Both the position numbers and the translations under genes were made by a program. A DNA stretch of 64,000 nt, from NCBI GenBank assembly GCA_024278215.1, contig JAJRTR010000052.1:1-64000 (forward strand), written 5' to 3'. This DNA is from a bacterium (GTDB taxonomy: Bacteria; UBP15; UBA6099; JAJRTR01). Below the pieces are notes generated by a model. The model had not been told where the DNA came from and did not search any database. It was given only the letters and a program-made list of their open reading frames with translations. Positions 1-64,000 of the stretch are shown here, piece by piece; positions within the stretch are counted from its first letter, which is position 1; each line of letters opens with the position of its first letter.

Positions 1-2
1 CA

Positions 3-179
3 ATACAGGATATCATCGACATGCCTGACCGTCTGATCGATTTATTCATCCAGCTGTGCCTGCAGAACAACGGAAGCCTTTCAGCCAGAAAAAGATCTTC
101 TCATTTTGATTTCCTTACTGACGAAGAACTCGCGGCCATGGAGCAAGCTGTTAAAGACGGCTACAACCGACCAACTTAA
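3..179 (+). CDS. C-terminal fragment of a Fic-like family protein (truncated by window start)
   Basis: Open frame 3 from window start: IQDIIDMPDRLIDLFIQLCLQNNGSLSARKRSSHFDFLTDEELAAMEQAVKDGYNRPT*, resembling Fic-family C-termini. Confidence 0.6.
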   Translation: MQDIIDMPDRLIDLFIQLCLQNNGSLSARKRSSHFDFLTDEELAAMEQAVKDGYNRPT

Positions 180-326
180 TAGATAGCCTGAATAGTGTAG
201 AGCTTTGTTCCATATTGTTTCTGGCTGATGGTGACATCGAATTAAGCCTCACGTATGGTTTCAAGGTCGTTGGCAAAGCGCTGGGCAAACTGCCTCGATG
301 AATCCATTTCAAAACGCAATCCAAAA

Positions 327-604
327 TCACGGGGACACACGCTTGAGCGCCACAAACAACTCCCGGGAAAAAACATTCTTCAGGCTGCCGTCATCTTCGA
401 AAATCGAATACCCCTCGACCTCCTTCATACGTCGAATCTCACCAATCTGACTCATTATCAGCATCCCCTTTCGCACCTCCTGACGTTGGTTATTTGACAT
501 AAATAGCTTCCAACATCAGGGGCATAATCATCCCCTCCCGGAAATCGTCTCCAGGGGGGTCAATTTTAACGCCGGTAGGGGGTCATTTTAACGCGCCGTT
601 TGAC
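327..604 (-). mobile_element. Degraded IS21-like remnant: IS end plus truncated istA N-terminus
   Basis: Minus strand has tandem TTAAAATGACCCCC / TTAAAATTGACCCCC motifs typical of IS21-family ends (540-604), then a 57-aa ORF (327-500) containing MSQIGEIRRMKEVEGYSI, resembling the IstA N-terminus, which then diverges and stops. Confidence 0.6.
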
Positions 605-652
605 ACTTGTAGCCAAATTGAAAAAAGCCCGTTGTTATGGACTTTTCCCTTA

Positions 653-725
653 TGGAGCTAACGGGGATCGAACCCGTGACCTTTTGACTGCCAGTCAAAC
701 GCGCTCCCAGCTGCGCCATAGCCCC
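653..725 (-). tRNA. tRNA-Ala (anticodon GGC)
   Basis: Minus strand GGGGCTATGGCGCAGCTGGGAGCGCGTTTGACTGGCAGTCAAAAGGTCACGGGTTCGATCCCCGTTAGCTCCA folds as a cloverleaf; 7-bp acceptor stem GGGGCTA/TAGCTCC, anticodon loop CTGGCAG, T-loop GGTTCGATCC. Confidence 0.95.
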
Positions 726-817
726 GAATCACCCAAATTATATGTAAGATGCTGTAAAAGTAAAGGGCTTTGTAAGATTTAGTGGCCGGATTTCTTTGTG
801 AGGAATCCGGGCTATGG

Positions 818-863
818 ACAATTGCAGCCGCCCGCAGCGGAATCAGAATTTTGCAATTGGCTC
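818..863. repeat. Dispersed AATTGCAGCCG...CAGAATTTTGCAATTGGCTC repeat, copy 1
   Basis: Near-identical copies at 41307-41352 and 61204-61251. Confidence 0.7.
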
Positions 864-894
864 GGTCAACAATATTGTTTTTTCGCGGTATAGG

Positions 895-3255
895 TCAGCG
901 CTTGATGTAGCTTTCCGCTTTTGCGAGGGCTTTTTTTGCGACCTCCAGGTCAGGCACGAGCGCCAGTTCGCTGCGGAAATGTTCCGCGGCCTCCTCGAAA
1001 CGACCTGTTTTCATAAGCATTAAGCCGTACTCGTAGTTCAGCATTTCCGCGCCGGGATTAAGTTTGAGCGCTTTGCGGAAATGTTTTTCGGCATCTTTGA
1101 AGTGGTGTTTGACGGTAAGGTAAACAGCATAGTTCCTGTGATAAACGGCGTCTTTGGGGGCTGATTCGAGGGCGGATTCGAGATATTTTTTCGCGTCGTT
1201 CAAGCGCCTGCCGTTTTTTGCGAACAGGTACCCGATGTAGGAGAGTGTTTCGGGGTCGTCTGCGGCGAGCTGTTCGAGAGGTTCGAGTGTCTGCATGCTG
1301 CGTGTGATGTAGTCGACAAGATTGAGAAACTGCGCGGTTGCCAGGGTCGCGGGGATGCGGAATTGTGATTCCGACTGTAGTATCAGGTAAGAGTCCTCGC
1401 CGAATTTTTCTATGATTTCCGTTTCTGTCGGGGACGGTTTCAAATTCGGGTTTTCGAGTGTTCTCTGGTGGAAACTCTTCAGGATTTCGAGTTCCTCGTC
1501 GGAAGGCATAGCGGCCATGTAATCTTTCAACAGGGCGATGCCGTCCCAGTATCTGCCTGAAAGCCCGAGGGCATTGCCGTAGAAAAAGACAGAGCCGGTG
1601 GTGAGAATGCGAGGGAAGGAAGAGACAAGTTTTTTCTCGCCGCGCGGGTGCAAATCGGGTTTGAGGTCAATCGATTTAAAAAGAGTGATCGCTTCTTTGT
1701 AGCGGCCGAGTTTGCAGAGAAGTTTGCCTCTTATGAGATATGCGATGTCGGAATCGGGGAAAAACCGGATCATTTCTTTGGAGAGGGCAAGGGCATGAGC
1801 GCGGTCGTCGCTCATGTAGAATGCACTGAGCAGCAGCGCGTGCATGTCCGGCCCCATAAACCCGTGATTGAAAGATTCTTTAATCACATCCGCCGCTTTA
1901 TCGAACTCGCGCCTGCCCAGGTAAAGCTCCGCGAGCCCAACGTATGCCATCGCGTTGGTGGGTCTGATTTCCTTGATGCGCTTGTAATACGTAATTATCA
2001 TATCACTCTGTGTTTTCGGGTCGAGCGACATGATCTTGAGGTAGTAGTTACCCGAAAGGTTGGCGATTATATCCGGGTTCCGCGGGTCGATATGCAACGC
2101 AGCCTCGAGTTCGCTGATTGCGTCATCTATGTGTCCGGTGGTCGAGAAGGCCATGCCGAGGAACAGGTGTCCTACGGACGAATCGGGCCACAGGGAAACC
2201 ACCTCTCTCATCCCCGCTATCGCAGCTTTAAAGCTTTTCGTGTCCCAGGCGCTTATCGCTTTTTCGAGCGCCCAGTTCTCCGTACTGTCACTTTCCACGG
2301 GTGTTGTTTCGCCGTCGAGGCTCAACTCCGAGGGGAATAGTTGCAATCCTATTCTGGTAAAATGAGAAGGCCCGGTGATATATGCGTTTCCTTTATATGT
2401 GTACATCACAGCATTATTGTAGTTGTTTATATTCTGCGGCATCTCATCCCAGAAACGCATGTCTATCAGATCGGACATGGGAACCGTTTCGTCTTCCTTG
2501 CCGGTCTTGATGTCGATGACATGCAGCATGGCGTCCGTGGAGACGACCAGGAGCCTGTCCTTGACAACCGAAGCGGTTTCGACCAATTCGCTGCCCACGT
2601 CGCATGTCCATCGAGGTTCGCTTCCGGGGGGCGGCCACACGGGTGCCTGAGGTGCTTCCTTCGGCGGGTAGAACAGGACCTGTGAACCCTTGAATTCGAT
2701 TCTCGAACCTTTGCCGAGAATGTCCGGAGCAAACCCGGCCCTGACTGGTTTATCGAGTTCGTAGAACTCTCCCGGCACGCCGCTGTCGCCGATGGGAAAC
2801 TCTTTTCCACCAAGGGCGTATACTTCATAATCGCCCGCGCTGTATTGTATCGCCAGCTTATCCCCATCCGTCGATGCAAGCACTTTCTCAAAGGAAGGTT
2901 CTTTGAGCCTGATAGACCACTTTCTCTTCTTTTCTTTTATATCCAGCACGTGGAAAATGTTGTCGGAGAACGCGACGATCCGGGTATCGTCCAGAATATA
3001 TAGTTCGACCGGACTGTAGAATTTGAATTTCCAGTAACTTTCACCACTTTCGAGGTCCACAAAATGCAGGGTATTTTCGCTACTCTCCAAAACAGCCATA
3101 TCACCAATGAAAGAAACAGACCCGCGGCGGACATCCGGCTTGATGCGATATGTCCATTCCTTCTTCGGATACACGGCAAGCGCCTGCTGCGCAGACATTG
3201 CCGTAAAAATGAAAATTGACAAAAATAAAAATCTCGGAAAGGCTTTTCTGTTCAT
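895..3255 (-). CDS. TPR-repeat protein with N-terminal PQQ-like beta-propeller region
   Basis: 786 aa, signal peptide, N-terminal blade-like repeats (LHFVDLESGESYWKFKF), C-terminal tandem TPRs (NPDIIANLSGNYYLK, YHRNYAVYLTVKHHFKDAEKHFRKALKLNP). Confidence 0.85.
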   Translation of the reverse strand: MNRKAFPRFLFLSIFIFTAMSAQQALAVYPKKEWTYRIKPDVRRGSVSFIGDMAVLESSENTLHFVDLESGESYWKFKFYSPVELYILDDTRIVAFSDNIFHVLDIKEKKRKWSIRLKEPSFEKVLASTDGDKLAIQYSAGDYEVYALGGKEFPIGDSGVPGEFYELDKPVRAGFAPDILGKGSRIEFKGSQVLFYPPKEAPQAPVWPPPGSEPRWTCDVGSELVETASVVKDRLLVVSTDAMLHVIDIKTGKEDETVPMSDLIDMRFWDEMPQNINNYNNAVMYTYKGNAYITGPSHFTRIGLQLFPSELSLDGETTPVESDSTENWALEKAISAWDTKSFKAAIAGMREVVSLWPDSSVGHLFLGMAFSTTGHIDDAISELEAALHIDPRNPDIIANLSGNYYLKIMSLDPKTQSDMIITYYKRIKEIRPTNAMAYVGLAELYLGRREFDKAADVIKESFNHGFMGPDMHALLLSAFYMSDDRAHALALSKEMIRFFPDSDIAYLIRGKLLCKLGRYKEAITLFKSIDLKPDLHPRGEKKLVSSFPRILTTGSVFFYGNALGLSGRYWDGIALLKDYMAAMPSDEELEILKSFHQRTLENPNLKPSPTETEIIEKFGEDSYLILQSESQFRIPATLATAQFLNLVDYITRSMQTLEPLEQLAADDPETLSYIGYLFAKNGRRLNDAKKYLESALESAPKDAVYHRNYAVYLTVKHHFKDAEKHFRKALKLNPGAEMLNYEYGLMLMKTGRFEEAAEHFRSELALVPDLEVAKKALAKAESYIKR

Positions 3256-3380
3256 ATTCTATCCCGGCAGACATTATTATCGAACGTCATTATCGAATTG
3301 AAGAATAATACCAGAACTGATATGTAACTTCAATCTCTTACGGGTGCATGTCCCGGATGAGGTGTAGCCCCTTTAGTGCC

Positions 3381-3469
3381 AATACCGTTTGCTTCAGCAA
3401 CAATGATGCGCGAAAAACCTGTATTTATCGCGAATATTGATACCCATACCTTCTTGAGTAAACGGTATT
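3381..3469. repeat. ~90 bp element with AATACCGTTT...AAACGGTATT terminal inverted repeats, copy 1
   Basis: Second copy at 25267-25357; a CCCGCAT-type hairpin directly follows both copies. Confidence 0.75.
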
Positions 3470-3513
3470 GCGTTTAGTGCGCATATTACACCAATGCGGG
3501 ATAGACACAATGC

Positions 3514-4728
3514 CTACGCGCCGAACTTGAGCAGCTTCAGCGCATTCGCCATCATGACAGGCAGCAGAGAGGTCGAAATCATGCGACCGAGCCCGCCCGC
3601 TGCGCATGCGTGTTCACCGAACTTTCGCACCCCGTCCGGGCGGCAGCAATTCGACCAGAGAAGCAGCGGGAGCGGATGCCAGCTGTGAGATTTCAGAAGC
3701 GCCGGTGTCGAGTGGTCGCCCGTGATGGCCACAACATCGGGTTTCAGGTTCATTATCGTTGGAATTATCGCGTCCGTTTCCTCGATTATGTGAACTTTTG
3801 CGTCGAAGTTTCCATCCTCGCCGTAACTGTCTGTTTTTTTCACATGGAAATAGAAATATTCGTGATTGTCGAAGCACTCTTTCAGCGTTGCGGCTTCGTC
3901 GCTGATGGAAGGACCCGGTTCGAGCACGTTCATGCCGATGAGGCGTGTGATGCCCTTGTAGTCGGGATAAACGGCGATGGAGGCGGCGCGCATTTTTGTG
4001 AAGTCGCCGAACTGCGGAATATCGGGCACATTGTCGAACCCGCGCATCAGTATATAATTCGCGGGCGTTTCGCCTTCGAGCCGTTCGGCGACAATCGAGA
4101 CGAATTTGTTCGCAAGTTGCGCGGTCAGCTCGGCCTCCGGGGCGGCGGCGACTGCTTCGAGCGGCGGTTTGCCCGTCTGTTGCGGATCGGTGTCTTTCAC
4201 CCGGCCGTCGAGCCCCTTGCCCCTGAAGATGACCGCGCAGCGATAGTCCATAACAGGTTTCACGAAAACCTCCACGCCGTCGATTTCTATGCTGCCGAGC
4301 TGTTCGCAGAGTTCGGCGTTTTTACTTGTGGGGATGCGGCCCGCGCGACGGTCGGTGACTATTCCGCCGCCATCAACAGTACAGAAGTTGCCGCGCGCGG
4401 CGACGTCGGTTTTTTCCATCGGGAACCCGATGCCGGCCGATGCGAGCACACCGCGCCCGATAGCATACTTAACAGGATTGTAGCCGAAAAGCGACAGGTG
4501 CGCCGGGCCGCTGCCGGGGGTGAAGCCCGGCGCGATGGGGTCGAGAAGCCCACATGCCGCTTCGGCGGCCAGCGCGTCCATATTCGGGGTTCGCGCCGCC
4601 TCCAGCTCGGTGCCGACGCCGGGTGTCGTTTCCAGTCCTCCCAGACCGTCCATTACCAGCAGGAAGACTTTCTTTTCATTCTCCACCGACAGCTTGTTTA
4701 TCATTTCAATGTAATCCTGCATTTTCAT
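3514..4728 (-). CDS. apgM: 2,3-bisphosphoglycerate-independent phosphoglycerate mutase, archaeal type
   Basis: KVFLLVMDGLGGL, GSGPAHLSLFGYNP, ITGDHSTP...SWHPLP metalloenzyme motifs. ORF-track start at 4791 runs into a dispersed repeat, so the start is set at MKMQDYIEM (4728). Confidence 0.9.
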   Translation of the reverse strand: MKMQDYIEMINKLSVENEKKVFLLVMDGLGGLETTPGVGTELEAARTPNMDALAAEAACGLLDPIAPGFTPGSGPAHLSLFGYNPVKYAIGRGVLASAGIGFPMEKTDVAARGNFCTVDGGGIVTDRRAGRIPTSKNAELCEQLGSIEIDGVEVFVKPVMDYRCAVIFRGKGLDGRVKDTDPQQTGKPPLEAVAAAPEAELTAQLANKFVSIVAERLEGETPANYILMRGFDNVPDIPQFGDFTKMRAASIAVYPDYKGITRLIGMNVLEPGPSISDEAATLKECFDNHEYFYFHVKKTDSYGEDGNFDAKVHIIEETDAIIPTIMNLKPDVVAITGDHSTPALLKSHSWHPLPLLLWSNCCRPDGVRKFGEHACAAGGLGRMISTSLLPVMMANALKLLKFGA

Positions 4729-4817
4729 CAACCCTTTCTTTTTGGAGTCGCTTGCAAAACTCTGTTCTGCTGCCGACCTCGCTGCGAACAAACTTTTACA
4801 TGTGGCTCTATAGTATT

Positions 4818-6140
4818 TTAATCTGTATCCGTTTTATTCTTCATGCCATAACCGCCCTGCCCCGCCCTCCGGTATAAAGGGCTGAGGCGCAGAATGCTTT
4901 CCACCGCGCCGACAGGTGGATCGAACATCTTGAGCGGTGTCGAGCGCAGAGTATTGCGGAGCATCGCCACATCATCCGGGCTGAAACCGCCCGCCAGCCC
5001 CAGCAGGAAGAAATACACCGGTGCCGCCGCCAACATCCAGACAAGGAAAACCGGCCCGTCCGCCGGCAAGACACCCACCGCGAAAGCAGAAACAACCGCT
5101 GCCGCTCCCGGCGCGGCGAAGTATGACACTTTGAACTTCAGCCCGGCATCCTTCCTCACATAATACAACAGTATCAACAGTCCGCACAACATTGAAACAT
5201 CGAAACCCGCCGCAACCGCATAAATACTGCCCGTAAACCGCCCGGCCCCGGCGATCAGTCCCGCTTCGAGCACAAGCACAATCATCAACGCCGCCGCGGG
5301 TATCCCGGGCTTATCTATTCCCATCAGCAGGTTGGCGCACAGCATTATCAACATACTCATGCTCATGCCGAATGCGAGAATTACCGTCAGCGTACCAATC
5401 GCATCCGCCGGAAATGCCGGCCCGCTGAAAAACTCGACTATCTGCCCTGAAAACGCCAGATACACAGTTAATATGAAACCTATCACTATCCCCGCGTATT
5501 TAATTGAAAGATCGTAATAATGCTGCATCAGGTTTTTTCTATTCTGTTTATGGGCTTCGGAAATCGCGGGCAACAGCGCGTAAATCATTCCCACGATAAG
5601 CATCGGGGCCATCGCATAAGTGTAGCCGCTGCTGAAGTAGCCTGCCTGGAGGGCGTTTTCATCGGCGGTCTGACCGAAGAAATGAAAAGTGTGGGCCATG
5701 TTGGACACCATCGGCGTCGGGACAAAAGCCATAATCGTTCCGCCCAGCATCGTCACGGCGGCCAGACGACCGAAAGAAAGCAGTCTGCGCATGTTCTCCG
5801 GCCTGCACCGCCGCCATGCGAACAATGTTTTGACCTTGATGTCCGCACGGTTGACGACAGCCAGTGAAAACAGGTACTGCAATATTGCCGCGACAGCGAC
5901 ACCCGCCGCGCCCGCGAGTACTCCCGCGTCGCCGCCCGCGGTTTCAGGATGCGTTCTCACAACATACACCACCAGTAATGTCGACGAAATCAGCATAGCG
6001 GAAGGGAACGCGAGATTGCACACAGCCAGCATGTCCAGCCGCTGCACACCACCCAGGATGCCGAACATCGCAAAATACATCTGGCGTCCCATAACCGCCG
6101 CGACCATCAGCCAGCCGAGCCTCACCGTCAGCGAATCCAT
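4818..6140 (-). CDS. Polysaccharide flippase (Wzx/MATE-like), C-terminal part
   Basis: Multi-pass membrane protein continuing the 6128-6523 frame after a frameshift; MDSLTVRLGWLMVAAVMGRQMYFAMFGILGG onward. Residues upstream in the 526-aa ORF are out of frame with the homologous protein. Confidence 0.75.
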   Translation of the reverse strand: MDSLTVRLGWLMVAAVMGRQMYFAMFGILGGVQRLDMLAVCNLAFPSAMLISSTLLVVYVVRTHPETAGGDAGVLAGAAGVAVAAILQYLFSLAVVNRADIKVKTLFAWRRCRPENMRRLLSFGRLAAVTMLGGTIMAFVPTPMVSNMAHTFHFFGQTADENALQAGYFSSGYTYAMAPMLIVGMIYALLPAISEAHKQNRKNLMQHYYDLSIKYAGIVIGFILTVYLAFSGQIVEFFSGPAFPADAIGTLTVILAFGMSMSMLIMLCANLLMGIDKPGIPAAALMIVLVLEAGLIAGAGRFTGSIYAVAAGFDVSMLCGLLILLYYVRKDAGLKFKVSYFAAPGAAAVVSAFAVGVLPADGPVFLVWMLAAAPVYFFLLGLAGGFSPDDVAMLRNTLRSTPLKMFDPPVGAVESILRLSPLYRRAGQGGYGMKNKTDTD

Positions 6141-6523
6141 TCGCCCACCAAAATCCCGAGACACACAACCGCCACGGCCAGGAAGACGACGCCCAATGTG
6201 AAGTGGAGTCTTGTGCCCTCGGCCATGACAAGCTCCGCCTCGGCGGGAGCCAATTGATGATCCCGCGAGATGAAAGCCGCCATCGCCTGCGGCACACCGA
6301 ATGAAACCGCTGTCGAAAGTATCCAGAAAACGTCGATGAACGGCTTTGCAATGCCGTATCCGCCAGGCCCGAGAAGCCGCTGCATCAGAATCGTCCACAC
6401 GAATGACAACATGCCCGATACGACAGTGGCCATCATTGTCGCCGAACTGCCCGCGACAAATCGACCTACCTTATCTTCGTCGCTATCGCCGCGTTTGAAA
6501 ACTGATGATGATTTTCCGCTCAT
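6128..6523 (-). CDS. Polysaccharide flippase, N-terminal part (frameshifted from downstream ORF)
   Basis: MSGKSSSVFKRGDSDEDKVGRFVAGSSATMMATVVSGMLSFVWTILMQRLLGPGGYGIAKPFIDVFWIL is a typical flippase N-terminus; overlaps next frame by 13 bp. Confidence 0.75.
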   Translation of the reverse strand: MSGKSSSVFKRGDSDEDKVGRFVAGSSATMMATVVSGMLSFVWTILMQRLLGPGGYGIAKPFIDVFWILSTAVSFGVPQAMAAFISRDHQLAPAEAELVMAEGTRLHFTLGVVFLAVAVVCLGILVGEWIR

Positions 6524-6692
6524 AATCCGATGTAAAAGGATAACACATCACGGGCAGCTATGGAACAATGCGCACAATGAATGTCTTCAACCGCGCAGTG
6601 TCCGACCGCGCAGAGCACATTTGTTATTCCTCACCGATTTTACTATATTTCTTTGCAGACCCGAGTCGACAGAATCATCCGGAGGCGGCATC

Positions 6693-7283
6693 ATGAAAAG
6701 CGAAGTGGTAATACTTAAAGAAGGATACATCGAGGTTCTCGGTGATGGTCGCCTGCGCGCCGATGCGACAATATCTCTGATAAAAGGTCCGCGGAATATC
6801 GTCGTCGACACCGGCAATCCCGCATCGGGACAGGCACTATCAGCCGCTCTCGGCGACATGCGTCTTGCGCCCGGCGACATCGACTTCGTTGTCTGCACAC
6901 ACGGCCACACAGACCATACCGGCAACAACGGACTCTTTCCACACGCGACATTTATTGTCGGGCGCGACATCTCGAAAGGCGACATTTTCCGGACTCATGA
7001 TTTCGAGTCGAGACCGCTGAAACTGTGCGAATACGTCGAGGTTATACCGACGGCGGGACACACGAAATATGATGTCTCCGTTAAAGTGGAAACAGCGGAA
7101 GGACTTGTTTATATTGTCGGAGACCTGATCTTCACCAGGCCGGGAAGAGCCGGCGACGAACTATGGTGCTCCTTCGCCGAATTCCCCGAAACGCAGGCGG
7201 CGAACCGCAGGGCGGCACTCGCCCGGGCCGACTACATCGTGCCGGGACATGCAGGCATTTTCAAAGTTTCCGGACAGTGCTGA
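6693..7283 (+). CDS. MBL-fold metallo-hydrolase (MBLAC1-like)
   Basis: THGHTDHTG metal-binding motif, PTAGHTKYDVSV, VPGHAGIF; RBS GGAGG upstream of ATG 6693. Confidence 0.85.
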   Translation: MKSEVVILKEGYIEVLGDGRLRADATISLIKGPRNIVVDTGNPASGQALSAALGDMRLAPGDIDFVVCTHGHTDHTGNNGLFPHATFIVGRDISKGDIFRTHDFESRPLKLCEYVEVIPTAGHTKYDVSVKVETAEGLVYIVGDLIFTRPGRAGDELWCSFAEFPETQAANRRAALARADYIVPGHAGIFKVSGQC

Positions 7284-7367
7284 GGAAACGTGCTTGTGGT
7301 GGTTCACAGTTTGTAACGGATATTCTCCCCGAACGAACAGGGTGAAATCGGAAATATGCTGATAAAT

Positions 7368-7502
7368 GAGCCAATTGCAAAATTATGTTCGTAGCGAGGT
7401 CGAGCGAGATTGTTCAGAGCAAGGCGGAGGTGTAAAATCCTCGCAGGCGTACTTGTGGTGTACGTCGAGGACGATTTTGCGCCGACAACGCAGCTAAGGT
7501 AG
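7368..7502 (+). repeat. Dispersed repeat AGCCAATTGCAAAATTATGTTCGTAGCGAGGTCGA..., copy 1
   Basis: Copies at 41176-41312 (+) and 34562-34676 (-), degenerate copies at 4743-4806 (-) and 56900-56990. Confidence 0.8.
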
Positions 7503-7708
7503 CGGCATGTCAACAAAGAAAAGATGTAAGATGGGGCAGCGTAAAAACAAGGGCGGGGTACGGTGCCCCCGCCCTACACCTTCATGCGACATTACAAGCC
7601 TGACGTGACAGTAGTAGTAGAATTTATGGGGATACGATCCGGAATTAAAGGTTCAAATTTCAGTCATGCCCCCAAAATTCTCACAACATATTGAAAAACA
7701 CACAAGTT
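7497..7708 (-). repeat. MITE-like element with CTTGTGCGTTTTT-type terminus, copy 1 (other end truncated)
   Basis: Minus strand AACTTGTGTGTTTTTCAATATGTTGTGAGAATTTTGGGGGCATGACTGAAATTTGAAC...TACTACTGTCACGTCAGGCTTGTAATGTCGC...CTTACATCTTTTCTTTGTTGACATGCCGCTACCTT matches copies at 20028, 27122 and 29575. Confidence 0.85.
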
Positions 7709-7711
7709 TAG

Positions 7712-10285
7712 TTACAATTTCACGCTTCTGAGACGGAGCGCGTTGCTGATTACGGAAACCGAACTGAAACTCATTGCCGCCGCGGCGATCATGGGGCTCA
7801 GGAGAATTCCGAAGAACGGATAGAGGATCCCGGCTGCAACGGGTACGCCGAGACTGTTGTATGCGAACGCGAAGAAGAGATTTTGCCTGATGTTGCTCAT
7901 CACGGCCCGACTGAGTCGACGCGCTCTGACGATTCCATTGAGATCGCCCTTGACGAGGGTGACGCCTGCGCTTTCCATGGCAACGTCTGTGCCCGTGCCC
8001 ATAGCGATGCCGACATGGGCCTGTGCCAGGGCTGGAGCATCGTTGACGCCGTCGCCGGCCATGGCTACAATGCGGCCTTCATCCTGGAGTTTTTTCACTA
8101 TTTCGCCTTTGTGATCCGGCAGCACGTCGGCCTCGACCCTGTCTATATTCAATTCGCGTGCCACAGCTTCGGCGGTCTTGCGGTTGTCGCCCGTGAGCAT
8201 CACGATTTCAATTCCATAGCTCCGCAGTTTCCCGATGGCCTCCGGCGTCGTTTTTTTAATGGGATCCGATACACTGAGTATACCGCCCAGTTTCCCGTCG
8301 ACTGCAACGAACATCACTGTCCGGCCTTTGCCTCTGAGGGAATCGACTTTCCGGCTGAGTTCGCCGGTATCCACGTTCAGATCGTCCATATATTTGGAAT
8401 TGCCGAGCGCAACGTAGTGGCCGTCCACTCTGCCCGCTACGCCTTTGCCGGTTTCTGATTGAAAATCGAGTGCATCTTCCAGTTTCACGCCTTTTTCTTT
8501 CACGCCTTCTACGATCGCGGCGGCAAGCGGATGCTCGCTGCCTTTTTCGAGACTGGCGGCGAGGCGCATCAGTTTTTCGTCTTCGAAACCTGATACGGGT
8601 ATGACCTCGGTGAGTTTGGGTTTACCCTCCGTAAGCGTGCCTGTCTTGTCCACGACAATCGTATTGACTTTTTCGAGTATCTCCAGGGCTTCGGCATTCT
8701 TTATAAGGACACCGGCTTTTGCCCCGCGGCCTGTGCCGACCATGATGGACATGGGCGTGGCGAGGCCCAGGGCGCAGGGACACGCAATGATAAGAACCGC
8801 CACGGAGTTCACCAGCGCGAACGCGAACGCGGGCGAAGGACCAAAGAACAGCCACACGAAAAATGTGACAACAGATATGGAAATGACAACCGGGACGAAA
8901 TAGCCCGCGACGATGTCCGCGAGTTTCTGGATGGGCGCACGACTGCGCTGGGCTTCAGCCACCATCTTCACGATCTGCGCGAGCAGCGTGTCGCCGCCCA
9001 CACGTTCGGCCTCCATGAGCAGTCCGCCCGTGCCGTTCACTGTGCCGCCGGTTACCTTATCATTTTCCGTTTTTTCGACCGGGATAGGTTCGCCGGACAC
9101 CATGGACTCGTCCACGGAACTCGTCCCCTCGATCACTTTTCCGTCCACCGGTATTTTTTCGCCGGGTCGCACCCGCAACCTGTCGCCGGGCTGGACTACT
9201 TCCAGCGGCACGTCTTCTTCTTCGCCGTTTTCGCCGACACGGCGCGCGGTTTTCGGCGCGAGGCCAAGCAGTTCTTTGATCGCTTTTCCGGTCTGGCTCC
9301 TGGCGCGCAGTTCGAGAACCTGCCCGAGCAGAACGAGCACGATGATAACCGCTACCGCTTCGAAATACACGGCTACCTGGCCGAACTCACCCCTGAATGA
9401 GTCCGGAAATATATGGGGGAACAGAGTCGCCACCAGGCTGTAGATATAAGCGACGCCGGTGCCGATGCCGATGAGAGTGAACATGTTCAGGCTTTTGTTG
9501 ACAACGGACTTCCAGGCGCGCACAAAAAATATCGAGCCGCACCACAACGTCACCGGCGTCGTAAGGACAAGCTGCAGCCAGATCAGTATGTTGATGTTCA
9601 CGTATTTCGTGGGGTTCAACGCCGGTATCATTTCAGCCATCGTAATGTAGAAAACCGGTATTGTCAGCACGGTAGCCACCCAGAAACGTCGCGCCATGTC
9701 GATTAGTTCCAGATTCTTTTCCTCGACTTCCACTTCACGCGCTTCGAGCGCCATGCCGCATTTGGGGCAATCGCCGGGTGCGTCCCGTACGATTTCCGGA
9801 TGCATCGGGCACGTGTATTCCGTTTTTGTGCTCGGGGCCGGAATGGATTCCGGTTCGAGCGCCATGCCGCACTGCGGGCAGTCGCCGGGGCCTTCCTGCC
9901 GCACGTCGAGGTGCATGGGGCATATATAGATCGTTCCGGGAGGCGCTTCTTCATGCCTGTCGCCGCCGCCGGACAGATATTTCTCCGGATCACCTTCGAA
10001 CTTCTCCTTGCACTTCGGGTTGCAGAAATAGTGCGTTTCACCTTTGTACTCGATCACTGCCGCGGCGTCTTCCTTCTTTATCTTCATGCCGCATACTACA
10101 TCTTTGACCTCGGTGCCGCCTTTTGCGGTCTCTTCTTTTCCTGACAGATATTTCCCCGGATCGGCGACGAACTTCTCTTTGCACTTCGGATTGCAGAAGT
10201 AATAAGTTTCTCCCCCGTGCTCTGTTCTCTCCGCCGCACTTTCCGACTCGATATCCATATTGCAAACCACATCTTTGACCTTCAT
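7712..10285 (-). CDS. P1B-type heavy-metal-translocating ATPase with two YHS and two HMBD domains
   Basis: Two YHS modules ([24 protein letters not shown]), two YxCPMHxxxxxxxPGDCPxCGMALE modules, CPC membrane motif (IACPCALG), [29 protein letters not shown] 7 nt upstream of ATG 10285. Confidence 0.95.
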
Positions 10286-10337
10286 AACAAACACCTCCTT
10301 ATAAACGGCTCCGAGCGTGCCGGGGTCCGTTACACCT

Positions 10338-10598
10338 TCATTTGAGTTCCAACTTCATAGTATCGAATTCAGCTTTTGATATTTCGCCCTTCGCGTAGCG
10401 CTTCTTGAGAATATCAACAGCGTCTTCGTGGACGGATGTTCCATATTTCGACGAATTCTTTACGAGCAAGTATATCACAAAAGCAACAACAATCAGTATC
10501 AGAATCATCATAATGCCACCTCCGTATCCGAACCAGCCGATGTGGTTCATCATTTCTCCCATGCCGTGACAGCTTATAATCCGATCGAAAAAATTCAT
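10338..10598 (-). CDS. Small SHOCT-domain membrane protein
   Basis: One TM plus C-terminal [24 protein letters not shown] (SHOCT pattern). Confidence 0.85.
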
Positions 10599-10629
10599 CT
10601 GCTCTCACACTCCTTTTCTTCAGTCCAGC

Positions 10630-10908
10630 TCATTTTACCACTCTCTGATACACGGAATCCGACGCGGATTTCGAATGAGCGCGCGCGTGAGTTTCAGTTC
10701 CGTGGTCGTGCGCGCGGCACTGTTTCTCATCGCTTTGTCCGTGATCGCCGTGCGCATGGCCGCCCATCATGAATATGTGGCAGGCGAGCATTGCGACGAT
10801 GAAGACGACGAACGTCGTCCCCTGACCGAACCCCAGCACGGGCAACAGGAAGAGCAGCAGAAACGCGCCTCCGCAGCCGAGCAGCATCTTCAGTATATGA
10901 TTCTTCAT
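10630..10908 (-). CDS. Small His-rich membrane protein (DUF2933-like)
   Basis: Two hydrophobic segments followed by GGHAHGDHGQSDEKQCRAHDHGTETHARAHS; in the same minus-strand cluster. Confidence 0.65.
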   Translation of the reverse strand: MKNHILKMLLGCGGAFLLLFLLPVLGFGQGTTFVVFIVAMLACHIFMMGGHAHGDHGQSDEKQCRAHDHGTETHARAHSKSASDSVYQRVVK

Positions 10909-11423
10909 GACGCACCTCCTTTTGACAACGCGGATTTCAACGAACCGGCGGCTTTTGAAACGATCACCGGTGTCAGCGATTTTTCAAAACCCGGGAGGAG
11001 CTTCAACGCGAACATAGGAATGACAAACGAGATTACGCCGAAGAATCCGCCCACGACCAGAGTGCTCGCATTGGCGCTCAGGCCGAAAACCTTCATGGAA
11101 TTTCCAATCAGAGCGCCGGCGATGAAAAAGATGACAGGCACTATATAGACCAGGAATGACGCACCGAGGATCGTTTTGTCCGGTATCTCCACACTTACCA
11201 TGTCGCCGACGTGAGCTTTGATTCTGTTGATCGCATCCATTTCTATAACATTGTTTTCCACGTGTGTCGCGTGGCAGGCCCCCTTGCTTCCGCATGTTTC
11301 GCATGTTTCAAGGCATTTTGCCTGTATAACCGCGTAATTCCCTTTCGTTTCGATAACTACTGCTGTTGTCATAGCCATTGTAATCACTCCTTTCTCTATC
11401 CATACAGCCTGTCGCCCGCACAT
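10905..11423 (-). CDS. SoxR-reducing system / RseC family protein
   Basis: AVIQAKCLETCETCGSKGACH Cys cluster, two TM segments; RseC/MucC-like layout. Confidence 0.8.
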   Translation of the reverse strand: MCGRQAVWIEKGVITMAMTTAVVIETKGNYAVIQAKCLETCETCGSKGACHATHVENNVIEMDAINRIKAHVGDMVSVEIPDKTILGASFLVYIVPVIFFIAGALIGNSMKVFGLSANASTLVVGGFFGVISFVIPMFALKLLPGFEKSLTPVIVSKAAGSLKSALSKGGAS

Positions 11424-11447
11424 CAGCCGGATGATTCTATCTCCCGG

Positions 11448-12515
11448 TCAATGCTTCTGTTTTTTCAGCCCGATCAGGTATCGCCTTGCGGCAAGAGCCG
11501 CTTTCGCGCCTTCACCCGCGGCGATTATGAGCCGCTTGCCCGACGTGTCGGTTACATCGCCAGCCGCGAAGAATCCCTCGCATTTTGTAGAACAGTCGGG
11601 TTTTATAACTATCTCTCGCCTGCTGTTCAGTTCCACCAGACCTCTTGCGGGCAGCGAATTGGGCTTCATCCCGAGCGCTACAAAAACGGCGGACACCGGA
11701 AGGGTTGTCGTGTCAAGCTCGTATTTTTTCTTGAAACGGACATTATCGAGCACTTCTTCTCCCGCAAACCCAAGAACTTCAATATTCTCATGAATCCACA
11801 GTTTATCCGAGGACAATACCTGGTCCCATTCCGTGGAATCCGCGGTCAACTCGGCGTTGCACAGGATATGCACCTGTTTCACAACAGGGAGCACACGTTC
11901 GATGATCTGCAACGCCATATCGCTTCCGCCTATCACCGCCACATCTTTATTGTCAATCAATGAAAGATCGTGGATTCCACCGTAATAAAGACCTTTGCCT
12001 CTAAACCTGTCTTCTCCCGGAACCCGTACCTTCCTTATCGTCATGCCGGGCGCGAAAATCAATGCCCTCGATCTGTACTTTCGCAGATCGGATGTTGTAA
12101 CGGTGAATCCGGCATCTGTCTTTTCCAGTTTCTCGACCTGGCTGACAATATGATCGATATAGTCAGTGCCGACTAGTTGCCGTTTGAACTTTCCCATGAG
12201 TTCCGGACCCGTGATGAAGTCGAAACCCATGTAATTCTGAATCCTCGAACTATCGATGATATGTCCGCCGGTATATCCCGTTATAAGGAATGTGTCCAGG
12301 TTGAGATTGGATGCGTAGACACCGGCGGTGAGCGCCGCCGGCCCGCCCCCGATAATTATCAGGTCGGGATCACTCTTCCCGGCATCACCGGCAGGCCGGG
12401 ATTTGAATTTCTCCAGGCAACCCTCCGAGCAGAAATAGTATGTAACTCCATCGCGCTCGACCGTCAGTTCTGTATTGTCTTCCACAAGCATTTTGCATAT
12501 CGGGTCTGTTCTCAT
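11448..12515 (-). CDS. YHS domain fused to thioredoxin-reductase-like FAD/NAD(P) flavoprotein
   Basis: N-terminal MRTDPICKMLVEDN...YYFCSEGCLEKF (YHS); IIIGGGPAALTAGVYASNLNLDTFLITG (FAD), VAVIGGSDMALQIIERV (NAD(P)), FFAAGDVTD. The CxxC segment is replaced by GLYYGGIHDLS. Confidence 0.88.
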   Translation of the reverse strand: MRTDPICKMLVEDNTELTVERDGVTYYFCSEGCLEKFKSRPAGDAGKSDPDLIIIGGGPAALTAGVYASNLNLDTFLITGYTGGHIIDSSRIQNYMGFDFITGPELMGKFKRQLVGTDYIDHIVSQVEKLEKTDAGFTVTTSDLRKYRSRALIFAPGMTIRKVRVPGEDRFRGKGLYYGGIHDLSLIDNKDVAVIGGSDMALQIIERVLPVVKQVHILCNAELTADSTEWDQVLSSDKLWIHENIEVLGFAGEEVLDNVRFKKKYELDTTTLPVSAVFVALGMKPNSLPARGLVELNSRREIVIKPDCSTKCEGFFAAGDVTDTSGKRLIIAAGEGAKAALAARRYLIGLKKQKH

Positions 12516-12557
12516 GACTTCATCACCCTTTCTGAGTGTTTTCCGGAAGCGGCGTTC

Positions 12558-13064
12558 TTATGCCGCATCCAGGAAGACGGATTCCACCACCGCGAGGAAT
12601 TCATCCGGCTCGATGGGTTTGTCCACAAACCGCTCTGGCCTGGCCACGCCCCCGTCTCGGAAATACTCGACGAGTTTTTCCATCTTTCCGAGCAGCGGCC
12701 CTTTCAGTTCCTCGAATGTAAGATTGTCCGATGTCGTGTTCTTGCCGTCGTCGATAACCTGCTGGATCGATGTAAGCATGATCACAGGTATATCCTTCAC
12801 GCGAGAATCTTTTTTCAACGCTTTGAACGTGCCGATGCCGCTCTTATTGGGCATCATCACATCGAGTACGATCAAATCGGGTTTATGCTCGATAGCTTTA
12901 AACAAGCCCTCTTTACCATCTTCCGCACAAATTGTCTTATACCCGTTCTCCGCGAGCACCGTTGAAAGATATTCGCGTACCGTGTTGTCGTCGTCTACGA
13001 TCAGAATCCTTTTCGACATTGAAATCACTCCCCTTCTGTTTTTTATCCCGAGCCGGTCGGTCAT
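12558..13064 (-). CDS. Single-domain response regulator (REC) with internal insertion
   Basis: KRILIVDDDNTVREYL, DLIVLDVMMPN, VIMLTS, FVDKPIEPDEFL. Confidence 0.85.
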   Translation of the reverse strand: MTDRLGIKNRRGVISMSKRILIVDDDNTVREYLSTVLAENGYKTICAEDGKEGLFKAIEHKPDLIVLDVMMPNKSGIGTFKALKKDSRVKDIPVIMLTSIQQVIDDGKNTTSDNLTFEELKGPLLGKMEKLVEYFRDGGVARPERFVDKPIEPDEFLAVVESVFLDAA

Positions 13065-13294
13065 ATCCTGCTGCGTTCGGCTCTTTTGCCTTTGTATATA
13101 TCAAGAGCTATGCCATCGGTTCATAAAAGCGCAATTATTTTTATGAACGTGGGAATAGCCCGGTATTTAAAGAACAATTTGCATGATACCGATTGCGGGC
13201 ACTCTCGTGATACTGGAATAGTAGAAGAGGAAATATGCTTTTAATGATGACTATTCTGCAAAGGATTGTTGGATATTCGGCAGGTCGCCGGAAT

Positions 13295-14815
13295 CTACCT
13301 GCCGGCGGGATACGGCAGCGTTATTCTGAAAGAACTTCCTTCACCGACTTTCGTATCGACCGACAGTTTCCCGCCGTGTTCCTGAATGGTCTTTGTGGTG
13401 ACGGACAGCCCGAGACCATTGCCTTCGGAATATTTTGTGGAAAAAAACGGTGTGAATATTTTCTCCATGACATCGGCCGGGATACCCGTACCGTTATCTT
13501 CGATTTCGATGAGAATGTCCCGACCGTCTTTTCCCCGGCCGGTTCTTATGCGGACTCTGCCTGATTCACCGTTCGGGTATTCTTTGAAACGGCATGCGTC
13601 AACGGCATTCGAAACGAGATTCATGACCGCCGTATGTATGGCTTTTTCATCAATCATCACATCGGGCAGAGACGCATCCGGCGAGAATTCTATAACGACA
13701 CCTTTACTTATAGAAGAGGCCCTTAAAGATTCGGCTATTTCCTTCACCAACGGATTCACAGAGGTTTTCTTGAGGTCCAGCGCGTTTCCGCGCGAGTAAT
13801 CAAGAATGTCTTTCGAGAGACCGGACATTCGTTCGATGCCCTGCTTCACTATCTTCCAGCCTCTGTCCAGCAGGTCCCTGTCGTCCTTCTTAAGGGCGGT
13901 GTCGACCATATATCTGCCGCCCACAAATGCGTTCAGAATATTTTTTGTGCTGTGGAGAATCTGCGCCGTGGCCTGGCCCACAGCCGCGTGCCGCTCGGCC
14001 TCCACGAGCTTTTCCTGTCGCTCCTTGAGATGGGACGCCATTGTGTTGAACTCCAGGGCGAGTTGCTCGATTTCATCGCCGGTTCTGATGTTCAGCCTGT
14101 AGTCGAGGTCTCCACCACCGATGACGCGGCTTCCCTGCCTGAGCTTGATAAGCGGCGCGAGCACCGTACTCGCCATATACAGGCCGATGATAATCGCCAG
14201 CCCGACACTCAGGGCAATGCCGCCCCAGACCATACGCACGCCCCTGTCATGCACTGCCCGAACACGTGCTTCCGCCGACCGGAGTTCTTTCTTATGCAGA
14301 GCTATCAGTTTATCAATATGAGACAGAAGCGTTGTGTTTTTCGCAATCAGTTTTTCTTTAATAATTATTGTATCTCGCGCAGGTACGTTTTTATTACTCA
14401 TTCCCTCTAACTTTTCATACAATGCGATGATCTCATTTATCTCACCGGCAATATTATGTAAAGACATTTTATCAACGTCCGAATCGTCGATCAGGCGCAG
14501 GAATGCCGAGTGAGTATCCCTGTTGCGCTCGAGTTGCGCGATAGCGGCGGAAGTTTTTTCTGCTGCCCGCCTGTCGCCGGGTTCCATCTCCGCGGCGGCC
14601 GCGAGCTCCTCGAGCGCAATACGTATTTCCATCACAGAAGTCAGGCTGGGGACATACACTTTTTCGAGCTCGAGATATGAGTTCCGCAACTTATGGTATG
14701 TCGAAAGTGAAAAGAGCCCGAGAGAACTGGTTATAAATGCAATAATCGCGAATGCGAGAATGAATCTGCCTTGAAGTTTCATTTCGACACCACCTTTGTC
14801 GACGGTGCAATCCAT
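13295..14815 (-). CDS. Sensor histidine kinase with HAMP domain
   Basis: Two TMs, HAMP region (GDLDYRLNIRTGDEIEQLALEFNTM), N/G boxes (NLVSNAVDAC, IEDNGTGIP, STKYSEGNGLGLSV). Confidence 0.9.
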   Translation of the reverse strand: MDCTVDKGGVEMKLQGRFILAFAIIAFITSSLGLFSLSTYHKLRNSYLELEKVYVPSLTSVMEIRIALEELAAAAEMEPGDRRAAEKTSAAIAQLERNRDTHSAFLRLIDDSDVDKMSLHNIAGEINEIIALYEKLEGMSNKNVPARDTIIIKEKLIAKNTTLLSHIDKLIALHKKELRSAEARVRAVHDRGVRMVWGGIALSVGLAIIIGLYMASTVLAPLIKLRQGSRVIGGGDLDYRLNIRTGDEIEQLALEFNTMASHLKERQEKLVEAERHAAVGQATAQILHSTKNILNAFVGGRYMVDTALKKDDRDLLDRGWKIVKQGIERMSGLSKDILDYSRGNALDLKKTSVNPLVKEIAESLRASSISKGVVIEFSPDASLPDVMIDEKAIHTAVMNLVSNAVDACRFKEYPNGESGRVRIRTGRGKDGRDILIEIEDNGTGIPADVMEKIFTPFFSTKYSEGNGLGLSVTTKTIQEHGGKLSVDTKVGEGSSFRITLPYPAGR

Positions 14816-14914
14816 CGTTTTCAGTTACAGCTTTTTTTCATGCGGTGCCTCGAAAGAGGCGTAGCTTCTAACCCTTAATAAACTCAAAATGTGTGCCGGG
14901 AATAAATATTCGTA

Positions 14915-14988
14915 ATTGTTCACGGGGGGTGGCATTGGAAATAATGCGTTAAACACCTGGAGATTCTCCGCTTCGCTCGGAATGACAA
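14915..14988 (-). repeat. Dispersed TTGTCATTCCGAGCGAAGCGGAGAATCTCCAGGTGTTTAACGCATT repeat, copy 1
   Basis: Reverse-oriented match to 34426-34497. Confidence 0.8.
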
Positions 14989-15390
14989 CCCGGAAATTTC
15001 AGATGTACTGTTGCGACCGTGGCATAACCGGAATTCTGAGATTGTTCCTGTGGTAAATATTAAGTAGTGCCTGATAACAGCATCCGAAACCTGTGTGTTT
15101 TCAAGCAACGGACTGTCGGTTATCCAACACATTGCTCTTTGTAAGACATATTGATTTCGAGCTGCTTAAAACAGAATAAAGGAAATACTGTTTACAGATG
15201 GCTGGATCAGTAAAAACAGCATGGAATACCTGTAGATTTCTCGCTTTTATTCGTGAATAATCACATGCAGATCAACATTTGTATCGAGCTTTTCCGTCTT
15301 CAGGCATCATTTGCGGCACCTGGTATGATAATTGCAATAAAAAATACAAGTAAGCATTTGTGCAATCAACCTGCGAGGAGGTGAAGGGTC

Positions 15391-15711
15391 ATGAAAAAGA
15401 TAGAAGTGTTCACAGAGTTTCACCACTTCAACGACTTCTGCCATAAGCTGAGAAAGACGGAGGGCGTAACAGGCGTGACAGTAATCAACGCCAGGGGGTT
15501 CGGTCGCGGCAAACCTGAATATGGCGAGCAGATTCTCAAGGACAAGACCAAGATTGAGATATACTGTGCAGACGAAGTTGCGGACAGCATAATTTCCACA
15601 ATACTTGACATGACGAACGCCAGGCAGAAATTCAAAGGCAAGATATATGTCATGCCCGTCGAAGACGCTGTGCGCATAAGCACCGGCGAAAGGGGCGCGG
15701 GCGAGGTATGA
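15391..15711 (+). CDS. PII-like nitrogen regulatory protein with shortened T-loop
   Basis: MKKIEVFTEFHHFNDFCHKLRKTEGVTGVTVINARGFGRGKPEYGEQILKDKTKIEIYCADEVADSIISTIL...GKIYVMPVEDAVRISTGERG follows the PII scaffold; RBS GAGGAGGTG. Confidence 0.85.
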   Translation: MKKIEVFTEFHHFNDFCHKLRKTEGVTGVTVINARGFGRGKPEYGEQILKDKTKIEIYCADEVADSIISTILDMTNARQKFKGKIYVMPVEDAVRISTGERGAGEV

Positions 15712-15999
15712 GCGGGAGCGACCTTTCCGGTTTAACAGCAGGTTGTCGTTAATGTGAAGGAATCTCGTCGCGGTTGATGGATGTCGGTCATAATTCAATG
15801 GGTAGTTGCATCAGGCCGATAACTGGACTGCTACGCTTCACATTATCATCGAGCACAGGCGGGAGGTTCTTCGGTGCCGCCCCGGAACGGCGTGTTTCCG
15901 GCAAGAGGCTCAAGAATGATATTGTTGTACTGAACGAAATGATGCAACTCGATTTACGAAACTGCACAAGTTAAATAATAAATGATAAAAGGGTGAATC

Positions 16000-17166
16000 A
16001 TGATAAATGTACTGATTCCAAAAGAAATAATTGCTGATGAGAAACGGGTCGCTGGTGTCCCGGATACAGTAAAGCGAATCGTGAAAGCCGGTGCCGGGGT
16101 TGTTGTCGAATCCGGAGCGGGCAGGGGCGCGTTCATTTCGGACGAGAAATACCGGGAAGCCGGCGCTGTGATCGACTCCGATACGGAAAAGATATGGGCG
16201 GACGCAGACGTGATTCTGAAAGTGCGGCATCCGGTCGCCGACGACGGAACCGGAAAACATGAGACGGAAATGATGAAAGAAGACTCGGTTCTTATAGCAA
16301 CCCTTCTGCCTTATGCAAATCCCGGCGTCGTCAGGAGACTGCTGGGAAACAAGATTACTTCGTTTTCAATGGATTTCATTCCACGCATATCACGGGCGCA
16401 GAAGATGGACTCTTTGAGTTCGCAAAGCAATATCGCTGGTTATAAGGCAGTGCTTATCGCCGCCAACGAACTCGGCAGGTATTTCCCTATGCTGATGACG
16501 GCGGCGGGTACGATCAAGCCGGCGAAGGTGGTCGTGATAGGCGCGGGAGTCGCGGGGCTCCAGGCCGTGGCGACGGCGCGCAGGCTCGGAGCAGTCGTCG
16601 AGGTCTCGGACATAAGGCCCGCGGTGAAGGAACAGGTCCGGAGCCTGGGCGCGAAGTATATCGAAGTCGAGTCCGACGAAAACCTTGAGGGTGCCGGCGG
16701 ATACGCGAAAGAGGCGTCCGCGGATTTTCTCAGGAAGCAGAAGGAACTTCTTCACAAGCACGTGGCGGCGGCTGATGTTGTTATCTGCACGGCACTTGTT
16801 ACCGGGAAGAAAGCCCCCGTCATTATTGATGCCGCCATGGTCAGGGATATGAAACCGGGCTCGGTAGTTGTCGATCTGGCCGCGGAGCAGGGCGGGAACT
16901 GTGAGTTGAGCGAACCCGGCAGGGATATAATTGACGGCGATGTAAAAATAATCGGCAGGTTGAATGTGCCCGGTTCGATGGCGGAACATGCGAGTTTTGT
17001 CTATTCAAAGAATATTCTGAACTTCTTTATGGAGCTGTTGACCGATGGCGAACTCGATATAAACCTCGAAGATGAGGTCATAAGGGGAGCGCTGATTACG
17101 CATAAAGGCGAACTGATGCAGAAAGCGCTTGAAGATGTGATAGAAAGTGGAGGTGGCGACAAATGA
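16000..17166 (+). CDS. pntAA: NAD(P) transhydrogenase subunit alpha part 1
   Basis: IPKEIIADEKRVAGVPDTVKRIVKAGAGVVVESGAG; VVVIGAGVAGLQAVATARRLGAVVEVSDIRP; followed by matching part 2 and beta subunit. Confidence 0.92.
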   Translation: MINVLIPKEIIADEKRVAGVPDTVKRIVKAGAGVVVESGAGRGAFISDEKYREAGAVIDSDTEKIWADADVILKVRHPVADDGTGKHETEMMKEDSVLIATLLPYANPGVVRRLLGNKITSFSMDFIPRISRAQKMDSLSSQSNIAGYKAVLIAANELGRYFPMLMTAAGTIKPAKVVVIGAGVAGLQAVATARRLGAVVEVSDIRPAVKEQVRSLGAKYIEVESDENLEGAGGYAKEASADFLRKQKELLHKHVAAADVVICTALVTGKKAPVIIDAAMVRDMKPGSVVVDLAAEQGGNCELSEPGRDIIDGDVKIIGRLNVPGSMAEHASFVYSKNILNFFMELLTDGELDINLEDEVIRGALITHKGELMQKALEDVIESGGGDK

Positions 17167-17441
17167 ATGGTCTTTTGATGGGAATATATCTGTTTGTGCT
17201 GGCCCTTCTCCTGGGCTCGGAACTCATCTCGAAGGTGCCGCCGACACTGCATACGCCGCTGATGTCCGGCGCGAACGCGGTCTCGGGAATCACGATAGTC
17301 GGGGCGCTCTGGGCCGCGCATTCAGGTAGCCCGGCAAGCAATATCCTCGGCTTCCTCGCCGTCGTTATGGCCACGATAAATGTGGTGGGCGGCTTTGCTG
17401 TTACAGACAGGATGCTCAAAATGTTTGGAAGAAAGAGGTAG
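17163..17441 (+). CDS. pntAB: NAD(P) transhydrogenase subunit alpha part 2
   Basis: Short multi-TM protein with KVPPTLHTPLMSGANAVSGITIVGAL signature; 4-bp overlap with pntAA. Confidence 0.92.
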   Translation: MNGLLMGIYLFVLALLLGSELISKVPPTLHTPLMSGANAVSGITIVGALWAAHSGSPASNILGFLAVVMATINVVGGFAVTDRMLKMFGRKR

Positions 17442-17445
17442 TCCC

Positions 17446-18873
17446 ATGAAAACGCTGATAACCTTTGCATACCTGGTAGCTGCGATATTCTTCATATACG
17501 GCATTAAGAAACTGTCGTTGGTGCGTACGGCGAGGATCGGCAACGCCTATTCCGCGGCAGGAATGCTGATTGCTGTCGTGGTAACGCTCGTCGATATCGG
17601 CAAAGTGGATTATACATTCATTCTGGCCGGACTGATTGTCGGAAGCGCCATCGGCCTGTATACGGCGATGAAGGTGGAGATGACGGCAATGCCGCAGATG
17701 GTCGCTGTCTTCAACGGGTTCGGCGGCGGCGCCTCGGCGCTCGTTTCGCTCTCGGTTTTCTGGAAATACGTCGTCGACGTGTCGGCTACCGGTGTAGCGG
17801 CGGACATACTCGGCGCGAATACGGCTGTGACGATGGCGCTCGGTATACTGATAGGCGCGGTGACCTTCACCGGCAGTTTCGTAGCGTTCGCCAAATTACA
17901 GGGGTTGATACCGGGGAAACCGATCCTGTTTCCGGGGCGGCACCTGTTGAATCTGTTGTTGCTGCTGGCCGGGATAGCCGCCGGTGTGTATTTCGCTTTC
18001 ATGGCGCCCGCGCCGGGCATATCCACTCTGGCTTTCCTGGCTCTTTTCGTCCTGTCTCTCGCGCTTGGAGTGTTCCTCGTGACCCCGATAGGCGGCGCGG
18101 ACATGCCGGTCGTCATATCACTGCTGAATTCATATTCCGGTATCGCCGCTTCCATGGCCGGGTTTGTGATTGGCAACAACCTGCTGATTATATCCGGCGC
18201 ACTGGTGGGGGCATCCGGGCTGATTCTCACGAATATAATGTGTAAAGCCATGAACAGGTCTCTGGTAAACGTATTGTTCGGCGGGTTCGGGGCGGAAGCT
18301 GAGAAGGATTCGGGAGGCGGTTCATCCGAATATAAAAATGTAAAAGATTACGGCCCTGAAGAAGCGTTTCTGATGTTCGATGCGGCTCAGACCATCGTTA
18401 TCGTCCCCGGCTACGGCCTCGCGGTCGCACAGGCGCAGCACGAGATAAAAGAACTGGCCTCCATCCTTCAGAAACAGGGGAAAGACGTCAAATACGGGAT
18501 TCACCCTGTAGCAGGTCGCATGCCGGGCCACATGAACGTGCTCCTTGCCGAAGCAAATGTGCCTTATGAGCTACTGTACGATATGGAAAGTATAAACCCG
18601 GAATTTCAGAATACGGACCTCGTACTGGTCGTCGGTGCGAACGATGTTGTGAACCCCGCCGCGCAAGACCGGAAGGGCAGCCCCATCTATGGAATGCCGA
18701 TCCTCGAAGTGTTCAAAGCGCAATCAGTGCTCGTGGTCAAAAGAAGCCTCAGTCCGGGTTTCGCGGGAATAAAGAACGAACTTTTTGAAAACGATAACAC
18801 ATTCATGCTTTTCGGAGACGCCAAAAAAGTGTTGAAGGAACTTATCAGCGAAGCCAAAAGCGTAAGCGTGTGA
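17446..18873 (+). CDS. pntB: NAD(P) transhydrogenase subunit beta
   Basis: AVFNGFGGGASALVS, GGADMPVVISLLNSYSGIAASMAGF, VPGYGLAVAQAQ, GIHPVAGRMPGHMNVLLAEANVPY. ATG at 17446 preferred. Confidence 0.93.
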   Translation: MKTLITFAYLVAAIFFIYGIKKLSLVRTARIGNAYSAAGMLIAVVVTLVDIGKVDYTFILAGLIVGSAIGLYTAMKVEMTAMPQMVAVFNGFGGGASALVSLSVFWKYVVDVSATGVAADILGANTAVTMALGILIGAVTFTGSFVAFAKLQGLIPGKPILFPGRHLLNLLLLLAGIAAGVYFAFMAPAPGISTLAFLALFVLSLALGVFLVTPIGGADMPVVISLLNSYSGIAASMAGFVIGNNLLIISGALVGASGLILTNIMCKAMNRSLVNVLFGGFGAEAEKDSGGGSSEYKNVKDYGPEEAFLMFDAAQTIVIVPGYGLAVAQAQHEIKELASILQKQGKDVKYGIHPVAGRMPGHMNVLLAEANVPYELLYDMESINPEFQNTDLVLVVGANDVVNPAAQDRKGSPIYGMPILEVFKAQSVLVVKRSLSPGFAGIKNELFENDNTFMLFGDAKKVLKELISEAKSVSV

Positions 18874-18955
18874 GCCGCTTGCAAAAGTCTGTTCTACCGC
18901 ACCACTCACAGAACCGGTTTACTCCACGCGCTGAACATGTTGTATAATTTACAGC

Positions 18956-19978
18956 ATGTCGGCAAACTGCACTCCTGAAATTACTGTCCTGCTTCCCGTT
19001 TTCAACGCGGAAAGCACGCTGGCCGGCGCGATCAATTCTATAACCGGACAGACATTCAGGGGGTTTGAGTTGCTGATAGTAGACGACGGTTCGCAGGATT
19101 CAAGCGCGCGAATCGCTGAACGCGCGGCAGTTGCGGATGAGAGAATAAAGGTCGTTCGCCTGGAGCATGAGGGTCTTGTCTCCGCGCTTAATGTCGGGCT
19201 TGCCGAGTCGCGCGCGCCGCTTGTGGCACGGATGGACGCCGACGACATATCATATCCGCGCCGCCTCGAACTCCAGGCGAAATACCTGCGGGCACATCCT
19301 GAAATCAGTGTTGTCTCATGTCTCGTCGAAACTTTCCCGCCCGACCGGGTCGGCGAGGGTATGATCCTATATGAAAAATGGCTGAATTCACTCGTTGACG
19401 AGAAAGATATAGTTCGTGATATATTTGTGGAATCGCCGTTTGCGCATCCGTCGGTGATGTTCAGAAAAGATAGAACAATAAGCGCGGGCGGCTATCGAAA
19501 CATGGGCTGGCCGGAAGACTACGAACTGTGGTTGAGGCTTTATGCCGGTGGTGCGAAGTTCGGTAAAGTTGCCGGAACATTACTTCGCTGGCGCGACACA
19601 CCGGGGCGGCTGTCTCGCTGCCACAGTATGTATTCAGACGCTGCGTTCAGGATGACGAAACTGCATTATCTGTTGCAGACACATCTGTCTGAGCGCAGGC
19701 GGGTCACCCTGTGGGGAGCGGGCCGCACAGGTCGCTGGTGGTGCCGGGAGCTGCACATAGCCGGTGTAGATGTCGCGCGATTCATTGACGTGGATGCACA
19801 CAAGATCGGGCGCGCGGTCGGCGACATTCCGATTGTCTCGCCCTTTAACATTTACCGCGGAATGGAAGATGATTTCATACTCGGCTGCGTCGGTTCACGC
19901 GGCGCGCGCGACCGGATCAGAGCTTTTCTTATCGACGCCGGTTACGTCGAGTTGCAGGACTTCATCATGATCGCATGA
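18956..19978 (+). CDS. Family 2 glycosyltransferase with C-terminal nucleotide-binding-like domain
   Basis: VLLPVFNAESTLAGAINSITGQTF...VDDGSQDSS...RMDADD; C-terminus VTLWGAGRTGRWWCREL. Confidence 0.85.
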   Translation: MSANCTPEITVLLPVFNAESTLAGAINSITGQTFRGFELLIVDDGSQDSSARIAERAAVADERIKVVRLEHEGLVSALNVGLAESRAPLVARMDADDISYPRRLELQAKYLRAHPEISVVSCLVETFPPDRVGEGMILYEKWLNSLVDEKDIVRDIFVESPFAHPSVMFRKDRTISAGGYRNMGWPEDYELWLRLYAGGAKFGKVAGTLLRWRDTPGRLSRCHSMYSDAAFRMTKLHYLLQTHLSERRRVTLWGAGRTGRWWCRELHIAGVDVARFIDVDAHKIGRAVGDIPIVSPFNIYRGMEDDFILGCVGSRGARDRIRAFLIDAGYVELQDFIMIA

Positions 19979-20027
19979 CACACATAATTGGTACGATCCT
20001 GTGTTCCGGATATAATGAACATAGCAT

Positions 20028-20210
20028 CTTGTGCGTTTTTCCATATATTGTGAGACTTTTGGGAACATGACTGAAATTTGACTTTTAATTCCGGATCGTC
20101 CCCATAAATTCTACTACTGTCACGTCAGGCTTGTAACGTCGTTTTTACGCTACCCCATCTTACATCTTTTCTTTGTTGACATGGTACTACCCCTTATAAA
20201 AACGCACAGG
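20028..20210 (+). repeat. MITE-like element with terminal inverted repeats, copy 2
   Basis: CTTGTGCGTTTTTCCATATATTGTGAGAC ... CTTATAAAAACGCACAGG; internal ACTACTGTCACGTCAGGCTTGTAA and CATCTTTTCTTTGTTGACATGG. Confidence 0.9.
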
Positions 20211-20375
20211 TTCAATTTATATTTGAACATCCGGAACCAAAAAGCCCTTTCGATGTATATGTAATAGTAAGGGAAGTGACAGAGCGGAAGCAGCTTCAAA
20301 GCTGAGTTTGACATTATGCGACCTGCTCGGATATGATTATAGCTTTCGGATGAAAGCACTCTGGTATTATTGATT

Positions 20376-21239
20376 ATGGATAAAAAAACAAAGTTCAAAA
20401 TCGAACAGAATGTTAAGGACCTGCCGACACTGCCTGCGGTGGCGACGAAGATATTCGAGGTCACAAACGACCCGGAAGCATCCGTTGACGACCTGAAAGA
20501 TATTATCGCGATGGACCAGGTTGTGGCGGGCCGGATACTGCGCGCGGTGAACTCCGCGTATTACGGCTATCCGAGGCAGATAAACACACTGTCGCAGGCG
20601 ATAGTGATACTTGGGTTCAACAATGTGCGCAGCCTTGCGCTCTCAGTGTCGATAATGGAGATGTTCTCGGGGCGCGAAGGCGGTTTTGATTTCTCGCAGC
20701 TATGGATACATGCTGTCGGCACAGCATTTTGCGCGCGGGCGCTCGCCAGATTATTCAACCCGAAATCGGTAGAGCAATATTTCGTCGCCGGGCTTCTCCA
20801 CGATATTGGTCTTGTTGCAATGAACCGGTGTTTCCCCGAAAAATTCGCCGAGTGCCTGAGCAGCGTCGGCAAAGACGGCAGGCCACTTTACATACATGAA
20901 AGAGAAACCTTCGAGTTCAATCATGCCGACGTGGGTTGCGTTATGGCAAACACCTGGCTGCTCCCTCAGAATCTTACCGACACAATCACGTTCCACCATG
21001 AGCCGCAGAAGGCCGAAGACAACCGTAATATCGTATATGCGGTGCATGTTGCGGACATCCTGTGCAAGGTTAATAATTTCGGTGACTTCGGCGACAACGA
21101 ATCCTTTGACTACAGCACAATCTATGAAAAAGCCGCTGATATGTACCACATAGGCCCGGACGGGCCGAAAGAGGAAGTCCTCAAAGAGGTCGAAGCCGAC
21201 ATAGAAGAAGCAAGCGGTTTCATCAATATCTTTTCCTGA
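20376..21239 (+). CDS. HDOD domain protein
   Basis: LPTLPAVATKIFEVTNDPEASVDDLKDIIAMDQVVAGRILRAVNSAYYG; LLHDIGLVAM. Confidence 0.92.
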   Translation: MDKKTKFKIEQNVKDLPTLPAVATKIFEVTNDPEASVDDLKDIIAMDQVVAGRILRAVNSAYYGYPRQINTLSQAIVILGFNNVRSLALSVSIMEMFSGREGGFDFSQLWIHAVGTAFCARALARLFNPKSVEQYFVAGLLHDIGLVAMNRCFPEKFAECLSSVGKDGRPLYIHERETFEFNHADVGCVMANTWLLPQNLTDTITFHHEPQKAEDNRNIVYAVHVADILCKVNNFGDFGDNESFDYSTIYEKAADMYHIGPDGPKEEVLKEVEADIEEASGFINIFS

Positions 21240-21391
21240 TCCGAATAATCAACCCGTGTCCGAACGACCGGTCTCCCTCACGCGTCGAGCCTGCGCCCGG
21301 AGGCTGTGAAGCCGGTGAAGATATATTTCATACCCGTTTCAGGCAATCCGGACGCGCGGTATGGATAATATTCGGGTTCACCTGTATAATA

Positions 21392-22627
21392 TTGCCTTAT
21401 TTGAACAGCAGCAAAACGATGATATCGCAATATACTGAAATGAGAGTTCAAAGGCTGAAGGGAGAGCACCGGCGTCTGTTCGGAGATTCCGAATCCGAAC
21501 AGTGCGTTGTGATTGCTCCTTTCAGAATATGCCCTCTCGGTGCACATGTGGATCACCAGTTGGGTCTTGTTTCCGGTATCGCGATCGAGAATTCCATAAT
21601 AATGGTTTTTACGCCGAATCCGGGCGGAAATATAAATCTGTTCAGCGCGAACTTCCCCGACTCGAAATCATTTCCGATAAACGCGGAACATAAGAGAGTG
21701 TTCAACTGGAGCGATTATGCGAGGGGCGCTGTGATGGCGCTGTCGAGAAAGTTCGCGCTTAAGACCGGTATCGACGCGGTGCTCGAGGGGGATATCCCTA
21801 TCGGCGGTCTTAGCTCATCGGCGGCGGTCGGCGTGGCATATCTTCTCGCGCTTCAGTCGGTGAACGGCATCCAGTCGACAAATGATGAGAATGTCGAACT
21901 TGACAGGATTATTGAAAATGATTTTATCGGTCTCAATAACGGTATACTTGATCAGTCGGTAATACTGTTGTCGGAAAGAAACAGGCTTCTTTACCTTGAC
22001 TGTATGCAGGGAACATTCGAGACAATCGAACCGGGCGCGGAGATGCCGCCCTATGAGGTGACTGTCGTCTTCTCGGGTGTCACAAAAAAGCTGATGGACA
22101 CAGACTACAACAACCGCGTGAAGGAATGTGAAGCGGCCGCCGGGCGGCTGATGGAGTTGTCCGGCGCGGCGTGGCCGGCAGGCGAAACACTTAAATTGGG
22201 ACATGTCGATTATGATGTGTTTGAAAACTTCAAGGATTCTCTCGAACCGGTGTCGAGGAAAAGGGCGGAGCATTTCTATTCGGAATGTCGAAGGGTGGCG
22301 GATGGTGTGGAAGCGTGGAGAGAGGGCAACATTGAAAAGATCGGCGCGCTGATGCGCGAGTCGGGAGAAAGTTCGATAATGAATTACGAGTGTGGTTGTC
22401 CGCCGATGATAACGCTCGCGGAAATCATGAATGAAACACCCGGCATACACGGAGCGCGTTTCTCGGGCGCGGGATTCAGGGGTTGCTGCATCGCTTTTTC
22501 CGACCCTGCGCGGCGCGCGGAAATTTCGGAGCGGATCTCCGCGGATTATCCGGCGCGGCATCCTGAATTCGCGGATTCTTTCAGTGTCAATTTCTGCACA
22601 CCGGGAGATGGAGCGGGGGTACTGTGA
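21392..22627 (+). CDS. GHMP kinase, galacturonokinase/galactokinase-like
   Basis: CVVIAPFRICPLGAHVDHQLG, IPIGGLSSSAAVGVAYLLAL, GLNNGILDQSVILLS, NYECGCPPMITL, GIHGARFSGAGFRGCCIAF closely follow the plant galacturonokinase pattern as recalled. Confidence 0.82.
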   Translation: MPYLNSSKTMISQYTEMRVQRLKGEHRRLFGDSESEQCVVIAPFRICPLGAHVDHQLGLVSGIAIENSIIMVFTPNPGGNINLFSANFPDSKSFPINAEHKRVFNWSDYARGAVMALSRKFALKTGIDAVLEGDIPIGGLSSSAAVGVAYLLALQSVNGIQSTNDENVELDRIIENDFIGLNNGILDQSVILLSERNRLLYLDCMQGTFETIEPGAEMPPYEVTVVFSGVTKKLMDTDYNNRVKECEAAAGRLMELSGAAWPAGETLKLGHVDYDVFENFKDSLEPVSRKRAEHFYSECRRVADGVEAWREGNIEKIGALMRESGESSIMNYECGCPPMITLAEIMNETPGIHGARFSGAGFRGCCIAFSDPARRAEISERISADYPARHPEFADSFSVNFCTPGDGAGVL

Positions 22628-23397
22628 GAGCGCTTATTCTCGCCGCGGGTTTCGGCACACGCATGGGCGAACTTTCCATAACAACAGCGAAACCGCTTTT
22701 GCCTGTCGCCGATAAGCCCATCGCCGAGCATCTCGCCGACGATCTGTTCGCTACCGGTAGAATCTCGGACCTCACGGTGATCACCAACGAATATTACAAT
22801 GAACAGTTCGTCGCATGGGAGAAACGATACGGGCGCGGGTTGCGATTGATAAATGACGGTGTGCTTTCCAATGAAACGCGGCTCGGCGCCATTGCCGACA
22901 TCAGGTATACAACTGATATTATCGGAACCGGCGAAGCCCTGTTTATTATGGCCGGAGATAATCTTTTTGAATTCGATTTTTCCGAAATTATTGATTTTTA
23001 TTTGGAAAAGAAAACAGATGTCGTCGCCGCATACAGGCAGACGGACCCCGTGAGATTGAGAAAGACGGGCGTCGCGAAACTCGACGCCGATAACCGTATC
23101 GTAATGTTCCAGGAGAAACCGCGGGAACCGGCGGGCGAGTACGCCGTACCCTGCATATATATCCTTACTCCCGGCAGCCTGGCGCTGATCAGTGACTATA
23201 TAGATCACGGCGAAAACACCGACGCGCCCGGGCACTTCATAAAATGGCTGTCGTCGCGGAAACCGGTTTATGCGTTTATCTTCGATACATCCATCCATTG
23301 TGTCGGCGACATCGAATCTTACGAACAAACATGCCGGGCGCTCGGCAAACATAAGCAATATGAGAATATAATTGATGAAAGAAGAAAAAATATATAA
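22624..23397 (+). CDS. Sugar-phosphate nucleotidyltransferase
   Basis: MRALILAAGFGTRMGELSITTAKPLLPVADKPI; GDNLFEFDFSEII; FQEKP; 4-bp overlap with upstream kinase. Confidence 0.88.
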   Translation: MRALILAAGFGTRMGELSITTAKPLLPVADKPIAEHLADDLFATGRISDLTVITNEYYNEQFVAWEKRYGRGLRLINDGVLSNETRLGAIADIRYTTDIIGTGEALFIMAGDNLFEFDFSEIIDFYLEKKTDVVAAYRQTDPVRLRKTGVAKLDADNRIVMFQEKPREPAGEYAVPCIYILTPGSLALISDYIDHGENTDAPGHFIKWLSSRKPVYAFIFDTSIHCVGDIESYEQTCRALGKHKQYENIIDERRKNI

Positions 23398-23440
23398 ACT
23401 TATCGTCAATAGAGGTACATGTTGAAAGGAGACGGATTGT

Positions 23441-25171
23441 ATGGGTAAGGTAAAGGTATCAGCAAGTGAAGCACTCGTCGAGACGATGGTGGCTGAAGGT
23501 GTGAAGAATGTATTCGGGATAGTGGGGTCGGCATATATGGATGCGCTGGACCTTTTCCCGGATGCCGGCATCCGGTTCATCTCTGTAGCACACGAACAGG
23601 CGGCCTGCCATGCGGCGGACGGGCTCGCAAGGGTGACGGGCAGGCCCCAGGTCTGCATCGCTCAGAACGGACCCGGCGCGGCGAATTTCGTTTCAGCACT
23701 CACGGCGGCTTTCTGGGCGCATTCGCCTGTCGTCGCCATTACGCCGGAGACAGGCTCCATGGGGATCGGCACGGGCGGATTCCAGGAACTCGACCAGATG
23801 CCGATGTTCGAGCGCAGCATCAAATACGGTGTGCGTGTCAGCAGTCCGCAGCGAATGGCCGAACTGGCAAGACGCTGTTTCTATATGGCAAAGGCCGAAT
23901 GCGGCCCTACACAATTGAATATCCCTAGAGATAACTTCTACGGCATCTGCCACGACGAAATCTATCCGACGCTCGACATCTCGAGAGGCAGCGGTACACG
24001 TGTACAACTCGAAGAGGCGGCGAAACTGCTCGCGGCGGCGAAATATCCGGTTATACTCGCCGGCGGCGGCGTCTCACAGGGCGACGCGCTCGCCGAAACC
24101 AGAGCGCTCGCGGAATATCTCACAGCGCCGGTCTGCAACAGCTATCTGCACAACGATTCTTTCCCGCAATCGCATGAATTGTGTTGCGGCCCCATCGGCT
24201 ACTGCGGCTCCAAGGCTGCCATGCGGACAATCGCCAAGGCCGACGTTGTGCTCGCTCTGGGCAGCCGGCTCGGCCCCTTCGGCACTCTCCCGCAGTACGA
24301 CATCGAATACTGGCCCGAAAACGCAAAAGTTATACAGGTCGATATCGATCACAAAGTTCTGGGGCTCAGCAAAAGAGTCGCACTCGGCATCCTCGCCGAC
24401 GCGAAAGAATTCGCCCGCGAAGTCCTCTCGGCTGTCAAAGCGGTGGACGCAGACCGGGCTGTCGACAAAAAGAGACTTCAGGACGTTAAAAAAGAAAATG
24501 ACACGTGGGCGAAAGAACTTAAAAAATGGTCTTCATCCACAGCCAAACTGATGCATCCGCGCAGGTTCCTCATGGAACTCGCGCAAGCGATCCCCGAAGG
24601 CTCGATCGTCGCCACCGACATAGGCAACAACTCCTCGATGTGCAACAGTTACCTCACATTTACCGATGTCAAGCAGCACATATCGGCGCTAAGCTGGGGC
24701 AACTGCGGTTTCGCTTACGGCGCGGCGATGGGCTCGAAAATAGGATGCCCCGACAAAGCGGTATTCGCTCTCCAGGGCGACGGCGCGTGGGGCATCAGCG
24801 GCCTGTCGGAAGTCATGACGGCCACGCGCGAAAATATCCCCGTAATCGCTGTTATTTTCAATAACTTCGAATGGGGCGCGGAAAAGAAGAACCAGATTGA
24901 CTTCTACAACGACAGATTTGTCGGCACCAACCTCAGGGAGAATCCGAACTATGCGCAACTCGCGAAAGACATGGGCGCAAACGGTTACAGGGTCGAAGAC
25001 TACAAAGATGTGCAGGATGTTGTCGCAGACGCGGTCAAGTCGGGCAAACCCTGTGTCATCGAGGCGATCATAAAGGGCGGAAAGACAGTTCTCGCGGAAC
25101 CATTCCGCCGCGACGCGCTCAAGAAACCCGAGAGGCTGATGAAAAAGTACAAACATCTTTCTGTTAAATAG
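23441..25171 (+). CDS. xsc: Sulfoacetaldehyde acetyltransferase (ThDP-dependent)
   Basis: FGIVGSAYMDALDLFPDAGIRF, GGFQELDQMPMFE, GPIGYCGSKAAM, ALGSRLGPFGTLPQYDIEYWPENAKVIQVDID, FEWGAEKKNQIDFYNDRFVGTNL, EPFRRDALKKPE match Xsc features rather than ALS. Confidence 0.85.
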   Translation: MGKVKVSASEALVETMVAEGVKNVFGIVGSAYMDALDLFPDAGIRFISVAHEQAACHAADGLARVTGRPQVCIAQNGPGAANFVSALTAAFWAHSPVVAITPETGSMGIGTGGFQELDQMPMFERSIKYGVRVSSPQRMAELARRCFYMAKAECGPTQLNIPRDNFYGICHDEIYPTLDISRGSGTRVQLEEAAKLLAAAKYPVILAGGGVSQGDALAETRALAEYLTAPVCNSYLHNDSFPQSHELCCGPIGYCGSKAAMRTIAKADVVLALGSRLGPFGTLPQYDIEYWPENAKVIQVDIDHKVLGLSKRVALGILADAKEFAREVLSAVKAVDADRAVDKKRLQDVKKENDTWAKELKKWSSSTAKLMHPRRFLMELAQAIPEGSIVATDIGNNSSMCNSYLTFTDVKQHISALSWGNCGFAYGAAMGSKIGCPDKAVFALQGDGAWGISGLSEVMTATRENIPVIAVIFNNFEWGAEKKNQIDFYNDRFVGTNLRENPNYAQLAKDMGANGYRVEDYKDVQDVVADAVKSGKPCVIEAIIKGGKTVLAEPFRRDALKKPERLMKKYKHLSVK

Positions 25172-25213
25172 CCGGAAGCTGCCGGACGCGGTAACTCAAC
25201 ATGTTTCAATAAT

Positions 25214-25239
25214 AAAAGGCTCCCGACCGGGGGCTTTTT
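25214..25239 (+). terminator. Rho-independent terminator after xsc
   Basis: AAAAGGCTCCCGACCGGGGGCTTTTT hairpin with U-tract, downstream of xsc stop. Confidence 0.85.
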
Positions 25240-25266
25240 ATGTATTATGCACCTGGTAGTTAACCC

Positions 25267-25357
25267 TAATACCGTTTACTTTAGCAACAATGATGCGTAA
25301 AAAAGCCTGCATTTATCGCGAATATTGATACCCATACCCTCTTAAGCAAACGGTATT
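25267..25357. repeat. ~90 bp AATACCGTTT...AAACGGTATT element, copy 2
   Basis: Highly similar to 3381-3469, including interior ATTTATCGCGAATATTGATACCCATACC. Confidence 0.8.
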
Positions 25358-25365
25358 GATCTTAA

Positions 25366-25388
25366 CCCGCATATTTCACCAATGCGGG
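25366..25388. repeat. CCCGCATATTTCACCAATGCGGG hairpin repeat
   Basis: Same motif at 35842-35864 (reverse), 61177-61199; variants at 3475-3497, 46461-46482, 57006-57028. Confidence 0.85.
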
Positions 25389-25399
25389 CCAAATACGGG

Positions 25400-26215
25400 T
25401 TATTCGCCTTTCCTGTCGTCGGGCATCGAGTATGTGCCGGGATCAAGGTGTGCGATGCGCATGGCTTTGATCACGTCCATACCGAGTTCTATGTGAGTGC
25501 TGGTATATTGATCGAAGAGACTGCGCGCGCTTTCCTTAGTTTTTATCCCGCCCTGGCGCAACGGCATATCAGAGATCAGCATGAGCGCGCCGACGGGTAC
25601 ACGGCGCGCATATCCCACAGTGAAGAGCGTCGCACATTCCATGTCGATGGCCTGGCAGCGTTCTTTTTTAAGATTCAACACAAAATCGTTGTCGAATTCC
25701 CAGAACCGCAGGTTCGTTGTGTGGATGACGCCCGAGTGGTAAACAACGCCGCACTCCTCGAGTTTGGAAACGACGAATCTCTGGATGTCGAACGAGCTCA
25801 GCGATGGAACCTGCGGCGGCATGTAGTGAGACGAAGTGCCCTCGTCCCTGACGGCGGCAATGGGATTGAAGTAGTGTCCCTTCTCATAGCCTTTTGAGAG
25901 TCCTCCGCATAGGCCCAGCATGAGCACGACACGTGGCGCCAGGTATGAGAGCAGGTCGATGATGAGCGCGGCCATGGGCGACCCGATGCCGAAGTCTATG
26001 ATGCTGATGTTTTCCTCGGGCCAGTGCGCGGAACGCATCGTGGTCCCTTTTTTCATCTCATGACCGCTCATTTCAGCAAAGTCGTCGATATACGCGCCGA
26101 AATTAGTTAGCAGGATGTAGGGTCTGAACTCGGTGGCGGTGCTGCCTGTGTATCTTTCCAGTGCGCTCAGCGCTATCGCTCTTCTATCCTGTTTTCCGTC
26201 TATCGATTTCGACAT
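25400..26215 (-). CDS. AMP nucleosidase-like phosphorylase (catalytic domain only)
   Basis: ILLTNFGAYIDDF, SIIDFGIGSPMAALIIDLLSYLAPRVVLMLGLCGGL, DEGTSSHYMPPQVPSL, IDMECATLFTVGYARRVPVGALMLISDMPL. Confidence 0.85.
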   Translation of the reverse strand: MSKSIDGKQDRRAIALSALERYTGSTATEFRPYILLTNFGAYIDDFAEMSGHEMKKGTTMRSAHWPEENISIIDFGIGSPMAALIIDLLSYLAPRVVLMLGLCGGLSKGYEKGHYFNPIAAVRDEGTSSHYMPPQVPSLSSFDIQRFVVSKLEECGVVYHSGVIHTTNLRFWEFDNDFVLNLKKERCQAIDMECATLFTVGYARRVPVGALMLISDMPLRQGGIKTKESARSLFDQYTSTHIELGMDVIKAMRIAHLDPGTYSMPDDRKGE

Positions 26216-26306
26216 CGCTTATGTACCTCCGGTGCATTTCCTCTTTTTGGTATTATTACAGCACGATAATGTGAACGAACAAAAATGTCCACACCACCGG
26301 CCTCAA

Positions 26307-27053
26307 TCATATTTTTATAACGAGCGAAGCGCCGGCGACAAGCAGCAGGATAAAGACAAACAGGCGAAACTGGAACTCGGGTATGCGCGAGTGCAGCCAC
26401 TCGCCGGCGGCCAGCCCAAGCAGCAGCCCCGGAAGCAACTCGAGGCTTTCAAGTATCGTCGCCCGGTTGACACTGCCCTGAACAGCATAGCTCGCCGTGA
26501 GAAAAATGTTCACAGTCAGCCACAGGCTGGAAAGTGTGCTGCGGAATACACTTTTGTCCTTTAGACGCCTGCTTGCAAAATAGACTACCATCGGTCCGCC
26601 CGACGCGTAAATACCCTGCATGATACCGCCCGAGAACAGCCAGAACATACCCTGGATATTACCGAGCGGCCTTTCCTCACCTTTCCCTTTCCGGCGCAAC
26701 AGGATCGTTATCTCATAAACGGAGAACAGAAGCACAAAGACTCCGAAAATGAATTTGAGCGGGCCGCCGTTGACATAACTAAAAATGATACGTCCGACGA
26801 CGACACCCACGGCAACCTGCGGCAATATGTTGCGCAGCAATACCGTCCTGTCTATCTTTTTCCTGTGCCGGACAACAATGTATGTGCTCAACACGAGATT
26901 CAGGGGCACAAGCACATACAACAAGTGTTTCATGTCATACATGTGCGCCCCGAGCGTAATGGCGATAATTGTGCTGCCGAATCCTGTGACGGCCTCTACT
27001 GCGTTTGCCGAGAGTACTATGAAAAACAAAATCGCGAATTTAGGTTCAATCAT
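26307..27053 (-). CDS. TauE/SafE family sulfite-exporter-like permease
   Basis: ~8 TM protein; AVEAVTGFGSTIIA, GGIMQGIYASGGPMVVYF. Confidence 0.88.
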   Translation of the reverse strand: MIEPKFAILFFIVLSANAVEAVTGFGSTIIAITLGAHMYDMKHLLYVLVPLNLVLSTYIVVRHRKKIDRTVLLRNILPQVAVGVVVGRIIFSYVNGGPLKFIFGVFVLLFSVYEITILLRRKGKGEERPLGNIQGMFWLFSGGIMQGIYASGGPMVVYFASRRLKDKSVFRSTLSSLWLTVNIFLTASYAVQGSVNRATILESLELLPGLLLGLAAGEWLHSRIPEFQFRLFVFILLLVAGASLVIKI

Positions 27054-27121
27054 GTATTGTTGTGACCGGAGCGATCCGGCGTCCTGCCTTCATCGAAAAT
27101 TCTCATGATGTCTTCCTGCTG

Positions 27122-27428
27122 AACTTGTGCGTTTTTCAATATATTGTGAGAATTTTGGGGACATGACTGAAATTTGACCTTTAATTCCGGATCGTGTCCC
27201 CATAAATTCTACTACTGTCACGTCAGGCTTGTAATGTCGCAAGAAGGTGTGGGCGGTGGCCCATATACCCTGCCTGCGCGTATTTCTCGCGAAAACGGTT
27301 TGTACAGGCACAAGTCGAGACCGGGGTACGGTGACCACGCCCTGCACTTTCATTGTTTTTACGCGACCCCCATCTTACATCTTTTCTTTGTTAACATGGC
27401 ACTACCTTTTATAAAAACGCAGTTTCAG
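27122..27428 (+). repeat. MITE-like element with terminal inverted repeats, copy 3
   Basis: AACTTGTGCGTTTTTCAATATATTGTGAGAATTTTGGGGACATGACTGAAATTTGACC ... CTTACATCTTTTCTTTGTTAACATGGCACTACCTTTTATAAAAACGCAGTTT. Confidence 0.9.
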
Positions 27429-27473
27429 TTCATGCTTAAATTCCAGCCGACAACTTTTTTCAACGGTAAAAAG

Positions 27474-28688
27474 TTATAAAGAACTGTCCCGCCTTACAAT
27501 GTGCCCGATGAAATTGACTATTGTACCTACGAGCTTGCGGGGAAAAAGAAAAATCGAGACATGTCCGCTATAGAGCCATTCGCATTCGGGATGGTTCCAT
27601 GCTTCCCAGAGCCGCGCGACATTTTCGGCGGGAATAAGCATATCGTAGCGTGCCGGAATAAGCTGTATGCGGTCCGGAGGCAGTTTCGGACGGAAATAAA
27701 CAGGAGAAATAATGCGCCAGTTTTTCTCGACGGTTTCCGGGGCGATGCCCATCCTGTCGAAGTCGCGGACGATCGTTCTGCCGGCTATGCTGTTCCACAT
27801 ACCCTCGATTATATTGCCCGAAGCGATGATAGGGATCGCGAAATCTATCCTGTCGTCCACGCAGGCGGTAAGGAGCGTGATGAAACCGCCGAGGCTGAGC
27901 CCCATCATGCCGACCGGCCCCGTGTACCTTGCCCGCCCCCATGAGATCAACGCGCGGATATCACTTATTGATTGCCTGAAAGCATTTATCGTGCGTTCCA
28001 TGTCGGCGCTCAGCATGAGATCGCCATGCGCACTGCCGGCGGGTTTGCGCGGGCCGTGATATGGCTGTGTAATAAACAGGCAGTTTATCCCGGCCCTGGC
28101 CAGCAGCAGGCCGAGAAGGTAGTAGTAAAAAGTGAAGCAACCTTCCTCGCGCCAGCCGTGCGCTACTATCACACACGGGTTCGACCCGCTTCCTTCCGCC
28201 GTCGATTCGAACATGCGGCCGCGCACAACGTTATTCTCCGGATACGCCGACTCGACCTCGCTGTCATAACTGAAACAGCTCACCTTTACACCGGCGAACG
28301 CATGCCCGAATTCTTCCGTTACATCCGGGACACCGGTGCCGCCGTTGTAGAAAAGTTCAGGGTGCTCGAAGTATTCCGGATAGTTATATTCAGACAAGTC
28401 CATTTTTTCGCTGAAGTGTCTTTTTCTGCCCTTGGTACGGTTCTCCATGCCCACAACAGTCCTGTCGATGAATATGGAAATACCTTTGAGGAAAAAGGCA
28501 GCCGCCCGGCCCGGCGGTTTTTCACATGGATATACGGTTTCTGCCATGAAGAACATTATAGCCTCATATAAGCTATTTTGCGACAGCGCGTTGACGCACT
28601 CCAGAGAAGCAGCCACCACATTGCACAGGCAAGTTGAGTATAGTGAACGCCCCATATCCCGAAAACAGGCTGTCGCAAAAACGCTCAT
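27474..28688 (-). CDS. Alpha/beta hydrolase family protein
   Basis: NPCVIVAHGWREEGCF, GMMGLSLGGFITLLTA nucleophile elbow (GLSLGG), late ARYDMLIP and SGHVSIF. True start may be internal. Confidence 0.8.
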   Translation of the reverse strand: MSVFATACFRDMGRSLYSTCLCNVVAASLECVNALSQNSLYEAIMFFMAETVYPCEKPPGRAAAFFLKGISIFIDRTVVGMENRTKGRKRHFSEKMDLSEYNYPEYFEHPELFYNGGTGVPDVTEEFGHAFAGVKVSCFSYDSEVESAYPENNVVRGRMFESTAEGSGSNPCVIVAHGWREEGCFTFYYYLLGLLLARAGINCLFITQPYHGPRKPAGSAHGDLMLSADMERTINAFRQSISDIRALISWGRARYTGPVGMMGLSLGGFITLLTACVDDRIDFAIPIIASGNIIEGMWNSIAGRTIVRDFDRMGIAPETVEKNWRIISPVYFRPKLPPDRIQLIPARYDMLIPAENVARLWEAWNHPECEWLYSGHVSIFLFPRKLVGTIVNFIGHIVRRDSSL

Positions 28689-29574
28689 TCAAGTACTCAA
28701 TGAAAGAAAATCACATTGTTTGTGTCTCCCGGAGCTGGTCCGACCTGCCATAGGGGGGATACCGGTTGTTCTTGTTGTAATCTGCGGTATACAGGGAAAT
28801 ATTTACAGTTAAGTATGTTCGAGGCCCCCATTCCGAGTTTAGCAAAATATGTAATAACATAATATAAATAAATATCAGACAGTTCCCGATTAGCTGTCTA
28901 TTACAGGAACAGGCCACTCTGAAGACAATATATGCCGAAGCAATGATTTCTATCCGGTTGCCCATTTCATTGGACATGCGTAGTGGACAGCAGAGAAAAC
29001 CACTATATAAAGGGATATTTAGGAATATCCTGTTAAAAAGTATTCTTTTACATATCAGAATATTGGACAGGATACGTTGATTGACATTTTATTAATATGT
29101 TAAATAGACGCGGAATAATTGATATTTTGAGAGAACTGCGTACAGTCACCGGCAGATAATTATCATGTTTTAATAATTAACGACATTATATGATGAAGCT
29201 ATGAATATTTATCTTATTTACAATATCCGAAGGGATTGTAGGTTGATAATAATGACAATAAATGAAGAATATGCAATGGCTGCAATTATGATAAACAAGA
29301 AACGATAATTAAAATATACCGATATATAAAGAATATATTATATTTTATGTAAAACCGAAACATAGTAAATAGGAATAATAAGCAGCCAAAATATGGAATT
29401 GAGATTAGATAGAGATGAGATTTATACAAAAAACATGACAAAGAAAGGGGGTTGCTGAGGGATATTTAAAGATGCGGAAAGATAATACATGTAAAATACA
29501 CGCTAACATAACAGCGTATGGCACACAGAGAAGGGAGAAAGGATAAGAAGATAAATATGTGAAAAGATTTAAAT

Positions 29575-29884
29575 AACTTGTGTGTTTTTCAATTTAGCAT
29601 AAGGGTCCTATTCCCCGCCGCTTGCGGCGTGATTAAAACCTTTGTTTTCTGATACCCCGTCCGCTTGCGGCGGGGGAGTTCATTGTGAGACTTTTGGAGA
29701 CATGACTGAAATTTGACCTTTAGTTCCGATCGTATCTACATATATTCTACTACTGTCACGTCAGGCTTGTAATGTCGCGGGAAAGGGCGGGGTCACCGCC
29801 CTATACTTTTATCGTTTTTACGCTACCCCATCTTCATCTTTTCTTTGATGACATGGCGCTACCTTTCATAAAAACACACTAGTT
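29575..29884 (+). repeat. MITE-like element with terminal inverted repeats, copy 4 (with internal insertion near left end)
   Basis: AACTTGTGTGTTTTTCAATTTA ... ATTGTGAGACTTTTGGAGACATGACTGAAATTTGACC ... CATCTTTTCTTTGATGACATGGCGCTACCTTTCATAAAAACACACTAGTT. Confidence 0.85.
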
Positions 29885-29900
29885 CAGAAATAATAAGAAA

Positions 29901-30452
29901 TTATTTATTGTCTTTATATTGTTTATTGATCCGTTCTATTATTTTGTCGGTAATATTGTCACCACCAAATATCACAGCAACTCTATCGAATACATAATCA
30001 TAGCCCTCGGCTTTGGCAATCTCGGCAGAGAATTTTATGACATCGTCCTCAACCTTTTTGAGTTTTTCGTTGCGGGCAGGGATCATATCCTGGCGAAACT
30101 TTTCATTTTCCATGACGATGATGCGTTGAACTTCGCTTTTCTGTTGATCAGTTAATTGCGACTCTTCTGTTACACCATATTTTTCTTTTATGAGATCGCG
30201 AACTTCTGATTCGCGTTGCGTTTTCAATCTGTCAAGTTCTTTGTCCCATCCAAGACTGATGGGATGGTTGTCAATAATTTTGTTGAGATCGATGGTAGCA
30301 ATTTTCAGAGAAGCTGGAGAGGCGACAGTAGAGGTAGCGGGGGGCACGACTTTTTCCGTGGCCGCAGATTCCTGAGAGAGGGAAGCGACTGGAGTGGTTG
30401 AAATGAGGGCAGCCACGAGGAAGGCGGCAGACGTTTTAAATATGTTTTTCAT
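29901..30452 (-). CDS. OmpH/Skp family periplasmic chaperone-like protein
   Basis: Signal peptide, LKIATIDLNKIIDNHP, charged helical region, C-terminal GYDYVFDRVAVIFGGDNITDKIIERIN. Confidence 0.85.
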   Translation of the reverse strand: MKNIFKTSAAFLVAALISTTPVASLSQESAATEKVVPPATSTVASPASLKIATIDLNKIIDNHPISLGWDKELDRLKTQRESEVRDLIKEKYGVTEESQLTDQQKSEVQRIIVMENEKFRQDMIPARNEKLKKVEDDVIKFSAEIAKAEGYDYVFDRVAVIFGGDNITDKIIERINKQYKDNK

Positions 30453-30541
30453 AGAAATACCTCCGTATAGTGAATGAAGATGAAACATAATTCTGCAATC
30501 AACTCTTACATTATGTTTTTTTACAGCCAAAAAAACAATAA

Positions 30542-30595
30542 TTTAATCGAAAAGAATTCTCCGATGCCGGTATCGGAGAATTCTTTTCGATTAAA
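30542..30595 (-). terminator. Rho-independent terminator of uppP with perfect 24-bp stem
   Basis: TTTAATCGAAAAGAATTCTCCGAT-gccggt-ATCGGAGAATTCTTTTCGATTAAA; minus strand followed by TTATTGTTTTTTT. uppP stop codon lies inside the stem. Confidence 0.9.
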
Positions 30596-31412
30596 AAAGG
30601 AACAGGGAACCAAGGATCGACACAGTGCCGAGCGCCCAGCAATAGATAGCAAACCATGTGAGCCTGCCTCGTGTCAGCACAGAGATAAGCCATTTCAGCG
30701 CGATCAGTCCGGAAACGAATGCCATTATTGCGCCCGCCAATACGGGTACGGCATTTTCGATCCCGGCGGATAACATGCTGGTTAGTTCAAATACCGATCC
30801 TGCAAGAATCACCGGAACCGCCAGTATGAAGGAGAACCGCGCGGCCTCTTTTCGGTCGACACCGAGGAAAAGAGCGGCGCAAATAGTAGCGCCGGAGCGT
30901 GATATGCCGGGCATAATCGCAAACGCCTGGGCAGTGCCTACAATAAGCGCCCCCGCGAGCCCGAGCGAAGCTGCCTTGCGGTTCGTTTTTTTTACCCTGT
31001 CTGCAAGAAACAGAAAGACACCTGTGATGAGAAGATCGACGCCCGCGATGGAGGCGGAGCCGAGTGCGGCTTCGAACTGATCTTTGAAAAGCAGGAAAGC
31101 GATTCCGGCAGGTAGTGTGCCGATGATTATCCAGAGTGCGAACTTGCGCCCGTCGGTCGCTGTGCCCGACCACGAATCATCCGACACAACATCCCGGCCG
31201 GCGACGGCCTGCAACAGCCCCGCTATGTCGCGACGGAAGAAAATCAAAAGTGCCAGCAGTGTGCCGAAATGCACCATGACATCGAAAAATACCATTTCTT
31301 CCTTAATATTGAGAATGTTCTGGAAGAGAACAAGATGTCCGGAACTGCTTACGGGAAGGAACTCCGTAAGGCCCTGCACAAGGCCGAGGAAAAGCGTTTC
31401 AATAATATTCAT
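30591..31412 (-). CDS. uppP: Undecaprenyl-diphosphatase (BacA/UppP)
   Basis: LVQGLTEFLPVSSSGHLVL and GISRSGATI motifs, multi-TM. Confidence 0.95.
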   Translation of the reverse strand: MNIIETLFLGLVQGLTEFLPVSSSGHLVLFQNILNIKEEMVFFDVMVHFGTLLALLIFFRRDIAGLLQAVAGRDVVSDDSWSGTATDGRKFALWIIIGTLPAGIAFLLFKDQFEAALGSASIAGVDLLITGVFLFLADRVKKTNRKAASLGLAGALIVGTAQAFAIMPGISRSGATICAALFLGVDRKEAARFSFILAVPVILAGSVFELTSMLSAGIENAVPVLAGAIMAFVSGLIALKWLISVLTRGRLTWFAIYCWALGTVSILGSLFLF

Positions 31413-31918
31413 TTATCTACTTTACCCAGTGACTCGACCGCTTCTTTCGCTGCGTGCCTGACGGTTTCGTCTTCGTCGAGAAGCAACCTGCTGATGGGGT
31501 CTATAGCGCGGGGCTCTCCAAGTGCTTCGAGGCTCTTGATAGCTTTTGTCTTCACCCACCAGCTGGGGTGAGACAGGAAACCCACGAGTTCCACCACTTC
31601 ATCATCGGTAAACGGCTGGTCAATGCCGAGTTTCTTCAAAGATTTCTCCGCTTCGCGCCGGACCCTGTGATTAAAATCAAGCAGAAGGTCCTTCAACTTC
31701 TGAACGGCGAGGTCGTCGCTGATTTTTGCAAACAACTTGCAGACATAAATCTTACCCTGCCAGTCGTTGAGTTTCAACTTGCGCAGGAATTGTACTGCTT
31801 CCTTTGAATCCGCGTGACGCTTCAACACGCGCAGCGCATACTCGCGTGTTTCCTTGTCTCCACGGGCGAGATCGCGAAAGAGGTCGTTTTTATTTTCTAT
31901 GCTCAGGGTCACACCCAT
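31409..31918 (-). CDS. HEAT-repeat domain protein
   Basis: Repeated helical pairs: AVQKLKDLLLDFNHRVRREAEKSLKKLG, PSWWVKTKAIKSLEALGEPRAIDPISRLLLDEDETVRHAAKEAVESLG; overlaps uppP start by 4 bp. Confidence 0.85.
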   Translation of the reverse strand: MGVTLSIENKNDLFRDLARGDKETREYALRVLKRHADSKEAVQFLRKLKLNDWQGKIYVCKLFAKISDDLAVQKLKDLLLDFNHRVRREAEKSLKKLGIDQPFTDDEVVELVGFLSHPSWWVKTKAIKSLEALGEPRAIDPISRLLLDEDETVRHAAKEAVESLGKVDK

Positions 31919-32222
31919 AACTGCCTCCCTCCAGTTGATCCTCATCGGCGGCGCGGCTTGCGCCTACGCAAAAAAACCGACAACATCGTCCGTTTATCAA
32001 GTAGATACCCCGGCACCGCATATTTTAAACTCTATATGTTCGGATTGTCTTTTCCTAACCCGGCTGCGCCGGGTCATGTATGATGCTGACTTTTTGCTGT
32101 GCGGGCTCTTCCTTCCCGGGCGGTCTTTCACCTATAATATCGAAAATCGGTTCCACAGGTTTCGAGCAACCGGCACGCCGGTTTCTCGATGCGGAACTAA
32201 TAGGCAAACAAGAGGACTTACG

Positions 32223-32738
32223 ATGAGATTCAAGATGGACCACATATTCAACTGGCCCGCAGAGACGATAGTGGAGCCGCTCAAGAGGGGCGAGGATATT
32301 GTGCCGATGGACAGGTTGCCGAATGTTTCCGCTCGCAAGGTGCTGAGTACCGAGCGAAAAGGCGACAAAATCTTCAGCCGTGTCGAGTGGTGTGTGCATG
32401 GCCAGATTCCCAGGGTTGCGCAGAGGATTATCCGACCGGAGATGCTTACTTTTATCGAGGAATCCGTCTGGGACGACAACGACTTTTCTTTCACGACGAA
32501 AATTATTCCGCATTACCTGAAGGATAAAATCAGATGCAAGACGACCAGCCGTTATCATGTCGACGGCCCGAAGGTGACGCGACGCAGGTTCCAGGGAGAG
32601 CTGAGAATACTGTTGCCGATTATCAACACAGTGGTCGAAAAAGCGATTATCGAACATCTGAAAAAGAACAACGACGAAAACGCCAGGATGCTGCGCAAGA
32701 TACTCGAGGAGCGACACGGCCCCCCACAGAAGGACTGA
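32223..32738 (+). CDS. DUF2505/START-like domain protein
   Basis: MRFKMDHIFNWPAETI...; PRELI/DUF2505-like pattern with C-terminal NTVVEKAIIEHLKKNNDENARML. Confidence 0.55.
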   Translation: MRFKMDHIFNWPAETIVEPLKRGEDIVPMDRLPNVSARKVLSTERKGDKIFSRVEWCVHGQIPRVAQRIIRPEMLTFIEESVWDDNDFSFTTKIIPHYLKDKIRCKTTSRYHVDGPKVTRRRFQGELRILLPIINTVVEKAIIEHLKKNNDENARMLRKILEERHGPPQKD

Positions 32739-32743
32739 TTGCG

Positions 32744-33616
32744 CTACCACGGCGGTTTGAAGCTTGTGTCGTACCTGATGTTGTCGAGGATGCTCTGCCC
32801 GATGCCTCTGCCCAGTGCGAAGGGAGTCATGGCGAACATCCGGCTGAGGCCGTCGAAAAGTTCTTCTTTGAAATCTTCCACTTCCGCCACAAAAATATGC
32901 TTGAAACGGCCAAGTTTCTCGCATTGTTTTATCGCTGTCTCGCGGCTGCCGAGCCTGTCCACCAGTCCGAGTTTCTTTGCTTCTTCGCCCAGATACAGTC
33001 GACCGGAGGCGAGAGCAGCGATTTTCTTCTTATCGAGACCCCGGTTTCTTGCGACCGACTCGACGAACTTGTCATGTATCTTATTTATGTGTTCCTGTAT
33101 CTGCTTTTTTTCTTTTTCCGTGGTTTTCCTGAATGGAACGCCCATGTCTTTGAACTCGCCCGACTTGAACCCTTCATAGCCGATACCATGCTTTTTCATC
33201 AACCCGGAAAATTCAAGATGAGTGCTGATTACACCTATGCTGCCGATGCCGCTCATGGGGTCGGCCACGATCCTGTCGCAGGCGCTTGCTATCCAGTAGC
33301 CGCCGGATGCAGCGAGGTCCCGCACCCATGCGACCGTGTGCGCCTCGGACGCTGTGACGGCATCGGCGATCTCTTTGCTCGGCAGCACGGAACCGCCGGG
33401 ACTGTTGATCTCAAAAATAATCGCTTTCACGCCGCGACTGTTCGCCCAGTTTATCTTCTGCACTATCCTGTCGGGGTTCACCGCTTTGAACTGGGGAGAG
33501 CGGCTGCCGCCTGGAATGATCGGGCCGCAGATGCGTATCTTTGCAATAACACGGCCTGCCACAGGGGCTGCCAGCATCTTCTGGAAACTCGATATGCTTT
33601 TGCCTTTTCGCGCCAT
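32744..33616 (-). CDS. sppA: Signal peptide peptidase SppA-like (S49 family)
   Basis: GVKAIIFEINSPGGSVLPSKEIADAV, AASGGYWIASACDRIVADPMSGIGSIGVI, SGRLYLGEEAKKLGLVDRLG. Confidence 0.9.
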   Translation of the reverse strand: MARKGKSISSFQKMLAAPVAGRVIAKIRICGPIIPGGSRSPQFKAVNPDRIVQKINWANSRGVKAIIFEINSPGGSVLPSKEIADAVTASEAHTVAWVRDLAASGGYWIASACDRIVADPMSGIGSIGVISTHLEFSGLMKKHGIGYEGFKSGEFKDMGVPFRKTTEKEKKQIQEHINKIHDKFVESVARNRGLDKKKIAALASGRLYLGEEAKKLGLVDRLGSRETAIKQCEKLGRFKHIFVAEVEDFKEELFDGLSRMFAMTPFALGRGIGQSILDNIRYDTSFKPPW

Positions 33617-33778
33617 ATTTCCACATCACCTTTCACAAGCAGTTCAAGTGTAACAGAGAGCCGTTTTTAAATCAATTGAATTCCAACGATGAAAATGTAA
33701 TAATTAGATAACGCAATCGGCGAAAAAACATAACTATCATCAACGGCAAGCCGGGCACAGCCACCGGACACCGAAAAT

Positions 33779-34228
33779 ATGCAGCGAGAGCGACAGATCC
33801 GGTTCATGAAGATTGAAGAAAACGAAGTTTACACAACAAAAGAAGTTGCGCAGATCCTTAAGATAAGCCTTCCAACAGTGAAACGCATGTTGAAGGACGG
33901 CAGGCTGAAGTCCACACGAATCGGACGCCAGCACAGGTTTCTCGGTCGTGAACTGCTTGATATCCTGCGGACCCGCGAAGACTTGAGAAGGCCGGAAGAA
34001 AGAGGCGGCGATGTCGCTGCACCGCAACTGCCCGCCACAGAACTCTCACCTGTCGAGAAGCGACAGCGCGACTACATGCTTGGTCGCAGAGTTGCAAAAA
34101 CCATCTCCGACGACGACGGCAATGTCCTCTTCCCCTCCGGTATGACAGTCAACGAAGACACCATCATAAAAGCCAAACGCCGCCACAGGATGATGGAGCT
34201 CTTTGCCGCTCTCGAACGCGAATCGTAA
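33779..34228 (+). CDS. Excisionase-type helix-turn-helix DNA-binding protein
   Basis: EVYTTKEVAQILKISLPTVKRMLKDGRLKSTRIGRQHRFLGRELLDIL is a MerR/excisionase-like HTH; C-terminal LGRRVAKTISDDDGNVLFPSGMTVNEDTIIKAK module. Confidence 0.8.
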   Translation: MQRERQIRFMKIEENEVYTTKEVAQILKISLPTVKRMLKDGRLKSTRIGRQHRFLGRELLDILRTREDLRRPEERGGDVAAPQLPATELSPVEKRQRDYMLGRRVAKTISDDDGNVLFPSGMTVNEDTIIKAKRRHRMMELFAALERES

Positions 34229-34425
34229 TCATTCTCCACATTGTTTGTATATGCAATTTTTTATCAGTATCCGTTCGCAGATAAACTGTTCGCAACGGAA
34301 CATCTGAAATTCATGGAATGCAAGGACTGTGTCGTTGCAACTGTAAAGAAGTCGCATTTCGCAAAAACTGACGTTTTTGCATTCCAGGATTTTCTGTTAT
34401 CGCCGTTAAACTCGAAATCCGTGTG

Positions 34426-34497
34426 TTGTCATTCTGGGTGAAGCGAAGAATCTCCAGGTGTTTAACGCATTTTTTTCAATGCCCCCAGTGAACAGTT
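34426..34497 (+). repeat. Dispersed TTGTCATTCTGGGTGAAGCGAAGAATCTCCAGGTGTTTAACGCATT repeat, copy 2
   Basis: Matches reverse complement of 14915-14988. Confidence 0.8.
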
Positions 34498-34561
34498 GCC
34501 TTTTCGAAGAACCCGTTAACGGTATTCGGCTGTGATCGGCTTCCTTTATCAACATCTGCGT

Positions 34562-34676
34562 TGTCGGCGCAAAATCATCCTATTATACAAGTTGCCTGCG
34601 GGGATTTTGCACCTCTGCCTTGCTTCCGAACAATTTCATTCGACCTCGCTACGAACATAATTTTGCAATTGGTGCC
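34562..34676 (-). repeat. AGCCAATTGCAAAATTATGTTCGTAGCGAGGTCGA-type repeat, copy 2
   Basis: Minus strand CAATTGCAAAATTATGTTCGTAGCGAGGTCGAATGAAATTGTTCGGAAGCAAGGCAGAGGTGCAAAATCCCCGCAGGC...GATTTTGCGCCGACAACGCAG. Confidence 0.85.
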
Positions 34677-34770
34677 TTTGTATTGATGTGCTCGAGTTGT
34701 GCGTCCCGTCCGGCATGGGAACCCTGCCCCCAATGATCTTTTTGTTCGCCTGAAGGCTCCATAATACACA

Positions 34771-34799
34771 AAAAAAGCCACCTTTAACAGTGGCTTTTA
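34771..34799 (-). terminator. Rho-independent terminator after flagellin gene
   Basis: Minus strand AAGCCACTGTTAAAGGTGGCTTTTTTT. Confidence 0.85.
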
Positions 34800-34828
34800 T
34801 CATTTCTGTCGCAGAAGATTACGTTATT

Positions 34829-35671
34829 TTATCCGTTCATTCCGAGAAGTTTCAATACACCAAACCCCTGGGCGTTGGACTGCGATAGTGCGGAAAGGCT
34901 AACCTGGTTGAGCAACTGTGCCCTGACCTGACTGGAAATAGTCAAAGCGAAGTCCGTGTCTGCAATTCTTGAGTTTGCGGCGGCGTTATTGATGCGCTGT
35001 GTGTAGAGATCGTTTGTGGCGTACTGGAGCCTGTTTTCTGTGACTCCCAGATCGACTCTTGCGTTGGAAACCTGTTCGAGCGCCGTGTCGATTTCATCTA
35101 TTGCGTTCTGGGAATTAGTCACATTGGAAACGTCGGAAGCGGCGAGCCCCATCGAGTTGGATGTGCTTTCGTCGAGTGTCACGTCAAGCTGCTGGTCAGG
35201 CGAATTGTCGGGGCCGACCTGGGCCGCCTGGGTACCATAAGTGCCGTTGAGCAGGTCTTTAGTGTTGAATTGTGCGGCGTTGCCGGATCTTGTAAGTTCG
35301 CTTTTCAACGACTGGTATTCAGCATCGAGATTTGCCCTGTCTGCATCCGTGAGTGTTGCTTCATTTGATGATCTTACGGCGAGGTCCCTCATTCTTACGA
35401 GTACATCCTGCTGGTTTGCCAGGGTCGAGTCCGCCGTGCGGGTAAGATTTACCGTGTCCTGGGCGTTGTAAACAGCCTGATCGATGCCGCTGATCTGTGA
35501 GCGGAACATCTGGGAAATTGCAAGACCGCTGGGGTCTATTCCTGCATTGATCAGCCTGTTGCCGGAAGATAGTTGTGCGATGTTTTTGTTTATTAGTAGT
35601 GAGTTCACTCTCATCGCATTCATCGCGAATAGTGATGAGGTATTGCCTACGCTTCCTATTCCTAAAGCCAT
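34829..35671 (-). CDS. Flagellin (compact)
   Basis: NAMRVNSLLINKNIAQLSSGNRLINAGIDPSGLAISQMFRSQISGIDQA; C-terminal NRLQYATNDLYTQRINNAAANSRIADTDFA. Start set to MALGIGS at 35671; upstream ORF extension is not flagellin-like. Confidence 0.92.
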   Translation of the reverse strand: MALGIGSVGNTSSLFAMNAMRVNSLLINKNIAQLSSGNRLINAGIDPSGLAISQMFRSQISGIDQAVYNAQDTVNLTRTADSTLANQQDVLVRMRDLAVRSSNEATLTDADRANLDAEYQSLKSELTRSGNAAQFNTKDLLNGTYGTQAAQVGPDNSPDQQLDVTLDESTSNSMGLAASDVSNVTNSQNAIDEIDTALEQVSNARVDLGVTENRLQYATNDLYTQRINNAAANSRIADTDFALTISSQVRAQLLNQVSLSALSQSNAQGFGVLKLLGMNG

Positions 35672-35731
35672 TTTTACCACCGTCCCTGTGTGTTTTTTTC
35701 TCCTCCTGAGATAGCTTTCGTCCTGATATAT

Positions 35732-35760
35732 ATTAAAACATAATAAATGGAATATGTCAA
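35732..35760 (-). promoter_or_regulatory. Sigma70-type promoter for flagellin
   Basis: Minus strand TTGACA - 17 bp - TTTAAT, 61 bp upstream of the flagellin start codon. Confidence 0.6.
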
Positions 35761-36016
35761 CCCCTGGTTCAGCGGTGCGGAATGATGGGGAGGGTGAGTG
35801 AGTAGAGGCGTGCCTTGTGTAGTTAGTGCTTGCACAGATAGCCCGCATTGGTGAAATATGCGGGTTAACAATTTCCGGTGACAACATCCTGTCGCTTACG
35901 ACGCGATTAAGAACCTGCCGTATGCGTCGCGAAAATGTTATCATAAAAACTATCTGCATTATTACCCGGAATAGTGTAGAATATCCGGCAGCAACCAGAC
36001 AGGAGCAACTTGATAG

Positions 36017-37681
36017 ATGGACAGAAGTGAAATTGAAAAACTTTTTCCGGCCCTCATCGAAAACACAAATGATGTGATTACGATTATTTCAATTGGGGGC
36101 GATTTGTTATATATCAATTACACCGACTACGGCAACAAAAAGTTGCTGTATAGTGCAGACGACCTGATGGGAGCTTCATGGAAAAAATATATAAAACCGA
36201 TTGCCGGCGGTGTTTCTCTCGATGAAATATTTGAATCTGTAGCCAGAGGGAATGAATGGTACGGGGAAATACCGATGGCAAACGCGGACGGAAGCGAATT
36301 ATTGATTCAATCCCGCTTTTTCCCTATACGAAACGAGAAGAGAGAGACTACCCATATCGGTGGAATGCACAGGGATATTACAACGATAAAGAAGCAGATG
36401 AAATTCTCGGATTTCAGGGTGAAAACAGAAAAAACCATATCGAGGATATCAAAGAGATTCATACCGCCGTTCGACCTGAATGCGGCAATAGATGAATCAC
36501 TCGAGGACATCGGCAGTCTCTTTCAGGTCGACAGAGCATATATTTTCCGCATCGATAATGACTCCTTCACAGCCAGCAACACAAACGAATGGGTAGCGGA
36601 AGGGATAGAGCCGCAGAAAGACAATCTCCAGGATTTCGACATGCGCATGGTGCCGTGGTGGAATGAGTATATAAAAGAAGGCCGTACGGTGAATATATAT
36701 GACGTGTCAACACTGCCCGAAGAGGCGACCGCCGAAAGAGAAATGCTCGAAGCGCAGGGGATAAAATCAATTATCGTTGTGCACTCCCGGCCCGGAAGCG
36801 CGCTGGCCGGTTTCATGGGTCTGGACAGTGTGAAAAGAAAAAGGTACTGGGCCGCCGAAGACGAGACCATGCTGAAGACGGCATGGGAGATAATATCGAG
36901 AGGGATCGAGCATGACAGGGGCGAGACGGAGCGACGCCTGCTTATAGACCATTTGATCGAAACGAAAAAATACGAGGCTGTAGGCAGGCTCGCGGCCGGT
37001 GTCGCTCACGATTTCAACAATCTTATGGCGGTCATCATGGGAAGTGTGTCGCTACTGCGCAACATCGACCTTGCAGGAGATAAAGTCGCCTCGAGATGCC
37101 TGGACGATATTATGGAAGCCTCGGTTTGTGCAAACAGCCTGACCTCAAGCCTTCTCTCCTTTTCCCGGCAGGACAGCCTTCAGATGTTCGATGTCGACAT
37201 CGCGGCACTGGTGACGGAAACATGCAGGCTGGCACGCAGCAACCTGTCTGAAACGATACGAATCGAAGAAACCTTCGAAGAAAGTCTGGAGCAGATATTT
37301 TGCGACCGGAACAGGATTTTCCAGACTATTGTCGCGATATTGCTGAATGCCGGAGACGCGCTTCCGGATGGCGGTCTCATCAGAATAAATGTTTCACATA
37401 CTAAATATAAAAAGTCGAGATCAAGCCCGCATTTTAAAATATCGAAAGGTGATTATCTCAAAATCTCAATATCAGACAACGGGATCGGGATGGATCGTGA
37501 TGTTGCCGAAAAAATATTCGATCCTTTCTTTACAACCAAGGACCCCGACAGAGGCATCGGCCTGGGCCTGTCTCACGCATACGGCGTGGTCAGCGACCAC
37601 AAAGGCGCTATTTTTATCGAGACCGCACCGGGCAGAGGGTCCACGTTCGATGTCCTGCTGCCTTTCGCGACGGGCTGTTAA
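36017..37681 (+). CDS. PAS-GAF sensor histidine kinase
   Basis: PAS-like N-terminus, GAF-like middle, [46 protein letters not shown]. Confidence 0.9.
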
Positions 37682-37702
37682 AAGAGATCTCCGTTACGGA
37701 GA

Positions 37703-39130
37703 TTATTCGTGATAAATGAGTACAGCGTTGGCGATGCCGCGCTCGGTGCCGCCGGGCAGCTGGTTTATGATTTTATCGCCGATCACGATTTCGCTGGAGC
37801 CGCCGCCGTCGAGGTTTATCGCCTGTATCGAGCCGAGCGAAAGAAGGAATTTCGCGAGTTCGTTGAGGGTCATACCTGCACTGCGAGTGTTTCGTCCCTC
37901 GATCACCACAAAGATAATATGATTGTTGTTTGTAATGCCGCAGGCGGTGCGCGGGTTGCGGTCTGCCACGATACCGGATGAAATCGTGAAATCCTCGACA
38001 AGTTTGTCCTGTATCACACTGTCGTGAATCAGCAGTGGCCCGGCGGAGAAACCATATTTTATATTTTTAAGGTCGGGATAGGACGCGAGTGTGACGACGG
38101 CTTTGTCACCTTTCTTTATCTTGTCAAGGAATTCTTTGTGCGAATCGCCGCCGGTAAGAACGAATCCGTCGATGGGTATGGCCGTATCTCCTTTAGAGAA
38201 GCCCGTAACGATGCCGTTGCGAACGATAACGGCGCGTCGGTCGGCGGCGGAGCCTGTGGTTTTCCCGAATTCGGGGGTGAAGATGGAAAGTCGGCCGATG
38301 CCGCCGGGCCAGTTGAGCCTGTGCACGTACTGAAGGTGCTGATCGCCGACTTTGATGCTAAGGCTCGCGTTGGGGCGCATCATCACGGGCACGCCGTCGA
38401 AGTTCAGACCGAAAAAACCGCGATACCTGTCGGGCAGCATGAGTACTTTGCCGCGCACGACGAGCATGTCTATCGGCGCGCCGGAACTCATGTTGAAGTA
38501 GCCGCCGTTTATGCCGATGGCCGCGCCTTTGCGTTTCACCAGCGACGACAGCTTCTCTTTGCCGCCGAGGCGATCGTCCCCGATTGTCACCGCCAGTTTT
38601 ATCTCCGGCCTGTTGAGATCGAGGTCCAGCACATGCGCCGTCATCGGGCCCGCCTCCGTCATAAACTGCTTGTACGTATAATTTATACCCGGCAGGACTT
38701 CCGTTTTTTCTTCCCGCTCTTCGACCTTTGTCGGTATGTATATCAACACATCGTTCGTGCCTGCGACAGGTGTGATTTTATAAGGAAGAATGTATTTCAG
38801 GTCGAGCACGACCCTTACAGTGGTCGGCTCGGGGCGGCCCACACGGATGCTTTTCAGAATCAAATCCGAATAATCCTTTTTGTAGGGTACGAGTTTTGTG
38901 TCGGAGTCTTTGAAATCGATCACGAGCCGCGGCGGGTCTTTGAGCGTAAAGGCGGCGGGAGTGACCGGGGCGGACGAGAACCGGCAGAGAACAGACATGC
39001 CTTCCGCAGTCGATTTGTTGATTACTTCCCGTAGCCACGGCGCTGCCGACGCGGCGGTCGGAAAAACAAGTACAACCAAAAGAGCCAATTGCAAAAGAAA
39101 AGTAATTGTCGCGTAAACTTTTTTTATCAT
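37703..39130 (-). CDS. Phosphodiester glycosidase (NAGPA-like) domain protein with AMIN-like N-terminal domain
   Basis: Signal peptide; PPRLVIDFKDSDTKL...PTTVRVVLDLK (AMIN-like); GINGGYFNMSSGAPIDMLV, INLDGGGSSEIVI, RGIANAVLI (NAGPA). Start MIKKVYA at 39130; upstream MSTKKRC is repeat-derived. Confidence 0.85.
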   Translation of the reverse strand: MIKKVYATITFLLQLALLVVLVFPTAASAAPWLREVINKSTAEGMSVLCRFSSAPVTPAAFTLKDPPRLVIDFKDSDTKLVPYKKDYSDLILKSIRVGRPEPTTVRVVLDLKYILPYKITPVAGTNDVLIYIPTKVEEREEKTEVLPGINYTYKQFMTEAGPMTAHVLDLDLNRPEIKLAVTIGDDRLGGKEKLSSLVKRKGAAIGINGGYFNMSSGAPIDMLVVRGKVLMLPDRYRGFFGLNFDGVPVMMRPNASLSIKVGDQHLQYVHRLNWPGGIGRLSIFTPEFGKTTGSAADRRAVIVRNGIVTGFSKGDTAIPIDGFVLTGGDSHKEFLDKIKKGDKAVVTLASYPDLKNIKYGFSAGPLLIHDSVIQDKLVEDFTISSGIVADRNPRTACGITNNNHIIFVVIEGRNTRSAGMTLNELAKFLLSLGSIQAINLDGGGSSEIVIGDKIINQLPGGTERGIANAVLIYHE

Positions 39131-39227
39131 GTTATCTCCGTGTGCAGTCGTACATCTTTTCTTTGTAGACACGACACCAGTGGACAGTTATCCATATTAT
39201 ATGTTCCGTCTTTCCGAACGACCGGTT

Positions 39228-41141
39228 CTACCAGAGATAATCCTGCCAGCGTGTGACCCTGGGGCGTTGCCAGACGGATTGCGGGTTACGGATATTGCCG
39301 CTGATGTCGCACCTGGCATCATAAGTCGCGAGCGACGATTTATCGGAAGCCGCGATATAGGGGCTCAGACCTGCGAACTCGCGTGCCCGTTCCGGCGACA
39401 GGCGGCCTCGCGCCACCAGTTGCAACTTCCCGTCGTATCCGATCGAGCCGTTGGCGTTTACATCGAAACCGTTGCCGCTTACCGTAGCGCCGGCCACCCG
39501 GATGTTGTGCCGAGAGAACTCGATGCCGACTTCCGCAATGTCGAAATCAAGTGTCTGGTATGAATAATCCACATGTCCGCCGCTGTATGGGTTCGTGACA
39601 TAACCGGAGCGCAATTTGATATTCGCGGTTCCGCCTGAAATTCCGCTGTCGCCGAACGAACCGTAAAGTTTTATTTCGCTCTCGAGCATACCGCTGATTT
39701 TGTTCCTGAGTGAAGGGAAGTACGCCGCGATGTATGAAGCATCCGCGGCATCGAGTGTCAGGCCGAGAGAGAAATCGTTGTCCCCGTTGAGCCCGTTGGC
39801 AGGCAGAGCGCCGCCGATGTCCGCCCAGCCGCCGGCGGACCAGCGTTCGGCTTCTATACTGATACCGGTCAGCCTCAGTCGTTCCTTTCGCGTTTTCAGC
39901 CTTGCCGTTATGCTTTCCACCGGTATCTCGACAATCGTGCCTCGCAGACCGCTCGCCCGTCCGAGTGCCGGCGCAGGCACTTTAAGCGTAACGTGCTCGA
40001 TGCTGATGTTCCCGCTGTCCACAACAGGCTGTCCGCCCGTCAGGCTGCCGCTTACTTTCGCGTAGCCCGATATCGTTCCTTCCGGTGCATACTGGAATCC
40101 CAGTGCATTCCTGAAAAGCCTCTGCATACTCAGGTCGGAAAGCACAAAAGAAAAGTTGTACGGCATAGCTTCATCGGAAAAATCGACATTGCCCGAGCCC
40201 GTTATTCTCTCCGTTCCGACGCCCGCCTTAATATCGGTTATGGCCATCGTCTTTCCTACAAGCGAGAATCTCACGTCCACGTCGCGTGTCGAAACATCAC
40301 CGGAGACAATCGGCTCCGTGTAAGAACCTTCGATGATAAACGAAAACCTGCCCACACCGCCTGGGAAATTGGGCGGATTCCGCTGCTTGCGAAAAAACAT
40401 ATCCTTCATGACATCGCCGAGCGTTGTGAAATCGAAGTTTTCGGAATGGCCCTTGAAATGAAAGCCTTCATCGACACATGGAGCGATATTGCCCTTGAGA
40501 GAAACACGCGATGAGAATGATGTCAGCTCGAGGTCCGCGCCTATCTCAAGTTCCGGAGTGAGCCCCATGACGCCGTCGATCACGGCGAGTTCGAGCGAGT
40601 CCTTCCACGCGACGCCCGGCGGTGGTTCTACCAGCACACGGCCCTTTTTCACTGTTATTCGCGCGGGGAATGAATCCAGAGGCGTGGAAGGATCGCATCC
40701 GGTCGCTCTGTCGAGCCAGTACGAGATGTTGTAGCTGCCGTCCGGTTCCTCATAAATCGTCAGGCGCGGATTTTCGAGAACCACTTCGCGAAGTTTCATT
40801 TTTCCCGCTATCAGCGAAGGGATGTCCGCGGCAAGCAGCACTTTGTCCACAGTCAGGTCGGGCAGTTTCAGTGCGCTGGCCGGTGAAGTGACGCGCACAC
40901 CTTCAAGCACGATTCTCAGGCCCGGTGTTACCGATATTCTCTTCACGCGCAGGTCGCACTTTAGCGAATCCCTTAAAAAAGACACTGCTTCGTCCTGTAT
41001 CCGGTGTGTCAGCAGCCATAGAGCGCCGTATATTGTAATGAAGATTATAAAAACGGCAATGAAGGGACCGGGGTGGCGCCGCAGCCAGTCATATACGGCG
41101 TATCCCATCGAGTTCGCCGCCTGTTTTGAACCTTCCGCCAT
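39228..41141 (-). CDS. AsmA/DUF748-like envelope protein
   Basis: N-terminal TM, LRVKRISVTPGLRIVLEGVRVTSPAS, KLREVVLENPRLTIYEEPDGSYNISYWL, C-terminal GYDGKLQLVARGRLS. Confidence 0.75.
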   Translation of the reverse strand: MAEGSKQAANSMGYAVYDWLRRHPGPFIAVFIIFITIYGALWLLTHRIQDEAVSFLRDSLKCDLRVKRISVTPGLRIVLEGVRVTSPASALKLPDLTVDKVLLAADIPSLIAGKMKLREVVLENPRLTIYEEPDGSYNISYWLDRATGCDPSTPLDSFPARITVKKGRVLVEPPPGVAWKDSLELAVIDGVMGLTPELEIGADLELTSFSSRVSLKGNIAPCVDEGFHFKGHSENFDFTTLGDVMKDMFFRKQRNPPNFPGGVGRFSFIIEGSYTEPIVSGDVSTRDVDVRFSLVGKTMAITDIKAGVGTERITGSGNVDFSDEAMPYNFSFVLSDLSMQRLFRNALGFQYAPEGTISGYAKVSGSLTGGQPVVDSGNISIEHVTLKVPAPALGRASGLRGTIVEIPVESITARLKTRKERLRLTGISIEAERWSAGGWADIGGALPANGLNGDNDFSLGLTLDAADASYIAAYFPSLRNKISGMLESEIKLYGSFGDSGISGGTANIKLRSGYVTNPYSGGHVDYSYQTLDFDIAEVGIEFSRHNIRVAGATVSGNGFDVNANGSIGYDGKLQLVARGRLSPERAREFAGLSPYIAASDKSSLATYDARCDISGNIRNPQSVWQRPRVTRWQDYLW

Positions 41142-41175
41142 CTAAAGACTGCCTTTCATTTCTCTCACTCCCCTG

Positions 41176-41312
41176 AGCCAATTGCAAAATTATGTTCGAA
41201 GCGAGGTCGAACGAAATTATTCAGAAGCAAGACGGAGGTGCAAAATCCCCGCAGGCGTACTTGCAGAGTACGTTGAGGAAGATTTTGTGCCGACAACGCT
41301 GCTGTTGACAAT
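41176..41312 (+). repeat. AGCCAATTGCAAAATTATGTTCG...-type repeat, copy 3
   Basis: Extended match to 7368-7502. Confidence 0.85.
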
Positions 41313-41352
41313 TGCAGCCGACCGCAGGCGAATCAGAATTCTGCAATCGGCT
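41307..41352. repeat. AATTGCAGCCGACCGCAG...GAATCAGAATT repeat, copy 2
   Basis: Matches 818-863 and 61204-61251. Confidence 0.75.
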
Positions 41353-41398
41353 TCCCTGTATAAGTCATTTTACCTTCGTCACGACGGCAGCAAGCCAT

Positions 41399-42076
41399 TC
41401 ATACCGAAAACGGCCGACCGTATTTCCCGCGCGACGCAATCTTATCGAGCGGTTTGCGCGGTCTCGCCTTCGGCTCATGGTCGGGCACACCGATAGTCAG
41501 CAGTGCGAGCAGATAGACGTCTTCCGGCAGGCCGAGATCGCTTTTCAACTCGGCGTACAAGTCGCTTTTCTTCTTTGCCGTATCGTTGTTGAACGCCCCG
41601 ACAATCGTCATACCGAGCCCCTGGTTGACCGCCTCGATACCCATGAAACCATAGGCTATGCCGAGTTGCTCGAATGTCCGCGCAAGTATCATCGCAGGCC
41701 CGTTCTCGGCAACGCAGAACAGTGGGTCCTCGAGCATCACCTTGTCGATAATCGCTTCGTTGACCTTCATAACGCCCGCCTCGACAAGTTCCATCAGGGC
41801 TTCCTTGTTTTTCGGTTTGTCCCACGCGCTGATGTCGCCGCATACGCCTATAACGACCGGCGCGGCTCCCACGAACTTCTGCCCTTTCGACAGTTTGACC
41901 AGCTTATCCTTTGTTTCACGGTCTTCGATGACCAGAAAATGCCAGGGCTGCACATTTTCCCACGAAGGCGCGCGCCGACCGGCTTCAAGTATTTTCAGTA
42001 TTTTTTCGTCCGGTACTTTTTCGTCCTTGAACTTCCTGATGCTGCGCCATTTCGCAATAGCTTCCGTCGCTTCCAT
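41399..42076 (-). CDS. Nitroreductase family protein
   Basis: IAKWRSIRKFKDEKVPDEKILKILEAGRRAPSWENVQPWHFLVIED; GLGMTIVGAF. Confidence 0.9.
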   Translation of the reverse strand: MEATEAIAKWRSIRKFKDEKVPDEKILKILEAGRRAPSWENVQPWHFLVIEDRETKDKLVKLSKGQKFVGAAPVVIGVCGDISAWDKPKNKEALMELVEAGVMKVNEAIIDKVMLEDPLFCVAENGPAMILARTFEQLGIAYGFMGIEAVNQGLGMTIVGAFNNDTAKKKSDLYAELKSDLGLPEDVYLLALLTIGVPDHEPKARPRKPLDKIASRGKYGRPFSV

Positions 42077-42345
42077 TGTCTACCTCGCCACTCTCCGGTG
42101 TGTCGCGGCCAACGTCGGGCAGGCGCGTGCTCATACTGCGCTTATATATGAAACGTTGCCGGTTGCCGGAATCTTTCGGATGTTAGATTATAAAAAGTAC
42201 TTTTCATCCCGAACATTCTATTTATTAAGCCGGGATATTTCAACGAAGTTGCACAAAAGCAGGAGAAGAAAAGGCCGGGTCGAGTCTTCATTCGAGGCGG
42301 TTTCAGCCGGTCGCGGCGGAACGTGGTGTTACCGTCCGCGCGCGT

Positions 42346-42771
42346 TCAACCCGCGTTTATCTTGCGGGCGATGCGCGAGAGGGGATGCCCTTTGGCCTTG
42401 ATGTCGAGCCGGTTGAACCAGCCGAATGGAGTTCGCACGGAATCAAAACCCTGCTCTTTAAGGTTCGCATTCACGGAATCCATAATTTCTATCGCTTTCG
42501 CGGGCGCGCCGAGTTTTGCGAAAAGATGCGCGAAGGGATGCACGACGATGTTGCCTACTTTCAGCGCGCGCGCGTGAGAGGCGATTTCATCGGCAGCTTT
42601 CCCGGCGATTATTTCAGGGTTCTTTTCATCTTTACGCTCGACACACGTGTATACGATCAGCGCTTCTTCGACGTATGTCTCGCCGTCGCCGGGGTCCTCG
42701 ACAATGCCGCCGCGACCCTTTTCCGTTATCGTACATTTGAATGAATCCACGTGCCATATAAGCATTCTCAT
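42346..42771 (-). CDS. Free-standing archaeal-type threonyl-tRNA synthetase editing domain
   Basis: MRMLIWHVDSF...EEALIVYTCVERKDEKNPEIIAGKAADEIASHARALKVGNIVVHPFAHLFAKLGAPAKAIEIM...RTPFGWFNRLDIKAKGHPLSRIARKI follows the archaeal ThrRS N-terminal editing-domain pattern. Confidence 0.85.
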   Translation of the reverse strand: MRMLIWHVDSFKCTITEKGRGGIVEDPGDGETYVEEALIVYTCVERKDEKNPEIIAGKAADEIASHARALKVGNIVVHPFAHLFAKLGAPAKAIEIMDSVNANLKEQGFDSVRTPFGWFNRLDIKAKGHPLSRIARKINAG

Positions 42772-43080
42772 ATTGTTGCTCCTGACCCGGCATAGCCGGT
42801 TTTAAACCACGCACACGGACTTCGCGTGTGAAAAGTTCGGATTCTTATTCTGCTTTACCCGATAAAAATTTCCCGGAGACTACTCCGGAGTTGAGATAAA
42901 CCATGTGTGCCGCGCTCAAACCGCTTTTGTCCGGGCACGAGCAGCAATGCTTGCAGAACTGTCCGTGCCGACCGTTTCTGCACATTTCAACAAGCTGTTC
43001 TGCTCCATATCGGCACAGTCGGCTTTATGCCTGTTATGATTTTCATCGTTCCCATGGTCTGCCTTGCTAATGCCGAAGTA

Positions 43081-43626
43081 TTATGAGGGAAACGGCTTAT
43101 TATCTTTTATATCTTCATATAGCGTGCGATATTTGCCGCGAGTGTTTATTTTCGCCAGAATGCCACCTAATATGCGCCCCGGCCAGTACAGCTTCTTCAT
43201 ATCGATAAGCTCTACGAGATTACCATCCGGATCGCGAGTAAATACAAAATCTGTTCCAAGATTATTCTTAACCGGACAGATAAACTCTATTCCTTCTCTT
43301 TTTAAACGCTCCATAACTTTCGGTAGTTTTTTTACATCAAGTGCAAGGTGAGTTATTCCCGGCCTGTTCCAGACAACCTTCTGATGCTCTCCGCCTAAAG
43401 GCTGAAAATGAAAAAGTTCGACAAAACCGCCATTGCCGGTTCTTAACAGAAATAATGTGACCTTCGTGCCGTCCTCCAGCCCATATATGTCTCTTACCTG
43501 ATCCTCGGGTACATCCAGCGCTTCCAACAGAGGTATTCCTAATATCTCATGATAAAAACACAATGATTTTTGAATATCCGAGCAAGTGATTCCAACCTGA
43601 GCAAGCGATCTTACCATAATAATCAC
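43081..43626 (-). CDS. VOC/glyoxalase family protein
   Basis: LAQVGITCSDIQKSLCFYHEILGIPL; FVELFHF; ITHLALDV; FTRDPDGNLVELID. Confidence 0.88.
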   Translation of the reverse strand: MIIMVRSLAQVGITCSDIQKSLCFYHEILGIPLLEALDVPEDQVRDIYGLEDGTKVTLFLLRTGNGGFVELFHFQPLGGEHQKVVWNRPGITHLALDVKKLPKVMERLKREGIEFICPVKNNLGTDFVFTRDPDGNLVELIDMKKLYWPGRILGGILAKINTRGKYRTLYEDIKDNKPFPS

Positions 43627-43957
43627 CTTTCTTTCCTATCCCGGCATAGCCGGAACCAAACCGGCTCGTTCGTGACCGAATAAAAGCTGTTTGTACACGA
43701 CACACTGGTAACAGTATTATGCAGCAATCTTTTGCCTTTTACAAAAACGCACAAGTTCGGATATTATATCTTCATACTCACATTAATATCAACCTTCAAT
43801 CGTCGTTGCCGATCAAGAAGCACAAGCTTTTTCGTGACAGTTCGCAGTTGGCTTCGCTTCAGAATTCCCCGCATAGCCCGGCTTTCTCACAAAGAAATCC
43901 GGATCGTGTTCCGGAGTTCAGGCATGGTATTGACTGAATGCTCTACGTTCATTACTC

Positions 43958-44110
43958 TTGTAAGCATAATACCGGTTACTTAAGTTCATGACCGGCACAG
44001 TCGAGACGCCTGTGCCACTGTGCCACTGTACCTCATAATAATATCGCGGCAGTATGGACCAGGCGTCTCGACTGTCGCAAAAGCGTTAAACAACCGGTAT
44101 TGCTTGTAAG
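43958..44110. repeat. Nested inverted-repeat structure
   Basis: Outer arms CTTGTAAGCATAATACCGGTT / AACCGGTATTGCTTGTAAG; inner perfect 16-bp arms ACAGTCGAGACGCCTG (43997-44012) / CAGGCGTCTCGACTGT (44060-44075). Confidence 0.85.
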
Positions 44111-44197
44111 CAACAACTTGTGCGGCAACATGTTGAATACAGCGGCGGAGAAAAAGTGCAGCCGAATGTGTATATGCGCAGATGGGAAGGTCTAATT

Positions 44198-44635
44198 ATG
44201 AGTGCGAAGAAATACGAACACTTGATCGTGAGAGAGCCGAAGGCTGTAAGCGAACTCCCGCATCACGAAAACATGCCGCAGGTTAATTACCCGGTGATAA
44301 TGTCCGGAGCACAGGTGCCTGAGGCGAATGTGTGGGCTACGTTGATGTTCATGGAGAATATCCCGGAATTCATCGCGCAGAACATTACACAGTTCGGGAT
44401 GGCGCACAAACACAAACACGATGCGCCGGAGATATACATTTTCATCGGGGAGCAGGACGCGATAGTGGCGGAAGTTACGCTGGGCGACGAGAAATACGAA
44501 GTCGGCTCGCCGGGCTGCGTGTACATTCCGCCGGGATTGCCACACGGCATTCAACCCATAAGAGCAAAGGCCGGCAAGGCGGCCGGTTTCATTCCCATAG
44601 TGCTCGCCGGTGAGTACAATACCGAGGATGTATAA
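44198..44635 (+). CDS. Cupin-domain protein
   Basis: AHKHKHDAPEIYIFIGEQDAIVAEVTLGDEKYEVGSPGCVYIPPGLPHGIQPI. Confidence 0.85.
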   Translation: MSAKKYEHLIVREPKAVSELPHHENMPQVNYPVIMSGAQVPEANVWATLMFMENIPEFIAQNITQFGMAHKHKHDAPEIYIFIGEQDAIVAEVTLGDEKYEVGSPGCVYIPPGLPHGIQPIRAKAGKAAGFIPIVLAGEYNTEDV

Positions 44636-44656
44636 AGAGCCAATTGCAAAATTGAT

Positions 44657-44780
44657 TCCGGCGCAAAAAGTCCCAACACGCGAAAAGCAGGTACAGGCAC
44701 CGCGAAAAAACCGCGTTGCCAGTCCCCGTTTTTCGCTGACTGTTTTCCATTTAGACTCAACACGGACTTTTTGCGCCGGA
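44657..44780. repeat. Inverted repeat (17-bp perfect arms) enclosing further hairpin potential
   Basis: TCCGGCGCAAAAAGTCC (44657-44673) / GGACTTTTTGCGCCGGA (44764-44780); inner GGCACCGCGAAAAAACCGCGTTGCC and ACGCGAAAA/TTTTTCGC. Confidence 0.85.
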
Positions 44781-45091
44781 CTCAAAATTATGCTACTACC
44801 CTTTGCATGTGAATGTGCTTGGAGTATACACGTCCCCTCCGATAAAAGACACGGCATGGGCCTGGTATGACGCCCTGCTCACCCTGTGCGCGGCCTTCGA
44901 CGCCGTCCAGTGAATATCTGCATTATTGAACCTCTTGTATGAATCTGTTTGTAGCGAGACCGGCGGCGAAGCCCCGGCGTAGATGCGGAGCTACAAGAAA
45001 ATCATTCTCCATCTACAAGCTAATCATGTTCACAATGATACCGCGACATTTCGTATGGAACTATTATTTGAACATAAGCTGATTCCGGAGC

Positions 45092-45940
45092 ATGGAAATG
45101 ACGAAAGCGACAACAGCGACATACGAACTAAGGGAAAAAGATTTCAGGGACATCAGTTCTATGGTATACGCTTCCTGCCGGATAAATCTGAAAGAAGGAA
45201 AGGAAAAGCTTGTCACCGCGAGATTGTCAAAGAGAATGCGTTCACTGGGGATTTCCTCATTCAGGGATTATATCGAGCTGGTGAAGGAAAATGATCGCGA
45301 ATACATGAACATGGTGGACAGTTTATCCACGAATCTGACATCTTTTTTCAGGGAATCAAAGCATTTCGATTATCTCCGCACTCAGGTAATCCCGCGTTTT
45401 GTGCAGAATGGAGACGGCAGCTTGAGAATGTGGAGCGCGGGCTGCTCTTCCGGCGAGGAGGCTTATACTCTCGCGATCACCCTCATGGAAAACATTGAGA
45501 ATATTCAGTTCAAGGATTGCAAAATACTTGCGACGGATATTTCCACGAGGATGCTTGATGCGGCCAGAAACGGCGAGTATCCGGCGGACCGTTTCAACAA
45601 TGTGCCGGCGGACATAAAACACAAATATTTCGAGAGAATCCAGCGCGCCGGCAACGATTTTTTCAGGGTCGGACAAAAAGTGAAATGTCTTATCAAGTTT
45701 AATTATCTCAATCTTATGAACCCGTGGCCGATGACGGCGAAATTCGATGTTATCATGTGCCGCAATGTTATGATTTATTTCGATTCGCGGACCCAGCAGG
45801 AACTCGTAAATCGTTTTTCGAGGCAGTTGAAACCGGGGGGCATCCTCATGATCGGCCACTCGGAAAGCCTGCTCAGCATCGACACCGACCTGCAGTTTGT
45901 GGAATCCGCAACCTACAGGAAACCTTACAGGAGTTGTTGA
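45092..45940 (+). CDS. cheR: Chemotaxis protein methyltransferase CheR
   Basis: RMWSAGCSSGEEAYTLAI, ILATDISTRMLDAARNG, FDVIMCRNVMIYFD, GGILMIGHSESL. Confidence 0.93.
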   Translation: MEMTKATTATYELREKDFRDISSMVYASCRINLKEGKEKLVTARLSKRMRSLGISSFRDYIELVKENDREYMNMVDSLSTNLTSFFRESKHFDYLRTQVIPRFVQNGDGSLRMWSAGCSSGEEAYTLAITLMENIENIQFKDCKILATDISTRMLDAARNGEYPADRFNNVPADIKHKYFERIQRAGNDFFRVGQKVKCLIKFNYLNLMNPWPMTAKFDVIMCRNVMIYFDSRTQQELVNRFSRQLKPGGILMIGHSESLLSIDTDLQFVESATYRKPYRSC

Positions 45941-46459
45941 ATGAACCACCCGCCGCTCACAAAAACAAATAAAATCGTAGTGGGCATCAGCGATATGAAA
46001 ATTTCCGCGAGGCCGTGCGACATGTTGAAGACCTACGCGCTCGGCACATGTGTCGGCATATCGGCTTACGACCCGGTCAACCGCATAGGCGGTCTTTTGC
46101 ATTTTCAGCTTCCGTATTCAAGAAGTAATCGGAAAAAGGCAAAGTCGAATCCGAATATGTTCGGGGATACGGGCATTGCGGAGTTGTTCAACGCATTGTT
46201 CGAAAAGGGCGCGGCAAAGAAAAATCTCAAGGTTACATTGGCGGGCGGCGCGTGCATCTCAGGCAGCAACAACACGTCAAATCTGGGGAAACGCAATTTA
46301 TTGATAGCGAAGAAAATACTGTGGAAAAACGGAATAGTGATAGACGCGGGTGATGTCGGCGGCTCGAGCTGGAGGAACATGTCGCTGGATATCGGAAGCG
46401 GAAAGTTGACGATTAGAACTGTTGATGGTGAATACGACCTTGTGAAGGCTATCGCTTGA
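45941..46459 (+). CDS. cheD: Chemoreceptor glutamine deamidase CheD
   Basis: TYALGTCVGISAYDPVNRIGGLLHFQLPYS, KVTLAGGACI, GSSWRNMSLDIGSGKLTIR. Confidence 0.88.
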   Translation: MNHPPLTKTNKIVVGISDMKISARPCDMLKTYALGTCVGISAYDPVNRIGGLLHFQLPYSRSNRKKAKSNPNMFGDTGIAELFNALFEKGAAKKNLKVTLAGGACISGSNNTSNLGKRNLLIAKKILWKNGIVIDAGDVGGSSWRNMSLDIGSGKLTIRTVDGEYDLVKAIA

Positions 46460-46531
46460 ACCGTATATTTCACCAATACGGGTTGAAGAGCCGCTTGCAA
46501 TAGCGGCTCCAGGGGACAACCATTCAAGGAT

Positions 46532-46993
46532 ATGCTTGTCATGAATGATATGATGCTGATAATGGATAAAACCGACGATACAGGATTTAAAAACGATATG
46601 GCGGGATTACCGCAGGATGCGCCCCGGGCGCGGGCGCGTATTTTGTTGGTGGACGATATTGCAGCGATCAGGAAAAGGCTGCGCGAGATACTTGAACCGG
46701 CGGGATATGAGATCGTCGGTGAAGCCGAAGACGGCTACGAAGCTGTAGCTATGGCCGGCGAACTGGTTCCCGATCTCATATTGATGGACATAGTGATGAA
46801 GAGAATGGACGGTCTTGAGGCGACAACGAAGATTTCAAGGTCGGGAGTAAAATCCAAAATAGTGATGTTCACGCAGGAAGCCAGACCTTCTTCCGTCATA
46901 AGGTGCATGAGAACAGGCGCTGTGAATTTCGTGATAAAACCGTCAAACGAAAAACAATTGCTGCGAGTCGTCGAAAACGCCCTGAGACAATAA
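46532..46993 (+). CDS. CheY-like response regulator
   Basis: ARILLVDDIAAIRKRLREILEPAGYEIVGEAEDGYEAV, DLILMDIVMKRMDG, FVIKP. Confidence 0.88.
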   Translation: MLVMNDMMLIMDKTDDTGFKNDMAGLPQDAPRARARILLVDDIAAIRKRLREILEPAGYEIVGEAEDGYEAVAMAGELVPDLILMDIVMKRMDGLEATTKISRSGVKSKIVMFTQEARPSSVIRCMRTGAVNFVIKPSNEKQLLRVVENALRQ

Positions 46994-47280
46994 TATAATC
47001 GTGTATAAAGGTACAGAAAACACCCCCGACGAGTTCGCATCTTCCAATTTACTTTCATCATCACCATTTTGTCTTTGCATTGCTGGCCCCGACCGGTGCG
47101 CCGCGGTTTGCGGGTGTTTCCATTATAGTGTTGAATTTACAGAAGATTTACGATCAGATATGCTCTGAAGCGCAGGAGCGAATAAACCATGGATAAGTTG
47201 GACCGATTGCAGGATTTCAGTTCCTCCGTGACCGGCTTTGAACGTGATCCTGCGACAGGCTCAAATGTTGGAGAATAAAT

Positions 47281-49155
47281 ATGCGGGAAGTTGTGGACCT
47301 TGAACTGTTTTTTGATTCCATGCCGGACATGATTGCGATTCTGGACACGGATTTTAAGATTATCCGTGTCAACAGAGCAATGGCCGCCAGGTTGGCGACA
47401 ACGCCGGGAGATTGTGTCGGGCTGACGTGTTACTCGACCGTGCACGGAACGGAGGAGCCGCCGGCCTACTGCCCTTTCAAGAAGTTGTTGGATGATAAGA
47501 AACCACACAACGTGGAGATATCCGAAGAGCGACTTGGCGGCGAAATGGAAGTATCGGTTATCCCGTTGAAGAAGGAATCCGGTGAGTTGTCCGGCTGTAT
47601 CCATATAGCGAAGGATATAACGGAACTGCGCAGAAGCAAGAATGAACTCGAAGCGGCGGAATTACGAATGAGGACCATCATGGAGAATGTGCCGGTGGGT
47701 ATTTTCCGCAATACGCCGGGGAGCAAGGGCAAGTTCCTGATGGCGAATGTCGCGCTGGCGAGAATGTTCGGTTTCGAGACTGTGGACGAGATAATGAGTG
47801 TCCCCGTGGAAAGTCTTTACGCCGAACCCGAAAAACGCAAAGAATTTTCCGATAAGTTGCTTGCCACGGGAGACGTCAACAGAGAAAAGATACTTCTTAA
47901 AAGGCGAGACGGCTCCGAACTGACCGCGCGCATTTCCGCGAAAGCTGTAGCGGGAGAAGATGGGGATATAGAATATTTCGACGGTATAATTGAAGACATA
48001 ACAGTGCAGGAAAGCTTAAGGAAACAGTTGATTCACTCCCAGAAAATGGAATCGGTCGGCCGGCTGGCGGGCGGCATAGCCCATGAATTCAACAATATGC
48101 TCGGAGTTATTATGGGCAACGCCCACCTGGCATTGATGGACCTGAAAAAGGGTGATGCTTTTTATGATGAATTCATTTCAGTGATGAAGGCAGCCGAGCG
48201 CTCGAAAGAGATCACTATGAAGATGCTTGCGTTCGCCCGCAAGGACAAACTGGTCGTTGCCGAAATCAATGTTGTAGACATCATTAAAGACATCACGCTG
48301 ATGCTTGATAGAAGCGTTTCCAAAAAAATCGAGATCACAAGCCGTACGAGCGATGTTTATGTGGAAGTCGATATCAACCAGATTCAACAGGTGTTGCTGA
48401 GCGTGTGCAACAACGCCGTGGACGCCATGCCGGGCGGCGGTCGGCTCGTGATCGAATGTGCCGAGGCCCGTTTCGAGCGGGATGTCCGCATCCACGGCGA
48501 CACGCTCGGCAAAGGCGACTATTGCCGCATAAGGATTTCAGACAACGGGGAAGGGATTCCCGCTGATATTCTGCCCGGGATTTTCGATCCTTTCTACACG
48601 ACAAAAGAGACCGGAGCAGGCACCGGGATGGGGCTTTCGATAGCGCACGGAATTATCGAAAATCATAACGGGCGTATTTTTGTCGACAGTCGTGTGGGGC
48701 ACGGCACGGATGTCGAAATATTTCTGCCCGCGGTCGCCGGACCTTCAAAAGAAGAGGAGTCGCGTAAGAAACAAGAAAACGTAAAACACGGTCTCGAAAC
48801 CATTCTTGTCGTGGATGACGAGATATTTATACTCGAGATGATGGGCAAAATGCTCTTCAGGCTGGGATACACTGTCAAACTCGCCGGTTCCGGGCGGGAA
48901 GCCATAGATATTTACAGGGAATCCCCGGAAAAAATCGATGTGGTAATTCTGGATATGGTTATGCCCGGCATGGGCGGGCCGGAAGTATTCTCTGCGCTGA
49001 AAAAGATCGATCCCGACGTTAGAGTGATAGCAGCATCCGGCTACTGCGTAGGCGACCAGGCGGAAGAACTACCGGCAAACGGCGCGAAAGTATTTATTCA
49101 AAAGCCTTTCGAGATTCAGGAACTTACAAAAGCGATCAGGGAAGTACTGGCGTGA
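47281..49155 (+). CDS. PAS hybrid sensor histidine kinase with C-terminal REC
   Basis: PAS repeats, GRLAGGIAHEFNNMLGVIMGNAHLAL, GAGTGMGLSIAHGII, C-terminal ILVVDDEIFILEMM...VVILDMVMPGMGG. Confidence 0.92.
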   Translation: MREVVDLELFFDSMPDMIAILDTDFKIIRVNRAMAARLATTPGDCVGLTCYSTVHGTEEPPAYCPFKKLLDDKKPHNVEISEERLGGEMEVSVIPLKKESGELSGCIHIAKDITELRRSKNELEAAELRMRTIMENVPVGIFRNTPGSKGKFLMANVALARMFGFETVDEIMSVPVESLYAEPEKRKEFSDKLLATGDVNREKILLKRRDGSELTARISAKAVAGEDGDIEYFDGIIEDITVQESLRKQLIHSQKMESVGRLAGGIAHEFNNMLGVIMGNAHLALMDLKKGDAFYDEFISVMKAAERSKEITMKMLAFARKDKLVVAEINVVDIIKDITLMLDRSVSKKIEITSRTSDVYVEVDINQIQQVLLSVCNNAVDAMPGGGRLVIECAEARFERDVRIHGDTLGKGDYCRIRISDNGEGIPADILPGIFDPFYTTKETGAGTGMGLSIAHGIIENHNGRIFVDSRVGHGTDVEIFLPAVAGPSKEEESRKKQENVKHGLETILVVDDEIFILEMMGKMLFRLGYTVKLAGSGREAIDIYRESPEKIDVVILDMVMPGMGGPEVFSALKKIDPDVRVIAASGYCVGDQAEELPANGAKVFIQKPFEIQELTKAIREVLA

Positions 49156-52100
49156 GAAAGCCGGACATGGGAAAAAAGACACGCGAAAAACCGGAAACAG
49201 GTGCGCCGGGCGCCGGCGCGTCCTCCGCCGGGAGAGTGCTCCGCCTGAATGTCATGCTGCCGATTATTATCTTTGTCGTCATGGGTATGTCATTTGCTGT
49301 AATAGCGATCTTTCAGGTCGGTACCAATGCGCGACGGGTTTCATTGGATAAACGCATCATCGATGCCGAAACCAACTACAACTATATGCTGGAGAACGAC
49401 ACGAATCGCCTGGGCCAGACTATCGACGCGATTATGCTGAACAAGGACATCAGGGAGGCGCTTATCGCAAAGGACCGCGAAAAGCTTTTAGCTCTTTCCG
49501 CATCCCAGTTTGAAAATTTCAGAGACAAGTACGCGACGACACACTTCTACTACATGCTTCCGGATCGTACAGTGTTGTTGCGTGTCCACAACCCTTCGAG
49601 ATACGGCGATGTCGTGGACAGGCTGACAACGCTCGAGGCCGCTATCACTGGTAAGCCTTCCAGCGGTATCGAGTACGGCCCTTATCACACCTTTACGCTC
49701 CGTGTGGTGCATCCCTGGTATGTCGGTGATGAGTTGATCGGATTCGTGGAACTGGGCGAAGAGATCGGACACATCGCGCCGACCCTGGCGCAATTGCTTG
49801 ATTGCGATTTCATCTTCACGCTTTCCAAAAAGGGGCTGGACCGCGCAAAGTGGGAAGAAGGGCTTCGCATGATCGGCAGAACAGGCGACTGGGACCGTTA
49901 TAAGTCGATTGTAGTCACCGGGCAGACACGAAGAAGCTTTTCCGATGCCGTTCGTGCCAGGATAGAACAATTATCAGGAGTGCACAAGAAAGGGCAGCTC
50001 GGCATTCTGTTCGCAGACGGCAACAAACATTATGGGATAGGCGTTTTCGGAGTTCGGGATATGGAGGAGACCGAAAGAGGACACATGGTTGTCCTGGTGG
50101 ACCTGACCCGTGATGTCGCTTTCGCAAGACGCGTAACCACCATCCTTTTGCACGTGCTGATCGGCTCTTCCCTGCTTCTGCTGCTGCTGCTTTCGCGGTT
50201 CCTGCGAAGCGCGGAAAACACTATTGTAGACTATGAATCGACGTTACAAAGAAACAGCGAGGAACTTGTTTTGCTCAATATGCAGCTTCGTGAAGATATC
50301 GAAGTGCGGAAACGGCTCGAAGAAAAACTTGTCGAACGCTCGACGGAACTGGACCTGATCTTCAACAGCGCGCCTGTAGTGCTCATATTGACAGACGGCA
50401 ACGCACGCATCGAGAAATACAACAAAGCGGGCGCTGTGCTGATGGATTGCTCCCCGGATAATGTCTCCGGGAGGCTCTGCGGCGATGTCTTGAAGTGTGT
50501 GACTACCGCCGACGGCACGGAATGCGGCAGTGGTGAGGCATGCTCGTATTGTCATTTTCGCAATTCCGTCGAGGAAACATACAGGACGGGGAAAAGTATC
50601 GGTCCGATTGAAGTTGAACTCAACATTGACGACGGAGAGGCAAGAAGCGTCCGCTACTATATCATCAACACATCATATATGACATTGGGCGGTGAGGGGA
50701 AAGTCCTTATCTGTCTTTCCGACATAACGGAACAGAAAGCCATACGCGACACGCTGCAAAAGAACGATGAGCTTCTCAGGGATTTCCTGGACAGCGCAAA
50801 CGACATGATTCAAATCGTGGCTCCGGACGGAGGCATACTATACACAAACAACGCATGGCGCGAAACACTCGGATACACAGAGGAAGAGGTAGCCTCCCTG
50901 AATATTCGGGACATAATCCACGCCGACAGCCTGCCCCATTGCATGGAATTGCTGGAAAAAATGTTTTCCGGCGAAAATATTGACTTTATTGATACCGTGT
51001 TTGTTACAAAATACGGCGACAGGATTGATGTCGAGGGGAATATCAACTGCCGTTTTGAAGAGGGCCGCCCCGTGTCCACAAGAGGCATTTTCAGGAATGT
51101 CACAGAACGGAATATGATGCTATCCGAACTAAGGGAGAGTGAATCCAACCTTAATTCGATTATGGAGAATTCTCCCAACATCATTTCCTTGAAAGACATT
51201 ACGGGAAACTATATTTTCGTAAACAGGGTTTTCGAAAAAGTATTCGATATATCACGTGACGACATTGTAAGCGGAAACGATTACAACCTGTTCCCGCCGG
51301 AAATCGCGAGCGTCATCAGGAAGAGCGATATGCAGGTTGTGAAATCCGGAAAGCAGATGGAATTCGAGGAAACTGTTTTCGTGGGCAACAGTCTGCAATC
51401 GTACCTGACAGTAAAATTCCCCATCCTCGACAGTTTGGGAAATTCTGTTGCTATATGCAGCATGGGAACAGATATATCTTCGCGAAAAGAGATCGAAGAC
51501 GCCTTGAAATCCCTCGCCGGGGAAACTGCTTCATACACCGGAGAGATGTTTTTCAAAGTCCTTGCGAAAAGTCTCGCCCGCGTTTTCAGCGCAAGATACG
51601 CGTTCATAGCCAGGTGCGATCCGGACAGGCCGGATAAAATCAGGACGATTGTCTTCTGTGATGACGGCAGGTATGTGGAGAATATCGAGTATGTGCTGGA
51701 AGGAACTCCCTGCGGTGAAGTATGCAAAACGCGCAGAATCGTTCTTTATGCGGAACACGTGCGGAAACACTTTGTAGATGATGAATCACTTGCGGATTTA
51801 AACATTGAAAGCTACCTTGGGGCTCCTGTCCTCGATGCTTCCGGTAACCTGTGCGGTATCATAGCGGTCATGGACGATTCGCCGATGAGGGGTGTCGAAA
51901 GCAAGTTTTCGATCATTGAGGTTTTCGCCATGCGGACCGGTGCCGAGATAGACAGGCTGGACATAGAAAAGGAACTGAGGAACCAGCAGGATATACTCGA
52001 GGAAACTGTCGAAGAGCGCACTGCCGAACTGGCTGTTCTCAACGAGCAGTTGAGCCGGTTCTCCCGGAAATTGATTCGCGCCCAGGAAAAGGAACGCGCT

Positions 52101-52700
52101 AACCTGTCGCGGGAGTTGCACGACCAGATCGGGCAGCTTATTACCGCTCTTTCCATGGGGCTGCAATGGCTCAGGATACAGCCCGGACTGGACCAGAATC
52201 GCGTGACCATGCTGGCCGACATAACTGAAAAGATATCCATTGAAACCCGCCGGATATGCAAGGGGCTGCGGCCTCTGGCGCTCGACCGCCTCGGCTTGCT
52301 GAGAGCAATTGAAGAGCTGACCAGGGAAACTTTTGAACACTCGGGCATCAACCCCAGTGTTTCAATCAGAGGTATCGACGAAGACAAAATACATCCCGAT
52401 GTCGAGATCGACATTTTCAGAATTGTACAGGAAGCCTTTACGAATATAGTCAAGTATTCCGATGCCGACAATGTTTTTCTGAGTTTTTCCATGGAAAATG
52501 AGGAATTGATATTGTGCATCAAAGATGATGGCGTAGGTGCCGGAGATGTTAAGACACATAAGAGAGGTCTGGGCATTATGGGCATGAAGGAACGCGCGGA
52601 AATGTTCGGGGGATCACTGGTGGTAAGTTCCGGTCCGGGGAAAGGAACGGAATTATTACTGCGAATTCCGTTTGATCGCACAACAGACGGGGAATATTAA
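49152..52700 (+). CDS. Large multi-PAS/GAF sensor kinase with HisKA_3-type kinase core
   Basis: N-terminal TM and periplasmic dCache-like domain, several PAS, GAF, LSRELHDQIGQLITALSMGLQWL, GLGIMGMKERAEMFGGSL; GTGA overlap with previous gene. Confidence 0.9.
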   Translation: MRKPDMGKKTREKPETGAPGAGASSAGRVLRLNVMLPIIIFVVMGMSFAVIAIFQVGTNARRVSLDKRIIDAETNYNYMLENDTNRLGQTIDAIMLNKDIREALIAKDREKLLALSASQFENFRDKYATTHFYYMLPDRTVLLRVHNPSRYGDVVDRLTTLEAAITGKPSSGIEYGPYHTFTLRVVHPWYVGDELIGFVELGEEIGHIAPTLAQLLDCDFIFTLSKKGLDRAKWEEGLRMIGRTGDWDRYKSIVVTGQTRRSFSDAVRARIEQLSGVHKKGQLGILFADGNKHYGIGVFGVRDMEETERGHMVVLVDLTRDVAFARRVTTILLHVLIGSSLLLLLLLSRFLRSAENTIVDYESTLQRNSEELVLLNMQLREDIEVRKRLEEKLVERSTELDLIFNSAPVVLILTDGNARIEKYNKAGAVLMDCSPDNVSGRLCGDVLKCVTTADGTECGSGEACSYCHFRNSVEETYRTGKSIGPIEVELNIDDGEARSVRYYIINTSYMTLGGEGKVLICLSDITEQKAIRDTLQKNDELLRDFLDSANDMIQIVAPDGGILYTNNAWRETLGYTEEEVASLNIRDIIHADSLPHCMELLEKMFSGENIDFIDTVFVTKYGDRIDVEGNINCRFEEGRPVSTRGIFRNVTERNMMLSELRESESNLNSIMENSPNIISLKDITGNYIFVNRVFEKVFDISRDDIVSGNDYNLFPPEIASVIRKSDMQVVKSGKQMEFEETVFVGNSLQSYLTVKFPILDSLGNSVAICSMGTDISSRKEIEDALKSLAGETASYTGEMFFKVLAKSLARVFSARYAFIARCDPDRPDKIRTIVFCDDGRYVENIEYVLEGTPCGEVCKTRRIVLYAEHVRKHFVDDESLADLNIESYLGAPVLDASGNLCGIIAVMDDSPMRGVESKFSIIEVFAMRTGAEIDRLDIEKELRNQQDILEETVEERTAELAVLNEQLSRFSRKLIRAQEKERANLSRELHDQIGQLITALSMGLQWLRIQPGLDQNRVTMLADITEKISIETRRICKGLRPLALDRLGLLRAIEELTRETFEHSGINPSVSIRGIDEDKIHPDVEIDIFRIVQEAFTNIVKYSDADNVFLSFSMENEELILCIKDDGVGAGDVKTHKRGLGIMGMKERAEMFGGSLVVSSGPGKGTELLLRIPFDRTTDGEY

Positions 52701-52715
52701 CATGACGTTATTGGT

Positions 52716-53366
52716 TTGGAGAAATATATGATAAAAGTATTAGTGGTCGACGACCATGAGCTTGTAAGGGCGGGCATCACCATGCTGATTGATGCTATAG
52801 ACGACATTCATGCAGTTGCGGAAGCGGGAACCGGCCATGAAGCCGTGCGGCTTTGCGAGAAAGAAAAACCGGATGTTGTCCTTCTCGATCTCGATCTCCC
52901 GGATATCGACGGTTTTGAAGTTACGCAGCAGATTCTCGCGATGAATCCCGATGTGAAGATTCTTGTGCTGACTATGCACGACAGCGAGGAGTTTTCCGAG
53001 CGGATTATGAAAATGGGCGCTGCGGGCTATATTATAAAAGGAATATCTCCCCAGGAATTGCCGAACGCTATAAGGAAGGTCTACAGCGGTGGCAAATACG
53101 TCTCGTCTTCGATAATGGAGAAAATGGCCTTCAGCAAAATTGATAAAGATAAGGAATCGCCTTTGCAGCTATTATCCGACAGGGAACTCCAGGTTCTCAT
53201 CAGACTCGCGAAGGGAGGAGAACAATCGGAGATAGCCGACGAGTTGTGCATCAGCATCAGCACCGTCGGCACTTACAGGCAAAGAATATTCGACAAGCTT
53301 GGTTTCAGAAACATTGCGGAACTGGTTCACTTTTCCATCAGAAACAAAGTGATCGATAACTTTTGA
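52716..53366 (+). CDS. NarL/FixJ-type (LuxR HTH) response regulator
   Basis: IKVLVVDDHELVRAGI...VVLLDLDLPDIDG...LSDRELQVLIRLAKGGEQSEIADELCISISTVGTYRQRIFDKLG. Confidence 0.93.
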   Translation: MEKYMIKVLVVDDHELVRAGITMLIDAIDDIHAVAEAGTGHEAVRLCEKEKPDVVLLDLDLPDIDGFEVTQQILAMNPDVKILVLTMHDSEEFSERIMKMGAAGYIIKGISPQELPNAIRKVYSGGKYVSSSIMEKMAFSKIDKDKESPLQLLSDRELQVLIRLAKGGEQSEIADELCISISTVGTYRQRIFDKLGFRNIAELVHFSIRNKVIDNF

Positions 53367-53383
53367 GTTTTATACCTAACGCG

Positions 53384-53448
53384 GCATGACCGGAACCAAA
53401 AAGGTCGCATTTTCGTGCCCAAACAAATGCGGTTTGAGCACGGCACAC
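53384..53448. repeat. Dispersed repeat CATGACCGGAACCAAAAAGG...GCATTTTCGTGCCCAAACAAATGCGGTTTGAGCACGGCACAC
   Basis: Reverse copy at 61106-61169; divergent copies at 42904-42950 and 43640-43707. Confidence 0.75.
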
Positions 53449-53697
53449 GGTCTATAGTTTGAGCACGGCACACAGAGGTTCATCGTTCCTGCCATCTATC
53501 TATTTTTCATCGTTCCCAGGGTCTTCATTGGAAACGCCTTTACTGGAAGTTCCAGCTTCCACCAATCTCTTTTTCATCGTTTTTTTACCATCCTGCGTAG
53601 CATTTCATATGTTCAGGCAGGGTACGGTGACCCCGCCTACACTAAAAACGTCAATACAAAGTTGATTCGTGTATAATTATCCGTTTTCAATTCTTAT

Positions 53698-56433
53698 CTA
53701 CTTTTCACCATTTTTCTGCAATTCACTGAGTGTACCGCCGATACCTTGATCGTCCAGCAGTCGCAGGACCCCCTTGCTGATCTGGTCGCCCTGAGCAGCA
53801 ATATAGACATTTGAGTTGATGAGAATGTCTTCCCTTGTCATTTCGGTAAGGTTCCTGGCGAAATCGGCGTCTTCGATGCGACTGTTGGCTGCCATGAGGT
53901 TTATCTTCTCGACGCTGAGTTCGTCCATAACATGATAAAGTTTTCTCTCTTCGATGCCCATCGCCGCCCTGAGGTCGGACACATTATTGATGGCGTCATT
54001 GAATTTTTTGATGGGGTCCATTCCGGTCTGTATCATAAGAGAGTCTATCTGCGGGGAAACCGAAGGGGTATAGCTGTAGACATCGGGAGCCACCACAAGA
54101 TTAGCCGGCGTCGAGACCATAGTGCCGCGCACCTGTACATAAGGTTTCCCGGCGGGTGTCGTGAAGTCTGTCACACCGGAGCCGGCGGTTATAAGCTGGT
54201 CTGTCCAGTTGATGCCGTCGGAGCTTGCCCATACGTCGAATCCTGTTACTGCGTCATTGGTAACGCCGACAATACTTGCATCTATATTATCACCCACATA
54301 AGCGGGGTTGGTTCTGTAGGAACCGTTCGGCAAGTATTCGAAGAACCTGTGGCCGGTAATTTCATTGTTCCAGCCGGGATTGCTGTCAAGACTGTCCGCG
54401 ATCTGGGTTGTACCGTAGAAAATATCCATCTCATTTACGGGGCCGCCGTCTGTCCTGCCGCCGCCCATTACACGTTCGACATTCGACATGCGGAATGACG
54501 CATCCGGCTGTGCATTGAATTTAATAGTGAATCCATCCATCTGTCCGCCGGTTGCCATGTCGCAGTAAACTTCTTCATAAGCGCCGGCCTGCGTTATATC
54601 CGAGTTCGGTATCGAATCATAATTAGTCCTGCTTCCGGTTACTCCATAAACGCCGTCCCGGTATCCGGACAACCCGGCACTTAATGCCGGTTCTCCGACA
54701 CTATCTCCCTGGTCGCCGGTCCAGTCTGTACTGAGCGTGGTTATCTCGTCGATAGTGACAGCGCCGCTGCCGTCGAATACGGAAAAGTATGATTGCCATA
54801 TCACACTGCCCAGCGCGCCCCCGCCCCAGTACCTGACGGAAACTGTATAATCGATCGAACCGTCCGTCTGTGGATTCGCCGTGTTGACACTTATAACAAT
54901 GGAGTGTGTATTCGCTTTATCGGGAGAACTTGTTGTTTTTACATCGGTGCCGAGTTGCAGATATCCAGGGTTTCCGCTTGGATCGACATCGACCATGTTG
55001 TTGAGACTGCTCATCCACTCCTGTTGCGTGTCGATCAGGAGTGCTGCTCCGGTCCGGTCCGTCAGCTTGAGATTCGAGAGCCCCAGTGCATTCGCGTGCA
55101 GATTCAGGGCCGAGAGGTTGTCTCTCCAATTATCGCCGTTATCTGAGCCAATCTGGATCGAACCGGGGTCCGACAACTGGAGTGAAAGGTCGGTGACGGC
55201 CGGTGTGCCGTACTGTACTCCGTTGCTGTTAAGCGTAATCTCGGCCCGCAGGTATCGCTGATTGTAGTCAAAAGTAGCGCCGTTGTCGGTTATGGGAAGG
55301 GCGGTCCAGTCGCCGGGGAAAGCGGGATTGCCCGTCGCGCTTTCGTAAAGAACGATCTGCGCGCCCTGTCCGCCGGTGATAATGGAGTTATAGTTGAGAA
55401 CCGCCTGTCCGCCTGATGTTCTCGTGTCGATAGGGGCGGTGTAATAGGATGCGGGGTTGGCAGCGATGTCTGTGAAATATTGCGAATAGAAAACCGCCGG
55501 TCTGGTGTCGCCAAGGAGCGTGGAGCCGAAATACATTGCTACCGGTTCATTGTTTCTGTTTGTAAGCTGAAGGTCCCATTTCGAGCCGACATCGACCTCT
55601 ATGTCGACAGAAGCGAGTGTGCTGAAACTATTGGTGGCGGTTCTGTCGAAGGTAATTGTATTGCCTGCAATTACACAATTGCTGGCGTTCGAGAGGTTTG
55701 CTCCCGCTTCGAAAGTCAGCGTTCCCTTCAACTGGCCGGTACCACCGACAGTCTCACCACCGATATAGAGTCTTGCGGTATATTTTCCTGTTGTCGGGTC
55801 GTAGCCGCTGCCGGGGGCGCTGCCGTCTACCCATATATCCATCGTGTCGTCATTTATGTCGCCTATCGGATTGTTCCAGTGTGCCTGTGTGTTCCAGTCC
55901 TGATATGCGAGCTGCACATTGCCGGGTGCGCTGTTCAGGTCTATTAAAGACGAGTCGTAAACAGCGTTGGCGGACGCCCAGTCGGCCTGGGAGTCGAAAG
56001 TATATTGTTGGCCTGTCGCTCCGCTCAGCAGTTGTTTGCTGTTGAATGTAACCGTTTCGGAAAGCCTGTCGATTTCGGCGAGGATGGAATCGACTTCGTC
56101 CTGCATGTCCTGTATGTCCGACGAGGATAGAGTGGCTTCGTTGGATGCCCTTACGGCCAGATCGCGGCCCCGCTGCAACAGGCTGTGTATCTCTTTCATG
56201 CCGCCTTCCGCCGTCTGGATCATGGATAAAGCGTCCTGCGTGTTCTGTATCGCTGTGTTTAATCCGCCTATGGTGGCACGCAGATTCGAGGATATGGCTA
56301 TTCCGTGCGGGTCGTCCGCACCGCGGTTTATCCTTAGCCCCGACGAAAGTCTTTCCTTTATCGTTCCTGTTTTAGTGAAATGAGCTCTTCTGTCGTTATT
56401 ATTGACCATGGCCCAAAGACTATTGATTTCCAT
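53698..56433 (-). CDS. Giant flagellin with large central insertion
   Basis: N-terminal GTIKERLSSGLRINRGADDPHGIAISSNLRATIGGLNTAIQNTQDALSMIQTAEGGMKEI and C-terminal VEKINLMAANSRIEDADFARNLTEMTREDIL flank roughly 600 aa of beta-rich sequence. Confidence 0.9.
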   Translation of the reverse strand: MEINSLWAMVNNNDRRAHFTKTGTIKERLSSGLRINRGADDPHGIAISSNLRATIGGLNTAIQNTQDALSMIQTAEGGMKEIHSLLQRGRDLAVRASNEATLSSSDIQDMQDEVDSILAEIDRLSETVTFNSKQLLSGATGQQYTFDSQADWASANAVYDSSLIDLNSAPGNVQLAYQDWNTQAHWNNPIGDINDDTMDIWVDGSAPGSGYDPTTGKYTARLYIGGETVGGTGQLKGTLTFEAGANLSNASNCVIAGNTITFDRTATNSFSTLASVDIEVDVGSKWDLQLTNRNNEPVAMYFGSTLLGDTRPAVFYSQYFTDIAANPASYYTAPIDTRTSGGQAVLNYNSIITGGQGAQIVLYESATGNPAFPGDWTALPITDNGATFDYNQRYLRAEITLNSNGVQYGTPAVTDLSLQLSDPGSIQIGSDNGDNWRDNLSALNLHANALGLSNLKLTDRTGAALLIDTQQEWMSSLNNMVDVDPSGNPGYLQLGTDVKTTSSPDKANTHSIVISVNTANPQTDGSIDYTVSVRYWGGGALGSVIWQSYFSVFDGSGAVTIDEITTLSTDWTGDQGDSVGEPALSAGLSGYRDGVYGVTGSRTNYDSIPNSDITQAGAYEEVYCDMATGGQMDGFTIKFNAQPDASFRMSNVERVMGGGRTDGGPVNEMDIFYGTTQIADSLDSNPGWNNEITGHRFFEYLPNGSYRTNPAYVGDNIDASIVGVTNDAVTGFDVWASSDGINWTDQLITAGSGVTDFTTPAGKPYVQVRGTMVSTPANLVVAPDVYSYTPSVSPQIDSLMIQTGMDPIKKFNDAINNVSDLRAAMGIEERKLYHVMDELSVEKINLMAANSRIEDADFARNLTEMTREDILINSNVYIAAQGDQISKGVLRLLDDQGIGGTLSELQKNGEK

Positions 56434-56489
56434 AAAGCGCTCTCCCTTACCGTCACGCGACAGGTTCTGTGTTTAGTATTAGTTATTAA

Positions 56490-56595
56490 AACTGTGCGTT
56501 TTTCGATATCGTGTGTAAATTTCGTGGACATGACCGGGATTTGCCCTTATCGTGTCCCCGGAAATACAATTGCCTTTTACAAAAACGCACAAGTT
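56490..56595 (+). repeat. MITE-like element, short copy 5 with both terminal inverted repeats
   Basis: CTGTGCGTTTTTCGATATCGTG...GTGGACATGACCGGGATTTG...CCTTTTACAAAAACGCACAAGTTT. Confidence 0.75.
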
Positions 56596-57235
56596 TCAGT
56601 TAGTTACGCATTACGGTAATACTTTGACATGTGAGCGCCAGCCTGAAAGCAAACTCCTCGGGGTTAGCATACCCCGGAATGCAACACTTTAAACATGACG
56701 GCACAATTAACTAATTGTCAAAACCAACAGCACACTATGTGTACCGTACGCCGCCCAATACATAAATATAGTAGTAGTTTTTTGCTTCAATATATACCAA
56801 TCCACAGACTGCACGTGAACGTTATATAAATCCACTATTCTTTATATCGGAATTATTAAGAAAAAGTTTAGTATTTATTTCAAAAAGTGTTGCTTACCAG
56901 CCAATTGCAAATTATGTTTGCAGCGAGAGAACGGACGGAATTGCTCCGGGCAAGACGGATGCAAAGAAACGCAATGTCCACGACATGCTCCCGAAAGTGG
57001 CGTGGCCCGCATATTTCATAAATCCGGGGTACCCCTGGGAGGACGACTTTACGGTAAAGTTTTGTCGCCGATCAGGTTTTTATGGATACGGGAGATCTCA
57101 GCTTGCGTGTTCCGGATGAGAGCCTCGGAACGATGAAAAGCGGGTTCCGGTTCTCATCTCATTTCCAGAGATCGGCAGCGATGTAATAACGGATGAGACT
57201 TTCCCACTCGCCGACAAGCATATATAATCTGCACT

Positions 57236-58867
57236 ATGACAAGACGATATGGTTCCAACAGGAGACCGCCTGCAGGACGAGGCGGCGCTTCGTTTGCCCC
57301 CCGCTACAAAGCGGGCGCGACCAATAAGGACCACCGCGGCGATGAAATCGCAGGCGGGCGCGTTTCCAATGTTACCGAACTGCCGAAGGAAGACGCGGGC
57401 CTGCAAAGCCGCATCGAGCTGTACGAGTTCCAGTTGCGCAACCTCAGGCGCGAACTCGAACAGATAAAAATGCAGTCCATAATTGAAAACCTTGGTGGAG
57501 AAAGCGCCACCTGGCTCACCAGTGACTGCCCGGAGCCCGACTTCGACGACGATCTTTTCGACCGGGTTCTTGACTTCTCTGATCTTGACGGAAATGCTTC
57601 GTACAACGAGATCTGCGAATATGCGGCGCACGGTTACGAGGAAGTCGACGCGCCCGAACCGGCGCTACTGCCCGCGACTACCCGTCGCAATTCCTTCCCC
57701 GGCATGACTCCCGACGCGACCGCCGCTGTTTTTAAATTGTCCGCCATGCTTTCTGAAGCGGAAACAAGGAACCGCGTGCAGGAAATCCTGATCCATCATC
57801 TTTCCGAAAAATTAAAACATACGCTGTCGGACCCGCGACCGGCACTCGCCTGTCATCTCCATGACAGGCTCGAGCCCGCTACTGTGCCGGCGGAAGCGGC
57901 TCCGCCGGAAAACAAACATAATGCCGTCCCCGATGAATTCGACGACATGCGCTTACTGGAACAGAATAATCAGCCTGTATACCTGTTCGAACTCGCTCAT
58001 GCCGCGGAAATAATAATGGAAATGGAACAGCGGACAGCAGACATGCGGGAAGTGATCGAACATTCCGAAGAAGTCTGCACGCGCCTTATGGAAGAAAATG
58101 GCGCACTGGCGGCGTCGAACTCCGATTTGCGTGACCAGCTCGCGGATTTCCACAAACATATTGACCGCCATTTCTCGGAACAGCTGGAATTGATGCGGCA
58201 ACACATGGAAGCGGAGTTCGCGAAAAAACGGGAAAATCTCGAAATGGAATTCGAGAAACTCCTCGACATGGAACGCGACTGGCGCCTTGAAATACAGAAC
58301 CGTGCAGACCTCGCATCCGAAGAAGCGATAAGGTTGAAAACGGAACTTGACGAACAGAATAAACAGGTGGAAAAACTGCTTGATGAAAATGCCTACTTCC
58401 GGGTTCTCGTGCATGAATTGAAAAGGGGTGCAGACAATAGGACCGGCGCGCCGCAGAGGGAAACAGGTGCTATTCGCCCGGAAGAAGTACATGTCGAGGA
58501 GATAGAGAAACTGATCGAAGTGCAGCCCGTGCCGCTCGATGTCTTCAAAAAGCAACTCGAAGAAGTGCTCGACGCGGCGAAGGACAACATCAACCTTGAA
58601 ACGCTACTGAGACTGCGGAAAACAATTATTCATTCGCGAAGAGCCGACGACGGAATAAACGCACTGTTGAGGTTGCTCGAAACAGACGGGAACCACGCGC
58701 TTCTGCCGTCTGTCTGTGTGCTTATCGGCGAACTATACATGACGACCGGCAGGATGGAAGAGGCGGAATATTATCTTTCGCACCCGCTGGCGGGAAACGA
58801 TGCCACGGCACAGGCGCTAATGAAAAATATTCCGATGGACAGGCTGGAGAAGCGCTCCCGACAGTAA
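57236..58867 (+). CDS. Coiled-coil protein of unknown function
   Basis: 543 aa, long heptad-like region (LIEENGALAASNSDLRDQLADFHKHIDRHFSEQLELMRQHMEAEFAKKRENLEMEFEKLLDMERDW) and C-terminal TPR-like segment. Confidence 0.75.
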   Translation: MTRRYGSNRRPPAGRGGASFAPRYKAGATNKDHRGDEIAGGRVSNVTELPKEDAGLQSRIELYEFQLRNLRRELEQIKMQSIIENLGGESATWLTSDCPEPDFDDDLFDRVLDFSDLDGNASYNEICEYAAHGYEEVDAPEPALLPATTRRNSFPGMTPDATAAVFKLSAMLSEAETRNRVQEILIHHLSEKLKHTLSDPRPALACHLHDRLEPATVPAEAAPPENKHNAVPDEFDDMRLLEQNNQPVYLFELAHAAEIIMEMEQRTADMREVIEHSEEVCTRLMEENGALAASNSDLRDQLADFHKHIDRHFSEQLELMRQHMEAEFAKKRENLEMEFEKLLDMERDWRLEIQNRADLASEEAIRLKTELDEQNKQVEKLLDENAYFRVLVHELKRGADNRTGAPQRETGAIRPEEVHVEEIEKLIEVQPVPLDVFKKQLEEVLDAAKDNINLETLLRLRKTIIHSRRADDGINALLRLLETDGNHALLPSVCVLIGELYMTTGRMEEAEYYLSHPLAGNDATAQALMKNIPMDRLEKRSRQ

Positions 58868-58918
58868 CCTGTGCCACGCGCGATCCCGCCTGCGTCCGGA
58901 CGATAATACATACAAACT

Positions 58919-59929
58919 ATGGCGATCCCCGACACAAAAAACCGAACCGCCGCGATAATACCGAATTATAACGGCGCAAAGTTTTTGCGACCATGCCTCG
59001 ACGCGCTCCTCGCACAGGAGCCTTCACTGCCTGACATTATCGTCGTGGACAACTGCTCGACAGACGATTCCGTGGAGATCGTCAAAAACGAATATCCCGG
59101 AGTTCATCTCATAGCGATGGAAACGAACGCGGGTTTTGCGAAGGCGGTAAACCGCGGCATCAGGGCGTGTGGACATGAATACGTCGCGCTGGTGAACAAC
59201 GACACGGAAGTGTGGCCGGGCTGGCTGGCGGCGCTCGAGAGGTTCCTCGACGAGAATCAGGATGCCGCCGCCTGTGCCCCCAAAGTCATTTTCCATACAG
59301 GTGAAAACAGGCTGGATTCCGCCGGCGACGCTATTACTCCCTATGGTTTTGTATACAAGATCGGGCACTTCGAAATTGACGAAGGCCGGTACGACAGCGT
59401 GCGTGAAGTCTTCGCTGTTTCCGCCGTCGCCACGATTTACCGCAGGTGCATGTTCGATGATGTCGGGTTTTTCGAAGAAGAATTCTTTGCCTATTATGAG
59501 GATGTCGACCTGTGTTTCCGAGCACGGCTCGTCGGAAAGAAATTCTATTACAATCCCGCCGCCGTTACATTTCATCACTATTCGGCGACATCCGGCAGCA
59601 AGATGAAACTCGGCACGGAAGAAGTATACATACACCTGACGGGCACCTGGATAAAAAACGTGCCGCGCAGGATGTTCATAAGGCATTTCCCCTCGATATT
59701 GTTGTTTCACTCTGTGATCTTCGCCGCCGTCGCCACCGCGCGACTCAGAACAAAAGCACGCCTGCCGCGCGTACCGGTTTTTCGCCTGCTGCGCACTATG
59801 CTGCGAAAAAGAAAAACTGTGCAGGCGGCGGCAACAGCGACAACCGCCGAGTTGGAAAAGATCATGTCGCCTGTCTCCGTATGGCAGGCGCTCGGCACCC
59901 GGTTTATGAAAAGCATAGGGAGAAGTTGA
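58919..59929 (+). CDS. Family 2 glycosyltransferase (rhamnosyltransferase-like)
   Basis: AIIPNYNGAKFLRPCLDALLAQ...IIVVDNCSTDDSVEIV...LVNNDTEVWPGWL...FFAYYEDVDLCFRARLVG. Confidence 0.9.
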   Translation: MAIPDTKNRTAAIIPNYNGAKFLRPCLDALLAQEPSLPDIIVVDNCSTDDSVEIVKNEYPGVHLIAMETNAGFAKAVNRGIRACGHEYVALVNNDTEVWPGWLAALERFLDENQDAAACAPKVIFHTGENRLDSAGDAITPYGFVYKIGHFEIDEGRYDSVREVFAVSAVATIYRRCMFDDVGFFEEEFFAYYEDVDLCFRARLVGKKFYYNPAAVTFHHYSATSGSKMKLGTEEVYIHLTGTWIKNVPRRMFIRHFPSILLFHSVIFAAVATARLRTKARLPRVPVFRLLRTMLRKRKTVQAAATATTAELEKIMSPVSVWQALGTRFMKSIGRS

Positions 59930-60119
59930 GTAAAGACAACATTGCAGCCATGTGATGCAGGATAGCGGGTTCCTGTTCAGTTCCGGCTATGCCGTGTCGG
60001 GAAGCGCGACCGGGGTTTGCCATTGAATTGCGCATCGTGTCGATTGTTGAAAAACGAAGCTGTGGAAGCGGATAATAACAATACAACAGTAATGTGTCAC
60101 AAGGAAAGGCGACGGGACA

Positions 60120-60935
60120 ATGGATGAAAAGAAAGCCCCCGCAGAAGTAAAGGAAGAAGTTCGCAGGTACTGGGACCGCCGTGCGTGTGGCACGGAACAC
60201 GGCAAATCCGAAAAGTTCAGCCGCGAATATTTCGACGAGATCGAAGAGAAAAGATACTCCATCGAGAAGGAAATCTTTTCGTTTGCGGAGTTTACGAGAT
60301 TTCACGGGAAAAGAGTGCTCGAGGTGGGCGTCGGAGCGGGCAGCGACTTCACGCAGTGGGTGCGGGCAGGCGCTGAAGCATACGGTGTCGATCTGACACA
60401 GGAAGCAGTCGATCATGTGAAACACCGTCTGGCGGTCTATGGCCTCGAAGCCGCGGATTTCAAAGTTTCGGACGCCGAAAACCTGCCGTTCGAGGATAAT
60501 TTCTTCGACCTTGTCTACTCGTGGGGCGTCATCCACCACACACCCGACACGGAAAAGGCATTCTCCGAAATCGTGCGGGTGACAAAACCGGGCGGCAGAA
60601 TAAAACTCATGCTTTATAACCGCCGCTCGCTCTGGGCGTTCTGGCTCTGGGCACAACACGCGCTGCTGAAGGGCAGGCCGTTCCAGAGCTTCGGAAAAGT
60701 TATCTATTACCACATGGAAAGCCTCGGCACAAAGGCATACACACGAAAGGAAGTGCGCGCGATGGCAGCCGCGCACCCTGTCGGAATAACCCGCATCCGC
60801 ACTCCGGTCAACGAATATGAACTTTACAAATACAAACCCGTTTTGAGGACAATCGCATACCTGCTCGCCTGCATATTCGGATTCGAAACCGCCGGCTGGT
60901 TTATGATGATCGACTATGTGAAAGAAAGTGAATAG
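60120..60935 (+). CDS. SAM-dependent methyltransferase (type 11)
   Basis: KRVLEVGVGAGSDFTQWVRAGAEAYGVDLTQEAV; NLPFEDNFFDLVYSWGVIHHTPDTEKAFSEIVRVTKPGG. Confidence 0.92.
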   Translation: MDEKKAPAEVKEEVRRYWDRRACGTEHGKSEKFSREYFDEIEEKRYSIEKEIFSFAEFTRFHGKRVLEVGVGAGSDFTQWVRAGAEAYGVDLTQEAVDHVKHRLAVYGLEAADFKVSDAENLPFEDNFFDLVYSWGVIHHTPDTEKAFSEIVRVTKPGGRIKLMLYNRRSLWAFWLWAQHALLKGRPFQSFGKVIYYHMESLGTKAYTRKEVRAMAAAHPVGITRIRTPVNEYELYKYKPVLRTIAYLLACIFGFETAGWFMMIDYVKESE

Positions 60936-60987
60936 CAGGCTGAATGAAAGTTATCGTATACCGGGGCCATGACCGGAACCGGTGTGG

Positions 60988-61095
60988 ACGAGTGTGAGTG
61001 CGATGACAGCGGGAACGATGAAACGACCGATGTTTTGTCCCGATTGAAGTGCCCATCAACGAGTGTGAGTGCAATGACAGCTGGAACGATGAAAC
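60988..61095. repeat. Two 37-bp direct repeats 71 bp apart
   Basis: ACGAGTGTGAGTGC(G/A)ATGACAGC(G/T)GGAACGATGAAAC at 60988-61024 and 61059-61095. Confidence 0.9.
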
Positions 61096-61176
61096 TGCGT
61101 GTGACGTGCTCAAACCGCATTTGTTTGGGCACGAAAATGCGGCTTTTGGGTTCCGGCTGCGCCGGGTCAGGCTTAC

Positions 61177-61251
61177 CCCGCATATTTCACCAATGCGGGC
61201 TATGTCCAATTGCAGCCGACCGCAGCAGAATCAGACTTTTGCAAATGGCTC
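61177..61251. repeat. CCCGCATATTTCACCAATGCGGG hairpin joined to AATTGCAGCCG-type repeat
   Basis: Matches 25366-25388 and 818-863 families. Confidence 0.8.
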
Positions 61252-61435
61252 TATTGAACGAATGATGAATGCAATCTATAATGTGTTATTATTGAACTTG
61301 TGCGTTCAACATGTTTATTACGCATAAGCAGGAGATTCTTCATGTCCGTCTCGGAATGACACACTTCCATCACGCAGGTGGTAATGCTGAAAGAAGTGAA
61401 GCATCTCGCTTTTCAAAAACGTAAAGGTCCGGATT

Positions 61436-61972
61436 TTGAATGAACCGGTAAAGATCGGGTGGTTCAGGAAAGTGAATGAAGATTTTGTATTATGTGTAGT
61501 TCACTGTGTGCGTTTCGATGTTTTCAATAAGGTTCCGGTCGTTCTCCTCAAGGATGTTGAAGGCGACAGGTATCTGCCGATATGGATCGGGATGTTCGAA
61601 GCCACACAGATCGAGATTGCGCTGGAAAAAGTCTCCGTTCCCCGGCCGATGAGCCATGATCTCATGAAATCCATACTGGAAACATTCCACTTGAGCGCGG
61701 AATCGGTGAGGATTCATGATATAATAGATGGAACATTTCACGCGAAGATCATGGTGAAAAACACATCGGGCGCGGACGGCAATGAGCCTGTGGAAGTCGA
61801 CGCGAGGCCAAGTGACGCCATCGCTCTTTCGCTGAGAACCGACACACCGATATATGTCGCGCGAAAAATAATAGACGAAGCGGCGATTGTCGGCAAGGTG
61901 CCGGATGACGATGAAATGCAGAAATTCAAAGAATTCCTTTCCGACATCAAGCCCGGCGACTTCCGGGACTGA
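61436..61972 (+). CDS. Bifunctional nuclease (DUF151) family protein
   Basis: VVLLKDVEGDRYLPIWIGMFEATQIEIAL...RPMSHDLMKSILE...VDARPSDAIALSLRTDTPIYVARKIIDEA. Confidence 0.93.
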   Translation: MNEPVKIGWFRKVNEDFVLCVVHCVRFDVFNKVPVVLLKDVEGDRYLPIWIGMFEATQIEIALEKVSVPRPMSHDLMKSILETFHLSAESVRIHDIIDGTFHAKIMVKNTSGADGNEPVEVDARPSDAIALSLRTDTPIYVARKIIDEAAIVGKVPDDDEMQKFKEFLSDIKPGDFRD

Positions 61973-62033
61973 CTAAAGGCAATCCTGGAAATAGAAAGCT
62001 CAAGTGGACGCTATATAACTCAAGGAGTAGACC

Positions 62034-62228
62034 ATGTCTGTACAACCGGCTTCTTCACCAAATGACTATTATGGAGCATGGGGCGCGGCGCTCGCCCAGA
62101 TACTGTTTAATATGAGAGCGACAGCCGAGGTGCTCGCAGGCACTTATGACGAGATGGAAAAACACCAGGCACGCGCTCGCGAGACTTCATGGGAGCAAAA
62201 CATCTACAGAGTTGACATCCGGATTTAA
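62034..62228 (+). CDS. Small hypothetical protein
   Basis: 64 aa with RBS AAGGAG upstream of ATG; no recognised family. Confidence 0.5.
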   Translation: MSVQPASSPNDYYGAWGAALAQILFNMRATAEVLAGTYDEMEKHQARARETSWEQNIYRVDIRI

Positions 62229-62770
62229 GGGCCGCGAAGGAATATGACCGGAGTCCCCCTTCGGCTCTTTCCATCTCATGCGGCGGCTCCGCGCGCAACA
62301 CATTTTTCGTTCTCCGTTCATTATCAAATTCGGCGGCAGCACTTCTTTATGTCCCAATTGCTTCAATTAAACAGATAAATGTATTACCATAGTGGCTGAA
62401 CGAAAACCCTAAAAGGACTATGGATAAAGGAATAATTGGCGAAAAGAGCAAACGAAGATCGGCAGAAAATATCAGGTACAAATACGAGGAAGACAGTTGT
62501 AATCGCATGTAAGCGATGTATGGCGTTTGAAAAAACGCAATCTTCGCAATAAAATCTTGAAAAGTGGTTGAGCGAAAAACTGATCCGTTAAGCCGGAATG
62601 TGTGAAAAGTGTTCGATATCGAGGCAGACGAAGGAGGCAATGCAACGCATTGTTGACTGAGGATAACGAAGATAGCGGGCAATTTGCGCACATCCCGGCA
62701 GGAGCAGGTTTCCGTTCAACCACTACCATAAATATCTGGCGACAAAATACAGGATTGCGAAGGCTGAACT

Positions 62771-64000
62771 ATGAGACTTTTGATGATACATTCAAATCCG
62801 TTTTCATTCGAGATTACGGACAAAACAAAGTTCGCGGAAGAGATAGTGCCGCCGGTTGTGGACAGGGCTGAAGTGGATAATGCGCTCGTGGTTTTTGCCG
62901 CTGTCGAGCAGCATGATGCCGTCGAGCAGGAAAAAGTTTGCGGGAAAGCTTTCGCTGAAATAAAAAAGACATACGAGAACGTGGGTGCGTCGATAATCGC
63001 TCTGTATCCATATTCACATCTTTCCAACCGGCTCGCGCCGCCCGAAGTGTCACTGCGCCTGTTGAAAAATCTGCGTGGCCTTCTGGAAGACATGCCGCTG
63101 GTTCAGTGTCCGTTCGGATGGTATAAAAAATTCAGCCTCAACGGGATCGGGCACCCTGTGAGCGAATCGAGCAGGGTGATAGAGATCGACGGTCGCCCGC
63201 GGGAACAGAAAGTTATGGGCCGTGGCCGCGAACATCCTGTCGCCGCCATGAACCAGCAGTTCCGCGAGGTCTTCCTCGAACTCGGCCTCGACGAAATGAT
63301 CAATCCGGCGATTATCGACGACTTCCACATCTACAAACAGTACGGCCCGGAAGCGCCACTTATCCTCGACAGGGTTTTCTATATCGCGGGCCTCGACCGG
63401 GCTGATATCGGACTTGGCAAAAGCAAACTCGCAATAATAAATAAAATAGTCCCCGGATTCGACAAAGAGGAACAACTGCAAGCCCTTATGCGCGAATATA
63501 AGGAAGCTCTGATCGAGGCCGACGATTTTCTCGAAGAATTTGCCCTCAGGCTGAAAATCAGCGGCGAACAGGCCGGCGAAATCCTCGAAAAAGCATTCCC
63601 CGAATTCAGGGAATTGACGCCTGTTCCCATGACGCGCACACTGCGCTCGCACATGACAAGCAACTGGTTTCCCGTGCTCCAGCGCATGAGAACTCGATCA
63701 ACGCTGCCCGTGAAACTCTTCTCCGTGGGGTCCCGTTTCAGACGCGAGCAGCGCCAGGATGCGCAACATCTCTACGAAAGCACATCCGCGTCAATTGTTG
63801 TCATGGACAACAATGTTACGATGGAAGACGGCAAAAAGCTGTCATACGACATCCTGAAAAAAATGGGGTTCAAGCGCTGCAAATTCGTAAAGAAAAAAGT
63901 CGCCAGCCGCTACTACGATCCGGAAACGGACACAGAGATATTCGTAAATTATAAAGGAGCACAGATCGAGGTCGGTAATCTTGGCTTCTACGCGCCGGAA
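62771..64000 (+). CDS. Archaeal-type ThrRS editing domain fused to O-phosphoseryl-tRNA synthetase (SepRS)-like catalytic domain (3' truncated by window end)
   Basis: 410 uninterrupted codons from ATG 62771. First ~140 aa MRLLMIHSNPFSFEITDKTKF...IIALYPYSHLSNRLAPPEVSL...QCPFGWYKKFSLNGIGHPVSESSRVI (editing domain). Then HPVAAMNQQFREVFLELGLDEMINPAIIDDFHIYKQYGPEAPLILDRVFYIAGLDRADIG...LRSHMTSNWFPVL...LPVKLFSVGSRFRREQRQDAQHLYESTSASIVVMD...SRYYDPETDTEIFV (SepRS pattern). Confidence 0.85.
   Translation, partial: MRLLMIHSNPFSFEITDKTKFAEEIVPPVVDRAEVDNALVVFAAVEQHDAVEQEKVCGKAFAEIKKTYENVGASIIALYPYSHLSNRLAPPEVSLRLLKNLRGLLEDMPLVQCPFGWYKKFSLNGIGHPVSESSRVIEIDGRPREQKVMGRGREHPVAAMNQQFREVFLELGLDEMINPAIIDDFHIYKQYGPEAPLILDRVFYIAGLDRADIGLGKSKLAIINKIVPGFDKEEQLQALMREYKEALIEADDFLEEFALRLKISGEQAGEILEKAFPEFRELTPVPMTRTLRSHMTSNWFPVLQRMRTRSTLPVKLFSVGSRFRREQRQDAQHLYESTSASIVVMDNNVTMEDGKKLSYDILKKMGFKRCKFVKKKVASRYYDPETDTEIFVNYKGAQIEVGNLGFYAPE

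Follow-up and report, generated by a model that had tools for sequence, protein, structure and literature searches.

Elements in the Window

The window, which is the whole 64-kb stretch of DNA analysed and constitutes contig 22 of an assembly of 4.55 Mb (207 contigs, 95% complete), contains five related intergenic elements. They had been proposed in a first-pass annotation as a MITE-like family, and the enrichment of their end motif together with annotation against the family consensuses shows that all five are real. As shown in Table 1, these copies consist of a basic element, O, with or without a second element, I, and a third family, G, occurs in the same DNA. The end motif CTTGTGCGTTTTT matched the window 11 times with up to two mismatches, where 2.2 matches were expected and none of 100 shuffles reached 11.

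Table 1. Repeat elements and remnants located in the window
Feature	Positions	Strand	Basis and remarks
O+I composite, right end missing	7500-7711	-	left arm of O at 7617-7711 (94%), with pieces of I at 7552-7613 and 7500-7548
O+I composite that retains both ends but has lost the hairpin region of I	20023-20215	+	consensus annotation
Full-length O+I composite, both hairpins	27119-27428	+	consensus annotation
O+I composite, interrupted near left end	29572-29887	+	consensus annotation
Solo right end of O, remnant	43732-43758	+	consensus annotation; 27 bp, 100% to consensus
I fragment, one REP-like hairpin	53607-53637	-	consensus annotation
Left TSD TTAGTTA of the 56486 copy	56479-56485	.	flank alignment
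Basic O without I, the form that I inserted into	56486-56599	+	consensus annotation; fold z -3.8 vs shuffles
Right TSD TTAGTTA of the 56486 copy	56600-56606	.	flank alignment; one base off the common register
Possible end remnant TTGAACTTGTGCG	61292-61304	+	13 bp; close to a partial G element; too short to be sure
G matches	41175-41352, 34524-34672, 7368-7499, 811-863, 61199-61251		consensus annotation

O is an imperfect palindrome of 104-122 bp, which occurs in two subtypes with the inner arms TTTTTCRATATNNTGTG and TTTTTGAAACATGYGCAG. I is approximately 195 bp long, has its own ends, TAGTGTCRTGTCAAC, and carries in its middle two REP-like GC hairpins, GGGCGGGGTCACCGTACCCCGCC, in opposite orientation; in some copies one is present, or none after deletion. 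The GC-rich blocks noticed earlier in the variable middle are these hairpins and belong to I, an assignment that the first reading had missed, together with the exact ends of O, the nesting of I inside O and the family G. The range of lengths, ascribed before to gain or loss of the core, is mostly due to the presence or absence of the nested I and to deletions in its hairpin region, and not to variation in the core of one element.

The 3' part of the copy at 7500-7711 stops against a partial G element. In the copy at 20023-20215 a clear 7-bp target-site duplication (TSD) is absent; TGAACAT occurs on both sides, the right one 8 bp out of register. The copy at 27119-27428 has lost about 3 bp at its right end (CGCA---GTTTCAG) and has no visible TSD. 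The copy at 29572-29887 has apparently lost its left terminal 5 bp and has the short direct repeat AAATAA at both sides; its left arm is interrupted at about 29594-29700 by an unrelated GC-rich repeat of ~100 bp, CCCCGCCGCTTGCGGCG...CCGCTTGCGGCGGGG, which partly explains its length. As for the two half-sites reported previously, the first is an exact right end, and the second, near 61298, is a marginal match to the end only, which may be a remnant or a chance match.

Termini and Target-Site Duplications

The flanks were aligned for 27 copies with two recognisable ends. The terminal inverted repeats (TIRs) described earlier are real, and the true termini of O, CTGAACTTGTGCG...CGCACAAGTTCAG (TIR of 13-18 bp), reach 5 bp further out (CTGAA/TTCAG). 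Among windows of at least 7 bases, the best-scoring register comprised 7 bases and began, on either side, 5 bases out from CTTG. In this exact register, 7-bp direct repeats were found at an identity of at least 6/7 in 9 of the 27 copies, compared with 0.85 expected; over 10,000 re-pairings of the flanks the mean was 0.85 and the maximum 6, and none reached the observed summed identity. When the right end was allowed to slip by up to 3 bases, 12 of the 27 copies matched. The duplicated 7-mers are A/T-rich (TAAATAA, ATTATTA, CTGTTTA, AATCTTA, GATATTA and TTAGTTA). Approximately half of the two-ended copies have no clear TSD, presumably as a result of decay. Since the 7-bp direct repeats flank the true termini far above chance, the elements are transposition products.

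The genome-wide search proposed in the first-pass annotation gave 104 matches to the CTTGTGCGTTTTT end with at most one mismatch, where the reversed control gave 14; for the terminal 13-mer CTKAACTTGTGCG the corresponding counts were 98 and 7. The majority of TIR sites in the genome are solo ends. O sequence was found at ~80 loci in the genome DNA retrieved, 27 of them being O+I composites. The annotated extents of O and of O+I (up to ~310 bp) are too small for a transposase, and coding capacity is absent. The elements thus have four of the features that define a MITE, being short and without a transposase gene, with TIRs, a fixed-length TSD and dispersed copies at unrelated intergenic sites, which largely bears out the MITE-like reading. 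An autonomous partner would strengthen the MITE label, which can however be given without one.

Nesting, Decay and Source of the Family

In the copies examined, I lies at one fixed junction inside O, TTCTAC/TACTGTCACGTC ... GGCACTA/CCTTTTATAAAAACGC. Compact O elements without I at that junction occur on contigs C59 and C190 (C190:24887; C-numbers denote contigs of the same genome) and at 56486 in the window, and as many as 18 further sites, some with only a fragment, have I but no O (for example C192, C199:15732, C170:31470, C107:12956 and C182). No clear TSD of I itself was definable. The composites at C6, C126, C90, C187 and C180 are at separate loci with separate TSDs (GATATTA, AATCTTA, CTGTTTA, TAAATAA and ATTATTA, respectively). 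The shared junction of I combined with these different TSDs indicates that O+I most likely spread as a unit, after I had been captured once by O, an order suggested by the shared junction. At L007 (C14:6374-), L018 (C66:923+), L110 (C137:3903-) and L113 (C147:6908+), the ends of O surround or adjoin another palindromic repeat, GAGATACTTCGCTTCGTT...ATTCCGAGCGGAGCC, which is perhaps a further nested family.

G is a MITE of 178 bp with the ends GAGCCAATTGCAAAATT...AATTTTGCAATTGGCTC, which has 66 matches in the genome DNA retrieved and an exact 4-bp TSD in 20 of 33 near-full copies. It lies inside or beside O and I: the O copy at C130 is interrupted by G with the duplication TTAT, and I is interrupted at C151 (TTGT) and C199 (TTAC). 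At C199, joining the two G flanks with a single TTAC restores the consensus of I (CCCATC-TTAC-GTCTTTTC). In the C126 copy, a MITE takes the place of the middle part; its ends, CAATACCGTTCAGTTAAG, also bound MITEs of ~91 bp at C48, C151 and C160. An IS4-type element with CAATACCGTTCAGTTAAG ends, L134:1019-2516 (C200:26579-28074), is probably complete and is the probable autonomous partner of the CAATACCGTTCAGTTAAG-ended MITE.

A full transposon with the ends of O, for which the first-pass annotation had proposed to look, was not found in the searches of this genome, in which the assembly is fragmented and a subset of transposase families was covered. No inward TIR pair 0.5-9 kb apart in the genome DNA retrieved was seen to enclose a transposase, and the widest-spaced pairs inspected (C178 and C190) contain host genes only. 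Transposases of the IS256 (PF00872), rve (PF00665) and IS982 (PF13612) types are absent from the genome. The three DDE_Tnp_1 genes all lack O ends; one of them, the IS4-type transposase in L134, has different ends, CAATACCGTTCAGTTAAG, and was rejected as the partner of O. None of the six Y1_Tnp genes lies inside an element with O ends; the one at L132 is alone in having such ends nearby, and these belong to a compact O element. IS982 was rejected as the source family, since its transposase is absent here and its ends are 5'-AC (PMC7335449).

Continued mobility of O, driven by an active autonomous element that escaped notice in a gap of the assembly or at the end of a contig, is very unlikely. 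In its favour, the assembly is split into 207 contigs and is 95% complete, and repeated IS copies often land in assembly gaps. Against it, besides the results on end pairs and transposase genes given above, near-identical copies are lacking, as the pairwise identity of the composites compared has a median of 87% and reaches 95% at best. We read the O family as old and inactive; because its copies are 5-20% diverged and many are broken, it looks extinct.

A regulatory or RNA element, such as a 5'-UTR motif or a processed hairpin like ERIC, that selection has maintained and that is not a transposon relic, is very unlikely. The single-strand fold is better than that of shuffled sequence (z -5.3, -3.3 and -3.8), TATAAT-like sequence occurs in some flanks, and 44 of 69 solo ends face a same-strand gene, a weak bias to which we give no interpretation. 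Against this stand the TSDs and the truncation or interruption of many copies. In a small alignment of 12 copies, stem covariation did not exceed that of shuffled alignments: both partners had changed in 4 pairs, a number equalled in 97 of 500 shuffles. A promoter or 5'-UTR role was rejected: the flanks are A/T-rich beside the ends, but the upstream -10-like hexamers have no fixed position or spacing, and some copies (C5, C6, C90 and C180) sit where the neighbouring genes converge. A crude ORF-based survey placed 88 of 100 end sites in intergenic intervals, of convergent, tandem and divergent type. The copies are therefore not confined to the same conserved genes without TSDs, a pattern named beforehand as favouring regulation. 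An Rfam search of the window matched only a tRNA.

The reading that we hold with high confidence is that of a decayed MITE family, in which O moved in trans, I was captured once, and copies were later broken by G and by an IS4-type MITE. O would have been moved by a transposase that recognised ends of the form CTGAACTTGTGCG(TTTTT) and made cuts staggered by 7 bp in A/T-rich DNA between genes; we infer this enzyme, and the ends and TSDs are observed. I would have inserted once, into one O copy, after which O+I would have been mobilised as a unit through the O ends. Hairpin deletions and the insertions of G and the IS4-type MITE would then have produced the truncated copies and solo ends, and the autonomous transposon was probably lost from the genome or is unassembled. 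For a bacterial lineage that has been poorly sampled, this reading accounts for a considerable share of the repeats between genes, and the order of the insertions can be read from them, with O first, I inserted into it next and G last. There is also an indication that one MITE can bring a second to new sites, and a caution for annotation that weak ORFs and stem-loops annotated in such regions are transposon debris.

Distribution and Comparison with Known Systems

O was absent from all six other genomes of the same order, the nearest of which belong to other families. An exact 18-mer scan of one genome per species over 84,980 species gave 12 single matches in unrelated species, none with a second end, which is about the number expected by chance (estimated at ~15). 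Four matches in viral contigs resembled coding sequence and included no plausible element. It is conceivable, though doubtful, that O was left behind by an IS family not yet described, with CTGAACTTGTGCG ends and a 7-bp A/T-rich TSD and limited to this lineage, and that in O+I one MITE captured another and spread it.

The GC-rich hairpins of I resemble the paired REPs of the REP/BIME palindromes of RAYT systems, but they ride inside I; no such hairpins were found within about 1.5 kb of the six Y1_Tnp genes, so that the association of REPs with a RAYT gene is not seen here. In the genome G002 of the same order, paired REP-like hairpins, GGGCGGGGTCACCGCACCCCGCC, were observed at L061 and L062, those at L062 just after a reading frame that ends like a RAYT (..YLRMNPVRAKLV..), as judged from its C-terminus by eye.

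ERIC/IRU, Correia/NEMIS and RUP (PMC2229807) share with O a length of about 100-200 bp, a TIR, a TSD, a long stem-loop and an intergenic location, whereas O differs in sequence, in termini that begin with CTGAA rather than TA, and in its 7-bp TSD. Bacterial and archaeal MITEs, the non-autonomous derivatives of IS elements, are likewise short, non-coding, palindromic and intergenic, with TIRs, TSDs and dozens of copies; O differs in that no partner IS was found, and it is thus not assignable to an IS family. Nested MITE insertions are known as 'Russian dolls' (PMC3852290). The repeats described here thus form a new family, but one of an ordinary and well-known kind among bacterial repeats.

Follow-up and report, generated by a model that had tools for sequence, protein, structure and literature searches.

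A bacterial SepRS fused to an archaeal ThrRS-type editing domain, and the cysteine-pathway genes that accompany it

Described fusions and related proteins

Fusions of an archaeal ThrRS-type editing domain (ED) with the phosphoserine (Sep) synthetase SepRS were described in 2017 from the bacterium ADurb.Bin236 (OQA87054.1) (Mukai et al., 2017, PMC5424206) and in 2022 from Nitrospirae HyVt-268 and Desantisbacteria-like bacteria (PMC8762117). Both papers make the same functional proposal for the fusion, and the question of why a phosphoserine synthetase would need proofreading against serine was posed in 2017 and again in 2022. The fusion type itself is therefore already known, and the novelty implied for it by an earlier note on the DNA considered here does not stand. 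In the literature searched, which largely omits subscription journals, there is neither a later functional test of the fusion nor an activity measurement on such a protein.

The published ED::SepRS fusions have the same domain order, loss of the canonical extension, short linker and intact serine pocket as the protein reported here. Compared with ADurb.Bin236, our source genome is a further species from another family of the same order. Compared with HyVt-268, where the DUF169 cluster is joined to the fusion, the corresponding cluster here holds a second SepCysS. Canonical SepRSs (TIGR00470; A. fulgidus, 2du3; M. jannaschii, 2du7) are alike in their catalytic and C-terminal parts, motifs and fold, but begin with a short N-terminal extension and have no editing domain. 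The editing domain of archaeal ThrRS (PF08915; 1y2q, 4rrf, 4rr6) is the same domain with the same His83, Tyr120, Lys121 and Glu134 (P. abyssi numbering throughout), but here it sits on SepRS instead of ThrRS, with Ser in place of Ala82. The same domain, with the same suspected link to the pathway, also occurs in archaea as stand-alone tRNA-Thr-ED encoded beside SepCysS genes; this is, however, an unfused protein from a separate gene that acts in trans (PMC5424206; PMC8762117).

In the passages of these papers on which we draw, no prior account was found of the coexistence with CysRS in the order, of two conserved tRNA-Cys isotypes, of Ser or Thr at position 82 or of a stand-alone paralogue with an altered pocket; the same holds for two SepCysS, or a ThrRS of the archaeal type that has an editing domain as well, in this setting. 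The example is complete and all partners are identified (two SepCysS, a SepCysSn-like ORF, CysRS, a ThrRS with its own editing domain and two tRNA-Cys isotypes), which opens the proofreading question to experiments with recombinant components. A sharp chemical question comes with it, namely how a domain of this kind would remove Ser yet spare Cys on the same tRNA.

The complete gene, its two domains and its relatives

The gene for the fusion lies on the forward strand at positions 62771–64000 of the window, the stretch of 64,000 nucleotides analysed here, and is open at the window's edge, as the earlier note had remarked. The contig (G000:C22, 66302 bases, one of 207 in an assembly that is 95% complete) runs 2.3 kb past the window, and a stop codon at contig position 64684 closes the gene, which from its start at 62771 encodes a complete protein of 637 amino acids. 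The gene upstream is that of a bifunctional-nuclease-domain protein; no operon partner adjoining the fusion gene is evident in the source genome, and a search of positions 61960–62800 against Rfam for RNA elements such as a T-box gave no match at E ≤ 1. An AlphaFold2 model of the protein has a mean pLDDT of 87, with values below 50 for residues 140–150, and a pTM of 0.61, at which the placing of the two domains relative to each other is too uncertain for distances to be read from it.

Residues 151–636 (63221–64000 within the window, and on along the contig) are confirmed as SepRS by profile, PDB and fold matches, in agreement with the assignment made from the window sequence. They score 440.2 bits against the equivalog model TIGR00470 (sepS; cut-off 380.65), SepRS chains lead the PDB sequence search with the fusion protein (E = 1e-109), and the best fold matches of the AlphaFold2 model are the SepRSs from A. 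fulgidus and M. jannaschii. The motif blocks that had been listed are present, namely IYKQYGPEA, LDRVFYIAGLDRADIG, LRSHMTSNWF, FRREQRQDAQHLY and YYDPETDTEIF; the class II motif FRREQR is encoded at 63737–63754. TLRSHMTS (63638–63661; invariant relative to M. jannaschii SepRS), SAS and the Asn-x-Gly of the Sep pocket (N423-x-G425) are invariant in the comparison with 28 relatives or M. jannaschii; the Sep pocket is intact. The other class II identities that the earlier note had considered, PheRS and PylRS, are ruled out by the profile scores (84.8 bits for PheRS-alpha and 38.1 bits for PylRS, each far under its own cut-off). ThrRS models match in the N-terminal domain only, and there is no ThrRS catalytic domain. 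SepRS_C (PF18006) is matched with 22.9 bits, short of the gathering score of 26.9, and is weak in HyVt-268 too. The canonical N-terminal extension, which is usual in the SepRS family and not defining, is absent; in its place are the editing domain and a linker with low pLDDT (residues 138–150; 63182–63220).

That the N-terminal part is an archaeal ThrRS-type editing domain with DTD fold was likewise borne out. Residues 1–137 (62771–63181) match PF08915 (tRNA-Thr_ED) over profile positions 1–137 with 127.1 bits (cut-off 30.2; E = 6.4e-37), and in the PDB search the N-terminal domains of archaeal ThrRSs (4rrf, 1y2q) align with the same residues. The pocket residues are found in YPYSHLS (63005–63025; the pocket strand with His83), FGWYK (63113–63127; Tyr120 and Lys121) and GHPVSES (63149–63169; Glu134), and no complete fusion lacks any of them, even at 44% identity. 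In archaeal editing domains Lys121 places the catalytic water and its replacement by Met ends deacylation, whereas Tyr120 and Glu134 tolerate replacement (PMC4491819). Position 82, near the scissile bond, is Ser in the fusions of the order and Thr in HyVt-268, whereas the ThrRS editing domains compared have Ala or Val there; the editing specificity may therefore differ from that of ThrRS.

Among the 56 SepRS loci in the genome collection, the fusion recurs at 64% identity in USMO_maxbin.112 and ADurb.Bin236 and at 44% in HyVt-268, and in RA.bin91 the C-terminal end of the fusion's editing domain is visible before the contig stops inside the domain. Non-fused SepRS loci begin with the usual N-terminal extension wherever the contig shows the start. 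USMO_maxbin.112, ADurb.Bin236 and RA.bin91 apparently belong to the order of the source genome, in which SepRS exceeds the cut-off in all three genomes that are at least 90% complete and in one of the four less complete ones, where absences carry little weight. In the SepRS tree, from a short search without bootstrap, the fused proteins come together in a single group (SH-aLRT 92) next to the SepRSs of Patescibacteria, and both are nested in a bacterial group (98). The tree of the editing domains is poorly resolved because the domain is too short: the four complete fused domains group weakly (69/60), and an origin from the genome's own ThrRS is not the preferred placement, though the AU test does not reject it (p = 0.28). 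The fused domain is distinct from that of the ThrRS, which is encoded by a separate gene and is of the archaeal type with an intact editing domain of its own.

Cysteine-pathway genes and tRNAs in the source genome

The earlier note had advised looking for SepCysS and CysRS, and both are present; where genes are said to be absent from the source genome, this rests on profile searches. SepCysS1 (contig C65) scores 517 bits. It is overlapped by an ORF of 65 amino acids, a very similar version of which occupies the same place in two relatives and which we take for a SepCysSn-like ORF equivalent to the SepCysSn reported for ADurb.Bin236 (PMC5424206). SepCysS2 (C121) scores 339 bits, which falls short of the cut-off of 365 but passes that of PRK09331, a broader subfamily model. 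Its gene stands in a row with those for a MoeB/ThiF-like protein, a DUF169 protein (both before it) and a threonine-synthase-like protein (after it) (L088:3146-7687). In HyVt-268 the order is DUF169, SepCysS, fusion, with the fusion directly after SepCysS; that SepCysS is 58% identical to SepCysS2 and 36% to SepCysS1 of the source genome, and the DUF169 proteins of HyVt-268 and C121 are 50% identical. From gene order and identities the C121 cluster looks like what is left of a HyVt-268-type operon after the fusion was split off from it. A standard CysRS is encoded on C16 (411 bits, cut-off 340), and a Sep route would therefore run beside direct charging and not in its stead.

ARAGORN finds two tRNA-Cys genes in the tRNA loci of the source genome (L057:1419-1492 and L083:201-273), both with A37 and U73. 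The editing domain is reported to depend on U73 (PMC8762117). The three tRNA-Thr genes and the four tRNA-Gly genes have U73 without exception, and substrates besides tRNA-Cys are thus possible. Two tRNA-Cys isotypes, both with A37 and U73, are kept in the order, as seen in six relatives (L179-L193), whose tRNA-Cys genes were found with a pattern loosened for D-loop length. Type A lies beside tRNA-Val(GAC) in several of the genomes checked; type B is solitary and more variable and occurs in one to three copies, often two or three. A comparison of the isotypes with the tRNA-Cys beside the SepRS of Patescibacteria favored neither as the one used by SepRS. Beside the normal set there is an extra, low-scoring tRNA-Gly(TCC) on C29 (L086:201-271; 71 nt, 29 bits).

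Probable proofreading of Ser-tRNA-Cys and its alternatives

The explanation that fits best, and which we consider probable, is a SepRS that charges Sep and proofreads Ser-tRNA-Cys in cis with its N-terminal domain; the built-in proofreading surmised in the earlier note thus has the best support. The SepRS part would charge tRNA-Cys with Sep, and SepCysS would convert Sep-tRNA-Cys to Cys-tRNA-Cys. Ser-tRNA-Cys would arise, for example, through dephosphorylation of Sep-tRNA-Cys, a source proposed in 2017 (PMC5424206). The editing domain would be a serine-specific aminoacyl-tRNA deacylase held beside the synthetic site, an activity predicted from its intact pocket; the same tRNA-Cys would swing its CCA end over to it, and the wrong serine would be lost before the ribosome is reached. 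In favor of this are the score above the SepRS cut-off, the best fold match to SepRS and Sep-pocket motifs invariant relative to archaeal SepRS; the retention of the editing pocket, including the essential Lys, in all complete fusions; SepCysS1, the SepCysSn-like ORF and SepCysS2 in the genome, and the position of the fusion after SepCysS in HyVt-268; and U73 in both tRNA-Cys, together with a fusion that is conserved at 64% and 44% identity and whose SepRSs form one group.

Several points weigh on the other side. Ser-tRNA-Cys and Cys-tRNA-Cys differ by one atom, and proofreading in cis would call for a domain that leaves Cys-tRNA-Cys untouched. Free-standing SepRS works elsewhere without an editing domain, so that it is not evident why editing should be needed, a question also put by the 2022 paper (PMC8762117). 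The Ser or Thr at position 82 and the U73 of tRNA-Thr and tRNA-Gly, which leave room for a different specificity or other substrates, belong here as well.

It is possible, though rather unlikely, that the editing domain is active and has another main substrate, either Ser-tRNA-Thr or further tRNAs with U73, acted on in trans, or tRNA-Cys bearing a different wrong amino acid such as Ala or Thr. The U73 that every tRNA-Thr and tRNA-Gly gene shares with tRNA-Cys would permit this, and Ser or Thr at position 82 would be in keeping with it. The archaeal-type ThrRS of the genome, however, has its own intact editing domain, and joining to SepRS would tie the fused domain to tRNA-Cys, a restriction argued for in PMC8762117. 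Still less likely is a domain that no longer proofreads, its role being to grip the acceptor stem or to offer a docking surface in place of the canonical SepRS extension. Against it speak the conserved pocket residues of all complete fusions and the different look of a relaxed pocket, as in the stand-alone paralogue described below. A repurposed specificity, which the earlier note had suggested, would mean a synthetase turned to a different amino acid or tRNA, SepRS-like without being SepRS, and is improbable to a high degree. Degenerate SepRS-like proteins with altered pockets are known from Thermoplasmata and Deltaproteobacteria (PMC8762117), and with CysRS in the genome the Sep route is not the sole source of Cys-tRNA; but here, unlike in the degenerate proteins, the pocket keeps Asn-x-Gly and its other motifs, the equivalog cut-off is passed and SepCysS is present. 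An assembly chimera of a ThrRS editing domain and SepRS at about 63200, for which nothing was found beyond the caution of the earlier note, is excluded: three further genomes, assembled independently, have the fusion too, and a fourth shows its end. The composition is even across the junction (GC/GC3 of 0.50/0.58 and 0.52/0.61 for the two halves), and the fused domain differs from that of the genome's own ThrRS.

A separate, stand-alone archaeal ThrRS-type editing domain of 141 amino acids is encoded on the reverse strand of the window (42346–42771; PF08915, 124.9 bits). Its pocket has Phe instead of Tyr at position 120, Asn instead of Lys at 121 and Arg instead of Glu at 134. It groups with the stand-alone copies of a relative (L044) and of Lokiarchaeota BC3 (L169) with a support of 100/99. 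With the Lys that is essential in the archaeal enzyme lost, its substrate or activity has probably changed; it is a paralogue and at most a candidate member of the same pathway. In the assembly of HyVt-268 only one editing domain was found. A bolder and doubtful possibility is that the order's two cysteine routes are split, with CysRS acting on one conserved tRNA-Cys isotype and the proofreading SepRS, together with SepCysS, on the other; the altered stand-alone domain would act in trans on a further substrate. If this were true, the editing of Ser-tRNA-Cys would protect one dedicated tRNA.

Two further features were seen. A dispersed repeat of about 180 bases (41175–41353 in the window, with partial copies near 811, 7367, 34524 and 61207) recurs in many other loci sampled from the source genome and can form a single long, imperfect hairpin (z = −4.4); it looks like a small non-coding mobile element. 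Beyond the window, L002:4370-5302 contains the start of a gene for a secreted repeat protein with near-identical repeats (GDAMTGDLNVGANVLVAGDITAATGTISA), which is cut by the contig end.
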